The notes beneath the pieces were generated by a model. It did no database searches, was not told the DNA's origin, and worked only from the letters and a program-made list of their open reading frames with translations. A program made the translations under genes and the position numbers. DNA of 64,000 bases from a virus: positions 1-64,000 of IMG/VR virus record IMGVR_UViG_3300017593_000402. One strand, written 5' to 3'. The number at the start of each line of letters is the position of its first letter. The first letter of the stretch is position 1. Shown piece after piece: positions 1-64,000 of the stretch.

Positions 1-9
1 TCTTATACA

Positions 10-45
10 GGTGCGGTTGCGTTTGCGACCGCAACCGCACCTTTT
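10..45 (+). terminator. Strong intrinsic terminator
   Basis: A perfect 12-bp GC-rich stem (arms at 10-21 and 30-41) closes an 8-nt loop and is followed by TTTT. This is a rho-independent terminator for transcription entering from the left edge. The source gene is outside the window. Confidence 0.8.
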
Positions 46-124
46 CGAATTAAAGAAAAAAGTTCAAGTTTCAGTTCGTTTAGGAGTTGTTCAAGTTAGC
101 TTACCTCAGAAACAGCAGTACTAG

Positions 125-176
125 GGGCACTCCTAACAGGAACTATAACTCAAGCCGCGCCCCGCGCCTTGGTTCA
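125..176. repeat. Direct repeat copy 1 flanking the rep module
   Basis: The first 36 bases (125-160) are identical to 1570-1605, and the GC-rich tail ends in CTTGGTTCA in both copies. Each copy contains a GC-rich hairpin starting at CAAG and ending at CTTG, but the inner bases differ, so structure is kept while sequence changes. Together the copies bracket the Rep gene, its remnant and the iterons. Possible roles are a recombination site, a processed RNA element, or the scar of module insertion. Confidence 0.75.
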
Positions 177-273
177 TAATAAGGTAGTTGTTGATCTTAG
201 CATGAATTGTTGTTAAGTAGAATAAACTCGCTGGGTTTGAACTAAGGATTATGTATGTGCTATAGGAGATGTT

Positions 274-1131
274 ATGATGTCGTCTGACATGATTGTAAAG
301 GTTCCTAAAGATTTTTTAGATGCATTTCCAGTCACAACTTCTCGGAAAGTGATCAAAGAAGGACTCTCTGAATTCGCAGGTTGGAGTGACCTTGAGAAAG
401 TAGAGATTATGAACTCCCGCATGTTCAGTGCGTTTGACTTACAAACGTTCCTGAGCATTCTTTTTGTGTTCACACAAGAAGAGGTGCTTGATCGAGAGTG
501 GGCGACTCAAGAGGGTCACTTCATTCCTACAAAGGTAACAGTTTGTCAATGGAGTACTTTTGTGAAGCGGTATCGAAAGAGAGAGTTCTATAGCGGGCCT
601 GAGATCTTCGAGAGTATCAAGAACGTCGCAAGTATAATGTACGTTTTGTCTTGGAAGAGTAGAGTAAAAGAAATTCGAAGACTTCTCTGGCATGCTGCTT
701 TGTATTACTATGATGGTGGTAAATATAATGAGGTTGATCTCTTACGAGGTAGAGGGCGGCATACTAAAAGACTTTCGGTTGGATTCGCTGTTGATGGAGA
801 TTTTTGGGAAGCTTGTCAGAAAGGGTTTCACATCAACATCGCTCCTATTCTTGATTTATCAAATCCGATGGCTATTTTGTTAGGAGTTTGGATCCAAGGA
901 CAAAAATACACTGCTATTAGAGAAGATCGTCTTATGCGGTATGTATTTCGAGATTTACCTATACGAGCCTCCCGTAAACGTGAGAGTATTTTTAGGGCAT
1001 TTGATTTGTTAAAGCGAACGGGCCTTATTACTAATTGGCATCATGATGACGAATTTGGTTACCATAAGTACTCCTGGCAGAAACCTGAGAGGTTCACATA
1101 TAACCCGGCCTGGCGGTACCCACCTACGTAG
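274..1131 (+). CDS. Putative Rep-like replication initiator
   Basis: This 285-residue protein probably starts DNA replication at the iterons 200 bp downstream. The sequence has no catalytic motif that I recognise. Its C-terminal 45 residues (FRAFDLLKRTGLI, then a W/Y-rich strand ending ERFTYNPAW) look like the second winged helix of plasmid Rep proteins. The case rests on context: four 21-bp iterons, an AT-rich stretch and a decayed paralogue follow directly. The ATG at 274 has AGGAG 5 nt upstream, and a second ATG at 277 is equally possible. A transcription regulator of the same fold is the main alternative. Confidence 0.45.
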   Translation: MMSSDMIVKVPKDFLDAFPVTTSRKVIKEGLSEFAGWSDLEKVEIMNSRMFSAFDLQTFLSILFVFTQEEVLDREWATQEGHFIPTKVTVCQWSTFVKRYRKREFYSGPEIFESIKNVASIMYVLSWKSRVKEIRRLLWHAALYYYDGGKYNEVDLLRGRGRHTKRLSVGFAVDGDFWEACQKGFHINIAPILDLSNPMAILLGVWIQGQKYTAIREDRLMRYVFRDLPIRASRKRESIFRAFDLLKRTGLITNWHHDDEFGYHKYSWQKPERFTYNPAWRYPPT

Positions 1132-1152
1132 TTGACATCTCTTATCGTTTAG

Positions 1153-1290
1153 AAAGCTTTCGATGACCTCATAGCTATGGGGTTGCTTGAACACTGGTGG
1201 GTTGAAAAAGACTTGTTGAATAGGTACCGTTACCACTGGAGGAAAGTTGAAAGGTTCAAATTTAATGAGGGGTGGTGGCACGTGAGTTAG
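1153..1290 (+). pseudogene. Remnant of a second Rep-like C-terminus
   Basis: These 45 codons end in TAG and begin just after an in-frame TAG at 1150-1152, with no start codon or ribosome binding site. The translation (KAFDDLIAMGLLEHWW, then YRYHWRKVERFKFNEGW) aligns along its length with the last 45 residues of the gene ending at 1131. It is therefore the tail of a duplicated or recombined Rep-like gene that has lost its front. It suggests past exchange of the initiator while the adjacent origin was kept. Confidence 0.7.
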
Positions 1291-1335
1291 CAAAAATGTG
1301 GGGTGTAGTGGGGAACCGGGGACCAAAATCTTAAT

Positions 1336-1419
1336 CTACGTAAAACTGGCATGCCTTTACACAAAACCGGCAGGCTTCTACGTAAAACCGGCAGGCTTCT
1401 ACGTAAAACTGGCGATTTT
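1336..1419. repeat. Four 21-bp iterons, probable replication origin
   Basis: Four head-to-tail repeats start at 1336, 1357, 1378 and 1399 with an exact 21-bp period. The shared core is CTACGTAAAACYGGCAGGCTT-like, copies 2 and 3 are the closest pair, and the last copy diverges at its 3' end. An exact two-turn period next to a Rep-like gene and upstream of AT-rich DNA (about 1440-1490) is typical of iteron-controlled theta origins. It is not a CRISPR: there are no spacers. Confidence 0.75.
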
Positions 1420-1470
1420 TGCGCAGCTAACTCGTTGAACTTTTTGGTGATTTTGAGCGTATATAATATA

Positions 1471-1490
1471 ACAAGATTTAACAATCTTGT
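1471..1490. promoter_or_regulatory. Perfect palindrome, possible operator or DUE element
   Basis: ACAAGATT-TAAC-AATCTTGT is a perfect 8-bp inverted repeat directly downstream of a TATAAT hexamer at 1462-1467. It sits between the iterons and a terminator hairpin. It could be an operator over a promoter or part of the origin. No well-spaced -35 is visible. Confidence 0.4.
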
Positions 1491-1492
1491 AC

Positions 1493-1534
1493 AAAGGACG
1501 CGGCGCGTCTGCTGCGCCGCCGCGTCCTTCTTTT
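1493..1534 (+). terminator. Strong GC-rich hairpin with T-run
   Basis: A stem of about 12 bp opens with AAGGACGCGGCG (from 1494), has a short loop, and closes with the complementary arm ending CGTCCTT near 1529, followed by CTTTT. It is an intrinsic terminator isolating the origin module from the genes to the right. Confidence 0.7.
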
Positions 1535-1569
1535 GAGAAGAAAATGAACCTGCCAACCCAGAAGGGGAT

Positions 1570-1622
1570 GGGCACTCCTAACAGGAACTATAACTCAAGC
1601 CGCGCGCGCCCGGCTTGGTTCA
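1570..1622. repeat. Direct repeat copy 2 flanking the rep module
   Basis: This is the partner of 125-176, with 36 bases identical. Here the internal hairpin is a perfect CAAGCCG/CGGCTTG stem around a GC loop. In copy 1 the inner stem has different bases but still pairs. Confidence 0.75.
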
Positions 1623-1887
1623 AATTGTTGAAAAAGAGGCTAGTGTGTGTTAGTTGTTGGAGAAGTCTCTATAGTTGGGAAACCTGCGTACTTCCATCGC
1701 GAAATTTTCGCGAATTTGTGCAGAATCGCGCGTACCTTCAGCACTTAAATCGTGGGTACCTATCTAGGCTATATCAAACTATTGCTTAGGTATGTACCTG
1801 CGTAAAATTCGCGTAAAATAAGCGCATCTGAGCGTCTATTTTGTGAGGTCTCAGCTTTAGTAAGTACAGAAAAAAGGAGGTCCATTT
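1623..1887. other. Non-coding leader with repeats before the first metabolic gene
   Basis: No convincing gene is present. Visible elements are an inverted repeat TCGCGAA-ATT-TTCGCGA at 1697-1713, two tandem 11-mers GCGTAAAATWM at 1800-1821 that carry the same CGTAAAA core as the iterons, and the AAGGAGG site of the gene at 1888. The stretch probably holds a promoter for the metabolic operon, perhaps controlled by the initiator, but I cannot place -35 and -10 boxes with confidence. Confidence 0.4.
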
Positions 1888-2586
1888 ATGACTTGTAAGT
1901 TTTCCTTCGAAGTTCCTTTGAAAAGCCTTGAGCTTCAAGTTGAGTTTAGTGATTATATCTTCGCTATAGCTCCTTGGTTTGAAAATGAGACTTACCGTAA
2001 CTTCGTACACGAACACCGTTCTCAACTCCCTCTCTATCTGGACAACGGTGCTTATGAACAAGGAGCTTCTATTGACATTAAGAAGTACATAGAGCTCATC
2101 CAAACGTTACGCCCAGACGTAGTGGTTGCACCAGATGTGTATAGTGATAGTAAGGGTACCATTAAACTCACTCGTCAGTTTTTCAAACACTCACTTCCTG
2201 CGGATACTAAAGTTATGATTGTACCTCAAGGACACAGCATCATCGAGTGGACACGGTGTTTACGTATCCTTTATTCTGAGTTTGAGAACCGTTTTCATTT
2301 GGTTGGTATACCTCGAGTGATGTATCCTAACAGATTATTTCTGTCAGTTTATTCATTTAAGTTGACTTCTAAACCAGTTCACATTTTAGGGTGTCCTGAC
2401 CCTAGTGAGCTACCCGAAATTTTTGATTCGGGAGTACCTATTGAGTCATTGGATACTTCTTATCCAACACGTAAAGCGTTAGGAAAGGTAGGTCTGGATG
2501 ATCGGATCGATTTTTTTAATGATAGAGTTTCTTTTAAATCGATGCAGAAGGCAGTAGAAGAATTTTTTCAATTGATTCAAACTTGA
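1888..2586 (+). CDS. dpdA: DpdA/TGT-like transglycosylase 1
   Basis: This 232-residue protein belongs to the tRNA-guanine transglycosylase TIM-barrel superfamily. In phages such proteins (DpdA) exchange guanine in DNA for a 7-deazaguanine. Visible signatures are LDNGAYE with D52 in the place of the TGT general-base Asp, DVVVAPDVYSDS, MIVPQGHS, HLVGIPR, and SLDTSYPTRKA with D189 matching the nucleophile of the TGT motif DCVxPTR. It is much shorter than tRNA TGT (about 370 residues), as usual for phage DpdA. The start has AAGGAGG upstream. The next gene, queC, makes its likely substrate preQ0. Confidence 0.75.
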   Translation: MTCKFSFEVPLKSLELQVEFSDYIFAIAPWFENETYRNFVHEHRSQLPLYLDNGAYEQGASIDIKKYIELIQTLRPDVVVAPDVYSDSKGTIKLTRQFFKHSLPADTKVMIVPQGHSIIEWTRCLRILYSEFENRFHLVGIPRVMYPNRLFLSVYSFKLTSKPVHILGCPDPSELPEIFDSGVPIESLDTSYPTRKALGKVGLDDRIDFFNDRVSFKSMQKAVEEFFQLIQT

Positions 2587-2615
2587 GCTCGTTTCCTTAG
2601 AAAGGAGGTTGTTAG

Positions 2616-3380
2616 ATGGAATGGACGATTTGTGAACGGCCTGCGGAAGTTTATGATATTGAACCAACGCAAAGAAGTGCTGTTGTGTTATCTTCTGGCG
2701 GCCTTGATTCTTCGAGTTTAATCTCGATGTTACTCAACCTAGGTTGGGACCTTACTTTGATTCACTTTGATTATGGTTCTACTCATCATGAAGCTGAATA
2801 TCACGCCTTCCTCCGGTTGGTTGAGCATTTTGGAATTGAGAAAGAGAGGGTTTATGTAGTTGATCTTTCGTCTCTGAAGCGATTGGTTTCTAAAGGAGTT
2901 GCGTTATTAGACGATCAAGTAGATGTACCAGAAGGGTACTATACCGAAGAAAGTATGCGTCAGACTGTAGTTCCTGGAAGGAATACGGTAATGATCTCCT
3001 ACGGACTCGCCCTTGCGGAGTCCTTAGGGAAGAAGTTCGTTGCTATCGCAGCTCATGAAGGTGACCATTTTATTTATCCTGATTGCAGAATTGACTACCT
3101 GAGGTATATGTCACAAACAATTTTTCTTGCTTCTGATAGGAAGGTAAAGTTATTAGCTCCTTTTGCCCATCTTGCGAAATGGGAAGTTGTTTCTGTCGGG
3201 AATAGATTTAATTGTCCGTTTGAGTTAACGTGGTCCTGTTATAAAGGGGAGCCACCAAAACATTGTGGCACCTGCGGTACTTGTGTTGAACGTGCTGAAG
3301 CTTTTCAGAAAGCAGGAGTTGAGGATCCTACTATCTACGATAAAGATCCTTGCTCTTTTCTTCGGAACAAGGAGGATTGA
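2616..3380 (+). CDS. queC: 7-cyano-7-deazaguanine synthase
   Basis: QueC converts 7-carboxy-7-deazaguanine to preQ0 using ATP and ammonia. The 254-residue protein has the PP-loop SSGGLDSSS (27-34), the PGRNTVMISYGLALAESLG and EGDHFIYPDCR motifs of the family, and a C-terminal zinc site (TWSCYKG, then HCGTCGTC). All key parts are present, so it should be active. AAAGGAGG precedes the ATG. It lies between a DpdA-like gene and small operon members; the partner enzymes QueE and FolE2 are encoded at 24 kb and 17 kb. Confidence 0.95.
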   Translation: MEWTICERPAEVYDIEPTQRSAVVLSSGGLDSSSLISMLLNLGWDLTLIHFDYGSTHHEAEYHAFLRLVEHFGIEKERVYVVDLSSLKRLVSKGVALLDDQVDVPEGYYTEESMRQTVVPGRNTVMISYGLALAESLGKKFVAIAAHEGDHFIYPDCRIDYLRYMSQTIFLASDRKVKLLAPFAHLAKWEVVSVGNRFNCPFELTWSCYKGEPPKHCGTCGTCVERAEAFQKAGVEDPTIYDKDPCSFLRNKED

Positions 3381-3382
3381 GG

Positions 3383-3544
3383 ATGATTGAGGTTCTTAAA
3401 CTAAAGCGTAAGGACAAACCTTGTGAGGTACCCGGTATGTTCGATTCTGTGTTAACGTTAGTTGTTAAGGGAAGTCGTTTTGAGGTATTGTGTTTAGAGA
3501 GAGCGATTTTTAAAGCACTACAAAAGTTAACCAAGAAGGTTTAA
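3383..3544 (+). CDS. Small hypothetical protein
   Basis: This 53-residue basic protein is not recognised. The ATG at 3383 is placed by GGAGG at 3371-3375. It follows queC without a gap and precedes another small gene with its own ribosome binding site, so it is translated as part of the operon. Confidence 0.5.
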   Translation: MIEVLKLKRKDKPCEVPGMFDSVLTLVVKGSRFEVLCLERAIFKALQKLTKKV

Positions 3545-3563
3545 TTTTACCTAGGAGGCTCCC

Positions 3564-3830
3564 ATGCAAATTACAGTTTGTGATGTTTGCGGTACGCAAA
3601 AGGACGTGCAACGAGTTAGTTTTTCATATGACCGCCGTGCCGATGCTGCTGGATCCGTGGAAGATGTATATGAAACTTTTGATTTGTGTTGTAAATGTTA
3701 CCTGAAAGCTTTGAAAGCCGCCGTTAAGGAGGAGATCAGAAGGAAGCACCTTAACGAGTACTTGTTCAATAAGAATTTGATTGAGATCATTAGGATTCGA
3801 CAGGAAACTTCAGCTAAGAAATGGGAATAG
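3564..3830 (+). CDS. Small zinc-ribbon protein
   Basis: This 88-residue protein has a CDVCG pair near the N-terminus and a CCKC pair around residue 43, giving a four-cysteine zinc ribbon, followed by a charged helical tail. A start at ATG 3564 is supported by AGGAGG. Function is unknown; such phage zinc ribbons often bind nucleic acid or act as small adaptors. Confidence 0.65.
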   Translation: MQITVCDVCGTQKDVQRVSFSYDRRADAAGSVEDVYETFDLCCKCYLKALKAAVKEEIRRKHLNEYLFNKNLIEIIRIRQETSAKKWE

Positions 3831-3839
3831 GAGGTACAC

Positions 3840-4061
3840 ATGGCATTATTGGAGAATGTTCGTCATCCTAAACACTACACTCGTGGTAAGATTGAGGTAA
3901 TTGATTTTATTGAAGATCAAGGATTTGATTTCCTTGAGGGGAATGTAGTAAAATATCTTGCTAGGTATAAATGGAAAGGTGCTCCTTTAGAGGACCTAAA
4001 AAAGGCAGAGTTCTACCTTGAGCGCTTGATTAAGCGGGAAGAAGCGCGTCGTAGAGGTTGA
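3840..4061 (+). CDS. DUF3310 family protein
   Basis: This 73-residue protein carries the DUF3310 pattern found in many phages: HPKHYTRGKIEVIDFIEDQ, LEGNVVKYLARYKWKG, then EDLKKAEFYLERLI. Members are often annotated loosely as nucleotide kinases, but no kinase motif is present here. The ribosome binding site is AGGAGG at the end of the previous gene. It is the last gene before a terminator. Confidence 0.85.
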   Translation: MALLENVRHPKHYTRGKIEVIDFIEDQGFDFLEGNVVKYLARYKWKGAPLEDLKKAEFYLERLIKREEARRRG

Positions 4062-4081
4062 TCCTCCTCCTTTCCCCGGCC

Positions 4082-4136
4082 GCCGCCCACGGGTAAAGTA
4101 GCGCCTTAATTAGAGGTTGCGAAGGGCGGCTTTTTT
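4082..4136 (+). terminator. Intrinsic terminator
   Basis: GCCGCCC (4082-4088) pairs perfectly with GGGCGGC (4124-4130), and TTTTTT follows at 4131-4136. The loop is long (35 nt), so other folds are possible, but a GC stem plus T-run at the end of an operon fits termination. Confidence 0.55.
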
Positions 4137-4144
4137 CTCGTGCT

Positions 4145-4393
4145 ATGCCAGCAACTAGAGATGTAGTTTTTTGTCCTAGGTGTGGTTATATAGTTGAGAA
4201 GTTTCCTACTTACCGATTAATCGGGTGGTATCGATTAACATATAGTATTTGCCCTTTCTGTCACTATTTTGGTAAGTTGAGAATTGGTAAAACGTGCTTT
4301 GACTTGTCTCACTTGTTTGAGTTTGTTTTCCTTCCACCGTCGTCCATTTTACGAAGAGTCCATCGTCGACTTTGTGGTACCGGAACCCTTTGA
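4145..4393 (+). CDS. Zinc-ribbon protein, possibly the front half of a frameshifted gene
   Basis: The 82-residue product has two CPxC pairs (CPRCGY near residue 10, CPFCHY near 37), a zinc-ribbon pattern. Its last 20 residues look unlike real protein. In the +1 frame, coding that resembles this genome runs on to 4481 and ends in a hydrophobic helix (FRKNLVLLLPFFAVTMIM). A +1 shift around 4340-4370 would give a zinc ribbon plus membrane-anchor protein. No ribosome binding site is visible before ATG 4145. It may be frameshifted, decayed, or two small genes. Confidence 0.45.
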   Translation: MPATRDVVFCPRCGYIVEKFPTYRLIGWYRLTYSICPFCHYFGKLRIGKTCFDLSHLFEFVFLPPSSILRRVHRRLCGTGTL

Positions 4394-4481
4394 AACCTTT
4401 AGGAAAAATTTAGTTTTGCTCTTGCCCTTCTTTGCAGTTACTATGATAATGACTTCGTTAGCCTTGCGCAGGAGTGCTTAA

Positions 4482-5096
4482 ATGAATTTTAAACGCATAG
4501 CTCGTGTTAACGAAGAACTCGTTCAAGGCTTAGAGAATTTTTCCCTAGAGCGGCTGTTCTTCTCAGTTGGGTATAGTAACATTGTTGGTCTTTACACAGA
4601 TGGGAAGGAAGCAGCTTTTGGGCCTCTTGTTACTTGTGGCGTAGTAATTGATGTGCACCATACTCCCACAGCTTCTAAAGCGCCTTCCACCTTACGACAA
4701 ATGGTGACCCCTATAGTTGATACTGTAGCTGGAGATGAGATCAATCGTATTGGTAATGTAGATGAAGCTATTCGTAGATCAAAGTTAAGAGTAGTCGAGC
4801 AGTTGGTACAAGAGTATCCTTCCTTGATCGTTGTTTCGGATCCTCTAATTCCTGAATTACCCGCTGATTGCTTCCCCATACTTCGCGGTAGTATGTATGT
4901 TTACGTTCTTCGACTGGCTATGATATTGGCAAAGGAATTGCGTAAAGAAGCATTACTCTCATTGTTAAACGAGAACCCTGGGTGGCAAGTTTACGATTTA
5001 ACGTCAAATTTGGGGTTTCTCTCGAAGAAACATCGAGAAGCACTTCTTGAGTACGGAAGAACCCCCCAACATAGGTACTACGTAAAGGTTAGATAG
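4482..5096 (+). CDS. RNase HII-like protein with altered active site
   Basis: RNase HII nicks RNA in RNA/DNA hybrids, for example to remove primers. The C-terminal part (NLGFLSKKHREALLEYGRTPQHR, about residues 176-198) follows the family pattern GYGTKEHxxALxxYGPTPxHR closely, and KEAAFGPLVTCGVV (42-55) matches the first motif DEAGRGPLAGPVV. Of the four acidic catalytic positions, E43 and D120 are kept; the first Asp aligns with K42 (D40 is nearby) and the Asp of the GDAKS motif is S137. It is either divergent or inactive. It starts at ATG 4482, overlapping the stop upstream. Confidence 0.6.
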   Translation: MNFKRIARVNEELVQGLENFSLERLFFSVGYSNIVGLYTDGKEAAFGPLVTCGVVIDVHHTPTASKAPSTLRQMVTPIVDTVAGDEINRIGNVDEAIRRSKLRVVEQLVQEYPSLIVVSDPLIPELPADCFPILRGSMYVYVLRLAMILAKELRKEALLSLLNENPGWQVYDLTSNLGFLSKKHREALLEYGRTPQHRYYVKVR

Positions 5097-5097
5097 T

Positions 5098-5571
5098 ATG
5101 CGCGATAGAGTTGAGAATGCATTAGTTCAGCTACGTGAAAAAGTTTACTCTTTACTCAGTGTTGTTAGTAGCCCTCCGTCTGAGAACATAGTTGCTAAGC
5201 AGAATATGGACTTACAACTGTCTCCTGGACTACGTAAGGGGGGCGTTAATATCTTCCAATTTCAAAACGCTGTAATTGACAATAAGGTTGTAAACGTAGT
5301 TGTGGAGATTTTGCGGGATATTGATAGACTACGTGATATAGTACCTATAGAGTCGAGTATCGATTCGTACTTTGATAGTTTGATTGAAGAAGGTGTTACT
5401 TGGCGTGAGTTTGTTAAGAGAATGCAACGAGAGTTCATTCAAGCTTATCTACGAAAAGGGTTAACCATTACAGAGATAGCCAGAAGGTTAGGTATTCAGA
5501 GGACTTACCTCTCCCGAGTATTGACTGAGCTCGGTTTACGAGACGATATCCAACTAATTCGAAGGAGGTAG
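5098..5571 (+). CDS. Helix-turn-helix DNA-binding protein
   Basis: Residues 118-147 (YLRKGLTITEIARRLGIQ, then RTYLSRVLTELGL) form a clear helix-turn-helix of the Fis/NtrC C-terminal type. The first 110 residues are not recognised. At 157 residues and 4 nt before the reductase gene, it may regulate this operon or act as a nucleoid-type protein. Confidence 0.65.
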   Translation: MRDRVENALVQLREKVYSLLSVVSSPPSENIVAKQNMDLQLSPGLRKGGVNIFQFQNAVIDNKVVNVVVEILRDIDRLRDIVPIESSIDSYFDSLIEEGVTWREFVKRMQREFIQAYLRKGLTITEIARRLGIQRTYLSRVLTELGLRDDIQLIRRR

Positions 5572-5574
5572 TGA

Positions 5575-7608
5575 ATGACGGACGTAATTACTGACTGGGA
5601 TGACTTCGAGCGTGCTCTAATTTATCAAAGATATTCTATTCGTCATCCAAAGACTTCCGAACGTTTGGAGAAGACTTATGAAGATATAATTGATAGAATT
5701 ACTAATTTCATCCTCTCGCGTAAGTACCCTGTCTCGAACGACCTATTATCAGAAGCGTTACAAATGGCACGTAATAGGAAGTTCACGTTTGCAACCCCCG
5801 TTTTAATGAATCTAGGTAACCCTTATACAAGAAGAGGCGGATTTTATTCTTGTTTCCCGTTAGGACCTATTCCCGATTCAACTAAGGACATCCTGCGTTA
5901 TATTGAAGCTTGCGCTAGCATCTTTCAGTATGCTGGTGGTGTTGGGTTAGACTTCTCTTCTCTGCGCCCAGAAGGAAGTGCTGTTGATCAAGCACAGGGA
6001 GTGAGTTCAGGCCCTGTTGGTTTCGTTCCTATGTTTGAAGCTACTTCAAAGAGTATTGCCGCAGGCGGTAAAAGACGAGGGGCAATGCTAGGTCAGCTTG
6101 ATTACAACCACCCAGACATTTTTAAGTATGTTCGGCTTAAGAGAGATCGGCGTGATTTATGGTCAATCAATATTTCTGTGAATGCCTTTGGCGATTTTTG
6201 GGAGCAGCGTGATCTGATTAAGGAGATCGCGTTAGGGATGTGGACTTCTGGTGACCCCGGGTTACTCTTCCCCGACGTACTTGCCGAGCATTCACCTTAT
6301 CCTCCTAAGCTCAAACCTCTTGTACGTTACGTGAATCCTTGTGCCGAGTATGCTTCACCTCCCTTCAGTGTTTGCCATCTTTTAACAGGTAACGCCCTTT
6401 CTGCAGAGTCAGTCTCGGATTTTGAGGCGTTGGGTTATTACATGACTCATATTGGGAACGCAATTTTGTATTTAACCTTGAAGCACAATATGGGCTTACC
6501 TAAGGAGCCAAAGTGGCTTTATCATAAGCTCCGAGAGCGAGTTGACCAGATTCACCCTGTTGGTATTGGTCTAACAGGAGTTGCAGAGTACCTCTTTAAG
6601 AAAGGATACAAGTACACTGATGTCGACAGAATTTCCGAGATGTACACCGCTCTTGCCCGCGGTTCACTTATTGCGTCGAATGAGTGGGCCCTCTCGACTA
6701 AAGTTGAGAAGGAGTGGGACCCGACGTACAAAGATGAACATCTTTCACTTGTTGGTTACACTAAGAGGAGCAGGAAATTTTGGAACACGACTACTCTATC
6801 TCAAGCGCCTACTGGTTCAGTATCTCAGTTCCTACGCTGTGTGTCTACGGGATTAGAGCCTCTTGAATCTTTTCAGGTTAAAAGGCAATTTCTTAATAGT
6901 GAAAATGAATTTCAGACCGTTATTCTTAAGTCTTCAGTGACTCCCTCCAATCCTACTACGCTACCTTTTATACCCCCTGAAGAGCAGATAAAGGTTGTTT
7001 CTACCGTTCAACAAATAAGTCATACATCAGCGAGTAAGACCATCAACGTCCCGAAGGAAACTACTGTTGAAGAGATAGAAGAGATTATCTACACAGCGCG
7101 AAAATATCGTCTTAAGGGGTTAACTGTGTACCGTAGAGGTTGTGCTTTGGAATCGATTGTTGAAGCAGACGAACCTGAAAGGGACGTGCTGATCGGACAA
7201 ACTTACAAGTTTAAAGGCCTGAATAATATCTACATCACGGTTAATAGATCAACATCTGGGAAGCCCATTGAGGTATTTGTGTCTACCGGTAAGAGTGGGA
7301 ATGTTGTTAATGGACTAGCTATGGGTTTAGGGAGACTTGTTTCTCTTGCTCTTAGGTCAGGAACCCGCCCTGAAGTGATTATGAAGTCTTTATCAGGTAT
7401 TGAAACAGGAGACTTCTATGTGAACAGTCGTGTTGGCCGTGTTACCTCAATCTGTGACGCCGTCGCTAAGGCTCTTAGTGATACTTTACAATCAAGTGGG
7501 AAGGTAGAAGAACTATTTGACTTATGTCCTAAGTGTCAGAATTACACTCTGACACGTAACGGACAAGGTTGTAAGAGTTGTTCTAGATGCGGTTATTCAA
7601 CTTGTTGA
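5575..7608 (+). CDS. nrdJ: Class II (B12-dependent) ribonucleoside reductase
   Basis: It reduces ribonucleotides to deoxyribonucleotides with adenosylcobalamin, in air or without it. The 677-residue protein has C93 and C267 as the redox pair and N254-P-C256-A-E258 as the radical-site motif, plus the SGPVGFVPMFEATSK and HPVGIGLTGVAEYLFKKG blocks. The C-terminus is a zinc ribbon (CPKC, then CKSCSRCGYSTC) usual for this class. All catalytic residues are present. The ribosome binding site is GAAGGAGG. It needs cobalamin from the host. Confidence 0.93.
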   Translation: MTDVITDWDDFERALIYQRYSIRHPKTSERLEKTYEDIIDRITNFILSRKYPVSNDLLSEALQMARNRKFTFATPVLMNLGNPYTRRGGFYSCFPLGPIPDSTKDILRYIEACASIFQYAGGVGLDFSSLRPEGSAVDQAQGVSSGPVGFVPMFEATSKSIAAGGKRRGAMLGQLDYNHPDIFKYVRLKRDRRDLWSINISVNAFGDFWEQRDLIKEIALGMWTSGDPGLLFPDVLAEHSPYPPKLKPLVRYVNPCAEYASPPFSVCHLLTGNALSAESVSDFEALGYYMTHIGNAILYLTLKHNMGLPKEPKWLYHKLRERVDQIHPVGIGLTGVAEYLFKKGYKYTDVDRISEMYTALARGSLIASNEWALSTKVEKEWDPTYKDEHLSLVGYTKRSRKFWNTTTLSQAPTGSVSQFLRCVSTGLEPLESFQVKRQFLNSENEFQTVILKSSVTPSNPTTLPFIPPEEQIKVVSTVQQISHTSASKTINVPKETTVEEIEEIIYTARKYRLKGLTVYRRGCALESIVEADEPERDVLIGQTYKFKGLNNIYITVNRSTSGKPIEVFVSTGKSGNVVNGLAMGLGRLVSLALRSGTRPEVIMKSLSGIETGDFYVNSRVGRVTSICDAVAKALSDTLQSSGKVEELFDLCPKCQNYTLTRNGQGCKSCSRCGYSTC

Positions 7609-7627
7609 CTATGTAAGGAGGTTGTTT

Positions 7628-8218
7628 ATGATTCGTCTGTTGAGTAAGGAGGATGTTAAGGAAGAGTTTAGGGACCACGTTTCTCGGTTAGTTCGGTGTC
7701 CCGTTTTGAAACGAAACCACACTGCTTTGATGTGTTTCGCGTGCTCACGTAGGGCAACTTGTGAGGTTGCTAAAGAGGTTGGGATCGCCGATTTGGATGT
7801 TGATGATGTAGTGTACGATAGCGCTTTTTTCAAGAAAGCAACACTTTCTCGTAAACTCGAACTTGACACGTTAATCCCTGATAAGAGGAAAAAAGAGAAG
7901 AAGGAAGGGCAGAAGACCAGGAAAAAAGCTGATAAAAGCTCTCAACCTACTTCTGCGGAGAAAAAAGTTGACATTTCTAAAGATAAAGTTGAACATAACA
8001 GTAACTCTTTGTCGGATGAAAAAGGTAAGGTTAAAGGAGGTAATGCTATGAGAGGTAATAAGAAGAAAGAGATTTTGGAGTATTTGAAGGCACATCCTAA
8101 CGCGAAAGCAGGAGAGATACGAAAGGCCTGCGGCGTTTCCCATGTGTATGCGACCAAAGTATTGCAACAAGTACGTCAGAATCAACCACAAGACACTGAA
8201 AACCCTCCTCAAGGTTGA
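7628..8218 (+). CDS. Cys-rich / linker / HTH protein
   Basis: This 196-residue protein has three parts: an N-terminal region with a cysteine group (CPVLKRN, MCFACSRRATC, about 20-45), a long Lys/Ser/Glu-rich linker (about 75-138), and a C-terminal winged-helix-like domain (ILEYLKAHPNAKAGEIRKAC, then GVSHVYATKVLQQV). ATG 7628 is chosen because AAGGAGG ends 6 nt before it. A second in-frame start inside the gene can make the C-terminal domain alone. It is probably a DNA-binding regulator. Confidence 0.65.
   Translation: MIRLLSKEDVKEEFRDHVSRLVRCPVLKRNHTALMCFACSRRATCEVAKEVGIADLDVDDVVYDSAFFKKATLSRKLELDTLIPDKRKKEKKEGQKTRKKADKSSQPTSAEKKVDISKDKVEHNSNSLSDEKGKVKGGNAMRGNKKKEILEYLKAHPNAKAGEIRKACGVSHVYATKVLQQVRQNQPQDTENPPQG
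8048..8218 (+). CDS. Nested in-frame HTH protein from an internal start
   Basis: ATG 8048 is in frame with the gene at 7628 (codon 141) and is preceded by AAAGGAGG at 8034-8041, as good a site as any true start here. It would make a free 56-residue winged-helix-like protein (MRGNKKKEILEYLKAH...). It sits exactly at the boundary between linker and DNA-binding domain, which favours real use. Confidence 0.5.
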   Translation: MRGNKKKEILEYLKAHPNAKAGEIRKACGVSHVYATKVLQQVRQNQPQDTENPPQG

Positions 8219-8321
8219 TCGAGCAGTTTTTAAAGACGTTGACTTCGAAGAAACGGAGTAGGGGGTACTCTTTTGAAGTGGTCTTTGAAGAAGGAAGTAT
8301 TGTAGTGAGGAGGAGAAGACG

Positions 8322-8939
8322 GTGACAGAGCTTGATTTCCCTGATCTCAGTAAGGACCCGCCGTGCTTCTCCTCAGCCCAGCCTTGTACTAAGACTAATT
8401 GCTATTACTGGGAGCGTACTACTCCTGAGTACGGTAATTGTACAATCCGCGTCGCTAATCAAGGTCCACACAAGCTAGAGGAACTGGCCGAAATTCTCAA
8501 TCTCTCACGCGAACGAGTTCGACAGATCGAAGCTGTTGCTCTCCGTCACCTGGCGTGGGTTGCAACCAAACGTGGCTTAACTGAGAGGGTTATAAATATC
8601 ACTACGTCCACGTTAGGCAACGTTTGTTCATGGCCTCTACGCCCGTTTGATGTGATGGAATATCGTCGTAAAAGAGATCCTTCTGAGTTAGAGTTGATCG
8701 ACAAAGCTTTTTATTTAGGCGTTTTTTCTCACTTTCTTAAGAAGTCAGTGGTTCTACCTGTTGCTGAGTGCTGGGTTCTTGATAAAGTGGTAAGCGGGTT
8801 TGTTTGCTTATTGTGCCCAGAAAGACCTTATTGCCCCAGTACTTCCTTAGGCTCTTCTTCTCCTGAAGAGTATTTAACTGTTACTTCGTTTTCTGAGATG
8901 ATGAAGGAGATTAAGAAGGAGTTAGGGATAATTGCTTAG
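8322..8939 (+). CDS. Sigma-70 region 4-like protein with Cys clusters
   Basis: Residues 50-80 (HKLEELAEILNLSRERVRQIE, then AVALRHL) are a clear sigma-70 region 4 helix-turn-helix, which contacts -35 elements. In front lies a four-cysteine group (C15, C22, C27, C40), and a second one (CLLCPERPYC) is near the C-terminus. Regions 2 and 3 are absent, so it is not a complete sigma factor. It may redirect host RNA polymerase or bind DNA alone. It starts at GTG 8322 after GAGGAGG. Confidence 0.7.
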   Translation: MTELDFPDLSKDPPCFSSAQPCTKTNCYYWERTTPEYGNCTIRVANQGPHKLEELAEILNLSRERVRQIEAVALRHLAWVATKRGLTERVINITTSTLGNVCSWPLRPFDVMEYRRKRDPSELELIDKAFYLGVFSHFLKKSVVLPVAECWVLDKVVSGFVCLLCPERPYCPSTSLGSSSPEEYLTVTSFSEMMKEIKKELGIIA

Positions 8940-8956
8940 TCAGAAGGAGGTCAGTG

Positions 8957-9727
8957 ATGTGGTTAATGTTGGACACACCTATACCTCACCTAGAGCTACT
9001 TACGCAGTTTGGGATTTCCCACCATTTAGTACTCTTCGACGTAATTACGCAAAGTAAGAAGTGTAAACGTTTTTATAAGAAAGTAGCTAAGAAAGGACAC
9101 TGGCTTACACTAGCTGGTGTGAGTGACTTCGATGATGTTTTACCTACCCTAAGGGAGTTAAAAGTTTCCGAGGTAGTTCTACCCTACGTTCCTAATGATA
9201 GGGAAGGGACTTTAAACGTCGTTTCTCAGTTTGTGAAAGAGGTTAGAAGTAACTCTCTGTTTGGGAATTTATCCCTTATGGGTGTACCTCAGGGAAAGAA
9301 TGCTACTGATTTTTTCCAGTGTTTAGTTTCTATGGCAGAGAATCCTTATATTAGTGTACTCGGTCTTAGTAAGACATCGGTAGTAACGGGTGTACTACCC
9401 ACTTATTCAGCGAGTTTGCGAGAGTTATTCGGGCGTTTTGCTGTTCTTGCGTTCCTTTGTGAGGAGTTTACCAACAGTAAGCCGGTACACATATTGGAGC
9501 TAGTTACTCCTGATGTAGAGATACCGTTTTATTTACGGCTCCCTTTTGTAAGAAGTTTTGACACTTCTTTCCCTTTTCGTCACTTCTCACCACCTGAACC
9601 TCAACAAGTGACTTCTAACGGTATTGTAGAGTGGTTAGATTACACTATCGAGCTAGAGAGTAAAGCACTTCGTCAGTGTTTAGTTTGGGTTGAGAAGTAC
9701 CTTTCACTTGAAGGGATTGAGGCGTAG
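8957..9727 (+). CDS. DpdA/TGT-like protein 2
   Basis: This 256-residue protein is a second TGT-superfamily member. It keeps GVPQGKNATDFFQCL, VLGLSKT, KPVHILEL and SFDTSFPFRHF, with D202 in the place of the TGT nucleophile. The DNGAYE general-base motif of the first copy has no counterpart: the matching stretch reads HWLTLAGVSDF. It may be a non-catalytic partner, or act on another base or on tRNA. ATG 8957 lies 6 nt after AAGGAGG. Confidence 0.6.
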   Translation: MWLMLDTPIPHLELLTQFGISHHLVLFDVITQSKKCKRFYKKVAKKGHWLTLAGVSDFDDVLPTLRELKVSEVVLPYVPNDREGTLNVVSQFVKEVRSNSLFGNLSLMGVPQGKNATDFFQCLVSMAENPYISVLGLSKTSVVTGVLPTYSASLRELFGRFAVLAFLCEEFTNSKPVHILELVTPDVEIPFYLRLPFVRSFDTSFPFRHFSPPEPQQVTSNGIVEWLDYTIELESKALRQCLVWVEKYLSLEGIEA

Positions 9728-9736
9728 GAGGGCCTC

Positions 9737-9952
9737 GTGAAGATAGTTGATGCTACGTGGACACCTTCCGCGAACTTGTTGTTGATTCGCTGCGGTTGCG
9801 GCAACGAATTTTGGCATCGGGCAGATCGCTGGCGTGTTAAGTGTCCCGCTTGTGGTTTTGTCTATCATTTAGCACCATTACGTTTAAGATGGAGAAGAGA
9901 GCATACTTTGCTCTCGAAGGAGGTTTCAGATGCGTATCGTTCATATGGCTGA
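9737..9952 (+). CDS. Small zinc-ribbon protein
   Basis: This 71-residue protein has a CGCG pair and a CPACG pair 15 residues later, a zinc ribbon. It starts at GTG 9737 after GTAGGAGGG and overlaps the sbcD-like gene by 23 bp. Function is unknown. Confidence 0.6.
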   Translation: MKIVDATWTPSANLLLIRCGCGNEFWHRADRWRVKCPACGFVYHLAPLRLRWRREHTLLSKEVSDAYRSYG

Positions 9953-10907
9953 TGCACACTTGGGGTTTAGTTCTTACGGTAAGTTTGATGGAAACAAGAA
10001 CATACGTGAGTACGACTTTTATCGAGCGTTTGTTACTGCTTGTGAGAAAGCCAGAGAGTTAAACCCTGATGTTGTAGTAATTGCTGGTGATTTGTTTCAC
10101 GTGAGAAGACCACCCGCGCAGGCTATAGCGGTAGCACAATCCGCTCTAGCTCTATTTGAGTGCCCTATAATTGTAGTAGCAGGAAATCACGACAACTCTA
10201 TTCATCGAGTCAGTTCACCCCTTGTTACGTTATCACTGTTACGAAACGTCGTGTTGTTTGAACAACCTTCACTTTATGAGGTTCGGGGATCTTACTTTTA
10301 CTGTGTTCCATATACGGAGTCTCCACCCAACTTCCTCGAGGCGGATTATCTTGTTGGGCATCTTCGAGACCGGCGTGTTCCTAAGTTCAAAGACTCTGCT
10401 ATCGAGGTCCCTGATAAATACAAAATCGCTATGTTAGGTGATCTTCACATGCCATTTGAAGTGTCCCAGAACACGTTTTATGCAGGAGCTTTGGAAAGGG
10501 TATCTTTTAATCAATTAGGAGTTCCCTGCGGGTTTACTTTTTATAGTGACGGAACTGCAAGGTCACGCACGTTTGTTGAGATTGAAACTCGTCCTTTCGT
10601 TGAACTAACGAAGCCCCCAGAAGATCTCGAGATGGTAAGAAATGCAGTTGTTAGATGCGTGATTCCTTCCTCTGCTTCTCTGGATTGGGTCAATCAGGTT
10701 AGAAAGGTCGCACTGCATGTTACAGTGCGAATCACTGATGAAGTTGATGTGAAGGATGACTTGGAACGTGATCTACCCATAGTAGGCTCTATTTTGGATT
10801 CGTTCCGTGAGTTTTGTCAGGCAAATAAAACTAAGTATTCACCAGCTGCTATTAAGTTAGCAATAGAGACTTTAGAGGAAAAATCATTAGGAGGGAAGTC
10901 GTCTTGA
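9930..10907 (+). CDS. sbcD: SbcD/Mre11-like nuclease
   Basis: This is the nuclease subunit of the SbcCD complex, which trims DNA ends and hairpins. The 325-residue protein has all calcineurin-fold metal motifs: DAHLG (8-12), AGDLFH, AGNHDN, GHLRD and LGDLHMP. The next gene encodes the ATPase partner and overlaps its stop. T4 gp47 and T5 D12 have the same role in phage recombination and DNA processing. Confidence 0.9.
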   Translation: MRIVHMADAHLGFSSYGKFDGNKNIREYDFYRAFVTACEKARELNPDVVVIAGDLFHVRRPPAQAIAVAQSALALFECPIIVVAGNHDNSIHRVSSPLVTLSLLRNVVLFEQPSLYEVRGSYFYCVPYTESPPNFLEADYLVGHLRDRRVPKFKDSAIEVPDKYKIAMLGDLHMPFEVSQNTFYAGALERVSFNQLGVPCGFTFYSDGTARSRTFVEIETRPFVELTKPPEDLEMVRNAVVRCVIPSSASLDWVNQVRKVALHVTVRITDEVDVKDDLERDLPIVGSILDSFREFCQANKTKYSPAAIKLAIETLEEKSLGGKSS

Positions 10908-12304
10908 AGATATCAAATGTACGATTAGTGAATTTTAACTGTTATGAGGACTCTGAATTTACGTTCACTTCTGGCTTAAACGTTGTGGTGCTTCCTAATG
11001 GCGGTGGTAAGTCTTCATTGATTGAAGGGATTAGTTTTGCTATCTACGGGTCCAGAGTCCTTGACGAAAGTACAGAGTCTTATATTAGAGAGGGCTCAGT
11101 TGGAGCTTCTCTTGTTAAGTTAGAAGGAGAATTTCGAGGTGTTCCTTTCTCCTTGACACGTCACTTGAAACCTTCCCGTGTCAATTTTAAGTACGGCGAT
11201 GTTCAGATCAAGAAGTTAAACGAGCTTTCTGGTTTTTGGAGGGATAAGCTTGTTCCCGCGGCGCTTTTTAAGGCGACGATTTGTTGCAATCAGCGTGAGG
11301 CAGCACTACTTGCTCAAGCTAAACCTCCATTGCGAAGGAAGATGATTTCCGAGCTACTTCGCCTCGATGTAGTAACGGAGGCGATTAATTCGTTAACTTC
11401 TCCCGGAGTTCGTAGCGTATCTACTGTTTCTGAGGAACAGATTACTTCTCTTCAGAAGGAGTTAGATGAACTAGCGGCTGTTGACGTTTCCCGCGAGAAT
11501 TTTCATCGCGAACAATTGTACCTCTTAGAGCAAGAAGCTCGGGAGAAGCCGGATGTTGTAAGTGAACGGCAGAAGCTCACTCAGAGAATGACTACTTTGT
11601 CTTATTTGGTCGAGTTACTTACTAAAGTTAGTAACGTGCAGAGTACTAGTTGCCCCGTGTGTGGCTCTACTCAATTTGATCGTAGCGTGGTTCAGGGTAG
11701 ACTTACTCAGGTCCAGGAGGAATTAGCCAACGTTCGTAGTCAACTCGCACAGTTACCTATGGCAGTAACGTTAACAGAGGAACAGCGTCGCCGAATTGAT
11801 CGAAGCCTTACTGTAGAAGATCACAAGACTATGTTAGCTTTAATCGAGCGGAAGAAGGCTTGCGAGACTTCTCTTGCTAGTCTACTCGAACTCCGTGAAC
11901 AGTTGTTAAGAAGTCAAACAGTGTTGCAAGCTCGCGCTGCTCTTCGAGACTTTTTGGACAGTGTGTCTGTTCCTTTATTAAACTCGGTTTCTACACTAGC
12001 GTCGAAGTTACTGACTGGCTCACCATTTAGAGAAGTTACTCTTACACCATCTTTCGATTTAGTGGTAGATGGACGCCCTTTTGGCAAGTTATCGGTGGGT
12101 CAACGTGATTTTGTTGCTACTGTATTCCGTGTTGCTGTTTCCTATATCACTTCCGCGCTTCATGGCGTAGAACAGTTCCCTTTACTCCTCGACTCCATTG
12201 GGGATTCTTTGGATGAGACCTTCTTTAGTCTGTTGATGTCTTTGTTGTCTTCTGAAGTGGTTAAACTGTTCCCTCAGGTAATTCTAACAACACATCATGC
12301 GTGA
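10904..12304 (+). CDS. sbcC: SbcC/Rad50-like ATPase, short form
   Basis: This is the ATPase partner of SbcD. The Walker A box is PNGGGKSS (31-38). A CPVCGS zinc hook lies at the tip of short coiled coils, and LSVGQRD (signature-like) and FPLLLDSIGDSLDE (Walker B) are near the end. At 466 residues it is less than half of bacterial SbcC because the coiled coils are short, as in T4 gp46. It starts at TTG 10904 overlapping the sbcD stop, with GGAGG upstream. Confidence 0.88.
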   Translation: MKISNVRLVNFNCYEDSEFTFTSGLNVVVLPNGGGKSSLIEGISFAIYGSRVLDESTESYIREGSVGASLVKLEGEFRGVPFSLTRHLKPSRVNFKYGDVQIKKLNELSGFWRDKLVPAALFKATICCNQREAALLAQAKPPLRRKMISELLRLDVVTEAINSLTSPGVRSVSTVSEEQITSLQKELDELAAVDVSRENFHREQLYLLEQEAREKPDVVSERQKLTQRMTTLSYLVELLTKVSNVQSTSCPVCGSTQFDRSVVQGRLTQVQEELANVRSQLAQLPMAVTLTEEQRRRIDRSLTVEDHKTMLALIERKKACETSLASLLELREQLLRSQTVLQARAALRDFLDSVSVPLLNSVSTLASKLLTGSPFREVTLTPSFDLVVDGRPFGKLSVGQRDFVATVFRVAVSYITSALHGVEQFPLLLDSIGDSLDETFFSLLMSLLSSEVVKLFPQVILTTHHA

Positions 12305-13296
12305 TGTTACAGCGAGGTGAATTTTATTTGCTAAATTACGGAGCTAGGAGAGCTTATCAGATTGAGAACCCCTCTATGTGTAGGGGGTTTTTCAGTTTTG
12401 TCGACTCGCGCTGTCTTAGTTGTCCTTTCCACGTTGAGTGCGAGTCAATCGCACTGACGGAATTTGGTTACGCTGGGCGTCCTGAAACTCTTTTAAAGGA
12501 GTACTTTTATGCTATGCCCTTCTTTTATAAGGTTTTGTTACCTGAGAAAGTCTCGTACTTTTACCCTTATCTAGTTCCGAAACATCTTCCTTTTAAAATG
12601 CAACGTATAATAAGGCGACAGTTACGCGTTGTTTATAAGATGTACTTGTATCAAGATGTCCTGCGTTATTGGCGCGTCTTTGCTCTTAAAGAGGAAAATA
12701 TGATTAACTATTATTCTAAGTTACCCCAAGTCGTTCCTTACTTTGAATGGTTTTCGGACGATCAGGTTAAACGTATTTCGCTCACGTTGCGCTCTCTGAT
12801 CTCTCGAACGGGTAAGAATACCCCTTTCTGTGTCATTACTATTGAATCGTCTGGCTGGTTGTGTTACAACATTAAGGCTTTGATGGCGTTTAAGTATGCG
12901 CCAGATGCTTTTTATTGGATCGACCTTGCGGACCCCGAGAGCGAAGAGATCCGACAAGCTATGTCTTCTGTAGTTTCGGATGACTTAAGTAGGAACCAGA
13001 TCGAGTTCCCTTTATTGAAGATCTCGTGCGCTGTTGTTTGGTTAGTTTCACGACATTCATTTCTTCGTGTGCTGGCTTGGATTAAGCGGAATGAGAACTT
13101 TGTGAAGTACGTAGTTGTTTTGTTCAACGATTTTCGTTATTTTAAACTATTACAGTGTGTTATGTTCCCATTGATGTTTTCAGCTAGTACTAGTCAGAGT
13201 CACTATTCTTACATGGCCCTTTTCAAGGTGGTTAGGAAAGGAAAGTCGTTAGAGATACGAGGAGATGCACTAAAGGAGGTTTTTAATGAAAGTTAG
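12304..13296 (+). CDS. Hypothetical protein with N-terminal Cys cluster
   Basis: I do not recognise this roughly 330-residue protein. Near the N-terminus a cysteine set (CRGFFSF, RCLSCPFHVEC) could bind zinc or an iron-sulphur cluster. The rest is rich in Tyr, Phe, Lys and Arg without clear motifs. It sits between sbcC (overlapping its stop) and an SF2 helicase gene, so a role in DNA processing is likely by context. GTG 12301 in the same frame is an alternative start. Confidence 0.6.
   Translation: MLQRGEFYLLNYGARRAYQIENPSMCRGFFSFVDSRCLSCPFHVECESIALTEFGYAGRPETLLKEYFYAMPFFYKVLLPEKVSYFYPYLVPKHLPFKMQRIIRRQLRVVYKMYLYQDVLRYWRVFALKEENMINYYSKLPQVVPYFEWFSDDQVKRISLTLRSLISRTGKNTPFCVITIESSGWLCYNIKALMAFKYAPDAFYWIDLADPESEEIRQAMSSVVSDDLSRNQIEFPLLKISCAVVWLVSRHSFLRVLAWIKRNENFVKYVVVLFNDFRYFKLLQCVMFPLMFSASTSQSHYSYMALFKVVRKGKSLEIRGDALKEVFNES
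12367..12392 (+). terminator. Possible intragenic terminator or attenuator
   Basis: AACCCCT pairs with AGGGGGTT around an 8-nt loop and is followed by TTTTT, 60 nt into the coding region. If functional, it would reduce transcription past sbcCD. It may be fortuitous. Confidence 0.35.
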
Positions 13297-14626
13297 AGTT
13301 AAGGGCCCGCTTGCTGAGGTAATAGAAGCTTCTGAAGTTGAGAAGGACTTAGTTAAGAGCGCACTTTCATTTCCTGTTTCTTCAATGAGGATTAAGTATG
13401 AACCTCATAAGGGACGGCACGTTTCGTGGTCCTCCGATAAGAAGGAGTATTTCTTTGAGAATCGTTATTTCCCGTCTCCCTTTCTGAGTTTGTTCCCTTC
13501 TTCCATCAAGTTGGAAGTTGAAGATGATACTACTGAATGTACTCCTCTCTCTTTAGATGACCTTCCTTACGAGCTTAAACCATTTCAGCGAACTGCGCTA
13601 GATAACATTCTTTCCAAGCGATCAGCTCTTGTAGTGGGCCCTACATCGATTGGTAAGACTTACTTGATCGGAGCCCTTGTTTATGCTTTCCGCAATTCTA
13701 AAGTCTTGATCCTTGTCCATAACAAGGGCCTCGCTAAACAGAATTATGAACGACTACGGGACTGGATGCCTCAACTAGAGTTCGGGCGCGTTTTTGGAGG
13801 ACGAAAAGAGTTCGATAGTCAGATAGTAGTTGCTACATTTCAGAGCTTACGTTCTCTTCCTTTTAAGGCTGATGTGGTACTAGTAGATGAGTGTGTCCAT
13901 GCGCTAGCACCTAGTTATATTCAGACTCTGATGCATACAGAAGCGCCTCGTTGGTATGGATTTACAGCGACTCCTTCTGGTCGGAGCGATCGACTTGATG
14001 AGAAATTGAGAGTTCTCTTTGGGGACCGGGTTGATGTGGCAGATCTTTCTGTGGGTTTGAAGGAGAAGTTGTTGTGCCCTGTTGATTTTTACGTTCTAAA
14101 GTATTCAAACAAGCGTTATCCCGTACCTGGTTGGCGCTTACAAGACAGTAATTGGATCTATCAGCAGTTCGTAGCTTTAGATCAGGATCGTAACGCTTTG
14201 ATTAAATTACTGTGTGATTTAGAGCTCCAACGTACACAGAAAGTAGTTTTGGTCTTAGTTCATCGAATGAACCATTTAGAGCAGTTAAAGAGTTTGATAC
14301 CTGGGAGTTTGACTGTGAGTTATAAGTCCAGGTTGGAAGAAAGGGAGGCAGCTAGGAAGTTAGAAAGAGGTGTTTTGGTTGCCACTCGTGTTATTGAGGA
14401 AGGCGTTGATAATCACTCGATTTATTCGATAATAAATGCGGCATGTGTGAGATCTCAGATTGCTATAATTCAACGAATTGGACGTGGTCTTCGATTTGAA
14501 GAGGGTAAACGACTAGCTTTTTTTGATATATGGGACCAGTTCCCTCCTGTTCTCCGATCACAAGGTAATTTCAGAATTGCTTTGTATAAAAGGTTTGGAG
14601 ATGTTCACGTACTTGACCCAGCTTGA
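13286..14626 (+). CDS. SF2 DNA helicase, UvsW-like
   Basis: This 446-residue superfamily 2 helicase has motif Q/I (LKPFQRTALDN; GPTSIGKT at 118-125), DECV at 201-204, FTATPSG (motif III), ATRVIEEGVD (V) and IQRIGRGLR (VI). T4 UvsW has the same layout and unwinds recombination and fork-reversal structures. It overlaps the previous gene by 11 bp. Confidence 0.87.
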   Translation: MKVRVKGPLAEVIEASEVEKDLVKSALSFPVSSMRIKYEPHKGRHVSWSSDKKEYFFENRYFPSPFLSLFPSSIKLEVEDDTTECTPLSLDDLPYELKPFQRTALDNILSKRSALVVGPTSIGKTYLIGALVYAFRNSKVLILVHNKGLAKQNYERLRDWMPQLEFGRVFGGRKEFDSQIVVATFQSLRSLPFKADVVLVDECVHALAPSYIQTLMHTEAPRWYGFTATPSGRSDRLDEKLRVLFGDRVDVADLSVGLKEKLLCPVDFYVLKYSNKRYPVPGWRLQDSNWIYQQFVALDQDRNALIKLLCDLELQRTQKVVLVLVHRMNHLEQLKSLIPGSLTVSYKSRLEEREAARKLERGVLVATRVIEEGVDNHSIYSIINAACVRSQIAIIQRIGRGLRFEEGKRLAFFDIWDQFPPVLRSQGNFRIALYKRFGDVHVLDPA

Positions 14627-14897
14627 GCTCCAGGACCTAGCTGCAGACCTAGTTTTTGTATTGAGAAGAGTTTATCCCCGCTTTGGTATAGAGTTATTTG
14701 ACAACCTTAAGTCTGTTAAGCAGTTAATGCGGTTGAATAATTATTTGAAAGAGTATGGTATACGACAGTTGGCCCCTCGTTATTTCGAGGAGATAATTCG
14801 AGAGACTTCCTTCAGTGACTGGAGGTTGATTTTGCAGTACGCTTCTCGTAAAAGTTCCGTTGTTGGGTTCTTCCGACGTGTTATGGAGGTAGTATGA
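14601..14897 (+). CDS. Small hypothetical protein before the replicative helicase
   Basis: This 98-residue helical, basic protein overlaps the SF2 helicase gene upstream and the replicative helicase gene downstream by 4 bp. It is not recognised. Helicase-loader proteins often sit in this position, but that is inference from place only. ATG 14601 has GGAG directly before it. Confidence 0.5.
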   Translation: MFTYLTQLELQDLAADLVFVLRRVYPRFGIELFDNLKSVKQLMRLNNYLKEYGIRQLAPRYFEEIIRETSFSDWRLILQYASRKSSVVGFFRRVMEVV

Positions 14898-16276
14898 AGG
14901 AAGTTTGGGTCCTTGTTTATTTCGTTACGGTACGAGATGTTGAGCTGCTCCTGATGGTTGAGGAACAAGATTTTGTTCAGCCGGTTTACCAATTCCTTTT
15001 CCGAGCGATCCGAGATTTGATTCTTCAGTATAAGACCCTACCACACCCTGAAGTGGTCTTGAACGCCTTTAAGGAGATATCTCAGCAGAAGTTAACCCCA
15101 GAAGAGTTGCAGCTGGCTTCTGAGTTTTTTACTGAGTGGTCTGAGTGTACTTGGCAAGAAGGAGATAGGAAGTACATTGCTGAAGAAATTCTTAAGTGGG
15201 TTAAATTCAGACGTGCTCAAAGGTATCTGCAAAAAGCTTCCCAGTTACTCACAAAGGGTAAAGTTGATCAACTTCCCTCTCTATTTAAGAATCTGGCAAT
15301 CTTAGAGAAGTCTACTGGCGTGCTTGATTTGAGTGACGACATTTCAAAGAGGATCGAGCACTGGCAATCACTTCGTCAACGTTTGGGAGTTCCTACTCCT
15401 TTTGAACTTGGGACTTTTCGGTTTGTCTTGCCTGGAGAGGTTGCTCTTATCATTGCGCCACCTAAAGTGGGAAAGTCTTATTTATTGAACTGGATCGGAG
15501 CGCATGCACTTGTGGTAGGGAAGGTTAAGGTTATTCATTTTACTTTAGAAATGCCCGCTATTGAGGTCGCTATGCGGTACGACCTTACCTTAGTGAATCA
15601 GTTTGGGCAGTCCCCGCTCCGGATTTCCGAGGAGAATTACGCGAAGAATGCTACTTTAATAGAACGCTATCTAAAGTATTTTTTACGACCTCCAGCAGCT
15701 CTTAAGTTAGTAGATATTCCTTCTAAGAGAGCCTCGTTCTCAGCGATTGAGGCGAAGTATGATCAGTTGTGTGATGTAATTGGTGACTCTTTTGATTTAG
15801 TTCTGATTGATTATGCGAATTTGATTAAATCTGAGAACATCTCAGATCGTTCAAGGTTGTATGCAGTAGGGACGGATGTATTTGAATGGTTACACGATTT
15901 TGCTAAAGAGAAAAATGTTGCTTTGTGGACAATTGCGCGAACTACTAGAGAAGCTATGAAGATGCAGGAAGCAAATCGGTTAAAGAGCGGACTTAAAGAG
16001 AGAATTAAGGGTTCACAGATTGGACATAGTTATGCGATTATTTATGATTGTGATCACGTTATTACTATGTCTGACCTAACTCAGTTTACCGAGTCGGCAG
16101 TTCTTGCCAGTCGGATTTTTGATATCTCTCTTGACTATTCAAGAAGGTGCTCATCCTATTACGGATGCCAGGTCGAGCTTCATTATCCTACGGCTACTTT
16201 TTACTGTCCCCCTATTACTAAAATTGATAAGGCTAAGATACCCCGGTCCTTTCCGGAGAGTAGAAATGACTACTGA
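14894..16276 (+). CDS. DnaB-like replicative helicase
   Basis: This is a RecA-fold hexameric helicase that unwinds DNA at the fork. Residues 1-145 form an N-terminal helical domain; the ATPase core has Walker A APPKVGKS (188-195) and Walker B LVLIDYANL near 276. VIHFTLEMPAIEVAMRYD matches DnaB motif H1a (FSLEMP). Its length of 460 fits the family. The primase gene follows with an 11-bp overlap. Confidence 0.85.
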   Translation: MKEVWVLVYFVTVRDVELLLMVEEQDFVQPVYQFLFRAIRDLILQYKTLPHPEVVLNAFKEISQQKLTPEELQLASEFFTEWSECTWQEGDRKYIAEEILKWVKFRRAQRYLQKASQLLTKGKVDQLPSLFKNLAILEKSTGVLDLSDDISKRIEHWQSLRQRLGVPTPFELGTFRFVLPGEVALIIAPPKVGKSYLLNWIGAHALVVGKVKVIHFTLEMPAIEVAMRYDLTLVNQFGQSPLRISEENYAKNATLIERYLKYFLRPPAALKLVDIPSKRASFSAIEAKYDQLCDVIGDSFDLVLIDYANLIKSENISDRSRLYAVGTDVFEWLHDFAKEKNVALWTIARTTREAMKMQEANRLKSGLKERIKGSQIGHSYAIIYDCDHVITMSDLTQFTESAVLASRIFDISLDYSRRCSSYYGCQVELHYPTATFYCPPITKIDKAKIPRSFPESRNDY

Positions 16277-17087
16277 ATGGGAACGATACTATTGCCCTTT
16301 TTGCCATTATAGAGGAAAGTCTCCTGATGTAAAAGGGAAGTTGTATGTAAATTGGGCAGCTAAACGCTATCTTTGTTTTCGATGTGGTAGTAAAGGTCGT
16401 TCATCTGAGTTGGACCGAAAGTCTTTAGTTCCTTACCGAGGATTTCTGAGTTCGGGACACACTGACTCTTCTTCAACTTGGGATCCTCGTAGGTTTGTTG
16501 AGTATAGTTTGACAGAGGTTCGAGATCAATTCCCCGAAGTTTATCGTCTTCTTGAGAGGAAACACGCACTCGATCGTTTTCAGAAGGTGAACTTAGTTTT
16601 CTTTACTCAGGGTTATGGTTTAGTGATTCCTATAGATCAGGATAATTTTCAGATTCGCCTGTTTTCTAGTGCACCTGACGCACCGAAGTATTTGACTAAG
16701 AAGGGATTCCGTAAGAACGGGGTTTTGCTAGGTGCTGATAAGCTAGTTGGAGACTTTGCGATTTTTGTTGAAGGTATTTTTGATTATTATCGTTTGGAAG
16801 GTTTGGCCGTTTGTGTTTTTGGACACTTTATTTCTTCGTCTGTAACTAACCAACTCTTAGCAAAGGGGGTTAGGAAGTTCCTTGTATTTTGGGATGATGA
16901 TTCGTGGGAAGAATCAGTGAGAGCAGCTGTAGAACTCTATCAGACCTACTTAGTGAAGACTTACGCCGTTTTCTGTTTAGACGGATCTCCTTCAGATACT
17001 TCTCAACTGTGGGACTCCCCGTGTTTGGAGGTGACCTCGGGTTCTTTTATGAGTTTAAGAGAATTTGTGTATAAGGAGGTAGCATGA
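16266..17087 (+). CDS. DNA primase (zinc finger + TOPRIM)
   Basis: It makes RNA primers. The 273-residue protein has a zinc finger (C10, C13, C37, C40) and a compact TOPRIM domain with E169 in FVEGIFDYYRL and an acidic trio D210-D212 in VFWDDD. The middle region is short compared with DnaG, as in T4 gp61-type primases. ATG 16266 is chosen because translation upstream of it is out of character and overlaps the helicase. Confidence 0.85.
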   Translation: MTTEWERYYCPFCHYRGKSPDVKGKLYVNWAAKRYLCFRCGSKGRSSELDRKSLVPYRGFLSSGHTDSSSTWDPRRFVEYSLTEVRDQFPEVYRLLERKHALDRFQKVNLVFFTQGYGLVIPIDQDNFQIRLFSSAPDAPKYLTKKGFRKNGVLLGADKLVGDFAIFVEGIFDYYRLEGLAVCVFGHFISSSVTNQLLAKGVRKFLVFWDDDSWEESVRAAVELYQTYLVKTYAVFCLDGSPSDTSQLWDSPCLEVTSGSFMSLREFVYKEVA

Positions 17088-17908
17088 GCGTTCCTGATGT
17101 ACAATCACGAAGTGAAGGATTTCCTAAAGTTTACTTACCTTGGGTAGGAGTCGAGGGTATCCGGTACCCTGTTTACGTTTACTACCCTCTTACTGAAATA
17201 TTTATGCAAACACTTGGAAGTTTTAATGTGTATTGTTCTTTAAACCCGGAAGTGAAAGGCGTTCATATGTCGCGTTTTTACGAGGTAATTCAGGACGTCT
17301 TTTCTGAGAAGAAGTTGTTAACCCAAAACGTTTCCGACACGTTAGGTGCAGTTACAGGTCGATTAGAGAACGAGAATGCACGAGTAGAGGTATCTTTTAC
17401 TTATTTAGTTTCTACTACTGCTCCTGTGAGTGAGATCGATCAGTTTCTACCCGTTGAAGTTAAAGTTACAGGTATTAGGATGAAAGGGTACCCTGATTAT
17501 ATACTGATAAGTGTTGACGTTCCTTACACGTCATTATGTCCTTGTAGTAAGGAAATTTCTCAGTTTGGAGCGCATAATCAGCGATCAGTTGCCTCTGTCA
17601 CAGTTACCACTCCCCCCAACAACGAGGTCCTGTTTGAAGATTTAGTGGGTGTGGTCGAAAATGGCGCTAGCGCGCCAATCAGGGAATGCTTGAAGCGGGT
17701 TGATGAGAAATACGTAACAGAGCGTGCTTATTTGAACCCTGTTTTTGTAGAGGATATGGTTCGGTTGATTGGTCTTGAACTCGAAAAGCGTGCGCTCCCT
17801 TACCTGATTAAAGTTACTCATTTCGAGAGTATTCATGCACACAACGCTGTCGCGTTTGCTTGGTCATCGGATTTTAATTTTGCGCTGTTTAACTATTTAG
17901 GTAACTGA
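17084..17908 (+). CDS. folE2: GTP cyclohydrolase IB
   Basis: FolE2 turns GTP into dihydroneopterin triphosphate, the first step of 7-deazaguanine synthesis. The motifs LPWVGVEGIRYPV, GVHMSRF (H61), TSLCPCSKEIS (C152, C154) and GAHNQRS (H164) are all present, with the normal length. It feeds QueE and QueC in this window. The QueD step between them is not encoded here. It starts at ATG overlapping the primase stop after AAGGAGG. Confidence 0.93.
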   Translation: MSVPDVQSRSEGFPKVYLPWVGVEGIRYPVYVYYPLTEIFMQTLGSFNVYCSLNPEVKGVHMSRFYEVIQDVFSEKKLLTQNVSDTLGAVTGRLENENARVEVSFTYLVSTTAPVSEIDQFLPVEVKVTGIRMKGYPDYILISVDVPYTSLCPCSKEISQFGAHNQRSVASVTVTTPPNNEVLFEDLVGVVENGASAPIRECLKRVDEKYVTERAYLNPVFVEDMVRLIGLELEKRALPYLIKVTHFESIHAHNAVAFAWSSDFNFALFNYLGN

Positions 17909-17922
17909 AAGGAGGTTAGGTA

Positions 17923-18381
17923 ATGTTGTTTCCAGAGGATATTTTGATTGAGGCCCTTGATAAGATTTACGTCCCTCGTAGAGGTGAGCAGTTCTCCGCC
18001 GGCTACGATTTGGTTACTCACACGGTATCCCCTTCGCTTGGTGATTCCCCCGGAGATTACTTAATCCCTAGTCAAGCAACAGTTAAGTTGCACTGCGGCT
18101 TTCGCATGGCTTTACCAAGAAACTACTTTGCCTTAATTGTACCAAGGTCTTCCTGGCGACGACAGGGTTTACTGTGTTTATCTGTTTACGATCCTGGTTA
18201 CCTCGACTTTGTTGAGCCTTTTGTGACTAACCTTTCTGACAGTGCTTTAGTAGTACACACTGGTGAGCGAGTCCTCCAAATGCTGATCCTACCACTAGAG
18301 CGTTTGGAGTTAGTGACAGTCGATGCGTTGCCCGCTTCTTTACACAATCGGGGCGGTGGCGCTGGTTCTACTGGCAAATAA
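17923..18381 (+). CDS. dut: dUTP diphosphatase
   Basis: It hydrolyses dUTP to dUMP, keeping uracil out of DNA. The 152-residue trimeric-type enzyme has SAGYDL, PRSS, SVYDPGYLDF (in place of the usual GVIDxxYxG) and the C-terminal NRGGGAGSTG arm. It lies next to a polymerase with a uracil-glycosylase domain, so both act on uracil control. The ribosome binding site is AAAGGAGG. Confidence 0.88.
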   Translation: MLFPEDILIEALDKIYVPRRGEQFSAGYDLVTHTVSPSLGDSPGDYLIPSQATVKLHCGFRMALPRNYFALIVPRSSWRRQGLLCLSVYDPGYLDFVEPFVTNLSDSALVVHTGERVLQMLILPLERLELVTVDALPASLHNRGGGAGSTGK

Positions 18382-18408
18382 TTAACCGTAACTGAGGAGG
18401 TTATTGAG

Positions 18409-21400
18409 ATGGAGTTGCATACACACATTCTTGAGTATTGCCGTGCCTGTCCTCTATATCGGAATTCCCTTAGGTTTGTTCCTCCGGAAGGGAGTGTTCA
18501 CGCACCTATTTGTATAGTTGGGCAGAGCCCGGGTATTAATGAGTTCTTTGAAGGAAGGCCGTTTGTTGGAAAGTCAGGAGAAGAGATAGCCAAGTTTCTC
18601 ATTCCTATCCTTGGTACTAGACCTCCAACCTTTGATAAGTTTTTAGAAACCCGTGGAGAACATTTATACATTACTAATGCTTGTGTTTGTGAGGTCTTAA
18701 CTCCTGTTCCTAAAGTGAAGAGGACTTTCTGTTATGACAGACTTCATACGGAACTTCGACGCATTTCCCCAAGATTGATCGTTACATTTGGTGGACAAGC
18801 TCTTGAGTATGTAACTAGAGGTGAGCTTACTTCTATTCTGTCCGCTAGGGGGTTCCTACTCCGTACTGAAGTAGGACCTGTGTTACCCACAATTCATCCG
18901 GCGGGTGTAATGAGACAGCCCGAGCTTCGATGGCTGTTCGAGGCTGATATGAGAAAGTTGGCCAGAATTGTTGAAGGGGCTTACTCAGAACCTTCTCCGT
19001 TGATTTTCCAGATCAATACCCTTGGAGCACTTGAGGAGTTGACAAGGTTGGTAGAGTCACTCCCAGAAGACACACTGATGTCATTCGATTTGGAGACGAC
19101 CGATACGAACCCGTTTAGATCGTCGATCATTTGTCTCTCCCTCTCTTTTGAAGATTGGGTTGGGTATACTATTCCAATGGATGACCCGATTGTTGTTCCT
19201 TACATCAAGCGTATTCTTGCGTCTCGATGCCGTAAAGTGGCCCAGAATTGCAAGTTTGACCTCCGGTTCCTGAAGAGGAACGGGTTCTGTGTAACTAACA
19301 TGTACTTCGATACCATGATTGCTCAGCACGTGTTGAACGAGAACCTCCCTGCTGACTTGAATACGCTTATTACACTGTATTTGGATTACCCAAAGTACGA
19401 CCGAGAGTTAGAGAAGTTCAAGAAGGAGCATAAGATTAAGTCATATGCAGAAATTCCGCAAGAAATATTGTTCAAGTACGCAACTCATGACGCCATTGTG
19501 ACAAGGATGATTGCCCTAAAGCAAATTGAGGAAATACGAGAGAAAGGGTACGAGGAGCTGTACTGGAAAGTTGAGTTCCCGGTACAACTCGCTTTGGTCG
19601 ATGTTGAATTAACAGGGATCCTTGTTGATAAGAAACGAGTAGACGAATTAACGAAGCGTGTGGTGTCCGAGATTCAACAGAACGAACAACAGCTTTTTCA
19701 AGCAGTGGGTTATGAGTTCAATTACAAATCTTTTAAACAGTTGACTAAGGCGTTGTATACTGATTTGAAGTTTCCTATAGTGAAGAGGTCCCCGACAGGA
19801 AACGCATCGGCTGATGAGGGAACCTTACAGAAGCTGAAGTCTAAAGTAGGCTCTGATCCCAAGAAGTCCGCTGTAATTACTTCGTTGCTCAAACTCAGAG
19901 CCCGTCAAAAGTTACTCTCTACTTACCTTTCTGGAGGTAAAGGAGGGATTTGGAAGTTTGTTGAAAATGATGGGAGAGTACACCCAGATTTTAAAGTTAC
20001 CGGTACTGTGACCGGTAGATTAAGTGCTGCAGACCCTCCTATTCAGACAATTCCTAAATCCGCAGTTAGATCTATTTTCACTGTACCTAAGGGGTACAAG
20101 TTCATAGAGGCAGATTTGAACAGTGCTGAATTGTATGCTCTCGCGTGGTATGCAAGGTGTAAGACCATGCTCGACCAGTTAAACTCGGGTGAAGATTTTC
20201 ATATTCAAACGGCAGAGCGGATATTTAAGAAAAAGGTTAAGAAAGGAGATATTGAACGGAAACTGGCAAAGTTTGCCGTTTATGGTATCAGCTACGGCCG
20301 CGGGGCGCGTAGCATGGCTGATCAGTTCAAGCTTTCACTAGAAGAGGCACAAAGAATCGTTGACTCGTTGTTTGAAGCCTATCCTGAGATTCCAACGTTT
20401 TTGGACTACGCCGTACAAACCGCTCGGGAGCAGCGAGAACTTCGAAATGTTTTTGGAAGGACGCGCATCTTTCCTCGAGATTGTGCGTTTATGCCTGTGT
20501 GGGAAAGACAAGCCCTGAATTTTCTTCCGCAATGCGTGTGTAAGGGTTCTCTTGTTCTAACAGAGTATGGTTACATACCGGTTGAAGAGTGTGACGGAGT
20601 TAGAGTTTTTGACAGCAAGGAGTTCACTCCTGCCGTTCTACAAGGACCTCGTTGGAAGGAAGAAGTAGAGATTACTACTTCTTTTGGACCACCACTATAC
20701 GCAAGCGGCGATCATCGCGTGTTAGTACTAACAAAGGACGGGATTCAAGAACGGTTTGTCCGAGATTTGCAAAAAGGGGAGCTGTTAGTAGTTCCTGAGG
20801 TGAATACCCTGAATAATAAATTGAAGGAGCTAGAAGATTCATTTTTGCCTAAAGTTAATACTGTGAAAGGGAATGTTTCTTTTTATAAACCTGTTCTAGT
20901 AAAGAGAGACGCGCTTCCTAAGATCAGAAAGAGAGGTTTGAAAGGAGGGTCTCCGCTTCCTGAAACGGCTTACTTGTACCTTTCTAAGGTTTTCCGACAT
21001 CTACCTTCTCGAGGCCTTTCTGAGACAGAACAAGTTCAACTTCGTAGACTGATACAGGAGAAGAGTTTATCATATGACCATGCTCGAGAGTTGTATACAA
21101 GGTTTAGGTCTCTGTTTAGTCCCGAGGAACGAAACGAACTCGATCTTTTCTTCAAGTCCACCTTTTTCGAAGTTACTCAAGTTAGGAGTACAGGCCGGGT
21201 TGTAGAGATGTACGATTTAACCGTACAAGGCCCGCGACCCTACTACGTGTGCCAAGGTTATTTGGTTCATAATAGTACTGTCGCAGATCATACTAATCAG
21301 ACGCTTTGGATGCTCCAAATGATTTTTAACGAACGCGGGCTAGATGCGAGAGTGATAATCCAACTTCATGATGCTATAATGGTGGAAGTTCATGAGAGTG

Positions 21401-21531
21401 TTTTGGATGAAGTTGTTGGTTTAATTCAGGAGTTGTACACGCGCCCTGTGGCTAATACAGATTTAGTGATCCCGGTTGAAATTGAAGTTGGGGATTGTTG
21501 GAAAGGAGGTGATCATTTGTTTGAAGAGTAG
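18409..21531 (+). CDS. UDG family 4-like domain fused to PolA DNA polymerase, with intein
   Basis: This is the replicative polymerase, 1040 residues in precursor form and about 793 after splicing. Residues 1-190 are a family-4 uracil-DNA glycosylase-like domain (CRACPLYRN, GQSPGINEFFEGRPFVGKSG, TIHPAGVMR). Next is the 3'-5' exonuclease with D227-L-E229, then the family A core: motif A EADLNSAELY, motif B KLAKFAVYGISYG, motif C LHDA (HDE is usual). Residues 709-955 are an intein placed just after NFLPQ in the fingers/palm region. The start follows GAGGAGG. UDG-like/PolA fusions are known in some other phages. Confidence 0.9.
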   Translation: MELHTHILEYCRACPLYRNSLRFVPPEGSVHAPICIVGQSPGINEFFEGRPFVGKSGEEIAKFLIPILGTRPPTFDKFLETRGEHLYITNACVCEVLTPVPKVKRTFCYDRLHTELRRISPRLIVTFGGQALEYVTRGELTSILSARGFLLRTEVGPVLPTIHPAGVMRQPELRWLFEADMRKLARIVEGAYSEPSPLIFQINTLGALEELTRLVESLPEDTLMSFDLETTDTNPFRSSIICLSLSFEDWVGYTIPMDDPIVVPYIKRILASRCRKVAQNCKFDLRFLKRNGFCVTNMYFDTMIAQHVLNENLPADLNTLITLYLDYPKYDRELEKFKKEHKIKSYAEIPQEILFKYATHDAIVTRMIALKQIEEIREKGYEELYWKVEFPVQLALVDVELTGILVDKKRVDELTKRVVSEIQQNEQQLFQAVGYEFNYKSFKQLTKALYTDLKFPIVKRSPTGNASADEGTLQKLKSKVGSDPKKSAVITSLLKLRARQKLLSTYLSGGKGGIWKFVENDGRVHPDFKVTGTVTGRLSAADPPIQTIPKSAVRSIFTVPKGYKFIEADLNSAELYALAWYARCKTMLDQLNSGEDFHIQTAERIFKKKVKKGDIERKLAKFAVYGISYGRGARSMADQFKLSLEEAQRIVDSLFEAYPEIPTFLDYAVQTAREQRELRNVFGRTRIFPRDCAFMPVWERQALNFLPQCVCKGSLVLTEYGYIPVEECDGVRVFDSKEFTPAVLQGPRWKEEVEITTSFGPPLYASGDHRVLVLTKDGIQERFVRDLQKGELLVVPEVNTLNNKLKELEDSFLPKVNTVKGNVSFYKPVLVKRDALPKIRKRGLKGGSPLPETAYLYLSKVFRHLPSRGLSETEQVQLRRLIQEKSLSYDHARELYTRFRSLFSPEERNELDLFFKSTFFEVTQVRSTGRVVEMYDLTVQGPRPYYVCQGYLVHNSTVADHTNQTLWMLQMIFNERGLDARVIIQLHDAIMVEVHESVLDEVVGLIQELYTRPVANTDLVIPVEIEVGDCWKGGDHLFEE
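20533..21273 (+). other. Intein in DNA polymerase (247 residues)
   Basis: The N-terminal splice residue is C709 (CVCKGSLVLTEYGYIPVEEC), block B is GDHRVLV, and the C-terminal blocks are YDLTVQGPRPYYV and GYLVHN, with +1 residue S956. Removing it joins NFLPQ to STVADHTNQT, restoring the polymerase sequence. About 120 residues between the splicing halves show no LAGLIDADG motif, so a homing endonuclease is lost or unrecognisable. It is not obviously related to the other two inteins. Confidence 0.85.
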
Positions 21532-21600
21532 TTTAGGCTTTTTCCTAGAAGAAGTACAATAGATGGTCGATGTTAATTTTTTTACAAAAGGAGGTTTGTT

Positions 21601-22464
21601 ATGCCAGTTGATCTCGCTAAAATTAAGAATGATCTTGCTAAGTTTAGCTCTGGGAATTTTTGGAAACCTAAAACAGGGAAGAATTATATTAGGATTTTAC
21701 CGCCCTACCGTGAGGACATTCCAGTGTACTACTACGCCGTTCGATTACATTGGGTGAGTAGTAGATATGTCCTTTGTACAGGAGATGGTTGTATTGTATG
21801 TTCAATGTTGCAAGACTCGGCCTTTGCGATGGTACTGAAGGATAAGGTTCAAACAATGAACAAGTTCCTCGTGAACATGATTGACTTAGAGAACCCTTCA
21901 GCAGGTGTTCAAGTGTGGAGTATGCCTGTTACAGTATGGCGTTCGCTGAATCAGTACTTTCTAGATCCTAAGTGGGGTGACCTAACTGATGTGAATCAGG
22001 GAAGAAATATCACCATAGTTCGTGAAGGCACTGGGGCTAAGGATACTAAATACCAAGTGTATCCGGATCCTGAACCAACTCCGGTTGACCCGACCTTCTT
22101 GTCTGGCCTTAAGGACCTGAGCACGATCTTTGAGGAGATACCGTTTGAGGAGATAGCTGAGTTACTTCAAAACGAGAATGTGAGACTGACTCCGGCTTCT
22201 GTTGGTCAAAGTCTCCCTACGCCTGGTTCTACTCCTCCGTGGGAAGGAACCCCGGGTAGTCAACAGCCGGTTACACCTTCTACTCAGTCATCTACTCCTA
22301 ATCCGCAGCCAGCGCCTAGCGCTCCCCCTCAATCACCTCCGCCTGATCAACCAGCTCAGGCTAGCCCTGCAGTAGAGACACCATCTTCTGATAAGAGTTC
22401 TTCGGGCCAGCAATTTGATCCTCAGAAAATGCAAGCTTTGCTCAATAAGTTGATGAATAAATAG
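21601..22464 (+). CDS. gp32-like single-stranded DNA-binding protein
   Basis: This 287-residue SSB starts with a helical LAKIKNDLAKF arm and a NFWKPKTGKNYIRILP strand typical of gp32-like proteins. It has a His-Cys3 zinc site (H50, C59, C64, C67), a long Pro/Ser/Thr/Gln-rich linker (about 195-265) and a short C-terminal helix. It coats ssDNA for replication and RecA-type recombination. Its place before recA fits. The ribosome binding site is AAAGGAGG. Confidence 0.82.
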   Translation: MPVDLAKIKNDLAKFSSGNFWKPKTGKNYIRILPPYREDIPVYYYAVRLHWVSSRYVLCTGDGCIVCSMLQDSAFAMVLKDKVQTMNKFLVNMIDLENPSAGVQVWSMPVTVWRSLNQYFLDPKWGDLTDVNQGRNITIVREGTGAKDTKYQVYPDPEPTPVDPTFLSGLKDLSTIFEEIPFEEIAELLQNENVRLTPASVGQSLPTPGSTPPWEGTPGSQQPVTPSTQSSTPNPQPAPSAPPQSPPPDQPAQASPAVETPSSDKSSSGQQFDPQKMQALLNKLMNK

Positions 22465-22471
22465 AGTCACT

Positions 22472-22500
22472 GGTAGGGGAGTAGAATATACTCTCCTACC
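22472..22500 (+). terminator. Hairpin between ssb and recA
   Basis: GGTAGG and GAGT pair with ACTC and CCTACC around a short AT loop. No strong T-run follows, so it may be a weak terminator or an mRNA-stabilising hairpin that lowers recA expression relative to SSB. Confidence 0.45.
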
Positions 22501-22523
22501 ATTCTGTTAATGGGAGGTAGGAG

Positions 22524-23651
22524 ATGGAATGGTTAGAAGCTGCTAGAAAGTCACTCAAGTGTGCGACTTCTACTCTAGATACAATTTCTCAAGACGAACG
22601 AGGTTATCTTCCTTCAGGGGTGTTACCCCTTGATTATGTAACAGGAGCTCCTGGATTCCCTTTAGGTAGAGTTGTAGAGATTTTTGGTCTTGAGTCAGTA
22701 GGGAAATCTGCTATTGTAGCAGCACTTCTTGGCTCTGCCCATGTACTAGAAGGGACCGCTGTCCTCGCTGATACAGAGCACGCTTACACTAATGATTGGG
22801 CGAGGCTCTTCTGCGTCTCTCCAGAGAAACTGCTCGTTGTGAACCCTGAACACGTCCAAGAAGCCGTTGAGACATTTAAGACTCTTTGTACTCTTTTCAA
22901 AAAGCACCCCGCACCCCCACCACGTATATTTGCGTGGGATTCTATCGCAGCCACTCCTGTCCTTGAGGAAATAGACGATGATCTTTCAGATAAGGCCGCA
23001 GGCCTTCACGCACGGCTCCTTTCGAAAGGACTTCGTCAACTAACGACCGCTTTGGAAGATTTGAATATTTTGTTTGTTGCAACCAATCAGCAAAAGGAAA
23101 AGATCAGTATTTGGGGTGCTAGTGGAGTTTCGAAGATTGGTGGTCACGCGTTTGATTTTCACAGTTGCCTTCAACTACAATTGAAGCGAGTAAGTTTAAT
23201 TCCTCATCCTGAGAGGAAAAATGAGGTAGTAGGAATGAAACTGTCTGTGACGGCGGTTAAGAATAAGATTTACCGTCCCTACTTGACCGCTCCGGTCACC
23301 TATTATTTTGACTCTGGTTTTGACGATACCGAGTTTGTTACTTGGTTCGCGAAGGAGACGGGTATTCTCAAGGATTTGGGTGGAGGTGGTTGGAAAGAGT
23401 TCAAAGGTGAAAAATTTCAAGGTACACCTCCGGTTGAGATTTTTTCAGAGATTGAGAAGTTGGTGGTAGAGACCTACTACGGGCCTCTTGCTAACACGGT
23501 TCTTCAACTTCGTAATCTTCGAACCAATCAAGTTCTGCTTTCACCTAAGTGGAGGAAGGGCGATGTTTCCCACGAAGACGGAGTCCAGACAGCTTTACCT
23601 GGAGAAGAGAGTTCTTCAGATACTTCATCCGACGCTAGTTCGGAGTACTGA
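22524..23651 (+). CDS. RecA/UvsX-like recombinase
   Basis: This strand-exchange protein has 375 residues. Walker A is GLESVGKS (55-62), Walker B is IFAWDS, and ATNQQKEK with SKIGGHAFDFHSC matches the RecA L2 region and following strand. The tail is Ser/Asp-rich and acidic, as in bacterial RecA. It works with the SSB upstream and SbcCD. Its 3' end overlaps the next gene by 89 bp. Confidence 0.88.
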   Translation: MEWLEAARKSLKCATSTLDTISQDERGYLPSGVLPLDYVTGAPGFPLGRVVEIFGLESVGKSAIVAALLGSAHVLEGTAVLADTEHAYTNDWARLFCVSPEKLLVVNPEHVQEAVETFKTLCTLFKKHPAPPPRIFAWDSIAATPVLEEIDDDLSDKAAGLHARLLSKGLRQLTTALEDLNILFVATNQQKEKISIWGASGVSKIGGHAFDFHSCLQLQLKRVSLIPHPERKNEVVGMKLSVTAVKNKIYRPYLTAPVTYYFDSGFDDTEFVTWFAKETGILKDLGGGGWKEFKGEKFQGTPPVEIFSEIEKLVVETYYGPLANTVLQLRNLRTNQVLLSPKWRKGDVSHEDGVQTALPGEESSSDTSSDASSEY

Positions 23652-24006
23652 TTATTACTCGTTGAAAGGGTATTTACTTGGGGATGAGAGGTATTTTGAC
23701 GTTCCTTTAGTTCGCCCGGGGCTGCTGTTTTGTCGTTACCTCAAGCTCTCTCTGAACCAATTACTCAAGAGGGGGTTTACCCCAGAGCTGCGCGAATTCA
23801 TTCAAGAGTGTCATCAGCTCTCTGGTGGTGATGCTTTTTACATACTGACCCGTAAAGAGGGGAGTAACATTTTCTTAATCACTCCGATAGATAACTTGCA
23901 AACACGCGTTCAACCATATTTGTTCATCAACGGATATTTCTTGTGTGAGTTTACTAACTTTGCCTCTCATGTGGTTTTAGGAGGTGCTTATGCTGCGAGT
24001 AAGTGA
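23563..24006 (+). CDS. Hypothetical protein
   Basis: This 147-residue protein is not recognised. ATG 23563 is chosen because GGAGG at 23551-23555 lies 7 nt before it. The unusually long overlap with recA (89 bp, different frame) is real since both frames carry coding character. It is followed by queE, again with overlap. Confidence 0.55.
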   Translation: MFPTKTESRQLYLEKRVLQILHPTLVRSTDYYSLKGYLLGDERYFDVPLVRPGLLFCRYLKLSLNQLLKRGFTPELREFIQECHQLSGGDAFYILTRKEGSNIFLITPIDNLQTRVQPYLFINGYFLCEFTNFASHVVLGGAYAASK

Positions 24007-24670
24007 GGTTTTTGAGAGCATCCAGGGTGAAGGTCCTTATGTTGGAGTCCCTGCCCATTTTGTGCGCCTACAAGGCTGCAATCTTGTTAATCTGCCGTGT
24101 GGCCCTTGTCGGATGTGTGATACGAGTTATGCTATTCCCATAAAAACTTCGCCTTCACTGTGTGCAGAAGGAGATTTTCTGCGATTATTGAAGAGTAAGA
24201 GACTGCCACTTCTTGTGATTACGGGTGGAGAGCCGTTACTTCAACAACGGGAATTGGTGCAATACCTGTCCAGAGTTCCTTCAGAGTTATTGCCAAAGTT
24301 AAACGTTGAGACTAACGGGACCATTCCTCCTAGTAGGGAATGGGCGAAGTTTGATACTCTTTTTTCAGTTAGTCCGAAGTTACACACTTCATCCTATCTT
24401 AACTTAACGTCTTTTCGAGGGTTTAAAAAGATACTTAAGGTTGTGTATAATAAGAAGGTTGATGATTACACTTTTGCGCAGTTTGTGTTCAAGTGCGCTT
24501 CCCAGCTCGGAATTGCTTCGGAAGAAGATATTTACGTAATGCCTGAGTCTCGAACTAGGGATTCTTACGTAGAACAAGGTCTCGCGTGTTTTGAGTTTTG
24601 CATGAAGTACGGGTTTAGGTTTGGTACCCGTGAACACTTAGTTCTTTTTAATGGAGTTGCGGGAAAGTGA
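23990..24670 (+). CDS. queE: 7-carboxy-7-deazaguanine synthase (radical SAM)
   Basis: It makes 7-carboxy-7-deazaguanine from carboxytetrahydropterin. The 226-residue protein begins with EVFESIQGEGPYVGVPAHFVRL, and has C30, C40 and C43 (CRMCDT) for the 4Fe-4S cluster with a family-specific insert, VITGGEPLLQ, and NVETNGT. ATG 23990 follows AGGAGG by 5 nt. It supplies QueC. Confidence 0.92.
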   Translation: MLRVSEVFESIQGEGPYVGVPAHFVRLQGCNLVNLPCGPCRMCDTSYAIPIKTSPSLCAEGDFLRLLKSKRLPLLVITGGEPLLQQRELVQYLSRVPSELLPKLNVETNGTIPPSREWAKFDTLFSVSPKLHTSSYLNLTSFRGFKKILKVVYNKKVDDYTFAQFVFKCASQLGIASEEDIYVMPESRTRDSYVEQGLACFEFCMKYGFRFGTREHLVLFNGVAGK

Positions 24671-24681
24671 GGTCGAAGTTC

Positions 24682-25050
24682 ATGTTTAAGGGTATGTTTA
24701 CCTTAATGAGCGGCGTGTTGTTGTCTCCTTATTGCGCCAGTCAAATGGTGATTTTGGTTTGTCTGGTGATTGTGGAACTAGTCCTAAGTGTGTACTTGTC
24801 TTTGAAGTATCGGCGGTTTGATAGTCACATACTTCTTAGGACGTGTTGTAAATTCTTACTCTACTTCGGAGTCATTTTGACTGCAGTTGGAATCGACTCC
24901 TACTTCGGGTTTCGGAGGATTTTAGTACAGGGGTTTCTACTCCCTTTCTTGTCCGTGACAGAAGCCCTTGAAGTGTTCAGGCAAGCAACTGAATTAAAGT
25001 GGTTTGAGAGGAGATTTCCGCGTTTCTCTTATTGGGTTAGACATGGATGA
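24682..25050 (+). CDS. Holin-like membrane protein
   Basis: This protein of about 122 residues has at least two hydrophobic segments (around 15-37 and 60-80) and a C-terminal amphipathic charged part, a layout like phage lysis/toxin-secretion holins. No endolysin is visible in the window, and it lies in the metabolism operon, so the lysis role is uncertain. GTG 24667, overlapping the queE stop, is an alternative start. Confidence 0.45.
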   Translation: MFKGMFTLMSGVLLSPYCASQMVILVCLVIVELVLSVYLSLKYRRFDSHILLRTCCKFLLYFGVILTAVGIDSYFGFRRILVQGFLLPFLSVTEALEVFRQATELKWFERRFPRFSYWVRHG

Positions 25051-25363
25051 GGAGTATAGTGGTGAGAATTTATATGGCTTGTTGGACGCAGTGATGTCCC
25101 GCTTACATCGGGATTTAAATGGCCCCCGCGACAGCGGAAAAGATGGTTGGGATCTTTGTTGTAAGGCCCTACTGTGGTTTATGTTTAGCGAGGGAGTTTT
25201 ATCTTTTCCGCGACGTAATAAAGCGGATGAGTTCTTTAGGTACCTGTTTAAGAAGGTAGTGAACACGTCACGGAAGTTTGCTCTTAATGAGGACTTGATT
25301 TGTTTGGGCCTTTTTGCGCTGAAGAAGCAGTTTGAACAGAAAGGAGAATCGAATGAAGTTTAG
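25043..25363 (+). CDS. Hypothetical protein
   Basis: This 106-residue acidic-to-mixed helical protein overlaps the previous stop by 8 bp and the next start by 11 bp. No motif is recognised. ATG 25043 is the first plausible start in the open frame. Confidence 0.5.
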   Translation: MDEEYSGENLYGLLDAVMSRLHRDLNGPRDSGKDGWDLCCKALLWFMFSEGVLSFPRRNKADEFFRYLFKKVVNTSRKFALNEDLICLGLFALKKQFEQKGESNEV

Positions 25364-26336
25364 TATTTACACGCACGGAGATTTTGACGGTTTGGTGTCA
25401 GGTGCAATTGGATATAATTTTTGTAAGGAAGTTGGTTTAAGTTTGGATAAGATTACTTTTGTTGAGTATTCGACTTATCCTCCTGAAGTTTGGGATTCCT
25501 ATCGGTTTGACCCTATTGTTAATGTGGTAACTGACTTTCCATATAGTCGTGCTCTTCCTTCTTCTGACTTCTTTATTTGGGCTGATCATCACCAGGAAAG
25601 GTTTGTTCCAGACTCTTCCGAAATAACTCGGGGAGTTTGCTTTTATGACTCCGACGCCCCTTCCTGTGCTAGAGTTCTTGAACCTTTAGCTAAGTTGAAC
25701 CCTCTGTTGGAGTCTCTAGTACCTTGGGCTGATATGGTTGATAGTGCTCGCTACGAATCTGCTGAACAAGCCGTCTTAATGAAGGACCCGCCGTTAAGAG
25801 TTGCTGTTGCTATGTCTCAAACGTTCAACGATGATGTTTTCAGAGCCGAGTTGCTGAAAATGATATGTCAAGTTCCTCCCGACCAGATACTCTCCCATCC
25901 GAAAGTAGACGATGCTTATCGACGGTATACTTGGAAGCAAGAGAGGTCTATAGATTTCTTACAAAAGAATTTGGTCCTTTATGAAGACAAAGACGTCTTA
26001 GTAGGGATATGTTCCTTTGTTGGTTATAAGTTTTCCTCTCGGTATGCCGCTTTCTTGGTTCAACCGAATTTAGACTTTTTAATACACATTCGTAGTATTC
26101 CTCCTTGGGATTCACCTGCAGTCAGCCTGTCGGTCTCTTATAACCCGTGGAAGGAGTTTGATTGTGTAATACCTTTACACGAGATTCTTCGTGATGTTTA
26201 CGACGGTGATTCGGGAGGTCATGTTCGTGTTGCCGCTGCGGTTTTACCCAATGCTCAAGCTGCTATGGAGCTAGCGCGGAAGTTGGCTCAGGTTGTATGT
26301 ACACGTCTTACTACTGCGCGTGAAAAAGTCACTTGA
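25353..26336 (+). CDS. DHH/DHHA1 phosphoesterase
   Basis: It belongs to the RecJ/NrnA superfamily. HGDFDGLVSGA (8-18) and IWADHHQE give the metal centre, and GDSGGHVRVAAAVLP near the C-terminus is the DHHA1 substrate motif. With 327 residues it fits nanoRNase or short-nucleotide phosphodiesterases better than full RecJ. It may recycle short RNA or DNA fragments. The ribosome binding site is AAAGGAG. Confidence 0.8.
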   Translation: MKFSIYTHGDFDGLVSGAIGYNFCKEVGLSLDKITFVEYSTYPPEVWDSYRFDPIVNVVTDFPYSRALPSSDFFIWADHHQERFVPDSSEITRGVCFYDSDAPSCARVLEPLAKLNPLLESLVPWADMVDSARYESAEQAVLMKDPPLRVAVAMSQTFNDDVFRAELLKMICQVPPDQILSHPKVDDAYRRYTWKQERSIDFLQKNLVLYEDKDVLVGICSFVGYKFSSRYAAFLVQPNLDFLIHIRSIPPWDSPAVSLSVSYNPWKEFDCVIPLHEILRDVYDGDSGGHVRVAAAVLPNAQAAMELARKLAQVVCTRLTTAREKVT

Positions 26337-26408
26337 CTTTGGCCATTTGTGAGGGTAAATTTTCTCTTGTTGAATGTTCAGTTCAGTTTAGTTTTAAGGA
26401 GGTAGGTT

Positions 26409-26675
26409 ATGAGTAATACTGATAAAGTGAAAGAGTTAACCGAACTTGTCACTCAACTGGTTAAGGCTTTGGTGGACGACCCGGATACTGTAACCGTTGA
26501 GACTTACAAAGGGGATTCAATTGTGTTGTTTACGGTTAAAGCTGACTCTCCTAAGACGCTCTCGTTTCTAATTGGGAAGAAAGGAAGCACGGTGTCTGCG
26601 ATGAGACATCTTGTTCGGTGCTTAGGAGCTCGGTTGGATCTTAAGACTGTCTTTGAGGTGTCTAGTCTTAAGTAA
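26409..26675 (+). CDS. KhpA-like KH-domain RNA-binding protein
   Basis: This 88-residue protein matches the bacterial KhpA (YlqC) pattern: LVTQLVKALVDDPDTVTV, then FLIGKKGSTVSAMRHLV with the KH GxxG loop (GKKG). KhpA binds RNA broadly with KhpB in several bacteria. The reading frame overlaps the end of the - strand ligase gene by 8 bp. Phage-borne copies are uncommon to my knowledge. Confidence 0.8.
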   Translation: MSNTDKVKELTELVTQLVKALVDDPDTVTVETYKGDSIVLFTVKADSPKTLSFLIGKKGSTVSAMRHLVRCLGARLDLKTVFEVSSLK

Positions 26676-27666
26676 TTTTATGTACCTCGAGCATGTTGTA
26701 GCTTTTTGCTGTTTGTAGGATAGTTCTGATGGTGTTAACTGGAGCTGTGGTTTTGTTTTGTATTGTTGAGCTGTAAAGACGTACTCTTACCCTCTTTCCC
26801 TCGTTGTCTATGTAAACACTTACGTTGTAACAAGCTACTGCTACTACGTCGCCCTTGTTCAAGTAAAGTTCGGAGTTGTGACTTCTTCCTACTAGTTCGA
26901 GATCTCCTTTCTCGTTTGCAGCTCCTAGGTCGTAGTTATAGACACCTTTTGTCTTTGTGGGGATCCTGTTAATAACTTTGAGCGCGAATTCTATATACCG
27001 TTTAAACTTGATGAATGTTAAATTATGTGCATCTTGTTTAGTTGGTTTGAGTATTGCTCCTTCAAAGTGTCTGATTTTACAGAACTTGCGGACGTTCTTG
27101 TCGACCTCTGAGAGAGACCTTGCTCGCTCGTAAGGGACCCTGTTTAGGGGTGTATCTATAGGAGTTAGTTCTGAGGGGATGGGAAGTGCCTTGAGTTCTT
27201 CTAGGCGCTCCAGTGTTGTTTGATGAGAGATATCTTTATTGTCTATGTAGAGACAATCGAAAAGAGTCAATACCGCGTGAACGTTGTTGCGAGTTTTCCT
27301 TCTCCTATGGATTAAACCAATGGTAATTCCTCGTGGTTGGTGCTTTTTGTTTACGTAAGTTTCCAGTTCGCCCTCTGCGACAAGGTTGTTACAGGGGAGG
27401 TTCTTTAGGGCTTCTATGATTGGATTTGGTAGTTGTAATGGATTGCCTTGGTCACTGTACGCTTTAATGGAGTTACCTTCTTTACTAATTTGGATGTAGA
27501 GACCATCGTACTTGGGTTCAACAATGAAATCGAGCCGTGCTCCGTATTTTTTACGTATGAATGATAACAGTTCGCGCGTGTTAATTTTCTTCACGTTGAA
27601 GATGAAAGCTACATAGTCGTGTTGACGCCCGTTGAACTTTCCTGGTGTTATTTTTTTCGCTAACAT
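26668..27666 (-). CDS. ATP-dependent DNA ligase
   Basis: It seals nicks. The 332-residue protein has motif I EPKYDG with K52 as the AMP-accepting lysine, EGELE (motif III region), EGAILKP (IV) and FIKFKRY (V), then an OB-fold-like end. It is on the opposite strand to nearly all other genes. AAGGAGG precedes the start on its own strand. Its N-terminal 45 residues are an extension before the nucleotidyltransferase core. Confidence 0.88.
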   Translation of the reverse strand: MLAKKITPGKFNGRQHDYVAFIFNVKKINTRELLSFIRKKYGARLDFIVEPKYDGLYIQISKEGNSIKAYSDQGNPLQLPNPIIEALKNLPCNNLVAEGELETYVNKKHQPRGITIGLIHRRRKTRNNVHAVLTLFDCLYIDNKDISHQTTLERLEELKALPIPSELTPIDTPLNRVPYERARSLSEVDKNVRKFCKIRHFEGAILKPTKQDAHNLTFIKFKRYIEFALKVINRIPTKTKGVYNYDLGAANEKGDLELVGRSHNSELYLNKGDVVAVACYNVSVYIDNEGKRVRVRLYSSTIQNKTTAPVNTIRTILQTAKSYNMLEVHKIT

Positions 27667-27736
27667 TGAGCCTCCTTGATTAGTGTTCTTAGTTGAGGTT
27701 AACTCCTTTTTTTGTTAGAGGCAAGTGAGGTTTGTG

Positions 27737-28516
27737 ATGGATAGGACAATCTCTATAGTAATTGGTTATGAACATCATGAGCGACGTCTTCCTTTACTTC
27801 TTAAGTGTCTTTCCTCTCTCCAAGACATCGAGCAAATTTGCATCGTTGAGTCTGGTCCTTTTAAAGCACTAACTCGTAATGTGTTATCTCCTGTTTTAGC
27901 TGAGGATACTGAGTTGAAGTACTTGAAGATTTACACATCGACCCCGTACAACAGGGCCTGGAACTTCAACATTGGAGTTCGTCATCTTTCGACTTGTGAT
28001 ATAGTTGTTCTAATTGATGCTGATTTGGTCTTTCCTCCCGACTTCTCACGTATTGTACGTGAGCAGGTTACTTCCAAGGACTATGTCGGTCCTGCCTGGA
28101 ACTGTATTGTGTACTTGAGTGAAAAGGATACTCTTCGGTCACTCTCGCTCCCAAGGTATGAAGTAGAAATTACGTCTCCGTCTCGGGCTTGTCGCCCTTC
28201 TAAGGCAGGTGCTGCCGGAGGAGCCTTTGTGTGCTATCGTGATACTTACTTCGATTTTCAGGGTATGGACGAGAGGTTCTTTGGAAGGACGAGTGAAGAC
28301 AACGCTCACTGGGCTAAGTTAGAGGTCCTAGGTTACAAGGTGAGGCCTCTCCCTGTAACTCTCTATCACTTGTATCATCCTATCAACCCTGTAATTGCAT
28401 CAAATCGTAGTGAAGTCTTTGACATGTTAAATTGGTCTAAAGAGAGGTGGTTGGAAGAGATAAACTCTAAAGGTAACTGGGGGTCGATTGATGGATTCAT
28501 TGTTAAACCTATCTAA
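27737..28516 (+). CDS. GT2-family glycosyltransferase
   Basis: This 259-residue protein begins with TISIVIGYEHHERRLPLLLKC, has the D94-A-D96 metal/sugar-nucleotide motif, and GGAFVCYRDTYFDFQGMDERF with a later EDN, the acceptor-side pattern of GT2/GT7-like enzymes. It opens a block of sugar-modifying genes. The target (DNA base or virion protein) is unknown. ATG 27737 is preferred over GTG 27725 because GAGG lies 6 nt before it. Confidence 0.78.
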   Translation: MDRTISIVIGYEHHERRLPLLLKCLSSLQDIEQICIVESGPFKALTRNVLSPVLAEDTELKYLKIYTSTPYNRAWNFNIGVRHLSTCDIVVLIDADLVFPPDFSRIVREQVTSKDYVGPAWNCIVYLSEKDTLRSLSLPRYEVEITSPSRACRPSKAGAAGGAFVCYRDTYFDFQGMDERFFGRTSEDNAHWAKLEVLGYKVRPLPVTLYHLYHPINPVIASNRSEVFDMLNWSKERWLEEINSKGNWGSIDGFIVKPI

Positions 28517-29306
28517 GACTTGTTATCTATTTTGGTTGGTAAGAGGTGATGTACCTTTATATGTTACTGTAAGTGTGTCTTCTTTATGTGCAGTGGCTGG
28601 ATTTGATGAAGTAATTATGTGTTTGGATGTTTCTGAGGTAGACATGCCGTTTGAGTTCGTTCGAGAAACTTATTTCCCGGAGGTAACCCAAGTTGTAACT
28701 CCTCAAGAGTTCTTTGAGAAAGAGGCATTTTCTATTTATTCGAGTTTGCACGGTCGTTATGAGGTAGTTAATAAAGCCGATTTTTTTCGAATTTACGCAT
28801 TGTACCGGTTTGGGGGTTTTTATTGCGATACAGATACGCTGGCTCTTCGTCCATTTCAACCCCTTGTAACTGGTTCTTCCTATATTTCTTCTGAAGACGG
28901 CTCTCATTTAAGCAACGGTATTCTTTTTACGGAGAAAGGGCACAAGGCTTTGGAGTTTATGTATAAGAATTTTACTAACCGGTGGCAGCCCAATACTTTT
29001 AATTTAGTAGGGTCTCAATGGTTTACTGAACTAGAAGAGTACTTCCTAGTTGATTGGAATAGGAATCATCATTACTACATTAGTTGGCAGGAATGGAAGA
29101 AACTGTTTTCTCCTTTCTCTGGAGAGGTTGAGGATTTGTTTACGCGAGAGGTATTCTCTGTGCATTTATGGGGTACCACGCTTCGTCGAAACAACTTTTA
29201 TCTCTCGCCGGATTATGTACGTGAGCGCCCTTCAACCCTTTTTTCGAAGATCGTGCAGTTTCTTTCACAGAAGGATTCCGTAATTTGCAAGGAGTTGTGC
29301 CAATGA
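28491..29306 (+). CDS. GT32-type (DXD) glycosyltransferase
   Basis: This 271-residue protein has the GT32 core ADFFRIYALYRFGGFYCDTDT with the DTD motif at 113-115, and a later SNGILFTEKGHKALE segment. Its start lies inside the end of the previous gene, so the two glycosyltransferases are probably translated together. Confidence 0.78.
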   Translation: MDSLLNLSKTCYLFWLVRGDVPLYVTVSVSSLCAVAGFDEVIMCLDVSEVDMPFEFVRETYFPEVTQVVTPQEFFEKEAFSIYSSLHGRYEVVNKADFFRIYALYRFGGFYCDTDTLALRPFQPLVTGSSYISSEDGSHLSNGILFTEKGHKALEFMYKNFTNRWQPNTFNLVGSQWFTELEEYFLVDWNRNHHYYISWQEWKKLFSPFSGEVEDLFTREVFSVHLWGTTLRRNNFYLSPDYVRERPSTLFSKIVQFLSQKDSVICKELCQ

Positions 29307-29833
29307 GCGTTCTTGAACGATTGTCCCCGGATAATCGCCTCTTTGGTATTCCGATTCAACACTCATTTGCGTCACTCTATATCTTGGATCTAGTTTTTGA
29401 CCAGTTTGATTTTGCTCAGGTTGTTGAGTTGGGTACTTATAGAGGTGCTCTTTCAACTTTTCTGTGGCTAGAGTGTCAAGTTCGAGGTCACCGTTTCTTG
29501 TCGGTTGATCGCGCTGATAAGAGAGTCACGGATTTATTTCCTTTCTTAAGAGGTGATATTTTTGAATGTCAACGGACTAAGTTGAGAATTTTTGAGTTTT
29601 TAGGGCAGGCGCCCTCTTTCTTGTACTGTGACGATGGGAATAAACCACGTGAGATTCAGGTTTACGCACCTGTCCTTCCCCCGAGAAGTGTACTCGGTGT
29701 ACATGATTGGGGCACAGAAATCTCTGAGAAAGATGTTTCGTTTTTGGCTGACTTGAGTTTTCATCCGATTGATGACATAAATTGTTTAAGCACGGAACTC
29801 CACACGTTGCAACAGTTTTGGGTTCGAAGATAA
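29303..29833 (+). CDS. Methyltransferase-like Rossmann protein
   Basis: This 176-residue protein has a class I SAM-binding look: VVELGTYRGALSTF (motif I), FLSVDRAD (acidic loop), FLYCDDGNKPREIQVYAP and VLGVHDWG, the pattern of CmcI-like sugar or hydroxyl methyltransferases. It starts at ATG 29303 after AAGGAG and overlaps the glycosyltransferase stop. Confidence 0.65.
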   Translation: MSVLERLSPDNRLFGIPIQHSFASLYILDLVFDQFDFAQVVELGTYRGALSTFLWLECQVRGHRFLSVDRADKRVTDLFPFLRGDIFECQRTKLRIFEFLGQAPSFLYCDDGNKPREIQVYAPVLPPRSVLGVHDWGTEISEKDVSFLADLSFHPIDDINCLSTELHTLQQFWVRR

Positions 29834-30093
29834 TGTCTCCTGAGTTTGTTCACGATTTTCGGAACGGGATTAGTTGTATTGCTGGGATTATCCTTAGAAT
29901 TAACCGAAAACAGGAAAGTATCCTTGCTGCACAGGAAGAGTTGTCTCAGTTATTTTGCGAGCTTCGGCTCCAGTTACTTCGTGTTCTTTCAGCTTTGGAA
30001 CGTTCCGTTGATAGCTTTGAAGAAGTGCATGGAGGTCAAAATGCCCTCAAGCAATCCGTTCGCGATCACGAAAATCTTGACAGAAGTTCTTGA
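29833..30093 (+). CDS. Small coiled-coil protein
   Basis: This 86-residue protein is largely helical, with heptad-like spacing of Leu/Ile between about residues 15 and 60. The ATG overlaps the upstream stop (TAATG) and the 3' end overlaps the next gene. Function is unknown. Confidence 0.5.
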   Translation: MSPEFVHDFRNGISCIAGIILRINRKQESILAAQEELSQLFCELRLQLLRVLSALERSVDSFEEVHGGQNALKQSVRDHENLDRSS

Positions 30094-30610
30094 TTTGAAA
30101 CCTCAAAGTATTTTGGATATTGGTCCGGGTTTCGGTAAGTGGGGTGTACTCTTTAGGGAGTACTTGGATGTTTGGAATTGGAGGGTGTTTCCTCCTGAGT
30201 GGAAAGTTCGAATTGATTGTATCGAAGCTTATTCCAAGTACATCTCTCCTTTACACGAGTACATTTACAACAAAGTAATAGTTCAGGACGTTCGATCCAT
30301 TTCTTGGGAGTCTTTCCCTACTTATGATCTCATATGTTTGTTCGATGTTATTGAGCATATGAGCAAACTCGAGGGCTACGATCTGTTACACACCTTGCTC
30401 CGGAAGGTTACTAAAGCAGTGTTTGTTTCAACACCATTGCCAGAGGATTTCTCTTCCTTTCCTCACGGAAGATGGGAAGATGATTATGAAGGACATAAGG
30501 AAGCTTGGTCTCCGGTAGAGTTTGTTGAAAATTTTGGCGCCGAAATAGTGATGTGTGACGGTGGTAAAAGAGGGTTCCGGACTTTTCTCGCGAAGATTAT
30601 GATACGATAG
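30041..30610 (+). CDS. SAM-dependent methyltransferase
   Basis: This 189-residue class I methyltransferase has motif I ILDIGPGFGKWG, an acidic residue in DCIEAY, motif IV LICLFDVIEHM and the post-motif STPLPED. The IEHM form is common in small-molecule and sugar methyltransferases. ATG 30041 lies 5 nt after GGAGG. It closes the glycosyl/methyl block. Confidence 0.78.
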   Translation: MPSSNPFAITKILTEVLDLKPQSILDIGPGFGKWGVLFREYLDVWNWRVFPPEWKVRIDCIEAYSKYISPLHEYIYNKVIVQDVRSISWESFPTYDLICLFDVIEHMSKLEGYDLLHTLLRKVTKAVFVSTPLPEDFSSFPHGRWEDDYEGHKEAWSPVEFVENFGAEIVMCDGGKRGFRTFLAKIMIR

Positions 30611-30621
30611 GAGGCTTTTTT

Positions 30622-31761
30622 ATGGAACTCGTAGAGTTTAAGGGTCGTAAAGGAATTTGGATTACTTACAAGGGCCGCAAGATCTTTATCCCTGAGGAAA
30701 GAATTCATCAACGAGAGTTGGGGTCACGTTCCCGTCTTGATCCAAAGATGAAAGTCCTCGGAGGTATCACTTTAGCAACTTTAGCCGCTTACTTTTTAAA
30801 ACCCGGTACGCCCATTTCTGAACTTTTTCGCAATAAAAGGTTTGTCGTGATCGCTAAACACCCAAATCCCACTCCCTCAATGAGAGAGAAGTTTTATGAC
30901 ATGATCACGTCGGCAATAATGGGGATGCGTGTAGTTCGTCCCAAAGCGGGCGCTAAACTTCCCAAAACTGCAGGCGTTGTTCATACCTGGTCGAAAGAAG
31001 CCTTTAAGATGAAACTTCCTAAGATTCAAGACTATGACTTGATGTCTGCTATTGACGATAAAGCGGTATTTCCAAAGCTGTTCAAGGACGACCCTAAAAT
31101 TGTTCCTCAAACCTTCTTACTTCGTGAGTTTCACAGTCTTGAATCCGCACGCTATGCGTTCCAACGTGCTGGGAAGGGATTTGTGATTAAACCGCGCATT
31201 GGCTCACTTTCGAAGGAACTCCCTACTCATGAGTGGAGTGACAAACGTTTGATGAAATATATTGAACAGCACGGTGGTCCTAATAATGTGATCATACAAG
31301 AAATGTTACCTTTTAGAAATGAGTTTCGTGTTCACTATGTGAATGGGAAGGTTTACTCTATTACACATCGTCGTTTTCCTGATCCTTTCCGTAAAATTTA
31401 CAATAAAATCTTTTATCGATTCGGAATGGAGGGTGGTTCTTCTATTCCAGTGCTCAACCCTGTGAAACGTAAACGACTTAAGGAGTTTGTGACTCAAGCT
31501 ATGAAACTATATGAGAAGAACGCCCATGTAGGGTTTGACATCGTCGAATTACCTGACGGTTCCTTCCGATTTATTGAAGGAAACCCTGTTCCAGGTAGTT
31601 TAATGAACCCTGTTATTGCCAGGAAGTTACACAAGACTGTCACTGGAGTATGGACTAATGACTTACGCGCCGTTGCTCTAGCTGGAGGCGCGGCGGGTTT
31701 ATGGTGGGCAGGAGAAGGAGTTTCCGAAGTACGGAAGAAGGAGAAGCAGCTGTGGGTGTAG
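30622..31761 (+). CDS. ATP-grasp ligase-like protein with membrane-like segments
   Basis: This 379-residue protein has an ATP-grasp core from about residue 100: FVIKPRIGS, IIQEMLPFRNEFRVHYV, then GFDIVELPDGSFRFIEGNPVPG with the metal-binding acidic and Asn residues. ATP-grasp enzymes join carboxylates to amines or thiols. The N-terminus carries WITYKGRKIFIP. Hydrophobic stretches at about 45-61 and 350-366 suggest membrane or structural contact. It overlaps the AdoMet decarboxylase gene. Confidence 0.75.
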   Translation: MELVEFKGRKGIWITYKGRKIFIPEERIHQRELGSRSRLDPKMKVLGGITLATLAAYFLKPGTPISELFRNKRFVVIAKHPNPTPSMREKFYDMITSAIMGMRVVRPKAGAKLPKTAGVVHTWSKEAFKMKLPKIQDYDLMSAIDDKAVFPKLFKDDPKIVPQTFLLREFHSLESARYAFQRAGKGFVIKPRIGSLSKELPTHEWSDKRLMKYIEQHGGPNNVIIQEMLPFRNEFRVHYVNGKVYSITHRRFPDPFRKIYNKIFYRFGMEGGSSIPVLNPVKRKRLKEFVTQAMKLYEKNAHVGFDIVELPDGSFRFIEGNPVPGSLMNPVIARKLHKTVTGVWTNDLRAVALAGGAAGLWWAGEGVSEVRKKEKQLWV

Positions 31762-32135
31762 GAAAACACGTGTTGATTGACGTGTTTGAGGTGCCTTTTG
31801 AAGTTTTAGATAATGAGAAGTTGGTTCTTCAGTGTTTGATTCGGGCCGCTAGTAAGGCCGGCGCAACCATACTTCATTCATTCGTTCATCATTTTGAACC
31901 TCACGGGGTAAGTTGTGTGGTTGTGATCTCTGAGTCTCACTTTTCTATCCATACTTGGCCTGAACGACTTTACGCGGCCGTTGATTTGTTCACTTGCGGC
32001 GATTCCGTTGATTTAGATGTAGCGGTTCAGGAGATTCTTCAGTTTCTTAAAGGTAATCCTAAAGTTTTAGTCTTGGAGAGGGGGGATGTACATGATCGCC
32101 GATTGGGGACTTCACCTGATTTTAGATTTGTATGA
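31752..32135 (+). CDS. speD: S-adenosylmethionine decarboxylase proenzyme
   Basis: This pyruvoyl-dependent enzyme supplies aminopropyl groups for polyamines; some phage relatives decarboxylate ornithine or arginine instead. The 127-residue protein has ISESHFSIHTWPE with the self-cleavage pair E61/S62, H67 and C82 in DLFTCGD. All processing residues are present. GTG 31752 is chosen because AAGGAG lies 8 nt before it. Confidence 0.88.
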   Translation: MGVGKHVLIDVFEVPFEVLDNEKLVLQCLIRAASKAGATILHSFVHHFEPHGVSCVVVISESHFSIHTWPERLYAAVDLFTCGDSVDLDVAVQEILQFLKGNPKVLVLERGDVHDRRLGTSPDFRFV

Positions 32136-32463
32136 TTGTGATGAGTTCCTTATTTCTAGTAAGGGCAAACTTAGGGAATTCGTATTCGAACTTTGTGATA
32201 TTCTTGATGTGAAAAGGTACGGTGACCCTATAATTGAGTGGTTTGGTAACGGCCCTTCTGAAGGATACACTCTTGTTCAGTTAATAGAGACGTCTCTGGT
32301 ATCAGGACATTTTGCTCCTTCTAGCCGGACTGCTTACATTGATGTGTTTAGTTGTAAATTTTTTGACCCGATTAAGGTTCAGGAGTACATTGGAGGTTTC
32401 TTTAAAGCTAAGAAGGTTGATTCTACCCTTCTTGAAAGGGGGTCGAAGTTACGTGAAGTATAA
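32086..32463 (+). CDS. AdoMet decarboxylase-like paralogue
   Basis: This 125-residue protein shares the fold pattern of its neighbour: LHLILDLYDCD, GYTLVQLIETSLVSGHF, AYIDVFSCKFFD. The Glu-Ser cleavage pair is replaced by E68-T69-S70, while a His (H75) and Cys (C90) are kept. It may be a decarboxylase with changed substrate, or a regulatory partner of SpeD. It overlaps speD and the MBL gene on both sides. ATG 32092 is an alternative start. Confidence 0.75.
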   Translation: MYMIADWGLHLILDLYDCDEFLISSKGKLREFVFELCDILDVKRYGDPIIEWFGNGPSEGYTLVQLIETSLVSGHFAPSSRTAYIDVFSCKFFDPIKVQEYIGGFFKAKKVDSTLLERGSKLREV

Positions 32464-33652
32464 GATAACATTTCTGGGTTCTAAGGGTATGATTGAGGAA
32501 AGTTCCCCTCATCACAAACTGAGAACAGGTATTGTAGTCGAGACTCGCAGAGCGCGTTTCCAAATTGACTGTGGTGAAGAGGAGTTCTTTGATAACCTTA
32601 AGGACGTGGATTTTTTGTATGTAAGTCATTGTTATGATGAGAAGACTGAAGTTTTTACTAATCGTGGCTGGAAGAGGTTTACTGAGTTAAGTAGTTCGGA
32701 TTACGTCGCGACATTGGATGAGGACGATCGATTAGTGTTTGAGAAGCCTATAGATTATATTGAGCAAGATTACACTGGGTTAATGTATTACTTGAGTACG
32801 GATTTTTTGAATATGATGGTGACTCCTAATCACAATTTGTATATTTCGGAGAACTTTGATGACCCTTCCTTTTCTCTTATCCCTGCCGCGAGGTGTTTTG
32901 GGCGCCCTAAGATGTTTACGTGCTCTTTTAAATGTGAACAACACGATACTTCTCTGGCACAAGCAGTTTTTTCTGACAGTCGTTCCTCTACCGCTAAGTC
33001 AGTAACCTCCGGTAGTCAAGAGTCCTGGGTTCCTTACGACGGGAAAGTTTACTGTGTTACTTTACCCGAGTACACTAGGCATATACTGTTGACTCGCCGT
33101 GAGGGTAAAGTGTGCTTTTCCGGGAACTCACACCCAGATCATGTAAGTGGCTTAAAACACAAGGAAATTCCGACGACGTTGGTGTCTACGTCGCTCGTTC
33201 GACGTCAATTAGTCCGTAATTGGAAGGTCACTCCTACTCTTTTTTCTTCACTTCCTTTTGAGTACGAAGATGTGTCGTTAAAAGCTGTTTCTTGTTTTCA
33301 CTCTATTCGATGTCCTATGTGGGGTGTTGTAATAAATAACGAATTGGGTATCTTTACGGATGTTATACGACCACGTGCTGGCTGGGGGATTCTCAAGGGA
33401 CTCCGAGTTTACATTGGTGATGGCTCCGCGATTAACCATCCCATAATCCGCGTTAAGGAAAAGGGAGGAGAACCGTTCGGGCACACTTGTATGAAATCTC
33501 AACTCCGATATGCTTCTCAATTGAATTGGCAAACAGTTGTTTTTACTCATCTTGGCCGCCAGCCTGTTTTGAAAGGTGATGAGAGAGTGAGAGAAATTCT
33601 CGGTGTGGAGGATTTAATTATTGCGAAGGATGGACTTACAATCGAAGTTTGA
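32453..33652 (+). CDS. Metallo-beta-lactamase-fold hydrolase split by an intein
   Basis: The precursor has 399 residues, about 233 after splicing. The N-terminal TGIVVETRRARFQIDCGE and YVSH join after splicing to SHPDHVSGL, forming the HxHxDH zinc motif. GIFTDVIRPR, IGDGSAI and VFTHLGR follow, as in PhnP/RNase Z-like phosphodiesterases. It starts at GTG 32453, overlapping the decarboxylase-like gene by 11 bp. The substrate is unknown; the cluster suggests a small nucleotide or phosphoester. Confidence 0.85.
   Translation: MKYKITFLGSKGMIEESSPHHKLRTGIVVETRRARFQIDCGEEEFFDNLKDVDFLYVSHCYDEKTEVFTNRGWKRFTELSSSDYVATLDEDDRLVFEKPIDYIEQDYTGLMYYLSTDFLNMMVTPNHNLYISENFDDPSFSLIPAARCFGRPKMFTCSFKCEQHDTSLAQAVFSDSRSSTAKSVTSGSQESWVPYDGKVYCVTLPEYTRHILLTRREGKVCFSGNSHPDHVSGLKHKEIPTTLVSTSLVRRQLVRNWKVTPTLFSSLPFEYEDVSLKAVSCFHSIRCPMWGVVINNELGIFTDVIRPRAGWGILKGLRVYIGDGSAINHPIIRVKEKGGEPFGHTCMKSQLRYASQLNWQTVVFTHLGRQPVLKGDERVREILGVEDLIIAKDGLTIEV
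32630..33127 (+). other. Mini-intein inside the MBL metal-binding motif (166 residues)
   Basis: Splice residues are C60 (CYDEKTEVFTNRGWKRF) and N225 (GKVCFSGN), with +1 Ser226. Block B is VTPNHNLYI and block F is YDGKVYCVTLPEY. It lacks an endonuclease. It sits between the first His and the second His of HxHxDH, so the enzyme cannot form its zinc site until splicing. It closely resembles the intein in the portal gene. Confidence 0.92.
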
Positions 33653-33860
33653 GTCAGAGGTGCCGAAGTACAGACATCGAACACGAAAACGTAGAATTCC
33701 TGTTTACTATCGACTTAGAAGGGAGTACCGAAGTAGGGTACCGTGGTTTCGTGAGTGGGCCGTTCTAAAACGTTATGTCACCGTGGATGATGCTGAAAAA
33801 GCTGTTAAGGTCTTGAACGCTAAGGATAAGTGGTTTGAATATAGTTTAGATCCTTATTAA
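33630..33860 (+). CDS. Small basic hypothetical protein
   Basis: This 76-residue protein is very rich in Arg and Tyr (KYRHRTRKRRIPVYYRLRRE) and ends with VDDAEKAVKVLNAKDKWFEY. It could bind nucleic acid. It overlaps the MBL gene by 23 bp. Confidence 0.5.
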   Translation: MDLQSKFESEVPKYRHRTRKRRIPVYYRLRREYRSRVPWFREWAVLKRYVTVDDAEKAVKVLNAKDKWFEYSLDPY

Positions 33861-33870
33861 GGAGATTGGC

Positions 33871-34869
33871 GTGAAATTTAGAGTCCCTCCTGAGTGGATT
33901 GAGAAATGGATTACCAAGGGCGGACGTAGAGTTCCGATTATTAAAAAGGAGTTCCGCCAAGCTTTCTTGTGGACTTTCGCCTTTGCCAGGAAGTCTCCTC
34001 TTCGAGTTGTTGACTCCCGGTCTATTAATGAAACGCTAGAAGGGGCGGGCTTCGAGACTTTTAGGTTTCTCGAGAACGTTGCAGCGCCTCATCCCGAAGT
34101 CCGCAGGAAAGTCCTTCCTCAGGCTGATGCATTTTTGAATTTTTTTATTGGGAGTGCTGAGAGTGAAAGAGCATTTCGTAATGTAAGTTTATCCTTTCAT
34201 CGTTATACGTCGTCTGCTCCAATAGGGTGTTATGTTGATGCCTATATTCTTAGGTCGACGGGGAAAATTGAAAGAGAGCTCACACAACAGTGCCTTGAAC
34301 AATTTTCCGCAAATGATCGTGTCCATCTCAGACACGTTCTGGGAATTACTCTTCCTAAGGTTCAAAGGGTTCCTTCTGAGGTTAAGGATCTTGCTGAGTA
34401 CGCGTTTCCGCAAGGATCGGGGGCTATTAGTATGCTAGTGTACTCCCCTAGGCGGCGTGATGTTCCTTATGATCTTACTTTTCTCCATGAATGCGGTCAT
34501 TTTGTTCAGAGTCAGCTTGCTACTCGGGCTCCTGATTATTATGTAGAATTTGGTCGAAGTGTTTATGCTCCTTACCTTCAGAGAGTTTTGCCTGAAGCTG
34601 TACAGCTCTTTCAGCAAGCTACTAAGCATTATGGTTCGGTACGCCCTTCAGTTAGGCGTAATTTTGTGAGGTTGCAGTTTTATCGGGCTTTAATGGACGA
34701 CCCTTTTAACACGTCCGTGATATCAATTCCCAGCCTTCAAAGTCCAGAAGAGGGCTTTTCTGAGGCTTTTTCGCTTTTTGCACATTCAAATCTTCAGCAT
34801 CGTAGGTTTCTTAGACTTAAGTGGCCTGAGGCACGTGACTATTTTGCTACTTTGGAAGGAGTACTGTGA
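33871..34869 (+). CDS. Zincin-like metallopeptidase
   Basis: This 332-residue protein has LTFLHECGHFVQ with the HExxH zinc motif at 206-210 and a downstream acidic helix (EEGFSEAFSLFAH, about 290-303) that supplies the third ligand. The same arrangement occurs in the C-terminal domain of the portal protein encoded 5 kb downstream, so the two are related. The N-terminus has EKWITKGGRRVPII, like the ATP-grasp protein. It starts at GTG 33871 after AAGGAG. The target is unknown. Confidence 0.75.
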   Translation: MKFRVPPEWIEKWITKGGRRVPIIKKEFRQAFLWTFAFARKSPLRVVDSRSINETLEGAGFETFRFLENVAAPHPEVRRKVLPQADAFLNFFIGSAESERAFRNVSLSFHRYTSSAPIGCYVDAYILRSTGKIERELTQQCLEQFSANDRVHLRHVLGITLPKVQRVPSEVKDLAEYAFPQGSGAISMLVYSPRRRDVPYDLTFLHECGHFVQSQLATRAPDYYVEFGRSVYAPYLQRVLPEAVQLFQQATKHYGSVRPSVRRNFVRLQFYRALMDDPFNTSVISIPSLQSPEEGFSEAFSLFAHSNLQHRRFLRLKWPEARDYFATLEGVL

Positions 34870-35108
34870 TGACTGAATTCGACCCAATTCGGTGGCTGTC
34901 CAAGTATCGAGCAAAACATCTCGGAGAAGATCACTTCTCCCTGTGCTCTTTTTGTAAACATTTCCGTGAGGATTGTACTTGTGTAGCGTTTCCCAAAGGA
35001 ATTCCAGGAAAGTACTTGTTCTTTGATGTCTATCACCTTGAGAAAGATCCTTCTCAGAAAGGGGATGCTGTATTTGAATTGTCTTCTCGTTTTGTGAAGG
35101 AGAAGTAA
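34869..35108 (+). CDS. Small Cys-containing conserved phage protein
   Basis: This 79-residue protein has CSFCKHFREDCTCVAFPKGIP followed by GDAVFEL, a pattern I associate with a small conserved protein (two CxC/CxxC pairs, then AFPxGIP). It probably binds a metal. The ATG overlaps the upstream stop. Confidence 0.6.
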   Translation: MTEFDPIRWLSKYRAKHLGEDHFSLCSFCKHFREDCTCVAFPKGIPGKYLFFDVYHLEKDPSQKGDAVFELSSRFVKEK

Positions 35109-35110
35109 CT

Positions 35111-36079
35111 ATGCTGAAGATTTTATATATTTGTAAAGACTTTACTAACTGGATTGGACATGGACATCTAGCCTTTAAGAAAGCTCTTGCTAAAGTTGCT
35201 GATGTTACTTTTCATCACAAGCCCTGTCACGTACCTACGCTATTGAAGGAGCTCGCTGACAAAGGGAAAACTTTTGATCTACTCATGTTGGGTGAAGCTC
35301 CTCCAGTAACTCCTCCTTTGACAGGGCTAGCTGAGATTAAGCTTCCTAAGGTAGTTCACTATTGGGATGTTCATGCTTATCAGAGAGATCGGCTCCTGTT
35401 TATCAAGGAGAATAAAATCGACTTTGTGGTAGTAAAGTTTAAAGAAGGGACGCTCAAGTTGTTTCCTCGACTCCTTGATGTAGTTCCTTGTGAGTGGTTA
35501 CCTATTGGAGTTGACACTCACGTGTTTAAGAAATGGTCTCAAACGAAGACCATAGACATCTTACTAACCGGAGCTATTCTCCCTGATGTTTATCCTATGA
35601 GAACATCTTATTTACGTACGTTTAAGGGGTACCCTGGTTTTGTACACGTCCCTCATCCTGGTTATGGTCACTTTGATTCACGAACTGCGATTGTTCATGA
35701 TACCTACGCGAAGCTTTTGAACTCAGCTAAAGTTTGCCCTACTTGTGGTAGTATCTACAATTACTCCATTCAGAAGTTCTTCGAGATTCCCGCGTCTTTT
35801 TCTCTTTTGGCAGCTCCACCTATTAACGACATTGTAGAACTTGGGTACGTTCCAGATAAACACTTTTTGCCCGTCTCACCAACTTCCTTTGAGGATAAAA
35901 TTCTCTCAGTGTTAAGGGACGAAGACCGCTTAGTTGAGATTACGACACGAGGGTATAGATTAGTTCGTAAGTTCCACAGTGTCGATGTGAGAGCAAAGCA
36001 GTTTGTTAACTTGATGTGTAGAGCTGTATTGGGCGTTAAGCAGCCATTTGATGGGTTAAGGGAGTTTTCTCTGAGGTGA
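35111..36079 (+). CDS. CgeB/GT1-like glycosyltransferase
   Basis: This 322-residue protein ends with the two-lobe glycosyltransferase pattern: YAKLLNSAKVCPTCGS, FFEIPASFSLLAAPP, then RGYRLVRKFHSVDVRAKQFV, as in CgeB-type proteins that modify spore or phage surfaces. The N-lobe has LKILYICKDFTNWIGHGH. It pairs with the epimerase gene that follows and overlaps its stop. Confidence 0.7.
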   Translation: MLKILYICKDFTNWIGHGHLAFKKALAKVADVTFHHKPCHVPTLLKELADKGKTFDLLMLGEAPPVTPPLTGLAEIKLPKVVHYWDVHAYQRDRLLFIKENKIDFVVVKFKEGTLKLFPRLLDVVPCEWLPIGVDTHVFKKWSQTKTIDILLTGAILPDVYPMRTSYLRTFKGYPGFVHVPHPGYGHFDSRTAIVHDTYAKLLNSAKVCPTCGSIYNYSIQKFFEIPASFSLLAAPPINDIVELGYVPDKHFLPVSPTSFEDKILSVLRDEDRLVEITTRGYRLVRKFHSVDVRAKQFVNLMCRAVLGVKQPFDGLREFSLR

Positions 36080-37152
36080 GAATCGCAATTCTAGGGGCAG
36101 ACGGCTACTTAGGTTTTGCACTTTCACATCATTTGCTTAGAGAAGGGCACTCTGTACTAGGCGTTGACAATTTAAAGCGGGAGTCTTTAGTAGAGGCGAC
36201 CTCCTCTTATTCGATTATTCGTCACTCTTTTGAGTCCTTAAAAGATTTACAGACTGTTGAGTTAGATGTTACAGATTCCGCTGCCTTACGTGACCGATTG
36301 GAGAAGTTTGAGCCTGATTTGATTGTCGACTTATCCCGGTTATACAGCCCAGCCCTTTTTCAGCAGCGAGACCAATTGCTTTGTGTTACTAACCTTTACA
36401 ACACCATTTCGGTTGTAAATACACTAGCTTCGTCCGCTTTACGTAACGTTCCTTTATTTGTGGTAACCGATCTAAACTCCTATTATCCCTCACAACTACC
36501 GGTTCCAGAAGGTCCGTTATTGATTCACCACAATGAGCTTGAGGATTTTTTACCTTTTCCATTGAAAGGGGACTCTCTTAATCAGTGTACTGAAGCCTTT
36601 GTTCAAATTTTCTTAACATATGCTCGTAACCACTTAAAACTCAAGTTAGTCGATCTCCGTGTAGGTTCTGTGTATGGTGTGTATCCAAGTGAGGAACCAC
36701 TTCATCGATTGCACGTTGACAAGTTTCATAGTACCGTCATTAACTACTATTGCGCCCGAGGCGTCCGTCAAGGGATCGTAAATGTGCCTCAGGAGGGTTA
36801 CTATACTATTATCTCGTTGAATCAATTTGTTGAGAGTTTTACTTACTTGTTGACTAAGAAGGTGGACAAACCCATTGTTCATTTGTTCGATCGGCTGGTC
36901 AGCTTTCAGGATTTGATTTATAAGATAAAACATGTTTTTGCGGAGGATTTTGGGTATAGACTACGAATTGGGTTCTTTCGTACTAAAACATTTGAGTTTA
37001 CTTGGCCACAGTTTGTCCACATTGAAAGGGAACTCTTGAGTGATTGTTTCTTAAGTGATACAATTGAGCTTGAGGATGATTTGAGAACGTTGATCGATGT
37101 GTGCTTCAGGAATAAGAAGAAAATCACTTCGTTACCTCGTTCTTTGTGGTAG
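36076..37152 (+). CDS. NAD-dependent epimerase/dehydratase (extended SDR)
   Basis: This 358-residue protein has a Rossmann GADGYLG motif (8-14), LDVTD, and LRVGSVYGVYPSEEP, typical of nucleotide-sugar epimerases and SQD1-like enzymes. The usual YxxxK is not clear. It would make or alter the sugar used by the neighbouring glycosyltransferases. GTG 36076 overlaps the upstream stop. Confidence 0.72.
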   Translation: MRIAILGADGYLGFALSHHLLREGHSVLGVDNLKRESLVEATSSYSIIRHSFESLKDLQTVELDVTDSAALRDRLEKFEPDLIVDLSRLYSPALFQQRDQLLCVTNLYNTISVVNTLASSALRNVPLFVVTDLNSYYPSQLPVPEGPLLIHHNELEDFLPFPLKGDSLNQCTEAFVQIFLTYARNHLKLKLVDLRVGSVYGVYPSEEPLHRLHVDKFHSTVINYYCARGVRQGIVNVPQEGYYTIISLNQFVESFTYLLTKKVDKPIVHLFDRLVSFQDLIYKIKHVFAEDFGYRLRIGFFRTKTFEFTWPQFVHIERELLSDCFLSDTIELEDDLRTLIDVCFRNKKKITSLPRSLW

Positions 37153-37163
37153 GAGGAAAGAGT

Positions 37164-38051
37164 ATGAGAGTCCTAATCTTGGACGATGAGGCGCCAGTAA
37201 GGGACTTTTTTAAGTCTTTCCTCGAGAGTAGTTTTGACAATTGTGAGTGTTATACTTGCGGTTCAGTTCAAGAGTTTAAGAAGTTAAATACTGAAGTCAA
37301 TCCCGATTTCTACATCCTTGACGTTGTCCTACTCAATGGGCAAGTGTTCTCAGCGGTGGACCAGTTTGACCCTGCACGGGCGATACTTGTGACAGGTTAC
37401 GATTCGGATAGAGTTCGTAAAATCGCCCGCGTATATGGGTTTCACGGGGTTCTTCCCAAGCCTGTAAATGGAGACGTGTTGAAAAGTATGCTGGATTCTT
37501 TGGTATTGAGGGTGAGCCCCCGCTTACGGTCTAGAGTTCAGGATTTAATGGGCGTTTTCCCGAAACTGTTTGAAGTTCTTGCAAAGAGTTTGGTTAGTGG
37601 GCAGAAAGTGCAAGAATGTGTTGAGATAGTTGGTAAAGCTCTTAACGCAACAGTGATAGTTTCCCCATTTGAACAAGGTGGTATGATTAGTTTCCCTTTG
37701 TTTGCATACTTTAAAGAGGGCGAACCTAAAATGCCCCGACGATTTAAGTTACCTAAAGGTTGGTTTGATCAGTTGTTGAACGGGAAATTTGTTACCTGTT
37801 TCGAACAGGGACTCGACGAGCTTGGCATCGATGTTAAGAGGGCTTTAGCATTTCCTATCAAGGGCGAAGGTATAGGTCAATGGGGTTTCTTCTTGACTTA
37901 TGATGATAAGGATGCTCCTTATTCTCAAGAGGAAATTACGTTCGTGAAGTGTGTTACGGATATTCTTGCTCTTGCATTACTCCGGCTACGTCATAATACT
38001 ACTCTCGAGACTGTGCTTCGCAACGCCATTACGAAGGTGAGTGCTTTTTGA
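37164..38051 (+). CDS. Response regulator: receiver domain plus GAF-like domain
   Basis: The 295-residue protein has a complete receiver domain: D7, D8 and D53 (acceptor) in LILDDEA and YILDVV, T77 and K99 in LVTGY and LPKP. A second domain (about 110-295) ends in FPIKGEGIGQWGFFL and SQEEITFVKCVTDILALAL, as in GAF/sensor domains. There is no DNA-binding output. No kinase gene is seen, so a host kinase would phosphorylate it. The ribosome binding site is AGGAGG. Confidence 0.85.
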   Translation: MRVLILDDEAPVRDFFKSFLESSFDNCECYTCGSVQEFKKLNTEVNPDFYILDVVLLNGQVFSAVDQFDPARAILVTGYDSDRVRKIARVYGFHGVLPKPVNGDVLKSMLDSLVLRVSPRLRSRVQDLMGVFPKLFEVLAKSLVSGQKVQECVEIVGKALNATVIVSPFEQGGMISFPLFAYFKEGEPKMPRRFKLPKGWFDQLLNGKFVTCFEQGLDELGIDVKRALAFPIKGEGIGQWGFFLTYDDKDAPYSQEEITFVKCVTDILALALLRLRHNTTLETVLRNAITKVSAF

Positions 38052-38340
38052 AGTAACGGTGGACTTAAGGAATCTCTCTACAGTCGAAGAATTGTTGGTT
38101 GAACTAGTACGAGGGAATACGTCTGCCACGGAGAAGTTAGTTGAGCGGGTGACTGTGATTGAACGTAAGGCAGAAAGTCTGTGTGAAAATCAAACTTCTG
38201 TTGTGTCGAGTGTGACTGAAGTTAAACTCCGAGTAGATGATATTTGGCGTATTTTACGGAGTTTGTTCATTAAAGTTATCCTAGTTTGTGGCTCCGTTTG
38301 TGCGATTAGTTTCGTGTTAGGATATCTTTTAAAAGGATAG
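38041..38340 (+). CDS. XhlA-like coiled-coil membrane protein
   Basis: This 99-residue protein has a coiled coil (about 15-70) followed by one membrane helix (about 75-96, FIKVILVCGSVCAISFVLGYL) and a short basic end. This is the layout of XhlA/haemolysin-type proteins that work with holins. It overlaps the response regulator by 11 bp. Confidence 0.55.
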   Translation: MLFEVTVDLRNLSTVEELLVELVRGNTSATEKLVERVTVIERKAESLCENQTSVVSSVTEVKLRVDDIWRILRSLFIKVILVCGSVCAISFVLGYLLKG

Positions 38341-38342
38341 GA

Positions 38343-39134
38343 TTACATCTCCGTGATCTTGAAAGAGACCTTCCGCAGTGTTAGATCGTACACCGGAATA
38401 CAGTTTTGGTGTACTCCCCCCTTTAGCGCTTTAATCTCTGGCCTCTCTTCTACCGGGAACATTCTCTGTAGTCTAATATAAAGAGGAACGAAGTAGTAAA
38501 TAGGTATTTTGGGTATTAAGAAGAGATGATATGCAGGTGCGTAGTGTATAAAGTTTTTGATAAGTGTCTGTTTTTCGGGTAAGTCGTTGACTATTTTGTG
38601 AAGATCAATGGAAATTGGGTTGGTATAGTTTTTAGGGTACATAGGCGCGTACTTCCTACTCAAGACCGGCGGTGTGAGCTCTAAATTGTAGATGGGAGCG
38701 AACGTTGAGAAAGGTGTTCCGTAGTATGCGTTTGACCAGTGAACATAAGTTGGTAGAAATTTTTCGAGGACTTGTTTGGTCACTCTGGCGATTGGGTCTT
38801 CTTCAATCTTGAGAGGAGTGAAGACCATAAAATCGAGATCGTGCGGTGTTCCGTAGAAGACTGATCCTGTTACGATCACGTAGGGGTTTTTGATCTGGAA
38901 AGGTAACATCCTGTTCAAACTTCTTTTTACTTTATGAGCGTTTACCCCTCTCTTACGCAGTTCTCTGACTATTAAGCTGTCGAGTTTCATAAGCTGCGAT
39001 AGAGTCAAACCCCCGACTTTCCCTCCTTTTTTTCGGGCCTTTTTAATCAGGGCTACTACAATTGAGTGCTTAAAAAGCAGGTCTTTAGTAGGGATTTTTG
39101 ATAAATCGGCCCCTAAAAGCTGAGTTACTTTCAT
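38343..39134 (-). CDS. Nucleotidyltransferase-fold protein
   Basis: This 263-residue protein has IVTGSVFYGTPHDLDFMVF, the GSxxxGxxxDxD signature of the pol-beta-like nucleotidyltransferase fold. It could add nucleotides to protein or RNA, as in abortive-infection and toxin-antitoxin families. It is a lone - strand gene, convergent with the accessory block and divergent from the head operon, a typical moron position. ATG at 39134 is chosen from GGAG upstream on its strand. Confidence 0.6.
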   Translation of the reverse strand: MKVTQLLGADLSKIPTKDLLFKHSIVVALIKKARKKGGKVGGLTLSQLMKLDSLIVRELRKRGVNAHKVKRSLNRMLPFQIKNPYVIVTGSVFYGTPHDLDFMVFTPLKIEEDPIARVTKQVLEKFLPTYVHWSNAYYGTPFSTFAPIYNLELTPPVLSRKYAPMYPKNYTNPISIDLHKIVNDLPEKQTLIKNFIHYAPAYHLFLIPKIPIYYFVPLYIRLQRMFPVEERPEIKALKGGVHQNCIPVYDLTLRKVSFKITEM

Positions 39135-39143
39135 ACTTACTCC

Positions 39144-39172
39144 TTGCACTAGTTGGTTGGTTCTAGTATAAA
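39144..39172 (+). promoter_or_regulatory. Promoter of the head gene operon
   Basis: TTGCAC (39144-39149) and TATAAA (39167-39172) are separated by exactly 17 bp, 40 bp before the portal start GTG at 39213. The position between the divergent - strand gene and the structural operon fits a sigma-70 late promoter. Confidence 0.65.
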
Positions 39173-39212
39173 GGTAAGGAGACGCCGAGTCAACCCGTAG
39201 AGGAGGAAGACT

Positions 39213-42200
39213 GTGGAGAGACAACTTGAGAAGAAGGAGAAGGAACAACAGGTTAAGGAGCGATTAGTTGGAGAGACTTCGATCACTGCAGGAACTTTCG
39301 CAAGTTTGGTTACTTCTCTTTCCGCCTCGCAACTCCGTCAAATCTATAAAGAGACTAATGTTGTGAGGCGGTGTGTTGACCATATTGCGAGTTCTGTTGC
39401 GGACCTTCCGCGAGAGTATGATGTAAAGTTTGGTTTGAAGAAAAGTGAAGTAATCGATCTTATTTTTGTGCGCGAGACTATAACTGGAGAGACTTTTCGA
39501 GATGTGTTAATCGCTTTGACAGTGGATTTGTTGGTGTTGAACAAAGGTGTGTTAGTACCTTTGAAGACATTTGGCGGAAGGTTAACCGGATTTACGGCAC
39601 GCGATGCAGCCACTTTTTCTCCAGTGTATGAGAAAGACGGCAGGCTTCGTGGGTTCATTCAACAAGTCGGCTTGGGTAAGGTGTATAAGTTTCGCCCAGA
39701 TGAGTTAGTGTACATTCAACTTATTCCTAAAACTTACACTGCTACTGGAGGGTCTATCTTAGAGTCTCTTACTTATGAAGTTACGAGCTTGTTAAAGAAC
39801 TTAGTGAAAAGCGATCCTGAATCTAGGAAGCCTATCGGGACATTTATTTTTCCGGAGAGTTTGGACGAGGCAGTTGTTAATAGGTTTCAAGAGGACTTAA
39901 CCTCGTTAGTATCTGGAGGTAAAGTGAAAATCCCCGTGGTATGGGGCGCTGGTAAAGGGGAGTGGATCGAGTTGGTTAAACAATTTGACATTCAGATGGT
40001 TGCTACGTTCTTGGATCGCTTAGATTGGCTAGTTCGGAGCGCTTTTGGATTTGTGCCTCCTGGAAGTAGTTTACTTCAGTCACGACCTAACGAAGATTTG
40101 ATGTATTCTACCTTAGTCCCTGTGGTTGCTCGGGCGATCCAGAATCGACTGAATCGGTTTCTTAAACCTTATGGAGTTACTTTTAGTTTTAAGATTCCTC
40201 CTGCACACTCGTTGCAACGTATTATTGAAGGGACTAAGTCAGGGTTGATCTCACCTAATGAGGCCCGTCAGTTTATGTACTTACCACCGGTTAAAGGCGG
40301 CGATCAGTTGTCAGTTATGCAGCCTCAAGGTTTAACTCCTGTAGGGAAGAGTGGGCAACAATCTCCTGTGGTACCTCTCTCGGACGCTAAACAAGATACA
40401 GATATTACTCGCTCGCTTTCTATAGAAGAAGTGAAACAGCTTAGGAATCTCTCTCTTTTGTCCGATGAGAAGGTAGCACGGTTTGTTCTTAGGAGAATTA
40501 AGTTGCTGAAATCGATGCAAGAGGAGTTAAGAGAGGCAGTTCTGGATTATCGTTCTTCTTTTGAAGAGAAGGTGATGTTGCGTCAGGATACCCCTGCTTT
40601 ACCTTCTTATGTGCCTTTCTTACTACGAGTAGAAGGGATCATTGATAATTATGAGGCCCAGTCGATTGCGCTGGGTTATGAACGCGTGCTCCAGTTTTGG
40701 AACAGACGCGAGTTCGATAAGGATCTGATTGACGCTGAGATTGCTGAACACGATCGACGACTTCGTCGAGAGTCTATTCGGAGTTGGAAAGAGCGTTTAG
40801 ATTCTATTCACAATGAAGCAAAAAGAGGTGAGTGGGATCAAGTTAAAAAAGATCTTGACAATTTTATACGCGCGATTATTGCCGCCGCAGGGTTTGTCAC
40901 TTTGTTTGCGAATCTCCCTCTTGTACTTGTGTCTAAGTTTTTTGAGGAGACACAAGGAGTGCTCTTACGCTGGGTGGGCATATCTGATGATGTTACATGT
41001 TATGATGAAGCAACTAAAGTGTTGACGGATCGGGGGTGGAAGTTCTTTAAGGATTTGGATGGTACGGAGAGGTTGTTGAGTATTAACCCTGATGATTTGA
41101 CTCAGGTTGAGTGGCTTAAACCTGTTGCCTATCAGACGTTTGAGTACGATGGTGAGATGATTCATTTCGAGGGCTATCAAACGGATCTACTCGTGACACC
41201 TGATCATCAGTGTTTTGTGTATGATAATGGAAGACTTCGGAAAGTTCGCGCAGGAGAGCTGACTCAATTTGCGAAGGTTTCTTTCTACCATGGTGTTCCC
41301 GTCGATGTTGCTGACGTGTCTAGTATTTCCTGTAGTGAAGCAGAAGTTCGCCTTTCTTACTACAAGGGGAAGGTCTACGACGTGACTCTTCCTAAATGGC
41401 ACACTCTTTACATCATGCGCAATGGGAAGTGTATGTGGAGTGGTAATTGCGAAGACTGTGCAGCTCTTCAAGGGCGCGTTTTTAAACCATCCACGCTTGA
41501 ACTGCTTCAAACTTGGCCCGGTTATGGTGTGCGTTGTGGCCATAACTGTAGGTGTGCCCTTGAACCTGTTTCTAATATTACGCAAGCAAGTGTTAACGAG
41601 TGGATCGGTAAAGTTATCAAGTTTAGGAATTTGCACGTCCCTCTAAAGGAAGCAGCGCTTGTTTATTCTGACGTAATCGAACATATCGATAAGAAGATCG
41701 CAGAAGCTCTCAAAAAGAACCCTCACTTACGGGAGCCTTCGTACGTTGCTTTATTTAAGGAAATCCGATTGCGCGAGACTTTAACCCAACCTAAATACGA
41801 TGCTATACGAAATATACTCGAAATCCCCGCCTCTTTTACTGAGGAGCAGATTCGTTCAGCTTTTGTCGATGCAGTCGCCCTGAACGTCCTGTTACGTCAG
41901 AACTTTCAGTATCCTAGCTCACCTTTCGTCTCTGAGATAATGTCTATAATGGAGCGGGCCAGGAAAGTGCTTTGGAACGAGCAATTAAGTAAGCTTTTAC
42001 CTTCAGAGTTGAAAGAGTCTTGGTTGGAAGGTGATTTCGCTCCTTTTGAGAAATTGTCACTTAAGCTGTTTGATATTCCAGTTAAGGCTTACTTTGATCC
42101 CAGAGAGTTTTTTACTTACATGTTCCGGGCGTCCATTTTTAGCCCTCATCGAGAGGATATAGTAGGGATGCCCGCTTTTCGAGAACTCCTGGCAACCCAT

Positions 42201-43481
42201 GTGTGGTCCCCAACTACTTATGAGAATTGGCTTAACCGTGTTTATAAGGCCCGTTCCGCCCCTTGGCGGGCCACGTTAACTCCTGATAGAGTACTTACTC
42301 GACTGGAATACGTTGACTCAGAGTTCCGTGATAGATTGGTAGAAATCCTTAAGAGTTATCCGATGTTACGAGTTCCATCTTTTTGGGATGGGTTGAAGGG
42401 AATTAAGTTGTCAGATGTATCTCGCTACGACGCGTCTTATAGTTTGGAGGGGACCTATGATGAGTTTGTGAAGTCCTTTGTTGGTTCTATCTTGACTACG
42501 GGGGATACATTTCAGTTCCTCCACGAGCTAGGCCATCATGTGTTTGAGCGTCATTTTACCGCGCGCTCTACACTAAGAGACGCGTTTGCTTATGTGTACC
42601 GTGAACGAGTTTTGATCCCGTTTTACGAGCAAGTTTTACCTTATTTGACTGAAAAGGAAGCTCAAAAGTTCATGGGGTACATGAACGAGATGCTTGATGC
42701 AAGTGAGAAGAGAACTCTTGGGAGCTTTTTCTTAGGGTCTCGAGACGTATTTAGAGAGGAAATTTTTAAGCCTATTTATCCTAAGTTACAAGAGGTGATG
42801 CGGAACTGGGCACTTCCGATGCGACTGTACTCATTACAGAGCATCGACGAATCCTTTGCCGAGTTGTTTGCCACTTATATACGTAACCCATCGGTGTTGT
42901 ACTTCAGTGACCCCGAGTTGTACTTGTTTATGGAATCGCTCTTGCAGAACCTTGCTGTACGTCCAGAAACTTTGATAAGTAAGCACCCTATGTGGAAACG
43001 TGTTTTTGAGGCCCTTTCACGTATAGGTTTAACACGGAGTCAGATAAAGCAACTTCTTCCGAACCTTCTGTGGGCACATATTAGAGAAGATGTTGGGTTT
43101 GAGGAGTTGATAGCGTTGTTCGAGAGCGCTGCTACTGCAGAGGGCGAAGACTTACGGAAGAAGATAAAAGATATTGTCGAGCGCTTTTTCAAAGCGCCTG
43201 AGAAGAAGAAAATGCCTAGTTCTGAGCCGAAACCCAAAGAGATTAGGAAGCCTCGTAAGGCACCTTCTCTTCCCGAAAAGACTCTAGTAACTCTAAAGGA
43301 TGTGCGCGAAGTTCTTGAGAAGACTTTGAAGCTCGAAGGTAGAGACTTAGAGGTTTTTATGGACAAGATTGTTTCGGTTGTAGCTGAAGGTAAGATGAGT
43401 ATGATTGATGTGTATGAGAAATTGACTTCTTTCAAGACTAAAAAGGAGGCTTTGAAGTGGCTAGCCGGTTTGAAGAAGTAA
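39213..43481 (+). CDS. Portal + MuF + zincin peptidase fusion, with intein
   Basis: This 1422-residue precursor (about 1272 after splicing) begins with an HK97-like portal domain (about 30-350; VRRCVDHIASSVADLPREY, FRPDELVYI). A MuF domain follows (WVGISDDVT joined to CEDCAALQGRVF, then GVRCGHNCRCALEP). The C-terminal half has a zincin: FLHELGHHVF with HELGH at 1104-1108 and E1213 in SIDESFAELFATY. The end is a Lys-rich helical tail. An intein occupies 596-745. Portal-MuF fusions are known; the added peptidase is unusual. It starts at GTG 39213 after GAGGAGG. Confidence 0.88.
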   Translation: MERQLEKKEKEQQVKERLVGETSITAGTFASLVTSLSASQLRQIYKETNVVRRCVDHIASSVADLPREYDVKFGLKKSEVIDLIFVRETITGETFRDVLIALTVDLLVLNKGVLVPLKTFGGRLTGFTARDAATFSPVYEKDGRLRGFIQQVGLGKVYKFRPDELVYIQLIPKTYTATGGSILESLTYEVTSLLKNLVKSDPESRKPIGTFIFPESLDEAVVNRFQEDLTSLVSGGKVKIPVVWGAGKGEWIELVKQFDIQMVATFLDRLDWLVRSAFGFVPPGSSLLQSRPNEDLMYSTLVPVVARAIQNRLNRFLKPYGVTFSFKIPPAHSLQRIIEGTKSGLISPNEARQFMYLPPVKGGDQLSVMQPQGLTPVGKSGQQSPVVPLSDAKQDTDITRSLSIEEVKQLRNLSLLSDEKVARFVLRRIKLLKSMQEELREAVLDYRSSFEEKVMLRQDTPALPSYVPFLLRVEGIIDNYEAQSIALGYERVLQFWNRREFDKDLIDAEIAEHDRRLRRESIRSWKERLDSIHNEAKRGEWDQVKKDLDNFIRAIIAAAGFVTLFANLPLVLVSKFFEETQGVLLRWVGISDDVTCYDEATKVLTDRGWKFFKDLDGTERLLSINPDDLTQVEWLKPVAYQTFEYDGEMIHFEGYQTDLLVTPDHQCFVYDNGRLRKVRAGELTQFAKVSFYHGVPVDVADVSSISCSEAEVRLSYYKGKVYDVTLPKWHTLYIMRNGKCMWSGNCEDCAALQGRVFKPSTLELLQTWPGYGVRCGHNCRCALEPVSNITQASVNEWIGKVIKFRNLHVPLKEAALVYSDVIEHIDKKIAEALKKNPHLREPSYVALFKEIRLRETLTQPKYDAIRNILEIPASFTEEQIRSAFVDAVALNVLLRQNFQYPSSPFVSEIMSIMERARKVLWNEQLSKLLPSELKESWLEGDFAPFEKLSLKLFDIPVKAYFDPREFFTYMFRASIFSPHREDIVGMPAFRELLATHVWSPTTYENWLNRVYKARSAPWRATLTPDRVLTRLEYVDSEFRDRLVEILKSYPMLRVPSFWDGLKGIKLSDVSRYDASYSLEGTYDEFVKSFVGSILTTGDTFQFLHELGHHVFERHFTARSTLRDAFAYVYRERVLIPFYEQVLPYLTEKEAQKFMGYMNEMLDASEKRTLGSFFLGSRDVFREEIFKPIYPKLQEVMRNWALPMRLYSLQSIDESFAELFATYIRNPSVLYFSDPELYLFMESLLQNLAVRPETLISKHPMWKRVFEALSRIGLTRSQIKQLLPNLLWAHIREDVGFEELIALFESAATAEGEDLRKKIKDIVERFFKAPEKKKMPSSEPKPKEIRKPRKAPSLPEKTLVTLKDVREVLEKTLKLEGRDLEVFMDKIVSVVAEGKMSMIDVYEKLTSFKTKKEALKWLAGLKK
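40998..41447 (+). other. Mini-intein in the MuF motif of the portal fusion (150 residues)
   Basis: Splice residues are C596 (CYDEATKVLTDRGWKFF) and N745 (CMWSGN), +1 Cys746. Block B is VTPDHQCFV, block F is YYKGKVYDVTLPKWHTLYI. No endonuclease is present. It separates the MuF CxxC pair from its upstream ISDDVT. N- and C-blocks match the MBL intein closely, so one is derived from the other or both share a recent source. Confidence 0.92.
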
Positions 43482-44113
43482 AAACTGAATTGGGTTATAT
43501 CGTTGATAAGGAAGGTACCCTTGTAGGGACGTGGTTGTGGAAAGAAGGGAATATGACTGTGAGCACAAAGAACAAAGCTCTACAAGAGGTACTATCTCGA
43601 GGGGTACAGTTAGTAGAGCGTGTATTTGATCGAGGGGAGATTCAGCTTAGCTATTCCCCCCCAACAGTTCGAGTAGTAAAGTTTACCCCTGTTGAACTCA
43701 GTTCGATTCTTGCGCCTGATTTCTACTGTATTACAGCTGAGGAGCGAAAGAAAGGAGTATCTTTACCTGCTAATACTGGCAGACACTCTCGCACGTTTAA
43801 ACAAGTTCACCGGGGTTATGTCCTCGAACGATTAAAAGGGCGTGATATCACCATAGGAATTTGGTTTTATTCCCCGGGAGGAATTGTATGTCAGACTAAT
43901 AGCAGGACGTTTGATAGGGAGTTCCACGAGGTTAAAAAGAAGTTAACAAGGACAGTGTTTACACGGGATGGGGTAAGGGAGGTTCCTCTTCCATTTAACG
44001 AGGCTACTTATTTTGATGTTAACTTGAAACTTCCCTCACGGTATTTTCTGGTACCTAGTTGGGGAATTGAAACCTCAGAGAAGGAGAAGTTCGAGGATGT
44101 CAAAGAAACTTGA
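43457..44113 (+). CDS. Hypothetical protein in the head operon
   Basis: This 218-residue protein is not recognised. It starts at GTG 43457 after AAAGGAGG and overlaps the portal end by 25 bp. It lies between portal and terminase genes, so a head role is likely. It contains no signal peptide or membrane segment. Confidence 0.55.
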   Translation: MASRFEEVKTELGYIVDKEGTLVGTWLWKEGNMTVSTKNKALQEVLSRGVQLVERVFDRGEIQLSYSPPTVRVVKFTPVELSSILAPDFYCITAEERKKGVSLPANTGRHSRTFKQVHRGYVLERLKGRDITIGIWFYSPGGIVCQTNSRTFDREFHEVKKKLTRTVFTRDGVREVPLPFNEATYFDVNLKLPSRYFLVPSWGIETSEKEKFEDVKET

Positions 44114-44462
44114 AGATTTTCTTGATCACTCGTTAGACGATTTAGAGTCTCCTCCGGTCTTGGGGTTGGGTAAAGCTGCCTCTGAGGACTTACCTAAGCA
44201 GGAGGACATTCCATCTGAGGTTGGTTCGCCTGAACAGGAAGCGATTGATACAATTGCTGAGAGGATAATAGAAGAGTTACGCGGTAATGAAAGCATTAGG
44301 CCGAAGAATTGGAGTGACGTTCTCCGTGGTTTGGAATTAGTATTAAAGTTTAAGCATGAGTTACACGGCAAGCACAAGAAAGGAGAACAGGACCTCGCAT
44401 ACCAAGCTCTTCAGGAGTTTAAGGAAGTGGTAGATGCCTTCTCGAGATTTGAGTCAAAGTAA
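44097..44462 (+). CDS. Possible small terminase subunit
   Basis: This 121-residue acidic helical protein sits directly before, and overlaps, the large terminase gene. Its C-terminal half (WSDVLRGLELVLKFKHELHG) resembles the oligomerising helical part of small terminases, but no helix-turn-helix is clear. Assigned from position. ATG 44097 follows GAGG. Confidence 0.4.
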   Translation: MSKKLEDFLDHSLDDLESPPVLGLGKAASEDLPKQEDIPSEVGSPEQEAIDTIAERIIEELRGNESIRPKNWSDVLRGLELVLKFKHELHGKHKKGEQDLAYQALQEFKEVVDAFSRFESK

Positions 44463-45879
44463 GTTCCACATTTCGTTAAAGAAGCTTCGTACTATTTGCC
44501 AAAATAGTTTCCTTCACTACTTGATCTTCGTTTTTGGGTTTCCAGTGTCGGCAATGCATCGAGAGTGGATTGACGCTCTTATGAAGTGTTCTCGAGTTGT
44601 GATTGCTGCTCCTCGGGCCCACTCTAAAACTACCATAGTTTCTATTGCGTATTCGACGTGGTTGATTGGGCGTAACCCCAATATAAGGATTAAGATCATA
44701 ACTAACTCTATTGACAAGGGTAGAGAGATTTTAGCCGCAGTTTCGAGTACTCTTCTTTTTAATAAAAGGTACCAGTTTGTTTTTCCTGAGATTAGACCCG
44801 CAAAGACACGTTATTGGACGAAGGATAGATTGTATGTGGAGCGTTCTTTGGTTCTTCGTGATCCTACGATCGAAGCAAGAAGTGTTCTATCTACAGGGGC
44901 CGGAGGTAGGTCAGATGTGATAATTGGAGATGACATGGTTGATAATTTGAACTGCGTTACTGAAGGTTTGCGGAGAAAAGTAAAGGAAGCTTTCTATGAT
45001 ACTTGGATGAATACTCTCGAACCACAAGGGAACCAAGCGGTAGTTGTTGGTACTATTTGGCATGAAGACGATCTGCTCTCTGAATTGCTCAGGAATAAAG
45101 ACTGGGAGTTTCGTAAAGTTTGGGCGATAAATGATAACTTTGACCCTCTATGGCCCCAAGTGTGGTCGCGAGAGAAGCTTTATAAGAAGTGGAAGGAAAA
45201 CCCTTTGGCTTTCGATAAAGGCTTTCGCCATCGTCCAACACGTGTAGATACTGCTCTTTTCCCGCCATCTTCATTTAAACAACGGTCTGATTGGCCTCTT
45301 TCTCCAGGGTCTAATCCTCCTGAGTATAACGATGTGGATCCTTCTCTTATCAAGTGTTACTTTGGGGTGGATATTTCAGCTGGACATGGAGATGATTTTT
45401 CGGTGATTTTTGTGGTGCGGGTGAATGCTGAAACTCTAATTCGGTGGCCTGTTGAAATAGCTCGGTTGAAGCAACCAGCTCCTGATGTGACCCGCAAGCT
45501 CATTCGGATGTACAAGCAGTACCAACCCGAAGTGATTATGATTGAGTCAAACGCTACTCAGTCTATGATGCAAGATTGGATTTCTGAAGTAAGTAAATTA
45601 CCTCTAAAACCGTATTACACAGGCGTTCAAAAGCACTTGATTTCGGTAGGGATCCCTTCTCTTAGAGTGGAACTTGATAATAATATGTGGATGATCCCTT
45701 CTTGGGATCACCCTCTTGAGTGTAGTTGTTCTTGGTGCCAATGGAAAAGAGAGGTACTGTCGTATCCTTATAGTAAGAAAGACGACACTGTTTTTGCTTG
45801 GTGGTTTAGTCGTGAAGCAATTAGGCTTTTCCTAGAAGGAAAGCGAGTAGGCCGCGGATATGCTGTCGTAGAACTCTGA
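44434..45879 (+). CDS. terL: Terminase large subunit
   Basis: This packaging ATPase-nuclease has 481 residues. The N-terminal ATPase has APRAHSKT (Walker A variant), VIIGDDMVD (Walker B) and VVGTIWHEDD. The nuclease begins at FGVDISAGHGDDFSVIFVV, with later VIMIESN and KKDDTVFAWW aspartates. The layout is like other HK97-group terminases. Confidence 0.9.
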   Translation: MPSRDLSQSKFHISLKKLRTICQNSFLHYLIFVFGFPVSAMHREWIDALMKCSRVVIAAPRAHSKTTIVSIAYSTWLIGRNPNIRIKIITNSIDKGREILAAVSSTLLFNKRYQFVFPEIRPAKTRYWTKDRLYVERSLVLRDPTIEARSVLSTGAGGRSDVIIGDDMVDNLNCVTEGLRRKVKEAFYDTWMNTLEPQGNQAVVVGTIWHEDDLLSELLRNKDWEFRKVWAINDNFDPLWPQVWSREKLYKKWKENPLAFDKGFRHRPTRVDTALFPPSSFKQRSDWPLSPGSNPPEYNDVDPSLIKCYFGVDISAGHGDDFSVIFVVRVNAETLIRWPVEIARLKQPAPDVTRKLIRMYKQYQPEVIMIESNATQSMMQDWISEVSKLPLKPYYTGVQKHLISVGIPSLRVELDNNMWMIPSWDHPLECSCSWCQWKREVLSYPYSKKDDTVFAWWFSREAIRLFLEGKRVGRGYAVVEL

Positions 45880-45941
45880 CGTCTTGCACTTTTCTGTGTT
45901 ATCCTAGTAAGCTTTTCTTAAGATGTTAGGGGGATTAAGGT

Positions 45942-46832
45942 GTGGGAGAGAATATCTCGGTAACTTCCTATACTTTTAAGAAGTACCTCAGCCCTTTTTT
46001 AGTTTGGTGTGAAGGTAAATTCGACTACATTCTTCACGTTCATTGGGCTAGCGTCCTCCACGGAGACTTGCGAATGGGTTACTGTGGCGACCCCAATAAC
46101 GTGATTGGAGTTACCTTGTTCATTTACAAGCAAGGTGCTGTCAAACGCCGCCCCAATGGACCGAAGGGTTGGACAGAGTTCTTGAAAGTTGTTCGAGACC
46201 CTAAGAACTTCAAACTAAACTTCAAAACAGGAGAAATTCAGGGCCAGCGCAGCTTAGCGGCAACTGTTAAGTTACCGGAAGCTAAGGCATGGATGAGAGT
46301 GAAAAAGTACATCTCTCCTCCAGGCACTATTGGCGCTCGAGTTTTGCGCAAATGGTGGTCCTATATGACGATTGTTGATAAAGGTAAAGTGGAACATTTA
46401 ACTCGGAAACTGGACGAGTTTGAGTTTTACTTTACTGAGGGTAAGGCTTTTAGAGGACGGTACATTCTTCGACCTTTTGGTAAGAACTTTACCTTCTTTA
46501 CTGCCAGTGCCCGACCCGTACTTGTTGGGACGACCCAGAAGCTGGAAGAGGGTAAGGAAATTAGTGGTTTTCTTTGGATTAAAGCAAAGAACCAGACCCC
46601 GTATGTTCTTTCTACACGAGCTGTAAAGAAACGATTTATTTCCCCTGTGCATTTTAGTGGGCTGCCCCAGGCACTGAAGGAGAGAATTCCAAGAGCTTTT
46701 CAGTATTGGACTATAGAGTCAAAAGCGAAACGTTTAAAGGTGCGGGATAGTTTGGTGTTAGCTCTGAAGAGCCAGAGACAGTATCAGTACTTGGAAGAGG
46801 GGGCTTGGCATAAGGTCAGTTTGAAAGTGTGA
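45942..46832 (+). CDS. LigD 3'-phosphoesterase-like protein
   Basis: This 296-residue protein has HVHWASVLHGDLRM, matching the HxxxxxHxDxR metal motif of the phosphoesterase domain of LigD. Further parts (GARVLRKWWSYMTIVDKG, FYFTEGKAFRGRYILRPF) look like a repeated beta domain. The position between terminase and prohead protease is odd for a repair enzyme; it may be a virion or packaging factor. GTG 45942 is the likely start. Confidence 0.55.
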   Translation: MGENISVTSYTFKKYLSPFLVWCEGKFDYILHVHWASVLHGDLRMGYCGDPNNVIGVTLFIYKQGAVKRRPNGPKGWTEFLKVVRDPKNFKLNFKTGEIQGQRSLAATVKLPEAKAWMRVKKYISPPGTIGARVLRKWWSYMTIVDKGKVEHLTRKLDEFEFYFTEGKAFRGRYILRPFGKNFTFFTASARPVLVGTTQKLEEGKEISGFLWIKAKNQTPYVLSTRAVKKRFISPVHFSGLPQALKERIPRAFQYWTIESKAKRLKVRDSLVLALKSQRQYQYLEEGAWHKVSLKV

Positions 46833-46909
46833 CCGTGGACCCCTTGCCCAAATTTAGGTTCCCTGTGACTTTATTATGGAAAAAATTTGGAACAGGAAGG
46901 AGGTGCAAG

Positions 46910-48055
46910 ATGAGGTTTGAGAACGGCTTGTTTCAGTTAAATCCAGAATTCATTCGCGCTCCAGCTGAGGTTTCCGAGAAGATTGCTAATCCGGGGGAGT
47001 TGGTGATCGCAGGTTATGCTACAACTTATGATAAAGGTTTGGATAATGCTGTCATATCTAGGAAGGCATTGTCTAACGCTGCTGAGGACCTGAAGAAGAG
47101 AAGCACAGTGTTGTTCAATCATGATCAAAATCGCCCTATTGGCCGCATTCATGAGGTGAAGTTGGATAATAAGGGGTTGTTTACAATTGCTGTAATTGAT
47201 AAGACAGAGCAAGAGATTCAGGAGAAGATCAAATCAGGAACGTTGAACAAGTTCTCGATCCGCGGACGGATTTTAGCTTCTCATGAAGAGTGGGATGAGA
47301 ATACTGGAAGGTCCACGTCAGTTGTTGATAACTTGAAGTTGCTTGAGGTATCTGTTGTTTCCGTACCTGCTGTTGATGAAGCAGAGATTCAATCGTGGTA
47401 TGTACAAAGGAGTGCGAGCGATAATGACTTCGTCCCCTTACAAAGGGATGTTAATTCAGAACAAGGAGGTGACAAAATGAGTGATAAGGAAATGAAAGAG
47501 CTAGAGGAGCAGGAGCTTGAGGAGAAGGAAGAGGAAGCTCTTGAAGAAGAGGAAGGAACTGAGGAGTTGATTGAGGCAGTGGAATCCAGTCAGCTTGAAC
47601 TGTTACTAGACCTTGATGAGCGTGTTTCTGCGTTGGTTGAGCGGGCGGACGAACTTCTTAAGGCCGCGAATTTAGATGCTGTTATGAAGAAGTTGGATGA
47701 GGCGATGGAGATGCTTAAGAAGATTTTGGACAAGTTGGAAAAATATCCTTACCCCTATCCTTATCCCTACCCTGCAAAAAAGTCTGCAGAGATTGAAGAG
47801 AGTGTAGAGGAGCTCGATCTTGAAGAGAATGCGGAGGAGCCGATGCAAGAAGTGCTCGAAAGTGTTCGGGCTCTTACTGATGAAGTTAAGGAGTTGAAGG
47901 AAACTGTAGTTGTTCGTGGCGAGAGGTCTGAAGAGGCTCCCGAGGATGCAATCCGGCAGTTTCTCGAGTCGGAAGAGTACAAAAACGCAGATCCTTCTGA
48001 GAAGATGAGGATGCTGTGGGATTTCACAGAAAAGTATAAAGGAGGTGAAAAGTAA
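46910..48055 (+). CDS. HK97-type prohead protease with C-terminal scaffold
   Basis: This serine protease matures the capsid. LVIAGYATTYDKG, VLFNHDQNRPIGR (H71), GTLNKFSIRG (S116) and LLEVSVVSVPA fill about residues 30-165. From 190 the protein is a long acidic coiled coil (EELEEQ-like, with a YP-repeat near 285-295), which acts as scaffold. ATG 46910 follows AGGAAGGAGG. An internal start makes the scaffold alone. Confidence 0.9.
   Translation: MRFENGLFQLNPEFIRAPAEVSEKIANPGELVIAGYATTYDKGLDNAVISRKALSNAAEDLKKRSTVLFNHDQNRPIGRIHEVKLDNKGLFTIAVIDKTEQEIQEKIKSGTLNKFSIRGRILASHEEWDENTGRSTSVVDNLKLLEVSVVSVPAVDEAEIQSWYVQRSASDNDFVPLQRDVNSEQGGDKMSDKEMKELEEQELEEKEEEALEEEEGTEELIEAVESSQLELLLDLDERVSALVERADELLKAANLDAVMKKLDEAMEMLKKILDKLEKYPYPYPYPYPAKKSAEIEESVEELDLEENAEEPMQEVLESVRALTDEVKELKETVVVRGERSEEAPEDAIRQFLESEEYKNADPSEKMRMLWDFTEKYKGGEK
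47477..48055 (+). CDS. Nested scaffold protein from an internal in-frame start
   Basis: ATG 47477 is codon 190 of the protease gene and is preceded by AAGGAGGTGA, the best ribosome binding site in this operon. It would give a 192-residue acidic coiled-coil protein without the protease domain. The arrangement is that of lambda C/Nu3, where scaffold is made in excess of protease from an internal start. Confidence 0.7.
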   Translation: MSDKEMKELEEQELEEKEEEALEEEEGTEELIEAVESSQLELLLDLDERVSALVERADELLKAANLDAVMKKLDEAMEMLKKILDKLEKYPYPYPYPYPAKKSAEIEESVEELDLEENAEEPMQEVLESVRALTDEVKELKETVVVRGERSEEAPEDAIRQFLESEEYKNADPSEKMRMLWDFTEKYKGGEK

Positions 48056-49005
48056 TGTTGAATCCTATATCTGAACTTCGAAGGGCATTAGCAGAGAATA
48101 CTGGTGGCGGTTATGAAGGTATCGCTGATATCCTGCCGAAGGAAGTTGATAAGATCATCACCCAGATGGTCGAGCACCTTAACCCGCTGAGACAGAATAT
48201 ACCTAGGAAACCCGGTTCTGGTGCAGGGGTTTACATCAATCGTAGAACCCCTGGTGCTGCTAAGGCTGCGTTCTATGCTGATACTGATTCTTTTGATGAA
48301 GAAACCGGTACTTATGAACAGGTCGAGTTCCTTTATAAGACTATCGGAACACAAGGGAAGGTTACTCGTAAGGCGCGCGCTATCGGTTCTAAGTACGTTG
48401 ATATTCTAACAGCTGAGATGGAGGCGAAGGCAGAGGATTTCAAAGATAAAGAGGAGTATGCTATTTGTTGGGGAGACTCCAGCGCCAACGCTAAGGAGTT
48501 TGACGGACTGTACAAGCTGTGCGATTCCTCGAATATTATTCCTGCTGGGTCCGACAACACAGGTGGTGATTTAACTCTGGCACTGCTGGATCAGGCTTTG
48601 GACGCCATTCGTGGTATGCCCAGTTTGATCGTATGTTCAAAGAGGACCCGTAGAAGGATTAGGGCATTGCTCCAGGCACAGCAAAGGTTCATTAACATGG
48701 TGAAGGTGAAAGGTGGATTTGAGGTTTTGAGTTATAACGAGGTTCCTATTTTGGTTAGCAACCAGATTCCGGATACTCAGCAGGTGAGTGCTAGCGGTGC
48801 TACAATTACTTCTCTCACAGGAGGTAATTTGAGTACTCTGTTTGTAGTTGATACAAGCAAAGTATTCGTCTCTGAGTTGACCCCGCTAACCGTTCAACCG
48901 CTGGCTAAGGAAAGTAGTCAGTATGATAAGTTTGATATCTTCGCTGATGAGGTGTTGGTAGCCAGAGATCCTCAAGCAATTTCGTGCATTGTAGGTATCA
49001 GGTAA
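48055..49005 (+). CDS. Major capsid protein (HK97 fold)
   Basis: This 316-residue protein forms the capsid shell. It follows protease and scaffold and precedes a terminator, and has the family end (FDIFADEVLVARDPQAISCIVGI) and NEVPILVSNQIP. There is no long N-terminal delta region, consistent with a separate scaffold. The start overlaps the stop upstream. Confidence 0.85.
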   Translation: MLNPISELRRALAENTGGGYEGIADILPKEVDKIITQMVEHLNPLRQNIPRKPGSGAGVYINRRTPGAAKAAFYADTDSFDEETGTYEQVEFLYKTIGTQGKVTRKARAIGSKYVDILTAEMEAKAEDFKDKEEYAICWGDSSANAKEFDGLYKLCDSSNIIPAGSDNTGGDLTLALLDQALDAIRGMPSLIVCSKRTRRRIRALLQAQQRFINMVKVKGGFEVLSYNEVPILVSNQIPDTQQVSASGATITSLTGGNLSTLFVVDTSKVFVSELTPLTVQPLAKESSQYDKFDIFADEVLVARDPQAISCIVGIR

Positions 49006-49029
49006 TTAGTTCAGTTAAGAAGTAGTATA

Positions 49030-49063
49030 AAAACCCTCAACGTGTTGACGTTGGGGGTTTTTT
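49030..49063 (+). terminator. Intrinsic terminator after the capsid gene
   Basis: AAACCC and CAACGT pair with ACGTTG and GGGTTT around a short loop and a T-run follows. It separates capsid expression from the neck and tail genes. Confidence 0.85.
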
Positions 49064-49086
49064 GTTGCTTCTTAACTAGTTGGTAC

Positions 49087-49115
49087 TTGCTTTTCTGTGG
49101 GAAAGTCGGTAAAAA
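49087..49115 (+). promoter_or_regulatory. Possible promoter of neck/tail operon
   Basis: TTGCTT (49087-49092) and TAAAAA (49110-49115) lie 17 bp apart just after the capsid terminator and about 40 bp before the next start. Matches to consensus are weak. Confidence 0.4.
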
Positions 49116-49153
49116 CTTACTATAAGTACTTGTGGTGTAATGAGGAGGTTGTT

Positions 49154-49522
49154 GTGATAGAGTTAGAATATAAAGGGCCTTATGAGGGTGAATATTGGGA
49201 GATGCCCACGTATAGGGAGTTAGTTCGAGTTTATAAGGGGCGGTGTAAGGTGAAGTATGAAGACACCGCACAAACTTTGGAGATGCACGGGTTTGTTCGA
49301 GTTACCAAAAGTGAACCGGTTAAGAAGGTCGAAGTGTCTGTAGATACTACTCCGGCTCCTCTCCCAGAGTCGAGTCGAGAGCGCAAAGTGATTGAAATGT
49401 ATAGAGACGGAAATGCTTCGGTCTCGATGATTTCTAAAACTTTGCGAATGAGTAAGAAGAAAGTTGAGGCGATTCTCGAGACTTACAAAGCTTGCTTAAA
49501 CGAAGGAGACAGGAATGTTTAA
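49154..49522 (+). CDS. Hypothetical protein with C-terminal HTH
   Basis: This 122-residue protein has a beta-rich N-terminal part (MIELEYKGPYEGEYWEMPTY, then KYEDTAQTLEMHGFVRV) and a helix-turn-helix-like end (NASVSMISKTLRMSKKKVEAI). GTG 49154 follows GAGGAGG by 5 nt. The mix suggests a head-associated or regulatory protein. Confidence 0.55.
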   Translation: MIELEYKGPYEGEYWEMPTYRELVRVYKGRCKVKYEDTAQTLEMHGFVRVTKSEPVKKVEVSVDTTPAPLPESSRERKVIEMYRDGNASVSMISKTLRMSKKKVEAILETYKACLNEGDRNV

Positions 49523-50330
49523 ACAAGTTTACACCGGGAGTGAGATAAGGCTGCAGTTTGATTTCGTTGTAGGAGGTCAAACTGTCCTTGTTTCACAACC
49601 TCAGGCAGATGTTTTCGATCCTTTTGGAAATAAAGTGGATGTAGTTGATCTTGTTTTTTCTGGCGGACATTATTTGACTTATTGGACTACTCCTTCTGCT
49701 ACGTTAGGGTCCTACGTTGCAATCGGCCGAGGAAAGTATGGTTATGAAGACCTTCTAGCCAATTCTCAAGTCAGGTTCGATGTCGTTTCGTCGTTGACTA
49801 CTGAGCTTGTTACATTAGATGAAGTAAAAGAGTATTTGCACGTAGATGATTTTTCTGAAGATCCCTTTCTCAGAGCCCTCCTTTTGGCTGCCTCGTCCGC
49901 GATTTTGGCGTATACACAGTTGAAATTAGGTTCTGTTAGTGAAACAGAGCGCTGTTTCTTGTCGGGAGCTACTCAGTATGGACTGAGATACTTTCCCATT
50001 TCTGAAATCACTGAGATTAAGCTCGACAGTGTGGATTTGGTTGAGGATACTGATTATTTTGTAGAACTGTCCACAGGTCTTATTAAGTTTTTCGTACCAC
50101 AAACTGGTTTCTTTGAATGTACTTACACTTTTGGACTTTCCCAAATCCCTTCTCCGGTTAAACTCGCCTGTTTGAAGCTCGTTGCCGCTCTTTATAACCT
50201 GCGGGAATCTGAAGGTTTTTCCAGTCGCCGTTTATTGAGTAACGTTGAGAACTACTTGAGAGACGCGAAGATGGATGTAATGACTGAAGTTAGGAGTTTA
50301 CTCGCTCCGTATAAACGTAAATTAGTTTAG
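49515..50330 (+). CDS. Head-tail connector protein (gp6-like)
   Basis: This 271-residue protein has an N-terminal beta domain (about 1-85) and a C-terminal connector domain starting at VTLDEVKEYLHVDDFSED with FLRALLLAASSAILAYT, the HK97 gp6/SPP1 gp15 pattern. It forms the ring under the portal. Confidence 0.75.
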   Translation: MFKQVYTGSEIRLQFDFVVGGQTVLVSQPQADVFDPFGNKVDVVDLVFSGGHYLTYWTTPSATLGSYVAIGRGKYGYEDLLANSQVRFDVVSSLTTELVTLDEVKEYLHVDDFSEDPFLRALLLAASSAILAYTQLKLGSVSETERCFLSGATQYGLRYFPISEITEIKLDSVDLVEDTDYFVELSTGLIKFFVPQTGFFECTYTFGLSQIPSPVKLACLKLVAALYNLRESEGFSSRRLLSNVENYLRDAKMDVMTEVRSLLAPYKRKLV

Positions 50331-50349
50331 TTACAGGAAGGAGGTTGTT

Positions 50350-52242
50350 ATGATTACCGCTGTAACGTTTACGTCGGAAGATGTAGTCGCGTTTTTGAAC
50401 ACTACACTACCTTTTCACATTGAGGGCATTCCTTTAGTTGTAGTTGGACAGGATCAACGAGATCTTACCAAAGTCTTGAACTGTCGTACTTATGAAGGGG
50501 GAAAGACTTTTGGTAGGAAGTTACTTGCTGGATTAGAGAAGGTCGAAACGGAGTATTTTGTTTTTGTACACCCAAAGGCGGCTCTCTCTAATTTAGACTT
50601 CCTTGGTGAGGCTTTGAAAGTTCTTTCTTCCCCTGAAGTTGGTTTTGTAGTTCCTGGACTTCCTAAGGGTGTGGGACCACAGAGCTATAAGAGGAAAGAC
50701 AGAGGAGCATTAGCTCGGATTGCCCCTTGGTGTTTCGCGTTCAGAACAGAGGAGGCTATTACTCTGTTTGAGAAAGCTCTGAAGGTGTTTCAAGACGAGC
50801 GAATTGTTCAGCTTGTATGTTATGAGCTGATGAAGCAAGGTCGTTTTAGCTATGTACTCCCAATGTACACTTTGGATATGGAAGAGGATTTTAGTGATCT
50901 GAAACTTGACGCGAGGTTCAGAACTCAACCGTTGGAGCCAGTATTAATCTATCAATATCGCCGGTTGAAGGACATCCCCTCTACTGCGAAATCTTTGTTC
51001 AAGGATGTCATTGTTTGCACTCCTTTAGACGTTCCTGAAATTGATCAGGGAAAGTTGATTTTTGTTCTGAGAGAGGGTGAGGATTTTGCCGATATTTTTA
51101 CCCTTGAGCAATTGCAAAGGATGTGTGACAATCCTGATCCGTTTGTTTTCGCGTACCAATTTCCTGTACTACGGACTTGGTCGGATAATCGATATTTGAA
51201 AGATCAAGTTACTTGGGAAATTAGGGCTTTTGCTTCCTTTGAAAAGATTGCCCCGCGTATTTTGATTAATCCTTACTACGGGCAACAGCTTCCTTATGAA
51301 GGCCTACGCCCAGTTAATGTGCCCATTATCAAGAAGGTTAATGACTTACCCGACAATTGTTCTATTGCGAGACTTCGTACTCCTACCTTGACTATTGCAA
51401 CGATTATGAAGGACGAAATGAAAAACCTCCCCACGTATTTGGGCACTGCTCTTCCTTTTGCTCAACAGGTGATTTTGGTAGACACCGGTTCTCAAGATGA
51501 ATCTCTGTCTTTTGCAAAGCGCTTTGGAGCTGAGGTGTTAGAGACTAAATTAGATAAAGACTTCTCTAAAGCGCGGAATTTGTACTTACAGAGGGCGAAC
51601 GGCACTTGGCTCCTTCAACAGGACCTGGACGAAATTGTTGACTATAAGCAGATTTACGCAGTGATGTTGGAAACACCTGAGAATACAGACGCGGTCCAGC
51701 TTCAGGTGCACAATTTAACTCCGCAAGAGGGGACGGTCATCTATCAAGATGCCATTCGTTTGGTTAAGAACCCACGAACTTGGTACTACTCAAATCGGGT
51801 TCACGAGACGTTTGAACGCTGCGCTACTGAGGAGAACCGTGTTGTATCACGAGTTAATGATGTAGTGATTTACCACCTAGGATTTCTGTCCCCACGCATG
51901 AAAGAGAAACTCTCTTTTTATCGAGAGTTGATCAACATGCAGTTAGAGGAGGAACCGGAAAACCCCTTACCGTATTTTAATCTCGCGCTCGATCTGTTGA
52001 ACGAGTATGAAGAGCATCCTGAAAATTTGGACGTAGCGCTCAAACTCCTCCTTCAAGCAACTTCTCTCCATCCGAGTTTTGCCCTTGCACAGTACGAAGT
52101 TTCGAGAGTATATTGTCAAAAAGCACTCGAGGCAATTGAGAGGACCCTCGAAGTTGTGCCACCTCAACATCCTATGGTGAATGCTATTAAGAAGGTTTAC
52201 GGACCTTTGAAAGAGTACACCAAAAGGTATATTGTGAGATGA
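50350..52242 (+). CDS. GT2 glycosyltransferase with TPR tail, in the neck operon
   Basis: This 630-residue protein has a GT2 domain from about 343 (LTIATIMKDEMKNLPTYLG, VDTGSQDESLSFAKRFGA, DLDEIVD) and a C-terminal TPR-like helical region (PLPYFNLALDLLNEYEEHPE). The N-terminal 330 residues resemble a second, degenerate glycosyltransferase domain. The location among structural genes suggests it modifies a virion protein. Confidence 0.75.
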   Translation: MITAVTFTSEDVVAFLNTTLPFHIEGIPLVVVGQDQRDLTKVLNCRTYEGGKTFGRKLLAGLEKVETEYFVFVHPKAALSNLDFLGEALKVLSSPEVGFVVPGLPKGVGPQSYKRKDRGALARIAPWCFAFRTEEAITLFEKALKVFQDERIVQLVCYELMKQGRFSYVLPMYTLDMEEDFSDLKLDARFRTQPLEPVLIYQYRRLKDIPSTAKSLFKDVIVCTPLDVPEIDQGKLIFVLREGEDFADIFTLEQLQRMCDNPDPFVFAYQFPVLRTWSDNRYLKDQVTWEIRAFASFEKIAPRILINPYYGQQLPYEGLRPVNVPIIKKVNDLPDNCSIARLRTPTLTIATIMKDEMKNLPTYLGTALPFAQQVILVDTGSQDESLSFAKRFGAEVLETKLDKDFSKARNLYLQRANGTWLLQQDLDEIVDYKQIYAVMLETPENTDAVQLQVHNLTPQEGTVIYQDAIRLVKNPRTWYYSNRVHETFERCATEENRVVSRVNDVVIYHLGFLSPRMKEKLSFYRELINMQLEEEPENPLPYFNLALDLLNEYEEHPENLDVALKLLLQATSLHPSFALAQYEVSRVYCQKALEAIERTLEVVPPQHPMVNAIKKVYGPLKEYTKRYIVR

Positions 52243-52820
52243 CCAATCTCGTTGGCTTTCATTACAGACAGCGTGTTTACACGGTTCGTCGGTATACCAC
52301 TTGTGTTACAGTGGAGTTATCTTGCAAAAGAGGAGTTCCTACTGCTTTGAACATTTCGCAAATACATCCTGAAGCTACGTTGCGATTGACCTGGTTAGGA
52401 GATACACCGAGCGTGTTGTGCACGTTAGTCGGGGCCTCTGTAACTGAAACTCTTACTTTAACTAAGTTTAGCGCGTCTCTTACGTCAAATAAGTTTCCTG
52501 GGCTGGAGTACGTTACGTGTACTCAGGATGGTTCCCTTTCGATTTATACCACCGAAGAAGTTGGTCTTGACATAGGACAAGTCACCGGCGCGGTTTATAC
52601 TACTAGAAGGGCTATAGGAACGGATGAGTTTGGTCGTGTTACGTTAGTCTCTTCGAGTGTAATGGTGTGTTTACCCGGAGTTGAAATTCGCTCTGACGAT
52701 GTACTGATTGACCAAGAAACGAACGAGACTTTTTCTGTAGTAGAGGCACAGCAAGCTTTTGATCGAAGAGGTAGATTGCATCATTGGGAACTTGATGTTG
52801 TACGGATAAGAGAACGATGA
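52239..52820 (+). CDS. Putative head closure/neck protein
   Basis: This 193-residue beta-rich protein is not recognised directly. It lies between the connector/glycosyltransferase and a gp10-like gene and overlaps the latter by 4 bp, where head-closure proteins normally sit. Inference from position. Confidence 0.4.
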   Translation: MTNLVGFHYRQRVYTVRRYTTCVTVELSCKRGVPTALNISQIHPEATLRLTWLGDTPSVLCTLVGASVTETLTLTKFSASLTSNKFPGLEYVTCTQDGSLSIYTTEEVGLDIGQVTGAVYTTRRAIGTDEFGRVTLVSSSVMVCLPGVEIRSDDVLIDQETNETFSVVEAQQAFDRRGRLHHWELDVVRIRER

Positions 52821-53194
52821 GACTGTTAATTCGATTACCTTCTGTTTCGAAGATTTACGATGACCTTGAGAGAAGGAAGCAAAAGTCCATCGATGTGATA
52901 TTTGAGGAGGTTATTCGACTCGTTAGTGGTGAACCTCTTTCTAACGAGGAGTTACGCAGACGAGGACATCCTTACTCAAGGCGACGTCCTACTAACTTGT
53001 CCCCTTTGGTTCATATTCGTACTGGACGTTTAAAGGCTTCGATTCGTAAGAATCGCGACGGAATTGCTTTTGACACTGGTAAAGCACCCCATCTAAAATA
53101 TGTGACTAAAGGTACAAGGCGGATGATCCCTCGAGACTTTATTGCGGCTGCTCTCCAAAGGGCTTCAGATCGATTGAGGGAGATTTGGGAGTAG
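52817..53194 (+). CDS. HK97 gp10-like tail completion protein
   Basis: This 125-residue protein contains the family pattern HIRTGRLKASI, APHLKYVTKGTRRMIPRDFI. Such proteins link the neck with the tail. Confidence 0.75.
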   Translation: MRLLIRLPSVSKIYDDLERRKQKSIDVIFEEVIRLVSGEPLSNEELRRRGHPYSRRRPTNLSPLVHIRTGRLKASIRKNRDGIAFDTGKAPHLKYVTKGTRRMIPRDFIAAALQRASDRLREIWE

Positions 53195-53200
53195 GATAGT

Positions 53201-53629
53201 ATGATTTATTTGCACGAAGTTCAGTCGGATTTGAGTAGTAAGATTGAGTCCGTTTTGACGGATTTGGATCAAACGTATAATTTGGGGTTGATTAGAGCTC
53301 CGGTGATAGTTTCCTCCTTACCAGAGGATCGCGTTACTCCTTCTACTTACTTGAAAATGGAAGAGGTTTCAAGTCAAGAGAAGGTTTTCTTTCGGTGTAC
53401 TGGAACGTTACTCGTTGAGTTATCTTTTGAGATAGGTGAAGATGTGGCTTCGAGCCTGATCCGGAAGTTAGGTAATAAGTTGCAAGATCAATTGGAGCGA
53501 AGAAATAATACTACCCATACCTACTATTCAGGTAGTGTTAAAAGAGTCACGTGGTCTCTTCCTAAGGAAGAGATGGTTAGAACAATTAAAGTTGAGTTCG
53601 AGGTACAAGGCATTGAGCAACCAATCTAG
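53201..53629 (+). CDS. Tail terminator-like protein
   Basis: This 142-residue alpha/beta protein in the place of the tail terminator, between gp10-like and tail tube genes. Pattern fits (amphipathic N-terminal helix, then strands), but there is no diagnostic motif. Confidence 0.5.
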   Translation: MIYLHEVQSDLSSKIESVLTDLDQTYNLGLIRAPVIVSSLPEDRVTPSTYLKMEEVSSQEKVFFRCTGTLLVELSFEIGEDVASSLIRKLGNKLQDQLERRNNTTHTYYSGSVKRVTWSLPKEEMVRTIKVEFEVQGIEQPI

Positions 53630-53849
53630 TGCTTGGAAGTGCTCAAGTTGTGGGGCCGTCCTAGGTTACCTGGATGGTACAGACATCTTGCGTATCAAGT
53701 ATAAGGACTTATACTTTTACGTAAATGTTATAAGAGGAGCTTCGTTGATAAAGTGTTTGTGTCGTAAGTGTGGTAAAGTTAATGAAGTTATGGCGAAAGC
53801 GATGAAGATGAGTGAACCTGCTGTGATCGAACTGGAGAAGTACTTGTAG
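53613..53849 (+). CDS. Com-like zinc-finger protein
   Basis: This 78-residue protein has WKCSSCGAVLGYLDGTDILRI and CRKCGK, giving a four-cysteine ribbon similar to Mu Com, a translation activator. TTG 53613 overlaps the previous gene by 17 bp; GAGGT lies 12 nt upstream. It precedes the intron-split tail tube gene. Confidence 0.5.
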   Translation: MSNQSSAWKCSSCGAVLGYLDGTDILRIKYKDLYFYVNVIRGASLIKCLCRKCGKVNEVMAKAMKMSEPAVIELEKYL

Positions 53850-53900
53850 TGAGTTAGGTTGTTGAGGTACACACTTAATTTGAGGAGGTGAGAATTGTAA

Positions 53901-53945
53901 ATGAACACACCAACTTATAACACCAAAAGATTGAGTTTCGGGCCT
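53901..53945 (+). CDS. Major tail tube protein, exon 1
   Basis: Exon 1 encodes 15 residues (MNTPTYNTKRLSFGP) after GAGGAGG. Unspliced reading ends at TGA one codon later. Joined to exon 2 at 55135 it gives a 182-residue protein that continues GVLYIGSAGQ. The U at 53945 is the splice-site U pairing with G in P1. Confidence 0.88.
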
Positions 53946-55134
53946 AAGTGACACTGGGCCCGTAAAACCTCTGCTGATCAACGGGGAAACACAATGGTAT
54001 CCACTCAGCTAAATGAGATTTTAGATGGATTAATTTTCAGTGATGGGCATATTGCTTATTGTAAGGCTGGTGACTATAGGTTCGAGTTGGGGACGACCAA
54101 GCGTTTGTACGCAGAGCAAGTTTGTAACCTTCTTCGTCCTGTTATTTCCTGTTCTATTAGAGAACAAGTACGTATTGGATTTGGGAAGAAATTTATCTCT
54201 TACAGAGTTGTTGGATATAAAGCTCCTGTTATGAAGAATCTTCACTATCGTTGGTATGATGATAAAAAGAAAAAGCTTCCCAAAGATTTTAGATGGACGC
54301 CTACTACTTTGAACGTTGCTTATTGTGGTGATGGTACTGTTATTGAGAATAGCCCGACTATGTGCTTAAATAGTTGGGCGGTTCCCGAGGTGAAAGAGAT
54401 AGTTAGGTGCTTTGAAGAGTTGGGCTTGTATGGGACGGTTGTCCAAACCCCAACAGGACCGATTTTTAGGTTACATCAAGATTGTGCCCTAGATTTCTTC
54501 GAGTACATAGGAGACCCACTAATTCCGTTTCACTCTTATAAGTGGATTACCGTTGTCAACCCCCAGCAAGCAGTTCGCGCGACTCTGTGGGACGATGACC
54601 TAGCTCAAAAGGTTGCGAGGTGTATTAAGAAGATTATGATTTTACGCGTTTGGGGAGGTTCGAAGGAACGGCGGTACTTGTCGTACTTTCCTGAGTTAGT
54701 CGTAATGGTTAATGATAAAGACGTTAAAGATGCCCTTCAGAGAATCAGAACTTCAAGGAAGAAAGGTGAGGTTGTAGTTAGAGGTCGACAAGCGAAACGT
54801 GTTTTAGAAAGGGTCCATTTGTTTCTTCCGGACGATAAACGAATGTTAGCTACAATTGCGTTAGCTTTGCCTCTTGGGCGGAGGAAGAAAGATTTGAAGG
54901 AAGTTCTATATCAGTTTTTCTGGACGAAATTTAATGAATTAAATCCGCCCGAGAGAAGACGGGGACCCAAAAGAGAGTTGAATAGCGAACTGCGGCTGCA
55001 GAGACTGAGCGTAGAGGACACTAACCTCTTTCAGGATCTGGTTAGTGTATACGACAGTCCGACCCCTACGGTGACGTAGGGAAGTAGTTGTACTACTTGC
55101 CCGAAAGGGTCAAGAAAAATAACAGGTTAAAGCG
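53946..55134 (+). ncRNA. Group I intron (about 1189 nt) in the tail tube gene
   Basis: It is a self-splicing ribozyme. P1: exon GGGCCT (53940-53945) pairs with GGGCCC (53956-53961), with a U-G pair at the cut. P10: ACACT (53951-53955) pairs with exon-2 GGTGT (55135-55139). The AACGGGGAAAC stretch near 53980 is like that of T-even introns. Near the 3' end come P7 GACTG/CAGTC (55003-55007, 55055-55059), P8 with 9-bp arms (55018-55026, 55040-55048), P9 CCCTACG-GTGA-CGTAGGG (55064-55081), a further 7-bp hairpin, and CCC-GAAA-GGG. The last intron base is G55134. Confidence 0.92.
53994..55079 (+). CDS. LAGLIDADG homing endonuclease inside the intron
   Basis: This 361-residue protein has a first LAGLIDADG motif LDGLIFSDGHI (9-19) and a second, weaker one near LNVAYCGDGTV, with HYRWYDDKKKKLP between them. 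A C-terminal 150-residue region is rich in Arg and Lys. It drives intron homing by cutting intronless alleles. Its last 25 codons overlap the P7-P3-P8-P9 core of the ribozyme, and its start overlaps the P4-P5 region. Confidence 0.85.
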   Translation: MVSTQLNEILDGLIFSDGHIAYCKAGDYRFELGTTKRLYAEQVCNLLRPVISCSIREQVRIGFGKKFISYRVVGYKAPVMKNLHYRWYDDKKKKLPKDFRWTPTTLNVAYCGDGTVIENSPTMCLNSWAVPEVKEIVRCFEELGLYGTVVQTPTGPIFRLHQDCALDFFEYIGDPLIPFHSYKWITVVNPQQAVRATLWDDDLAQKVARCIKKIMILRVWGGSKERRYLSYFPELVVMVNDKDVKDALQRIRTSRKKGEVVVRGRQAKRVLERVHLFLPDDKRMLATIALALPLGRRKKDLKEVLYQFFWTKFNELNPPERRRGPKRELNSELRLQRLSVEDTNLFQDLVSVYDSPTPTVT

Positions 55135-55638
55135 GGTGTGCTTTATATTGGAAGCGCCGGCCAAACACCTACTATTGATATAGGCGCTGTTAAGACTGGA
55201 GCAACTCTAACATTTACTCGAGATAAACTCGAGGTTAAACAGGGTTCTCCCGAGAAGTTGATCAAACAGTGGGTTGTTACTGAGACAGTTAAACTAGATG
55301 TTGTTGGTCATGAATGGAATCTTGAGAATTTGAGGTATGCTATTGGTTGTGGTATCATTCAAACTTCGGGAAATGAGAAGACGATGGATTTCGGCGGAGA
55401 TATGGAAGTTACTGAAGCGTCGCTGAAGTTCGTTCACCAGATGCCTGCTGGAGGAACTGTGGAAATTGATATTTGGAGAGCTCAGTCCGCAGGAGAACTC
55501 TCGATCGAGTTTGGGAACGATCCACACGAATTCCCTTACTCGTTCGTTGCTCTGGATGCCGATACTGCTTGGGATGGCACTACCTTGGATGAGAGGGGAA
55601 GGTTGTGCCGAATTAGGTTAATCGGTGACTTCTCCTAA
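55135..55638 (+). CDS. Major tail tube protein, exon 2
   Basis: Exon 2 encodes GVLYIGSAGQTPTIDIGAV through DFS (167 residues). There is no start codon and no ribosome binding site at its beginning; GTG 55138 lies inside an exon codon run. Its beta-sandwich pattern (ATLTFTRDKLEVKQGSP, VVTETVKLDVVGHEWNL) is that of siphovirus tail tube proteins. Confidence 0.85.
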   Translation, partial: GVLYIGSAGQTPTIDIGAVKTGATLTFTRDKLEVKQGSPEKLIKQWVVTETVKLDVVGHEWNLENLRYAIGCGIIQTSGNEKTMDFGGDMEVTEASLKFVHQMPAGGTVEIDIWRAQSAGELSIEFGNDPHEFPYSFVALDADTAWDGTTLDERGRLCRIRLIGDFS

Positions 55639-55691
55639 TTTTAGGTTAACTTAGTTAGTACAATTTAGACGCCCCAGGAGGTGCATTTATT

Positions 55692-56090
55692 ATGAAAGCT
55701 TTTGAAGAGTACATTGAAGGAGCTCGTGAAGTTACCTTAAGCAATGGGAACACGGTTGAGATTCCTCCGCTTACTTGGGGGAAGGAACTTAGGCTCTACA
55801 ACATTCTAACTAAGGTCTTTTCTAAGCTTTCCGTTAGTACTGATGCAGAAGGCAATCCTCAGTTCGATGAGTCCCAAGTCTACGCGTTCATGACCGCCTT
55901 TGCTAATGACGTGTCTGAGATTGCATCGATTATTTTCAACAAAGACAAGAAGTGGGTTGAAAATAATCTGACCTCAAAGGATATGGTAGAGTTTATCGTC
56001 CCTTTGTCGCTTCACATTTTCGGAAAGCTAAATCTCGGACTAACCAACGCGGTAACGAAGTTGGCAGAAGAGGCGGGGGAGACCCCATAG
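55692..56090 (+). CDS. Tail assembly chaperone, short form
   Basis: This 132-residue protein sits between tail tube and tape measure genes, where two chaperone forms are normal. LTWGKELRLYNILTKVF and FIVPLSLHIFGKLNLG fit. It starts at ATG 55692 after AGGAGG. Its end contains a GGGGG run used for -1 slippage. Confidence 0.75.
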   Translation: MKAFEEYIEGAREVTLSNGNTVEIPPLTWGKELRLYNILTKVFSKLSVSTDAEGNPQFDESQVYAFMTAFANDVSEIASIIFNKDKKWVENNLTSKDMVEFIVPLSLHIFGKLNLGLTNAVTKLAEEAGETP

Positions 56091-56353
56091 AGAAGACCAT
56101 AGCGCAGGTAGTCGACTTCTTGTGCTCTCAGTATGGATGGACTCCTGACCAGGTTTTCGCCTTGACAAGGCCCACGATTGAGGGTTTACTAGAAGAAGCG
56201 AGAGAACGACTCCACGCTCAGTATCGTTTCTATGCTTCTCTAGTAGGCGCAGAACTTCGTGATGATTACGTTCGGCCAGATAGTGATGATCCACGTACCT
56301 TGTTGAAGAAAGTGCGAGATATTGGAGTCGATTTTGAGGTGGTTGGTGGGTAA
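56079..56353 (+). CDS. Tail assembly chaperone, frameshift extension
   Basis: The -1 frame is open from before 56042 through the short-form stop and encodes IEKTIAQVVDFLCSQYGW, then TPDQVFALTRPTIEGLLEE, to 56353. No ribosome binding site precedes an ATG here. A G-run at 56075-56079, 9 nt before the stop, is the likely slip site. The fused protein would be about 220 residues, the GGT-type arrangement of lambda G/GT. Confidence 0.7.
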
Positions 56354-56358
56354 AGAAT

Positions 56359-59300
56359 ATGGCCGAAGAGTATATAGTAGAAATAGGTGTTGAGAATAAG
56401 GAGGAGTTAGAAAAACTCCGTACCCAAGTCGCGAAAACCGCTGAGTCTGTCCAAACCCTTTCTGAAACTGTACGTAAGCTCGCTGAAAGTCAACGACAAT
56501 TAGTTGAGTCGATTCGTAATACCGCCCGGAGTACCCAAGCTTCTGTTAAGTCCACCCAAAGTGCTTCGAAGGCCACTTCACAGTACGCCTCCTCTGTTCT
56601 CACGTTAAGGACTGCGTTTATTGCTATTGCCTCTGCAGCTGGGTTGGTAACTGCAGCGATTAACTCTAAAAAGATCTCGATGAGCTTAGCGAATAAGTTG
56701 TACGTACTTTATACGCGCTCAGCCCAAAGCGCTGCTCGAGCAGTCACCTCATTTGCAGTACAGCATCGCTTCCTTGGTACCGTTTTGACGCAAACCGTTC
56801 ATATACTTTCCACTACAACTTCTGCTTGGATTACTTGGGCAAAAGGATCAATCCCTGCTACTGCCGCAATGAAACAGTCTTTAAATTCTGTGCGAGATGC
56901 GCTCAGAGTGTTGTTCACCGAGTTTCGCAGGGGACCTTTTACTTGGATAGCTTCTCAGTTTACGCACGTTGCAGAAGTTGGTAAGTCTGCGTTCGTTTCT
57001 ATTGCTGTTTATGCTGTAAGGGCAGCTACTAGGTTAGTTGAGTTCTTGACTCCTGCTGTTGCTACGGTAACGCGCTTGTTTTTGAAGTTGAGCGATTCTC
57101 TTACTCCAGTAAGGGAAGCTCTTTCTCGTCTGTTTGTTAGACTGAGAATTCCAGACGCCTTTACTAAGCTAACCGAAGTTTTTACCAGGCTTAAAGTGAT
57201 AATCGTTGATGTCGCGGATGTTATCTCTACTAAGTTTGTGTCTGGACTTCGTGTCGTAGCCGACCTCTGGAAAGGCTTACTCCGACTTGCTTATTCCCTA
57301 CGTGATCGTGTAGCCCAGATCGGGAGTGTGGTGAAGTCTAAGTTAGCCGGCAAGATAGGACTGACCGCTAGTTTTGCGTTTTTAGGTACTGTATTGGATA
57401 AGGTGCGAGACAAGATCTTGCAGCTCGGGGCTCGTATTAACGAATCCCTAGGTGGTGAGGCCGTTTCTATAGGCGCGAAGTTATCTAAACCTTTTGTGGC
57501 GATGATGGGGAGTTTGACCATTCTTTCCGGGAAACTGTTGCGTTTCTTTCCCTTGACTAAGAAGTTAGGCTCTACACTAACTACGTTGGGGTACTCCCTC
57601 GCTTCTGTGTCCTCGTTTTCGCGGTCGTGGTCTATGGTAATGTCCCATTTGGATAAGACATTACCTGGAGTCAACGACCGATTACGCAGAGTTACTCGCG
57701 GTTTCTCAGAGTTGACCGGTAAGATTAACATACAAACGGCCGCGCTTCCTAGATTGATCAAGGCACTTGGGGAAGTCACCTTTCACTACCTTATGATATT
57801 CAAGTTTAATGTTAGTCTAGCTCACGGATTCGAGCTCTTGGGTGAGAAGCTCTCTTACTTTGGTGAAGCCATGCTCGAGCACTTCTCCGAATCGTATAGA
57901 GTCAGTTCTGAGATGATTCGCACGCAGGTTGATTTGAACCGAGCGGTTCGGAGGTATGCTGAGTTGACCGGCGATGCTTCTATGAGTGCAAAAGATTGGC
58001 TCCAGTGGTCCGACAGACTTGCTCTTTCTGCAGGTAAAAACGTTTCAGAGATGCGCCGGGTTACCGGTGCTCTGTTGGATTTTGCGGCTTTGTATAAGTT
58101 GAACCAAAAGGAGACGAAGCGATTCATTTCTTTGATGACAGACGTTTCGAGTTTCTTGGGCAAAGATGTGTTCGAGACCTTGCAACATGTCCACGGTGCG
58201 TTGGCTGGGTTAACTAATTCAGCCATGATTTTGGGCATTAACATAGACCACCTCAGAGAGAAGACTAAGTTTTACGAAGAACAACTCCGGAAAGAAGGCA
58301 CCGAAACTGGAAAGTCCGTCAAACAAAAAGCGAGGATGCTCGCTCTTATACAGGAGTTGAGTTACTTACAGGGTGTTAACAATAGGTTGATGGAAACAGG
58401 GTATGGTATTCTGAGACGTTATCGCGTTTCTCAAGAACTTCTCGCGGCCCAAACTGGAAATTATGTAACTCCTATTTTGAATGCTTATTACAAAATTTTG
58501 ACCCGAATTAACGAGGTCATGGCTCAGCCCGGGATTGGAGGTTTTATCACTACGATGAAGGCCGCTGGTGCCGCCTCACTTGATTTGCTAGGACGTTTTG
58601 TAAAACTCGGAGCGCAGTTGTTTGTATTGATTGAGACTGTACATTTAGTTGAAAAGGCGTTAACAGCACTAAACGCAGCCTTTGACGTCTTTGGGATGAC
58701 TCAGAGAACAGCTCTTGCTCCTCTATTCGTGATGAGAGATGGTATGGTCAAAACTAGTTTTACTGCCTCGTCACTAAGCAAAGTTCTCAAGAGGTTAAGC
58801 GTTTACATTGGTACTACCTTTGTAAACTTCTTCAAAAACGGTGCCAAGGCTGTTAAAGGCCTTGTTGTAGAGTTAAGAACTGCGATCTCCACATTAATGG
58901 CGACTAAAGTTCCCAAGGCCATTTTTGGCCCAGCTCTAGCATCTGCTATGGTTCCAGAAAGGGGTGTGATTAGGAAAGCTCTGGCTGCTAGTAAGTTGAT
59001 GCAAGCGACTTTTATGGCCGAAGGGTTGGTGCTGGCGAAGAAGGTAACTCCTATGGTACAGAAGCACGCTAAACAGGTTCGAGATTTGTACTTAATTACT
59101 CATGACGTCGCCGGAGCTCAACGGGAGTGGGCTAATACCATAATTACGTTTACTGGGGCGGCCGGGGGTTTGTCTAAAGTATGGTACACTTTCTTAGGTG
59201 TCGTTACAAAAGTTAAAGGTGCCGTGTTAAAACTCATTAACATATTCAAAGGCTTTGCCAAGATTTTTGGGATTATTTTGATCGTCATTCCCGCGGTGTA

Positions 59301-62300
59301 TAAAGCCTTCAAAGAAGCGCTTATCCCGGCTTTTAAGGAAACTTTTGGGGAGTCCGAAACTTTTCGGGCCGCGGTTTCTGCACTAGGGAAAGTTTTGGGT
59401 TGGTTAGGAAAAATCATTGTACAGATTGTTACTGGCCCCGTTAAGCTGTTTGCGACGGGAATCGCTGGGACTGCAGGTGTTATTTCGTATGCACTGGGAT
59501 TGATTATTAAGTACAGGGGCGTTCTTCTCCGCTTAACAGGACCTTTCTATTTACTCGGGAAGTCCGTCTTTAATGTGGGGAAGTGGTTCGGTATTTGGGG
59601 TAAGTCTGTTGACTCCTTGAACAAGAAACTTGACAGTGCTGGCGAGACTTTGATCAAGTTTGGAGAACGGTCTGCAGATAATGCTCGAGCTATAATTGGG
59701 CTGAACAAGGTACTACAGACTAACATCGATCGTACTGCGCGGTTGCGAAAGGAACTTGCTGAAGGAATGAAGAGACGACAAGAGGAACTGGGACTGAACC
59801 TTTCGTCTGCTAAGTCGTTGGAGCGAGTTGTTAACGCTATTCAGGAGTATCGAGATGCCTACCAAGAGTTCCTCGAAGTTCAAGATGAGATTGAGAAAGG
59901 TAGGACGACTGAGGGTAAGCAGTTAGAAGATGCAGAGGCTTTACATAGGAGAAGTACCGAAGCGGTTCAGGAGCTTTCGAAGGCGCGTTCCGCTCTTGCA
60001 GAGAATTTGAAGAAGCAGTTTGAAATTACAGGAGCCCAGATTAAGGAAACTAAAACGTTGGTAAGTTTGTACTCAAAGTACACTAAAGCTATTGGCGACG
60101 TTTCGACTGGACAAGTAGTTACTCTCAAAACTGGGCAAGCTATTTCACGGATTTGGCAAGGCTTAAATCAGATTACACAGGGAAACTTAAGTGGGATTAA
60201 GACAACCGCAGAAGCGTACAACTCGTTAGCAGGTATACTTCGTGATATGGCCTCTAAAGCTAGCCCTTCACTACGGGCCGCGTTGGTAGCAGAAGCTAAG
60301 TCTTATGAGAAGCAAGCTGGTATACTAACTAAGGTAATGGAGAGGACCAAAGGGAAGGTCAAAATTGATGAAAAATTAATCGAGACTTCCTTCAAAGTCT
60401 CCGCTGCCCAACGTGCTGTGAATGACGAATTACAAAGGCACCAAGCAATTTTGACTTACTTACATAAATCGATTTCCGATACAACTGAGGGACTGGGTCA
60501 GTTCGCGAATGTGTATTCTAAAGATGTAACAGTCTCGGCCGAAACTGCCGCCCGTGTACAGCTCGCTTTAGCGAAGATCTCCGAAGTAGGTGCTCGTCGC
60601 TACGAAGAAGCTATCAATGGTAATATAGACTCTCTTAAAGTGTACCGGAACTATCTTGAAACAATTCAGAAGTCCCAGAACGACGAATTTGCCACTCTTG
60701 TTAAGGACGCAAAGGGGAGACAGCTCCTGAATGCTTACTTGGAAGCACAGATTCGAACCGTTGATAACTTGATAAAGTCTTATGAGAGTGAGTCTCAAGT
60801 TCATGTAACTTTATCGGCTCGTATAAAAGCACGACTCGCTACTTTGAAGGCGCAGAATAAGGTAACAACGGAAACTCTGAAGCTTCGGAAACTTCTACTT
60901 GACCTTTGGAAGTCTGAGTTTAACCTCCATTCTCGGTTAAACGCCCTTACGTTACAGGGGTTGACTACAAGAGAAAAGAGAGCCCAAGCAGAACAGTATC
61001 TTAGCGAGGCTTTACAACAAAGTATCGAGCAGTATAGCAGAGCAGGACTTTCTCTCAAAGCCTTTGATGATTACGAGAAAGGGGCTATTTCAACTACTAC
61101 AGCCGTTAGACAGGCTCTGGTGCAATTACAAGGTCGTACCGACTTGTTAAGTAGGGCTATTAAGGAAACCCTCTTAGAAGCTCTGTCTCGTGCTACATCT
61201 CAACAGCGTGAGTATGCGGCTATGACGATCCAAAGTGCGAGGCGGATTAAAGAACTCGAGAAAGTAATTCACCCTGTTTATACTACTTTTGGGAATTACT
61301 CGAATCTGATCGCTGATTTGGTTAATCGTTCTCGTGACCTAGCAAAGCAGACAGGGATTTCGGCCCTCGCCTTTGATTCCTCTACGGTTACTGTGAGTGA
61401 ACTGGCTTCTTATCTCGCCCTTTTAAGCGCACATCAAGTTGATTACAACAATGTTTCAAAAGAGACCGCTCAAGAAGTTACCTCTCTAGTTGAGAAGTTA
61501 CTCGAGCTGACCAGAGTTGATGTCCCCCAATGGGGGTCAAGCTTAGCTAATGTATTTGAGAGCTTACAAGGGAAGACTAAGGATTTCATTTCAGCGAATG
61601 ATTACCTCAAACCCGCTCTCCTGAACGCTATCTTTGGATTTAGGGGGTTGGTTGACAGAGTCCGTGAGCTTGATGCTAACCTCGCTCCTGTTATACAAAG
61701 CGTGTTAGACAGCGCTTCGGCGATGTATGAAGCTAAGAGTTCTTCTTCGGCTTATAGTGAGGGGTTGAGTAAAATCACGAGTTTGGAAGAGCAAGTACGT
61801 ACCGCCCTTAGTAGCGTACTCCCTCATTTAAACGCGCAAGTTCAGGCTTTAGCTAAAGGGAAAGTGCAAACTGCTGACATGATCGCGAAGACTCAAGATT
61901 ATGCTAGGATCGTTTCAATACTGGTTTCCCAGTTAAACACATTGACTGATGCTGAGGAACGTTTGCGAGAAAGCCGCCGTAAGAATTTGGAGTTGAGTTC
62001 CTCTTTGGTATTTTCCACTCAGCAACTTCATGAGAATGTGTCCGAGCTCGCTAACATTGCTGTACAAGATCTGATTCAACAGTACCGACGAGCGGGTGTG
62101 GTACTGAGTGAATCGCAGAAACAAGCACTGGAGGACATAACAAGGACTATTACAGGTTACACAGAGTTAACTGAGTTGGCTCGTAGACGAGTTGATACTT
62201 TTACGAAGTTCGTGGACGCTAAGCTGGCCGAACAAACACGCGCTTGGTCGCGCAATAAGGATGAAGTTGAAGCTTTTGCTAATGGCTTGAGGACTATTGG

Positions 62301-62976
62301 CGAGAGTGCAATGCAAGGAATCTTGAAGAACTATGCTGAGATTGGGGCGAAGATCGAGGAAATGGGCGGGTTCTTTGGCGCCCTCGGACAAATGACTCAA
62401 GAGGCTGTTGCGAGGACCGCTGCGAGCGCGTTTGATGAGTTGAACAGGGCAATAATTGATTCTATAGTATACGGAAAGCGATTTCAGATGAACTGGCAGG
62501 AAATTTTGAGAAGCTTTACGGCAGGTCTTGCTCAGGCAATGCTACAGTTGTTAGAATTTAAACTAGCTATGATGGCGCTGCAGGCGATGGGAATTCGAGT
62601 TCCTATGATGAGACGTGGGGGTTTGGTTCCTTTAAGGAGGCAGGCCGGCGGCCCGGTACCTGGGCAAGGACGTGGAGATAGCGTCCCCGCTTTACTAGAA
62701 CCAGGAGAATATGTTGTTCCAAGGCCTGTGGTAGAAAAAATAGGAGTTTCGTTCTTTGACGCGCTACGTAAAGGTGTTGTACCTCCGACGATAACACCTT
62801 TTCATTACCAAGCGGGAGGCTTGGTTACGCCGATGCAACAACAAACGCAGGAACCGAAGGTAACGGTTGTGACTATTTTCGATGAGAAGGAGCTTAATAA
62901 GTATTATAGCTCTCCCACTTATGGCAGGGTTGTTGCGAACAATGTAGGTGAGAGAATCGCGAGGAGGACTAGCTAA
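56359..62976 (+). CDS. Tape measure protein
   Basis: This 2205-residue protein sets tail length. It is mostly helical with several hydrophobic segments (e.g. near 980-1010, AKIFGIILIVIPAVYKAF), has long Lys/Glu/Gln-rich coiled-coil regions from about 1100 on, and a Gly-rich end (RRGGLVPLRRQAGGPVPGQG, LLEPGEYVVPR) seen in many tape measures. Length predicts a tail of roughly 300 nm at about 1.5 angstrom per residue. No lysozyme domain is seen. Confidence 0.9.
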   Translation: MAEEYIVEIGVENKEELEKLRTQVAKTAESVQTLSETVRKLAESQRQLVESIRNTARSTQASVKSTQSASKATSQYASSVLTLRTAFIAIASAAGLVTAAINSKKISMSLANKLYVLYTRSAQSAARAVTSFAVQHRFLGTVLTQTVHILSTTTSAWITWAKGSIPATAAMKQSLNSVRDALRVLFTEFRRGPFTWIASQFTHVAEVGKSAFVSIAVYAVRAATRLVEFLTPAVATVTRLFLKLSDSLTPVREALSRLFVRLRIPDAFTKLTEVFTRLKVIIVDVADVISTKFVSGLRVVADLWKGLLRLAYSLRDRVAQIGSVVKSKLAGKIGLTASFAFLGTVLDKVRDKILQLGARINESLGGEAVSIGAKLSKPFVAMMGSLTILSGKLLRFFPLTKKLGSTLTTLGYSLASVSSFSRSWSMVMSHLDKTLPGVNDRLRRVTRGFSELTGKINIQTAALPRLIKALGEVTFHYLMIFKFNVSLAHGFELLGEKLSYFGEAMLEHFSESYRVSSEMIRTQVDLNRAVRRYAELTGDASMSAKDWLQWSDRLALSAGKNVSEMRRVTGALLDFAALYKLNQKETKRFISLMTDVSSFLGKDVFETLQHVHGALAGLTNSAMILGINIDHLREKTKFYEEQLRKEGTETGKSVKQKARMLALIQELSYLQGVNNRLMETGYGILRRYRVSQELLAAQTGNYVTPILNAYYKILTRINEVMAQPGIGGFITTMKAAGAASLDLLGRFVKLGAQLFVLIETVHLVEKALTALNAAFDVFGMTQRTALAPLFVMRDGMVKTSFTASSLSKVLKRLSVYIGTTFVNFFKNGAKAVKGLVVELRTAISTLMATKVPKAIFGPALASAMVPERGVIRKALAASKLMQATFMAEGLVLAKKVTPMVQKHAKQVRDLYLITHDVAGAQREWANTIITFTGAAGGLSKVWYTFLGVVTKVKGAVLKLINIFKGFAKIFGIILIVIPAVYKAFKEALIPAFKETFGESETFRAAVSALGKVLGWLGKIIVQIVTGPVKLFATGIAGTAGVISYALGLIIKYRGVLLRLTGPFYLLGKSVFNVGKWFGIWGKSVDSLNKKLDSAGETLIKFGERSADNARAIIGLNKVLQTNIDRTARLRKELAEGMKRRQEELGLNLSSAKSLERVVNAIQEYRDAYQEFLEVQDEIEKGRTTEGKQLEDAEALHRRSTEAVQELSKARSALAENLKKQFEITGAQIKETKTLVSLYSKYTKAIGDVSTGQVVTLKTGQAISRIWQGLNQITQGNLSGIKTTAEAYNSLAGILRDMASKASPSLRAALVAEAKSYEKQAGILTKVMERTKGKVKIDEKLIETSFKVSAAQRAVNDELQRHQAILTYLHKSISDTTEGLGQFANVYSKDVTVSAETAARVQLALAKISEVGARRYEEAINGNIDSLKVYRNYLETIQKSQNDEFATLVKDAKGRQLLNAYLEAQIRTVDNLIKSYESESQVHVTLSARIKARLATLKAQNKVTTETLKLRKLLLDLWKSEFNLHSRLNALTLQGLTTREKRAQAEQYLSEALQQSIEQYSRAGLSLKAFDDYEKGAISTTTAVRQALVQLQGRTDLLSRAIKETLLEALSRATSQQREYAAMTIQSARRIKELEKVIHPVYTTFGNYSNLIADLVNRSRDLAKQTGISALAFDSSTVTVSELASYLALLSAHQVDYNNVSKETAQEVTSLVEKLLELTRVDVPQWGSSLANVFESLQGKTKDFISANDYLKPALLNAIFGFRGLVDRVRELDANLAPVIQSVLDSASAMYEAKSSSSAYSEGLSKITSLEEQVRTALSSVLPHLNAQVQALAKGKVQTADMIAKTQDYARIVSILVSQLNTLTDAEERLRESRRKNLELSSSLVFSTQQLHENVSELANIAVQDLIQQYRRAGVVLSESQKQALEDITRTITGYTELTELARRRVDTFTKFVDAKLAEQTRAWSRNKDEVEAFANGLRTIGESAMQGILKNYAEIGAKIEEMGGFFGALGQMTQEAVARTAASAFDELNRAIIDSIVYGKRFQMNWQEILRSFTAGLAQAMLQLLEFKLAMMALQAMGIRVPMMRRGGLVPLRRQAGGPVPGQGRGDSVPALLEPGEYVVPRPVVEKIGVSFFDALRKGVVPPTITPFHYQAGGLVTPMQQQTQEPKVTVVTIFDEKELNKYYSSPTYGRVVANNVGERIARRTS

Positions 62977-63950
62977 TGGCTTTTAGAAAAACGTCTGGAA
63001 CTGTATCTTCGCTGTCGGATTTATTTGCTCGAATTAGGACTTTCTTTGTTGGCTCTCTCGGATGGACACAAGTTCACTCAGGAACTCAAATGGGGAGTGC
63101 TTACTACTTTTATCATAGTACAGGAGAGGCTGGAAATAAAGACATTTACATTGGTGTTAGATCTTTCCGGCGCAGTAGCACTTTGTGCGGCTTTCAGTTT
63201 ACAGCTTGTACAGATATAAACACGTCGGAGGATTTCGATAGTCAGCCGGGGGGTTTTGGAACTCCAGACTGTTGTTGCTGCCAGTTTGTAAGGTATCCTA
63301 TCTTAAGCGCTGTTGATGATGGGACGTCGATGGCGTATTGGTTTATTGGGGATAAGGATTTTGCATTTCTTTTGTTTAGAATTGGTTCTAAATATTTATC
63401 AGCTTACGTGGGGTTGATTAATTCGTACTGGAGTGATTACCCTTTACCATTAGTAGTTCTTGGTTCTTTAACCTTCGACCCCTATCTTAGATTTGGCTGT
63501 ACTAGCGTTTGTTGGCGTGATCGTCAGCTTGCAATCCCGTATCGCCGGAATCTGGGGAGTGGTGAAGGTTATGACGCCTTTTTCGGTTGCTGTGGTTCCT
63601 GGCTTCGAAATTGCGGAAATACTGAGTGGTTTCGCCGCTTTGTAACTAATTGTGTAGATAGTTATAATAACTGTGAATTTCTAAGCCATACTAATTCTTG
63701 TTGGTGGTTGGTTACTTACTTCTATTGCCAATCGTATTCGACCCGGTCTCAAGGGCACGTTTTATTTCCTATTTATGTCGGGAGCCCAGAGATTGACCTA
63801 CTCGGTGAGTTGAAATATGTTTACTATTCATACTTTTATGGTAATGTACCGTCTGAGTCTACTATTTACGTTGGGGGCGACCCTTACTTGGTTTTTGTAA
63901 GTACTTATGGAGAAGACTCCGTTTCAATAGCAATAAGGGATTACGAATAA
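62976..63950 (+). CDS. Cys-rich minor tail protein
   Basis: This 324-residue protein follows the tape measure with an ATG overlapping its stop. It has about 20 cysteines, including CCCC near residue 98 and several CC or CxxC pairs, and is rich in Tyr, Phe and Gly. Such cysteine content is unusual in a cytoplasm-made structural protein; zinc sites or disulphides after release are possible. Probable distal tail or tip protein. Confidence 0.6.
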   Translation: MAFRKTSGTVSSLSDLFARIRTFFVGSLGWTQVHSGTQMGSAYYFYHSTGEAGNKDIYIGVRSFRRSSTLCGFQFTACTDINTSEDFDSQPGGFGTPDCCCCQFVRYPILSAVDDGTSMAYWFIGDKDFAFLLFRIGSKYLSAYVGLINSYWSDYPLPLVVLGSLTFDPYLRFGCTSVCWRDRQLAIPYRRNLGSGEGYDAFFGCCGSWLRNCGNTEWFRRFVTNCVDSYNNCEFLSHTNSCWWLVTYFYCQSYSTRSQGHVLFPIYVGSPEIDLLGELKYVYYSYFYGNVPSESTIYVGGDPYLVFVSTYGEDSVSIAIRDYE

Positions 63951-64000
63951 TGGCATATCATATAGAACACTTAACTGATATAAACGGGCCTCAAGCGTTA
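63950..64000 (+). CDS. Partial tail gene cut by the window edge
   Basis: ATG 63950 overlaps the upstream stop (TAATG) and the frame (MAYHIEHLTDINGPQAL) stays open to the right edge. Its position suggests the next minor tail protein. Confidence 0.55.
   Translation, partial: MAYHIEHLTDINGPQAL

Follow-up and report, generated by a model that had tools for sequence, protein, structure and literature searches.

The tail-tube gene orf142 of the Staphylococcus phage Twort has several introns. These are group I introns, for which exon skipping has been described (PMC11878797). Introns also occur in the tail-tube genes of kayvirus 812 (orf103) and four other kayviruses, and those of orf103 adjoin an intron-endonuclease gene and were lost in host-range mutants (PMC6445280). 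The set of phage introns treated together with those of Twort further includes the group I intron in the DNA-polymerase gene of Bacillus phage phiNIT1, which contains a LAGLIDADG ORF of family phrog_11023 (PMC11878797).

In the stretch of DNA analyzed here (hereafter the window: 64,000 nucleotides, positions 1 to 64,000 of the IMG/VR virus record IMGVR_UViG_3300017593_000402), the tail-tube gene very probably carries a mobile group I intron that separates codon 15 from codon 16. The affected gene is the same as in Twort, a Gram-positive myovirus, but Twort has several introns in it and the window phage a single one, in which a LAGLIDADG ORF is found. As in kayvirus 812, an endonuclease gene is found with the tail-tube intron; however, the kayvirus introns are described as non-coding, with the nuclease in an adjacent gene, and the ORF in the window is embedded in the intron. 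Our searches detected no sequence relation between the window intron and those of Twort or the kayviruses. The phiNIT1 intron shares with it the family of its endonuclease (25% identity), an equally poor Rfam score and, judging by eye, an apparent location of the LAGLIDADG ORF in loop L5, but it lies in a different host gene, its LAGLIDADG ORF does not extend beyond the loop, and a separate nuclease ORF is found farther downstream. In phiNIT1 (L035:1295-3065) the LAGLIDADG ORF and this second nuclease ORF both precede the next group I P7-like element, and the stretch that interrupts the polymerase gene may be a single intron containing both. Introns in tail-tube genes had been described before, and the window phage is a further example; a preliminary description of the locus had called them rare, which is fair, but with Twort orf142 and the kayviruses as precedents they are not unprecedented.

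The position of the intron (see the table) follows from intron-free relatives. When IMG/VR was scanned with the joined protein, intron-bearing as well as intron-free alleles were recovered. Six distinct intron-free alleles have an uninterrupted gene, with identities of 77% (L005), 65% (L007, identical to L008), 56% (L027), 44% (L028), 45% (L029) and 44% (L030); in all of them exon 1 abuts exon 2 with nothing in between, and the protein reads SFGPG(V/I) across the junction, i.e., FGP/G(V/I). Because these relatives read straight across, exon 1 joins exon 2, and the product of joining 53945 to 55135 is 45 + 504 nt, or 182 codons plus a stop. Exon 1 is directly followed by AAG UGA (the in-frame UGA being 53949-53951), and the downstream open frame (55138-55638, beginning with GTG) has no Shine-Dalgarno sequence. 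None of the six relatives begins at the equivalent of GTG 55138; all start at the exon-1 position. Equivalent AGGAGG sites precede the ATG of L005 and L007, the two relatives in which the neighbouring gene order was checked and found to be the same. With the spliced junction sequence as query, no copy of this phage lacking the intron was found. The preliminary description had reported a downstream frame without a start signal, an upstream 15-codon piece with a strong ribosome binding site, and a 182-residue protein restored by this join, and each of these statements holds; its reading of the locus as a tail-tube gene split at these junctions by a group I intron is the best-supported one.

Table. 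Features of the split tail-tube gene and its intron; helices P3 to P9.2 are those of the predicted core, and positions are those of the window
Feature	Position	Strand	Pairing partner or basis
Shine-Dalgarno of tail-tube gene, AGGAGGTG	53883..53890	+	direct reading; strong site
Exon 1, codons 1-15, MNTPTYNTKRLSFGP, ATG 53901	53901..53945	+	aligns with N-termini of uninterrupted homologues
P1 exon strand, GGGCCU	53940..53945	+	guide GGGCCC, 53956-53961
Group I intron (very probable), 1189 nt, AAGUGA at start, omega-G at end	53946..55134	+	homologues, P1/P10, core, folding
P10 intron strand, ACACU	53951..53955	+	3' exon GGUGU, 55135-55139, 5 bp; adjoins guide
P3 5' strand, CCUCUGCU	53968..53975	+	3' strand AGCGUAGAGG, 55008-55017, 2-nt bulge
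P4 5' strand, GGGG	53983..53986	+	3' strand CCCC, 54560-54563; also in unconstrained minimum-energy fold of trimmed RNA
P5 5' strand, ACAAUGGU	53991..53998	+	3' strand ACCGUUGU, 54549-54556
Intron ORF, 361 aa	53994..55079	+	residues 1-187 I-SceI-like LAGLIDADG; ~188-361 extension
P6 5' strand, CAGC	54564-54567	+	GCUG, 54995-54998
P6a 5' strand, GCAGUUCGC	54570-54578	+	GCGAACUGC, 54985-54993, 9 bp
P7 5' strand, R-like GAGACUG, bulged A 55002	55001..55007	+	3' strand CAGUCC, 55055-55060
P8 hairpin, 9 bp, ACACUAACC/GGUUAGUGU	55018..55048	+	J8/7 AUACGA, 55049-55054
P9 (GUGA tetraloop), P9.1, P9.2 (GAAA tetraloop)	55064..55110	+	
Exon 2, codons 16-182 and stop of tail-tube protein	55135..55638	+	

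The intron occurs in identical form in L001-L004 from IMG/VR and in L031, which is contig JAGGSE010000232.1 of MAG AUK014 and comes from genome contigs; no diverged copy was found, every copy being identical. AUK most likely refers to the Auka vents (PMC9213671; AUK014 is not named in the main text), and the sequence of this uncultivated phage is thus also present in a MAG set that is most likely from a deep-sea vent metagenome. These copies bear on the possibility that two fragments were misjoined during assembly. The contigs are metagenomic, and a gap of 48 nt at the insert of one relative, L006, is suspicious, but with the same sequence recovered in IMG/VR contigs of two samples and in JAGGSE010000232.1, and with a gene order around the insert that matches intron-free relatives, the probability of such an artefact is close to nil.

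The two helices that would align the splice sites can be placed at the junction set by the intron-free homologues, and they are those, with the U-G pair, that the preliminary description had placed there. P1 consists of 6 bp and includes the splice-site pair U53945-G53956, and the last base of the intron, G55134, is the omega-G. Once homology had set the splice sites, 47 of 20,000 dinucleotide shuffles (0.2%) produced a 6-bp P1 together with a P10 of at least 4 bp.

An intervening element of another kind, i.e., an intein, a group II intron, an archaeal bulge-helix-bulge intron or a translational bypass element, might be suspected in that LAGLIDADG proteins are known from inteins and archaeal introns too, and the window phage has one clear and two probable inteins. 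Yet the insert (1189 nt, which is not divisible by 3) is out of frame and has stops, and is therefore not an intein. Nor does it contain a reverse transcriptase or group II signatures (its ends are AAGUGA...GCG), its splice sites match P1 and P10 instead of a bulge-helix-bulge, and its 1.2 kb is much longer than the known translational bypass gaps. We consider all such elements extremely unlikely.

For the group I intron, a complete core, comprising P1, P10 and P3 to P9.2, can be drawn. The order of its elements (P3-P4-P5-P6-P7-P3'-P8-P7', with a G-binding P7) is canonical in a model drawn post hoc, i.e., fitted with the sequence already in view. P4 has only 4 bp, with AAAC as J4/5 and CAA as J5/4, and the predicted guanosine-site pair in P7 is G55003-C55059. 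As to membership in group IA, P7.1 and P7.2 are absent, and 0 nt separate the P7 5' strand (ending at 55007) from the P3 3' strand (beginning at 55008) in the model. The preliminary description had put P7, P8 and P9 helices with GNRA loops at the 3' end, where the model has them too, with GUGA and GAAA tetraloops; it left P3 to P6 and the 361-aa endonuclease ORF unmentioned.

A first, loose descriptor of the core was discarded as evidence: it matched 59% of shuffles, fitted numerous genomic windows too, and failed to detect L006. A strict descriptor, which required fixed distances to both intron ends, the observed score or better and a 9-bp P6a, was matched by none of 6,000 shuffles, and the summed score was reached by 1 of 6,000. 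Folding of a trimmed RNA, in which the interiors of the two coding loops, L5 and L6, were cut out of the intron, yielded -108.4 kcal/mol against an average of -76.0 for shuffles (200 of 200 less stable; z = -6.5), and a version trimmed with natural loop ends gave the same z; these folding tests were not blind, because the trimming points came from the model. The unconstrained minimum-energy fold of the trimmed RNA contains P1, P4, P5, P6, P6a, P7, P8 and P9-P9.2, and each of P7, P8, P9, P9.1 and P9.2 is part of the minimum-energy fold of either 54940-55139 or the trimmed RNA. P3 is absent from such folds because it forms a pseudoknot with P7.

In covariance-model searching, which the preliminary description had proposed as a check, the Rfam model Intron_gpI (RF00028) matched nothing at its gathering score of 50 bits. 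With lax filters and 54940-55081 searched alone, it gave 11.5 bits in the right place and orientation, and the lax search otherwise gave just weak pieces. As a control, the phiNIT1 DNA-polymerase intron, with an endonuclease of the same family, reached 19.2 bits, also below the gathering score. Because a published intron likewise falls under the cut-off, the low score is weak evidence against the intron and not a refutation. The Rfam group I model is known to be incomplete, and large nuclease ORFs fragment its matches (PMC11878797). The same type of search also gave a full-length weak RF00028 match (19 bits, E 1e-3) on the minus strand in a tail-gene region outside the window (G000:C1:66190-66439); such searching gives matches in 8 of 14 control genomes as well, and the match in G000 is probably due to chance. 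A match to an 18-base P7/P3' pattern in a rhizobial-looking contig (L017) was a chance one, with no intron there.

The weak Rfam score could also mean that the gene has been broken, either by insertion of a homing endonuclease or by an intron no longer able to splice, and that a shorter tail tube is made from GTG 55138, from which the downstream ORF is open. Against such a loss of function, the Shine-Dalgarno sequence and exon 1 are intact and still match those of homologues, P1, P10 and the core are complete, the N-terminal codons including the SFGPG motif are present in 6 of 6 distinct homologues, the start at 55138 is without a Shine-Dalgarno sequence, and identical copies occur in other contigs and a MAG contig. 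A broken gene is, on this evidence, very unlikely.

The ORF within the intron starts inside the P5 5' strand, and its first half encodes a LAGLIDADG endonuclease: residues 8-157 match Pfam LAGLIDADG_2 (PF03161; 7.7e-12), residues 2-185 match nearly the whole of phrog_11023 (3.5e-20), both motifs are present with their acidic residues (FSDGH and YCGDG), and the AlphaFold model of residues 1-185 (pLDDT ~90) has I-SceI as its best PDB match (E 8e-12). It shares with I-SceI and LAGLIDADG_2 the two-motif single-chain fold, but adds an unmatched C-terminal extension of ~174 residues that is encoded through the ribozyme core. Because the conserved YKW end of the family falls just 5' of the P5 3' strand, the endonuclease fills L5; the remaining residues are encoded across P5', P4' and P6, occupy L6, and then continue across P7, P3' and P8. 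This frame has no stops, vs. 11-12 in the two other frames of the same strand, and codon usage in the second half of the ORF is as phage-gene-like as in the first. The C-terminal half has no relative beyond the identical copies and no fold (AlphaFold pLDDT < 50), and nothing was found in support of a by-eye suspicion that it is a degenerate second LAGLIDADG domain. According to parts of a review (PMC3984707), ORFs overlapping the group I core are known, and these parts make no mention of a single ORF spanning two loops. We only tentatively suggest that the ORF is a fusion of an L5 endonuclease with an L6 domain, the latter possibly a maturase for vent temperatures; if this somewhat doubtful reading were true, one coding frame would be superimposed on a catalytic RNA.

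In 53983-53996, the start codon of the endonuclease in P5 is preceded by a GGGG resembling a ribosome-binding site, which is itself the P4 strand, so that the folded ribozyme would hide the start of the ORF, and a switch between splicing and endonuclease expression is possible. In another viral contig (L044:224-2642), two phrog_11023 LAGLIDADG genes (5e-47 and 4e-55), related to the endonuclease of the window intron, flank a tail protein gene (phrog_290, 1e-9).

The identification of the split gene as that of the tail tube, also put forward in the preliminary description, is well supported though not certain, with synteny, profile matches and a modest AlphaFold model in agreement. Genes for tail completion, the tail tube, a chaperone of tail assembly (phrog_1442) and the presumed tape measure, so judged by its 2,205 residues and its position, follow one another, which places the gene between head-tail/tail-completion and chaperone/tape-measure genes. 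Profile matches are weak (phrog_885, major tail proteins, and phrog_2175; for L029, NCBIfam tail_tube_6XGR), and the joined protein matched no phage record. The AlphaFold model of the L005 homologue (pLDDT 64) has PDB matches mainly to tail-tube structures; the other four models were poor (pLDDT ~35).

The same gene is interrupted in L006 (4305-5010) by a different group I intron, with an HNH ORF (HNH_3, 5.7e-11) flanked by Intron_gpI matches of 23.8 bits (E 8e-4) and 25.6 bits (E 2e-4). The L006 tail tube is 80% identical to that of the window over residues 28-182, and its exon 1 ends in codon 11, likely at a 5' site, CGCCU, that lies 13 nt upstream of the window's and, judged by eye, pairs with GGGC in P1. 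From the P10 partner, AGCUC, a 3' exon beginning with GAGCU is expected, which the homologous codons would allow; the contig, however, jumps to codon 28, so that about 48 conserved bases (codons 12-27) are missing through either a deletion or an assembly error. Two different introns 13 nt apart suggest that homing elements have repeatedly targeted the N-terminal RLSFGPG stretch, which is conserved in this tail-tube family.

Other parts of the window encode a fusion of DNA polymerase A with an N-terminal uracil-DNA-glycosylase domain that is interrupted by an intein (18409-21531; PF14890, 8e-11), a probable intein in a metallo-beta-lactamase-like protein (32312-33652; Hint, 0.0036) and, by eye, a probable intein in a portal/MuF-like fusion protein (39213-43481). 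Three inteins, two of them probable, and the intron would total four self-splicing elements in one phage.

To the junction, the insertion, the family of the ORF and the modelled core pairings obtained in this analysis, knowledge of the intron family adds the steps by which we infer that the element splices, cleaves and homes. The transcript would fold into a group I ribozyme whose guide GGGCCC holds the end of exon 1 in P1. Exogenous guanosine, bound at G55003-C55059, would cut on the 3' side of U53945; exon 1, once released and positioned by P10, would attack after the omega-G 55134, leaving a continuous mRNA of 182 codons. On unspliced RNA, ribosomes would halt at the UGA just inside the intron and so be kept off the core. 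Alleles lacking the intron would be cleaved by the LAGLIDADG enzyme at the conserved FGP/G site and would acquire a copy of the intron during repair.

The junction revises where a major virion protein begins, a position that an automatic gene caller would likely misplace, and the locus is a case in which a standard Rfam search misses a well-supported intron. Why the group I introns of phages sit almost only in genes of DNA and nucleotide metabolism has been raised as a question (PMC11878797), and the present locus extends the few phage genes known to carry group I introns by a structural one.
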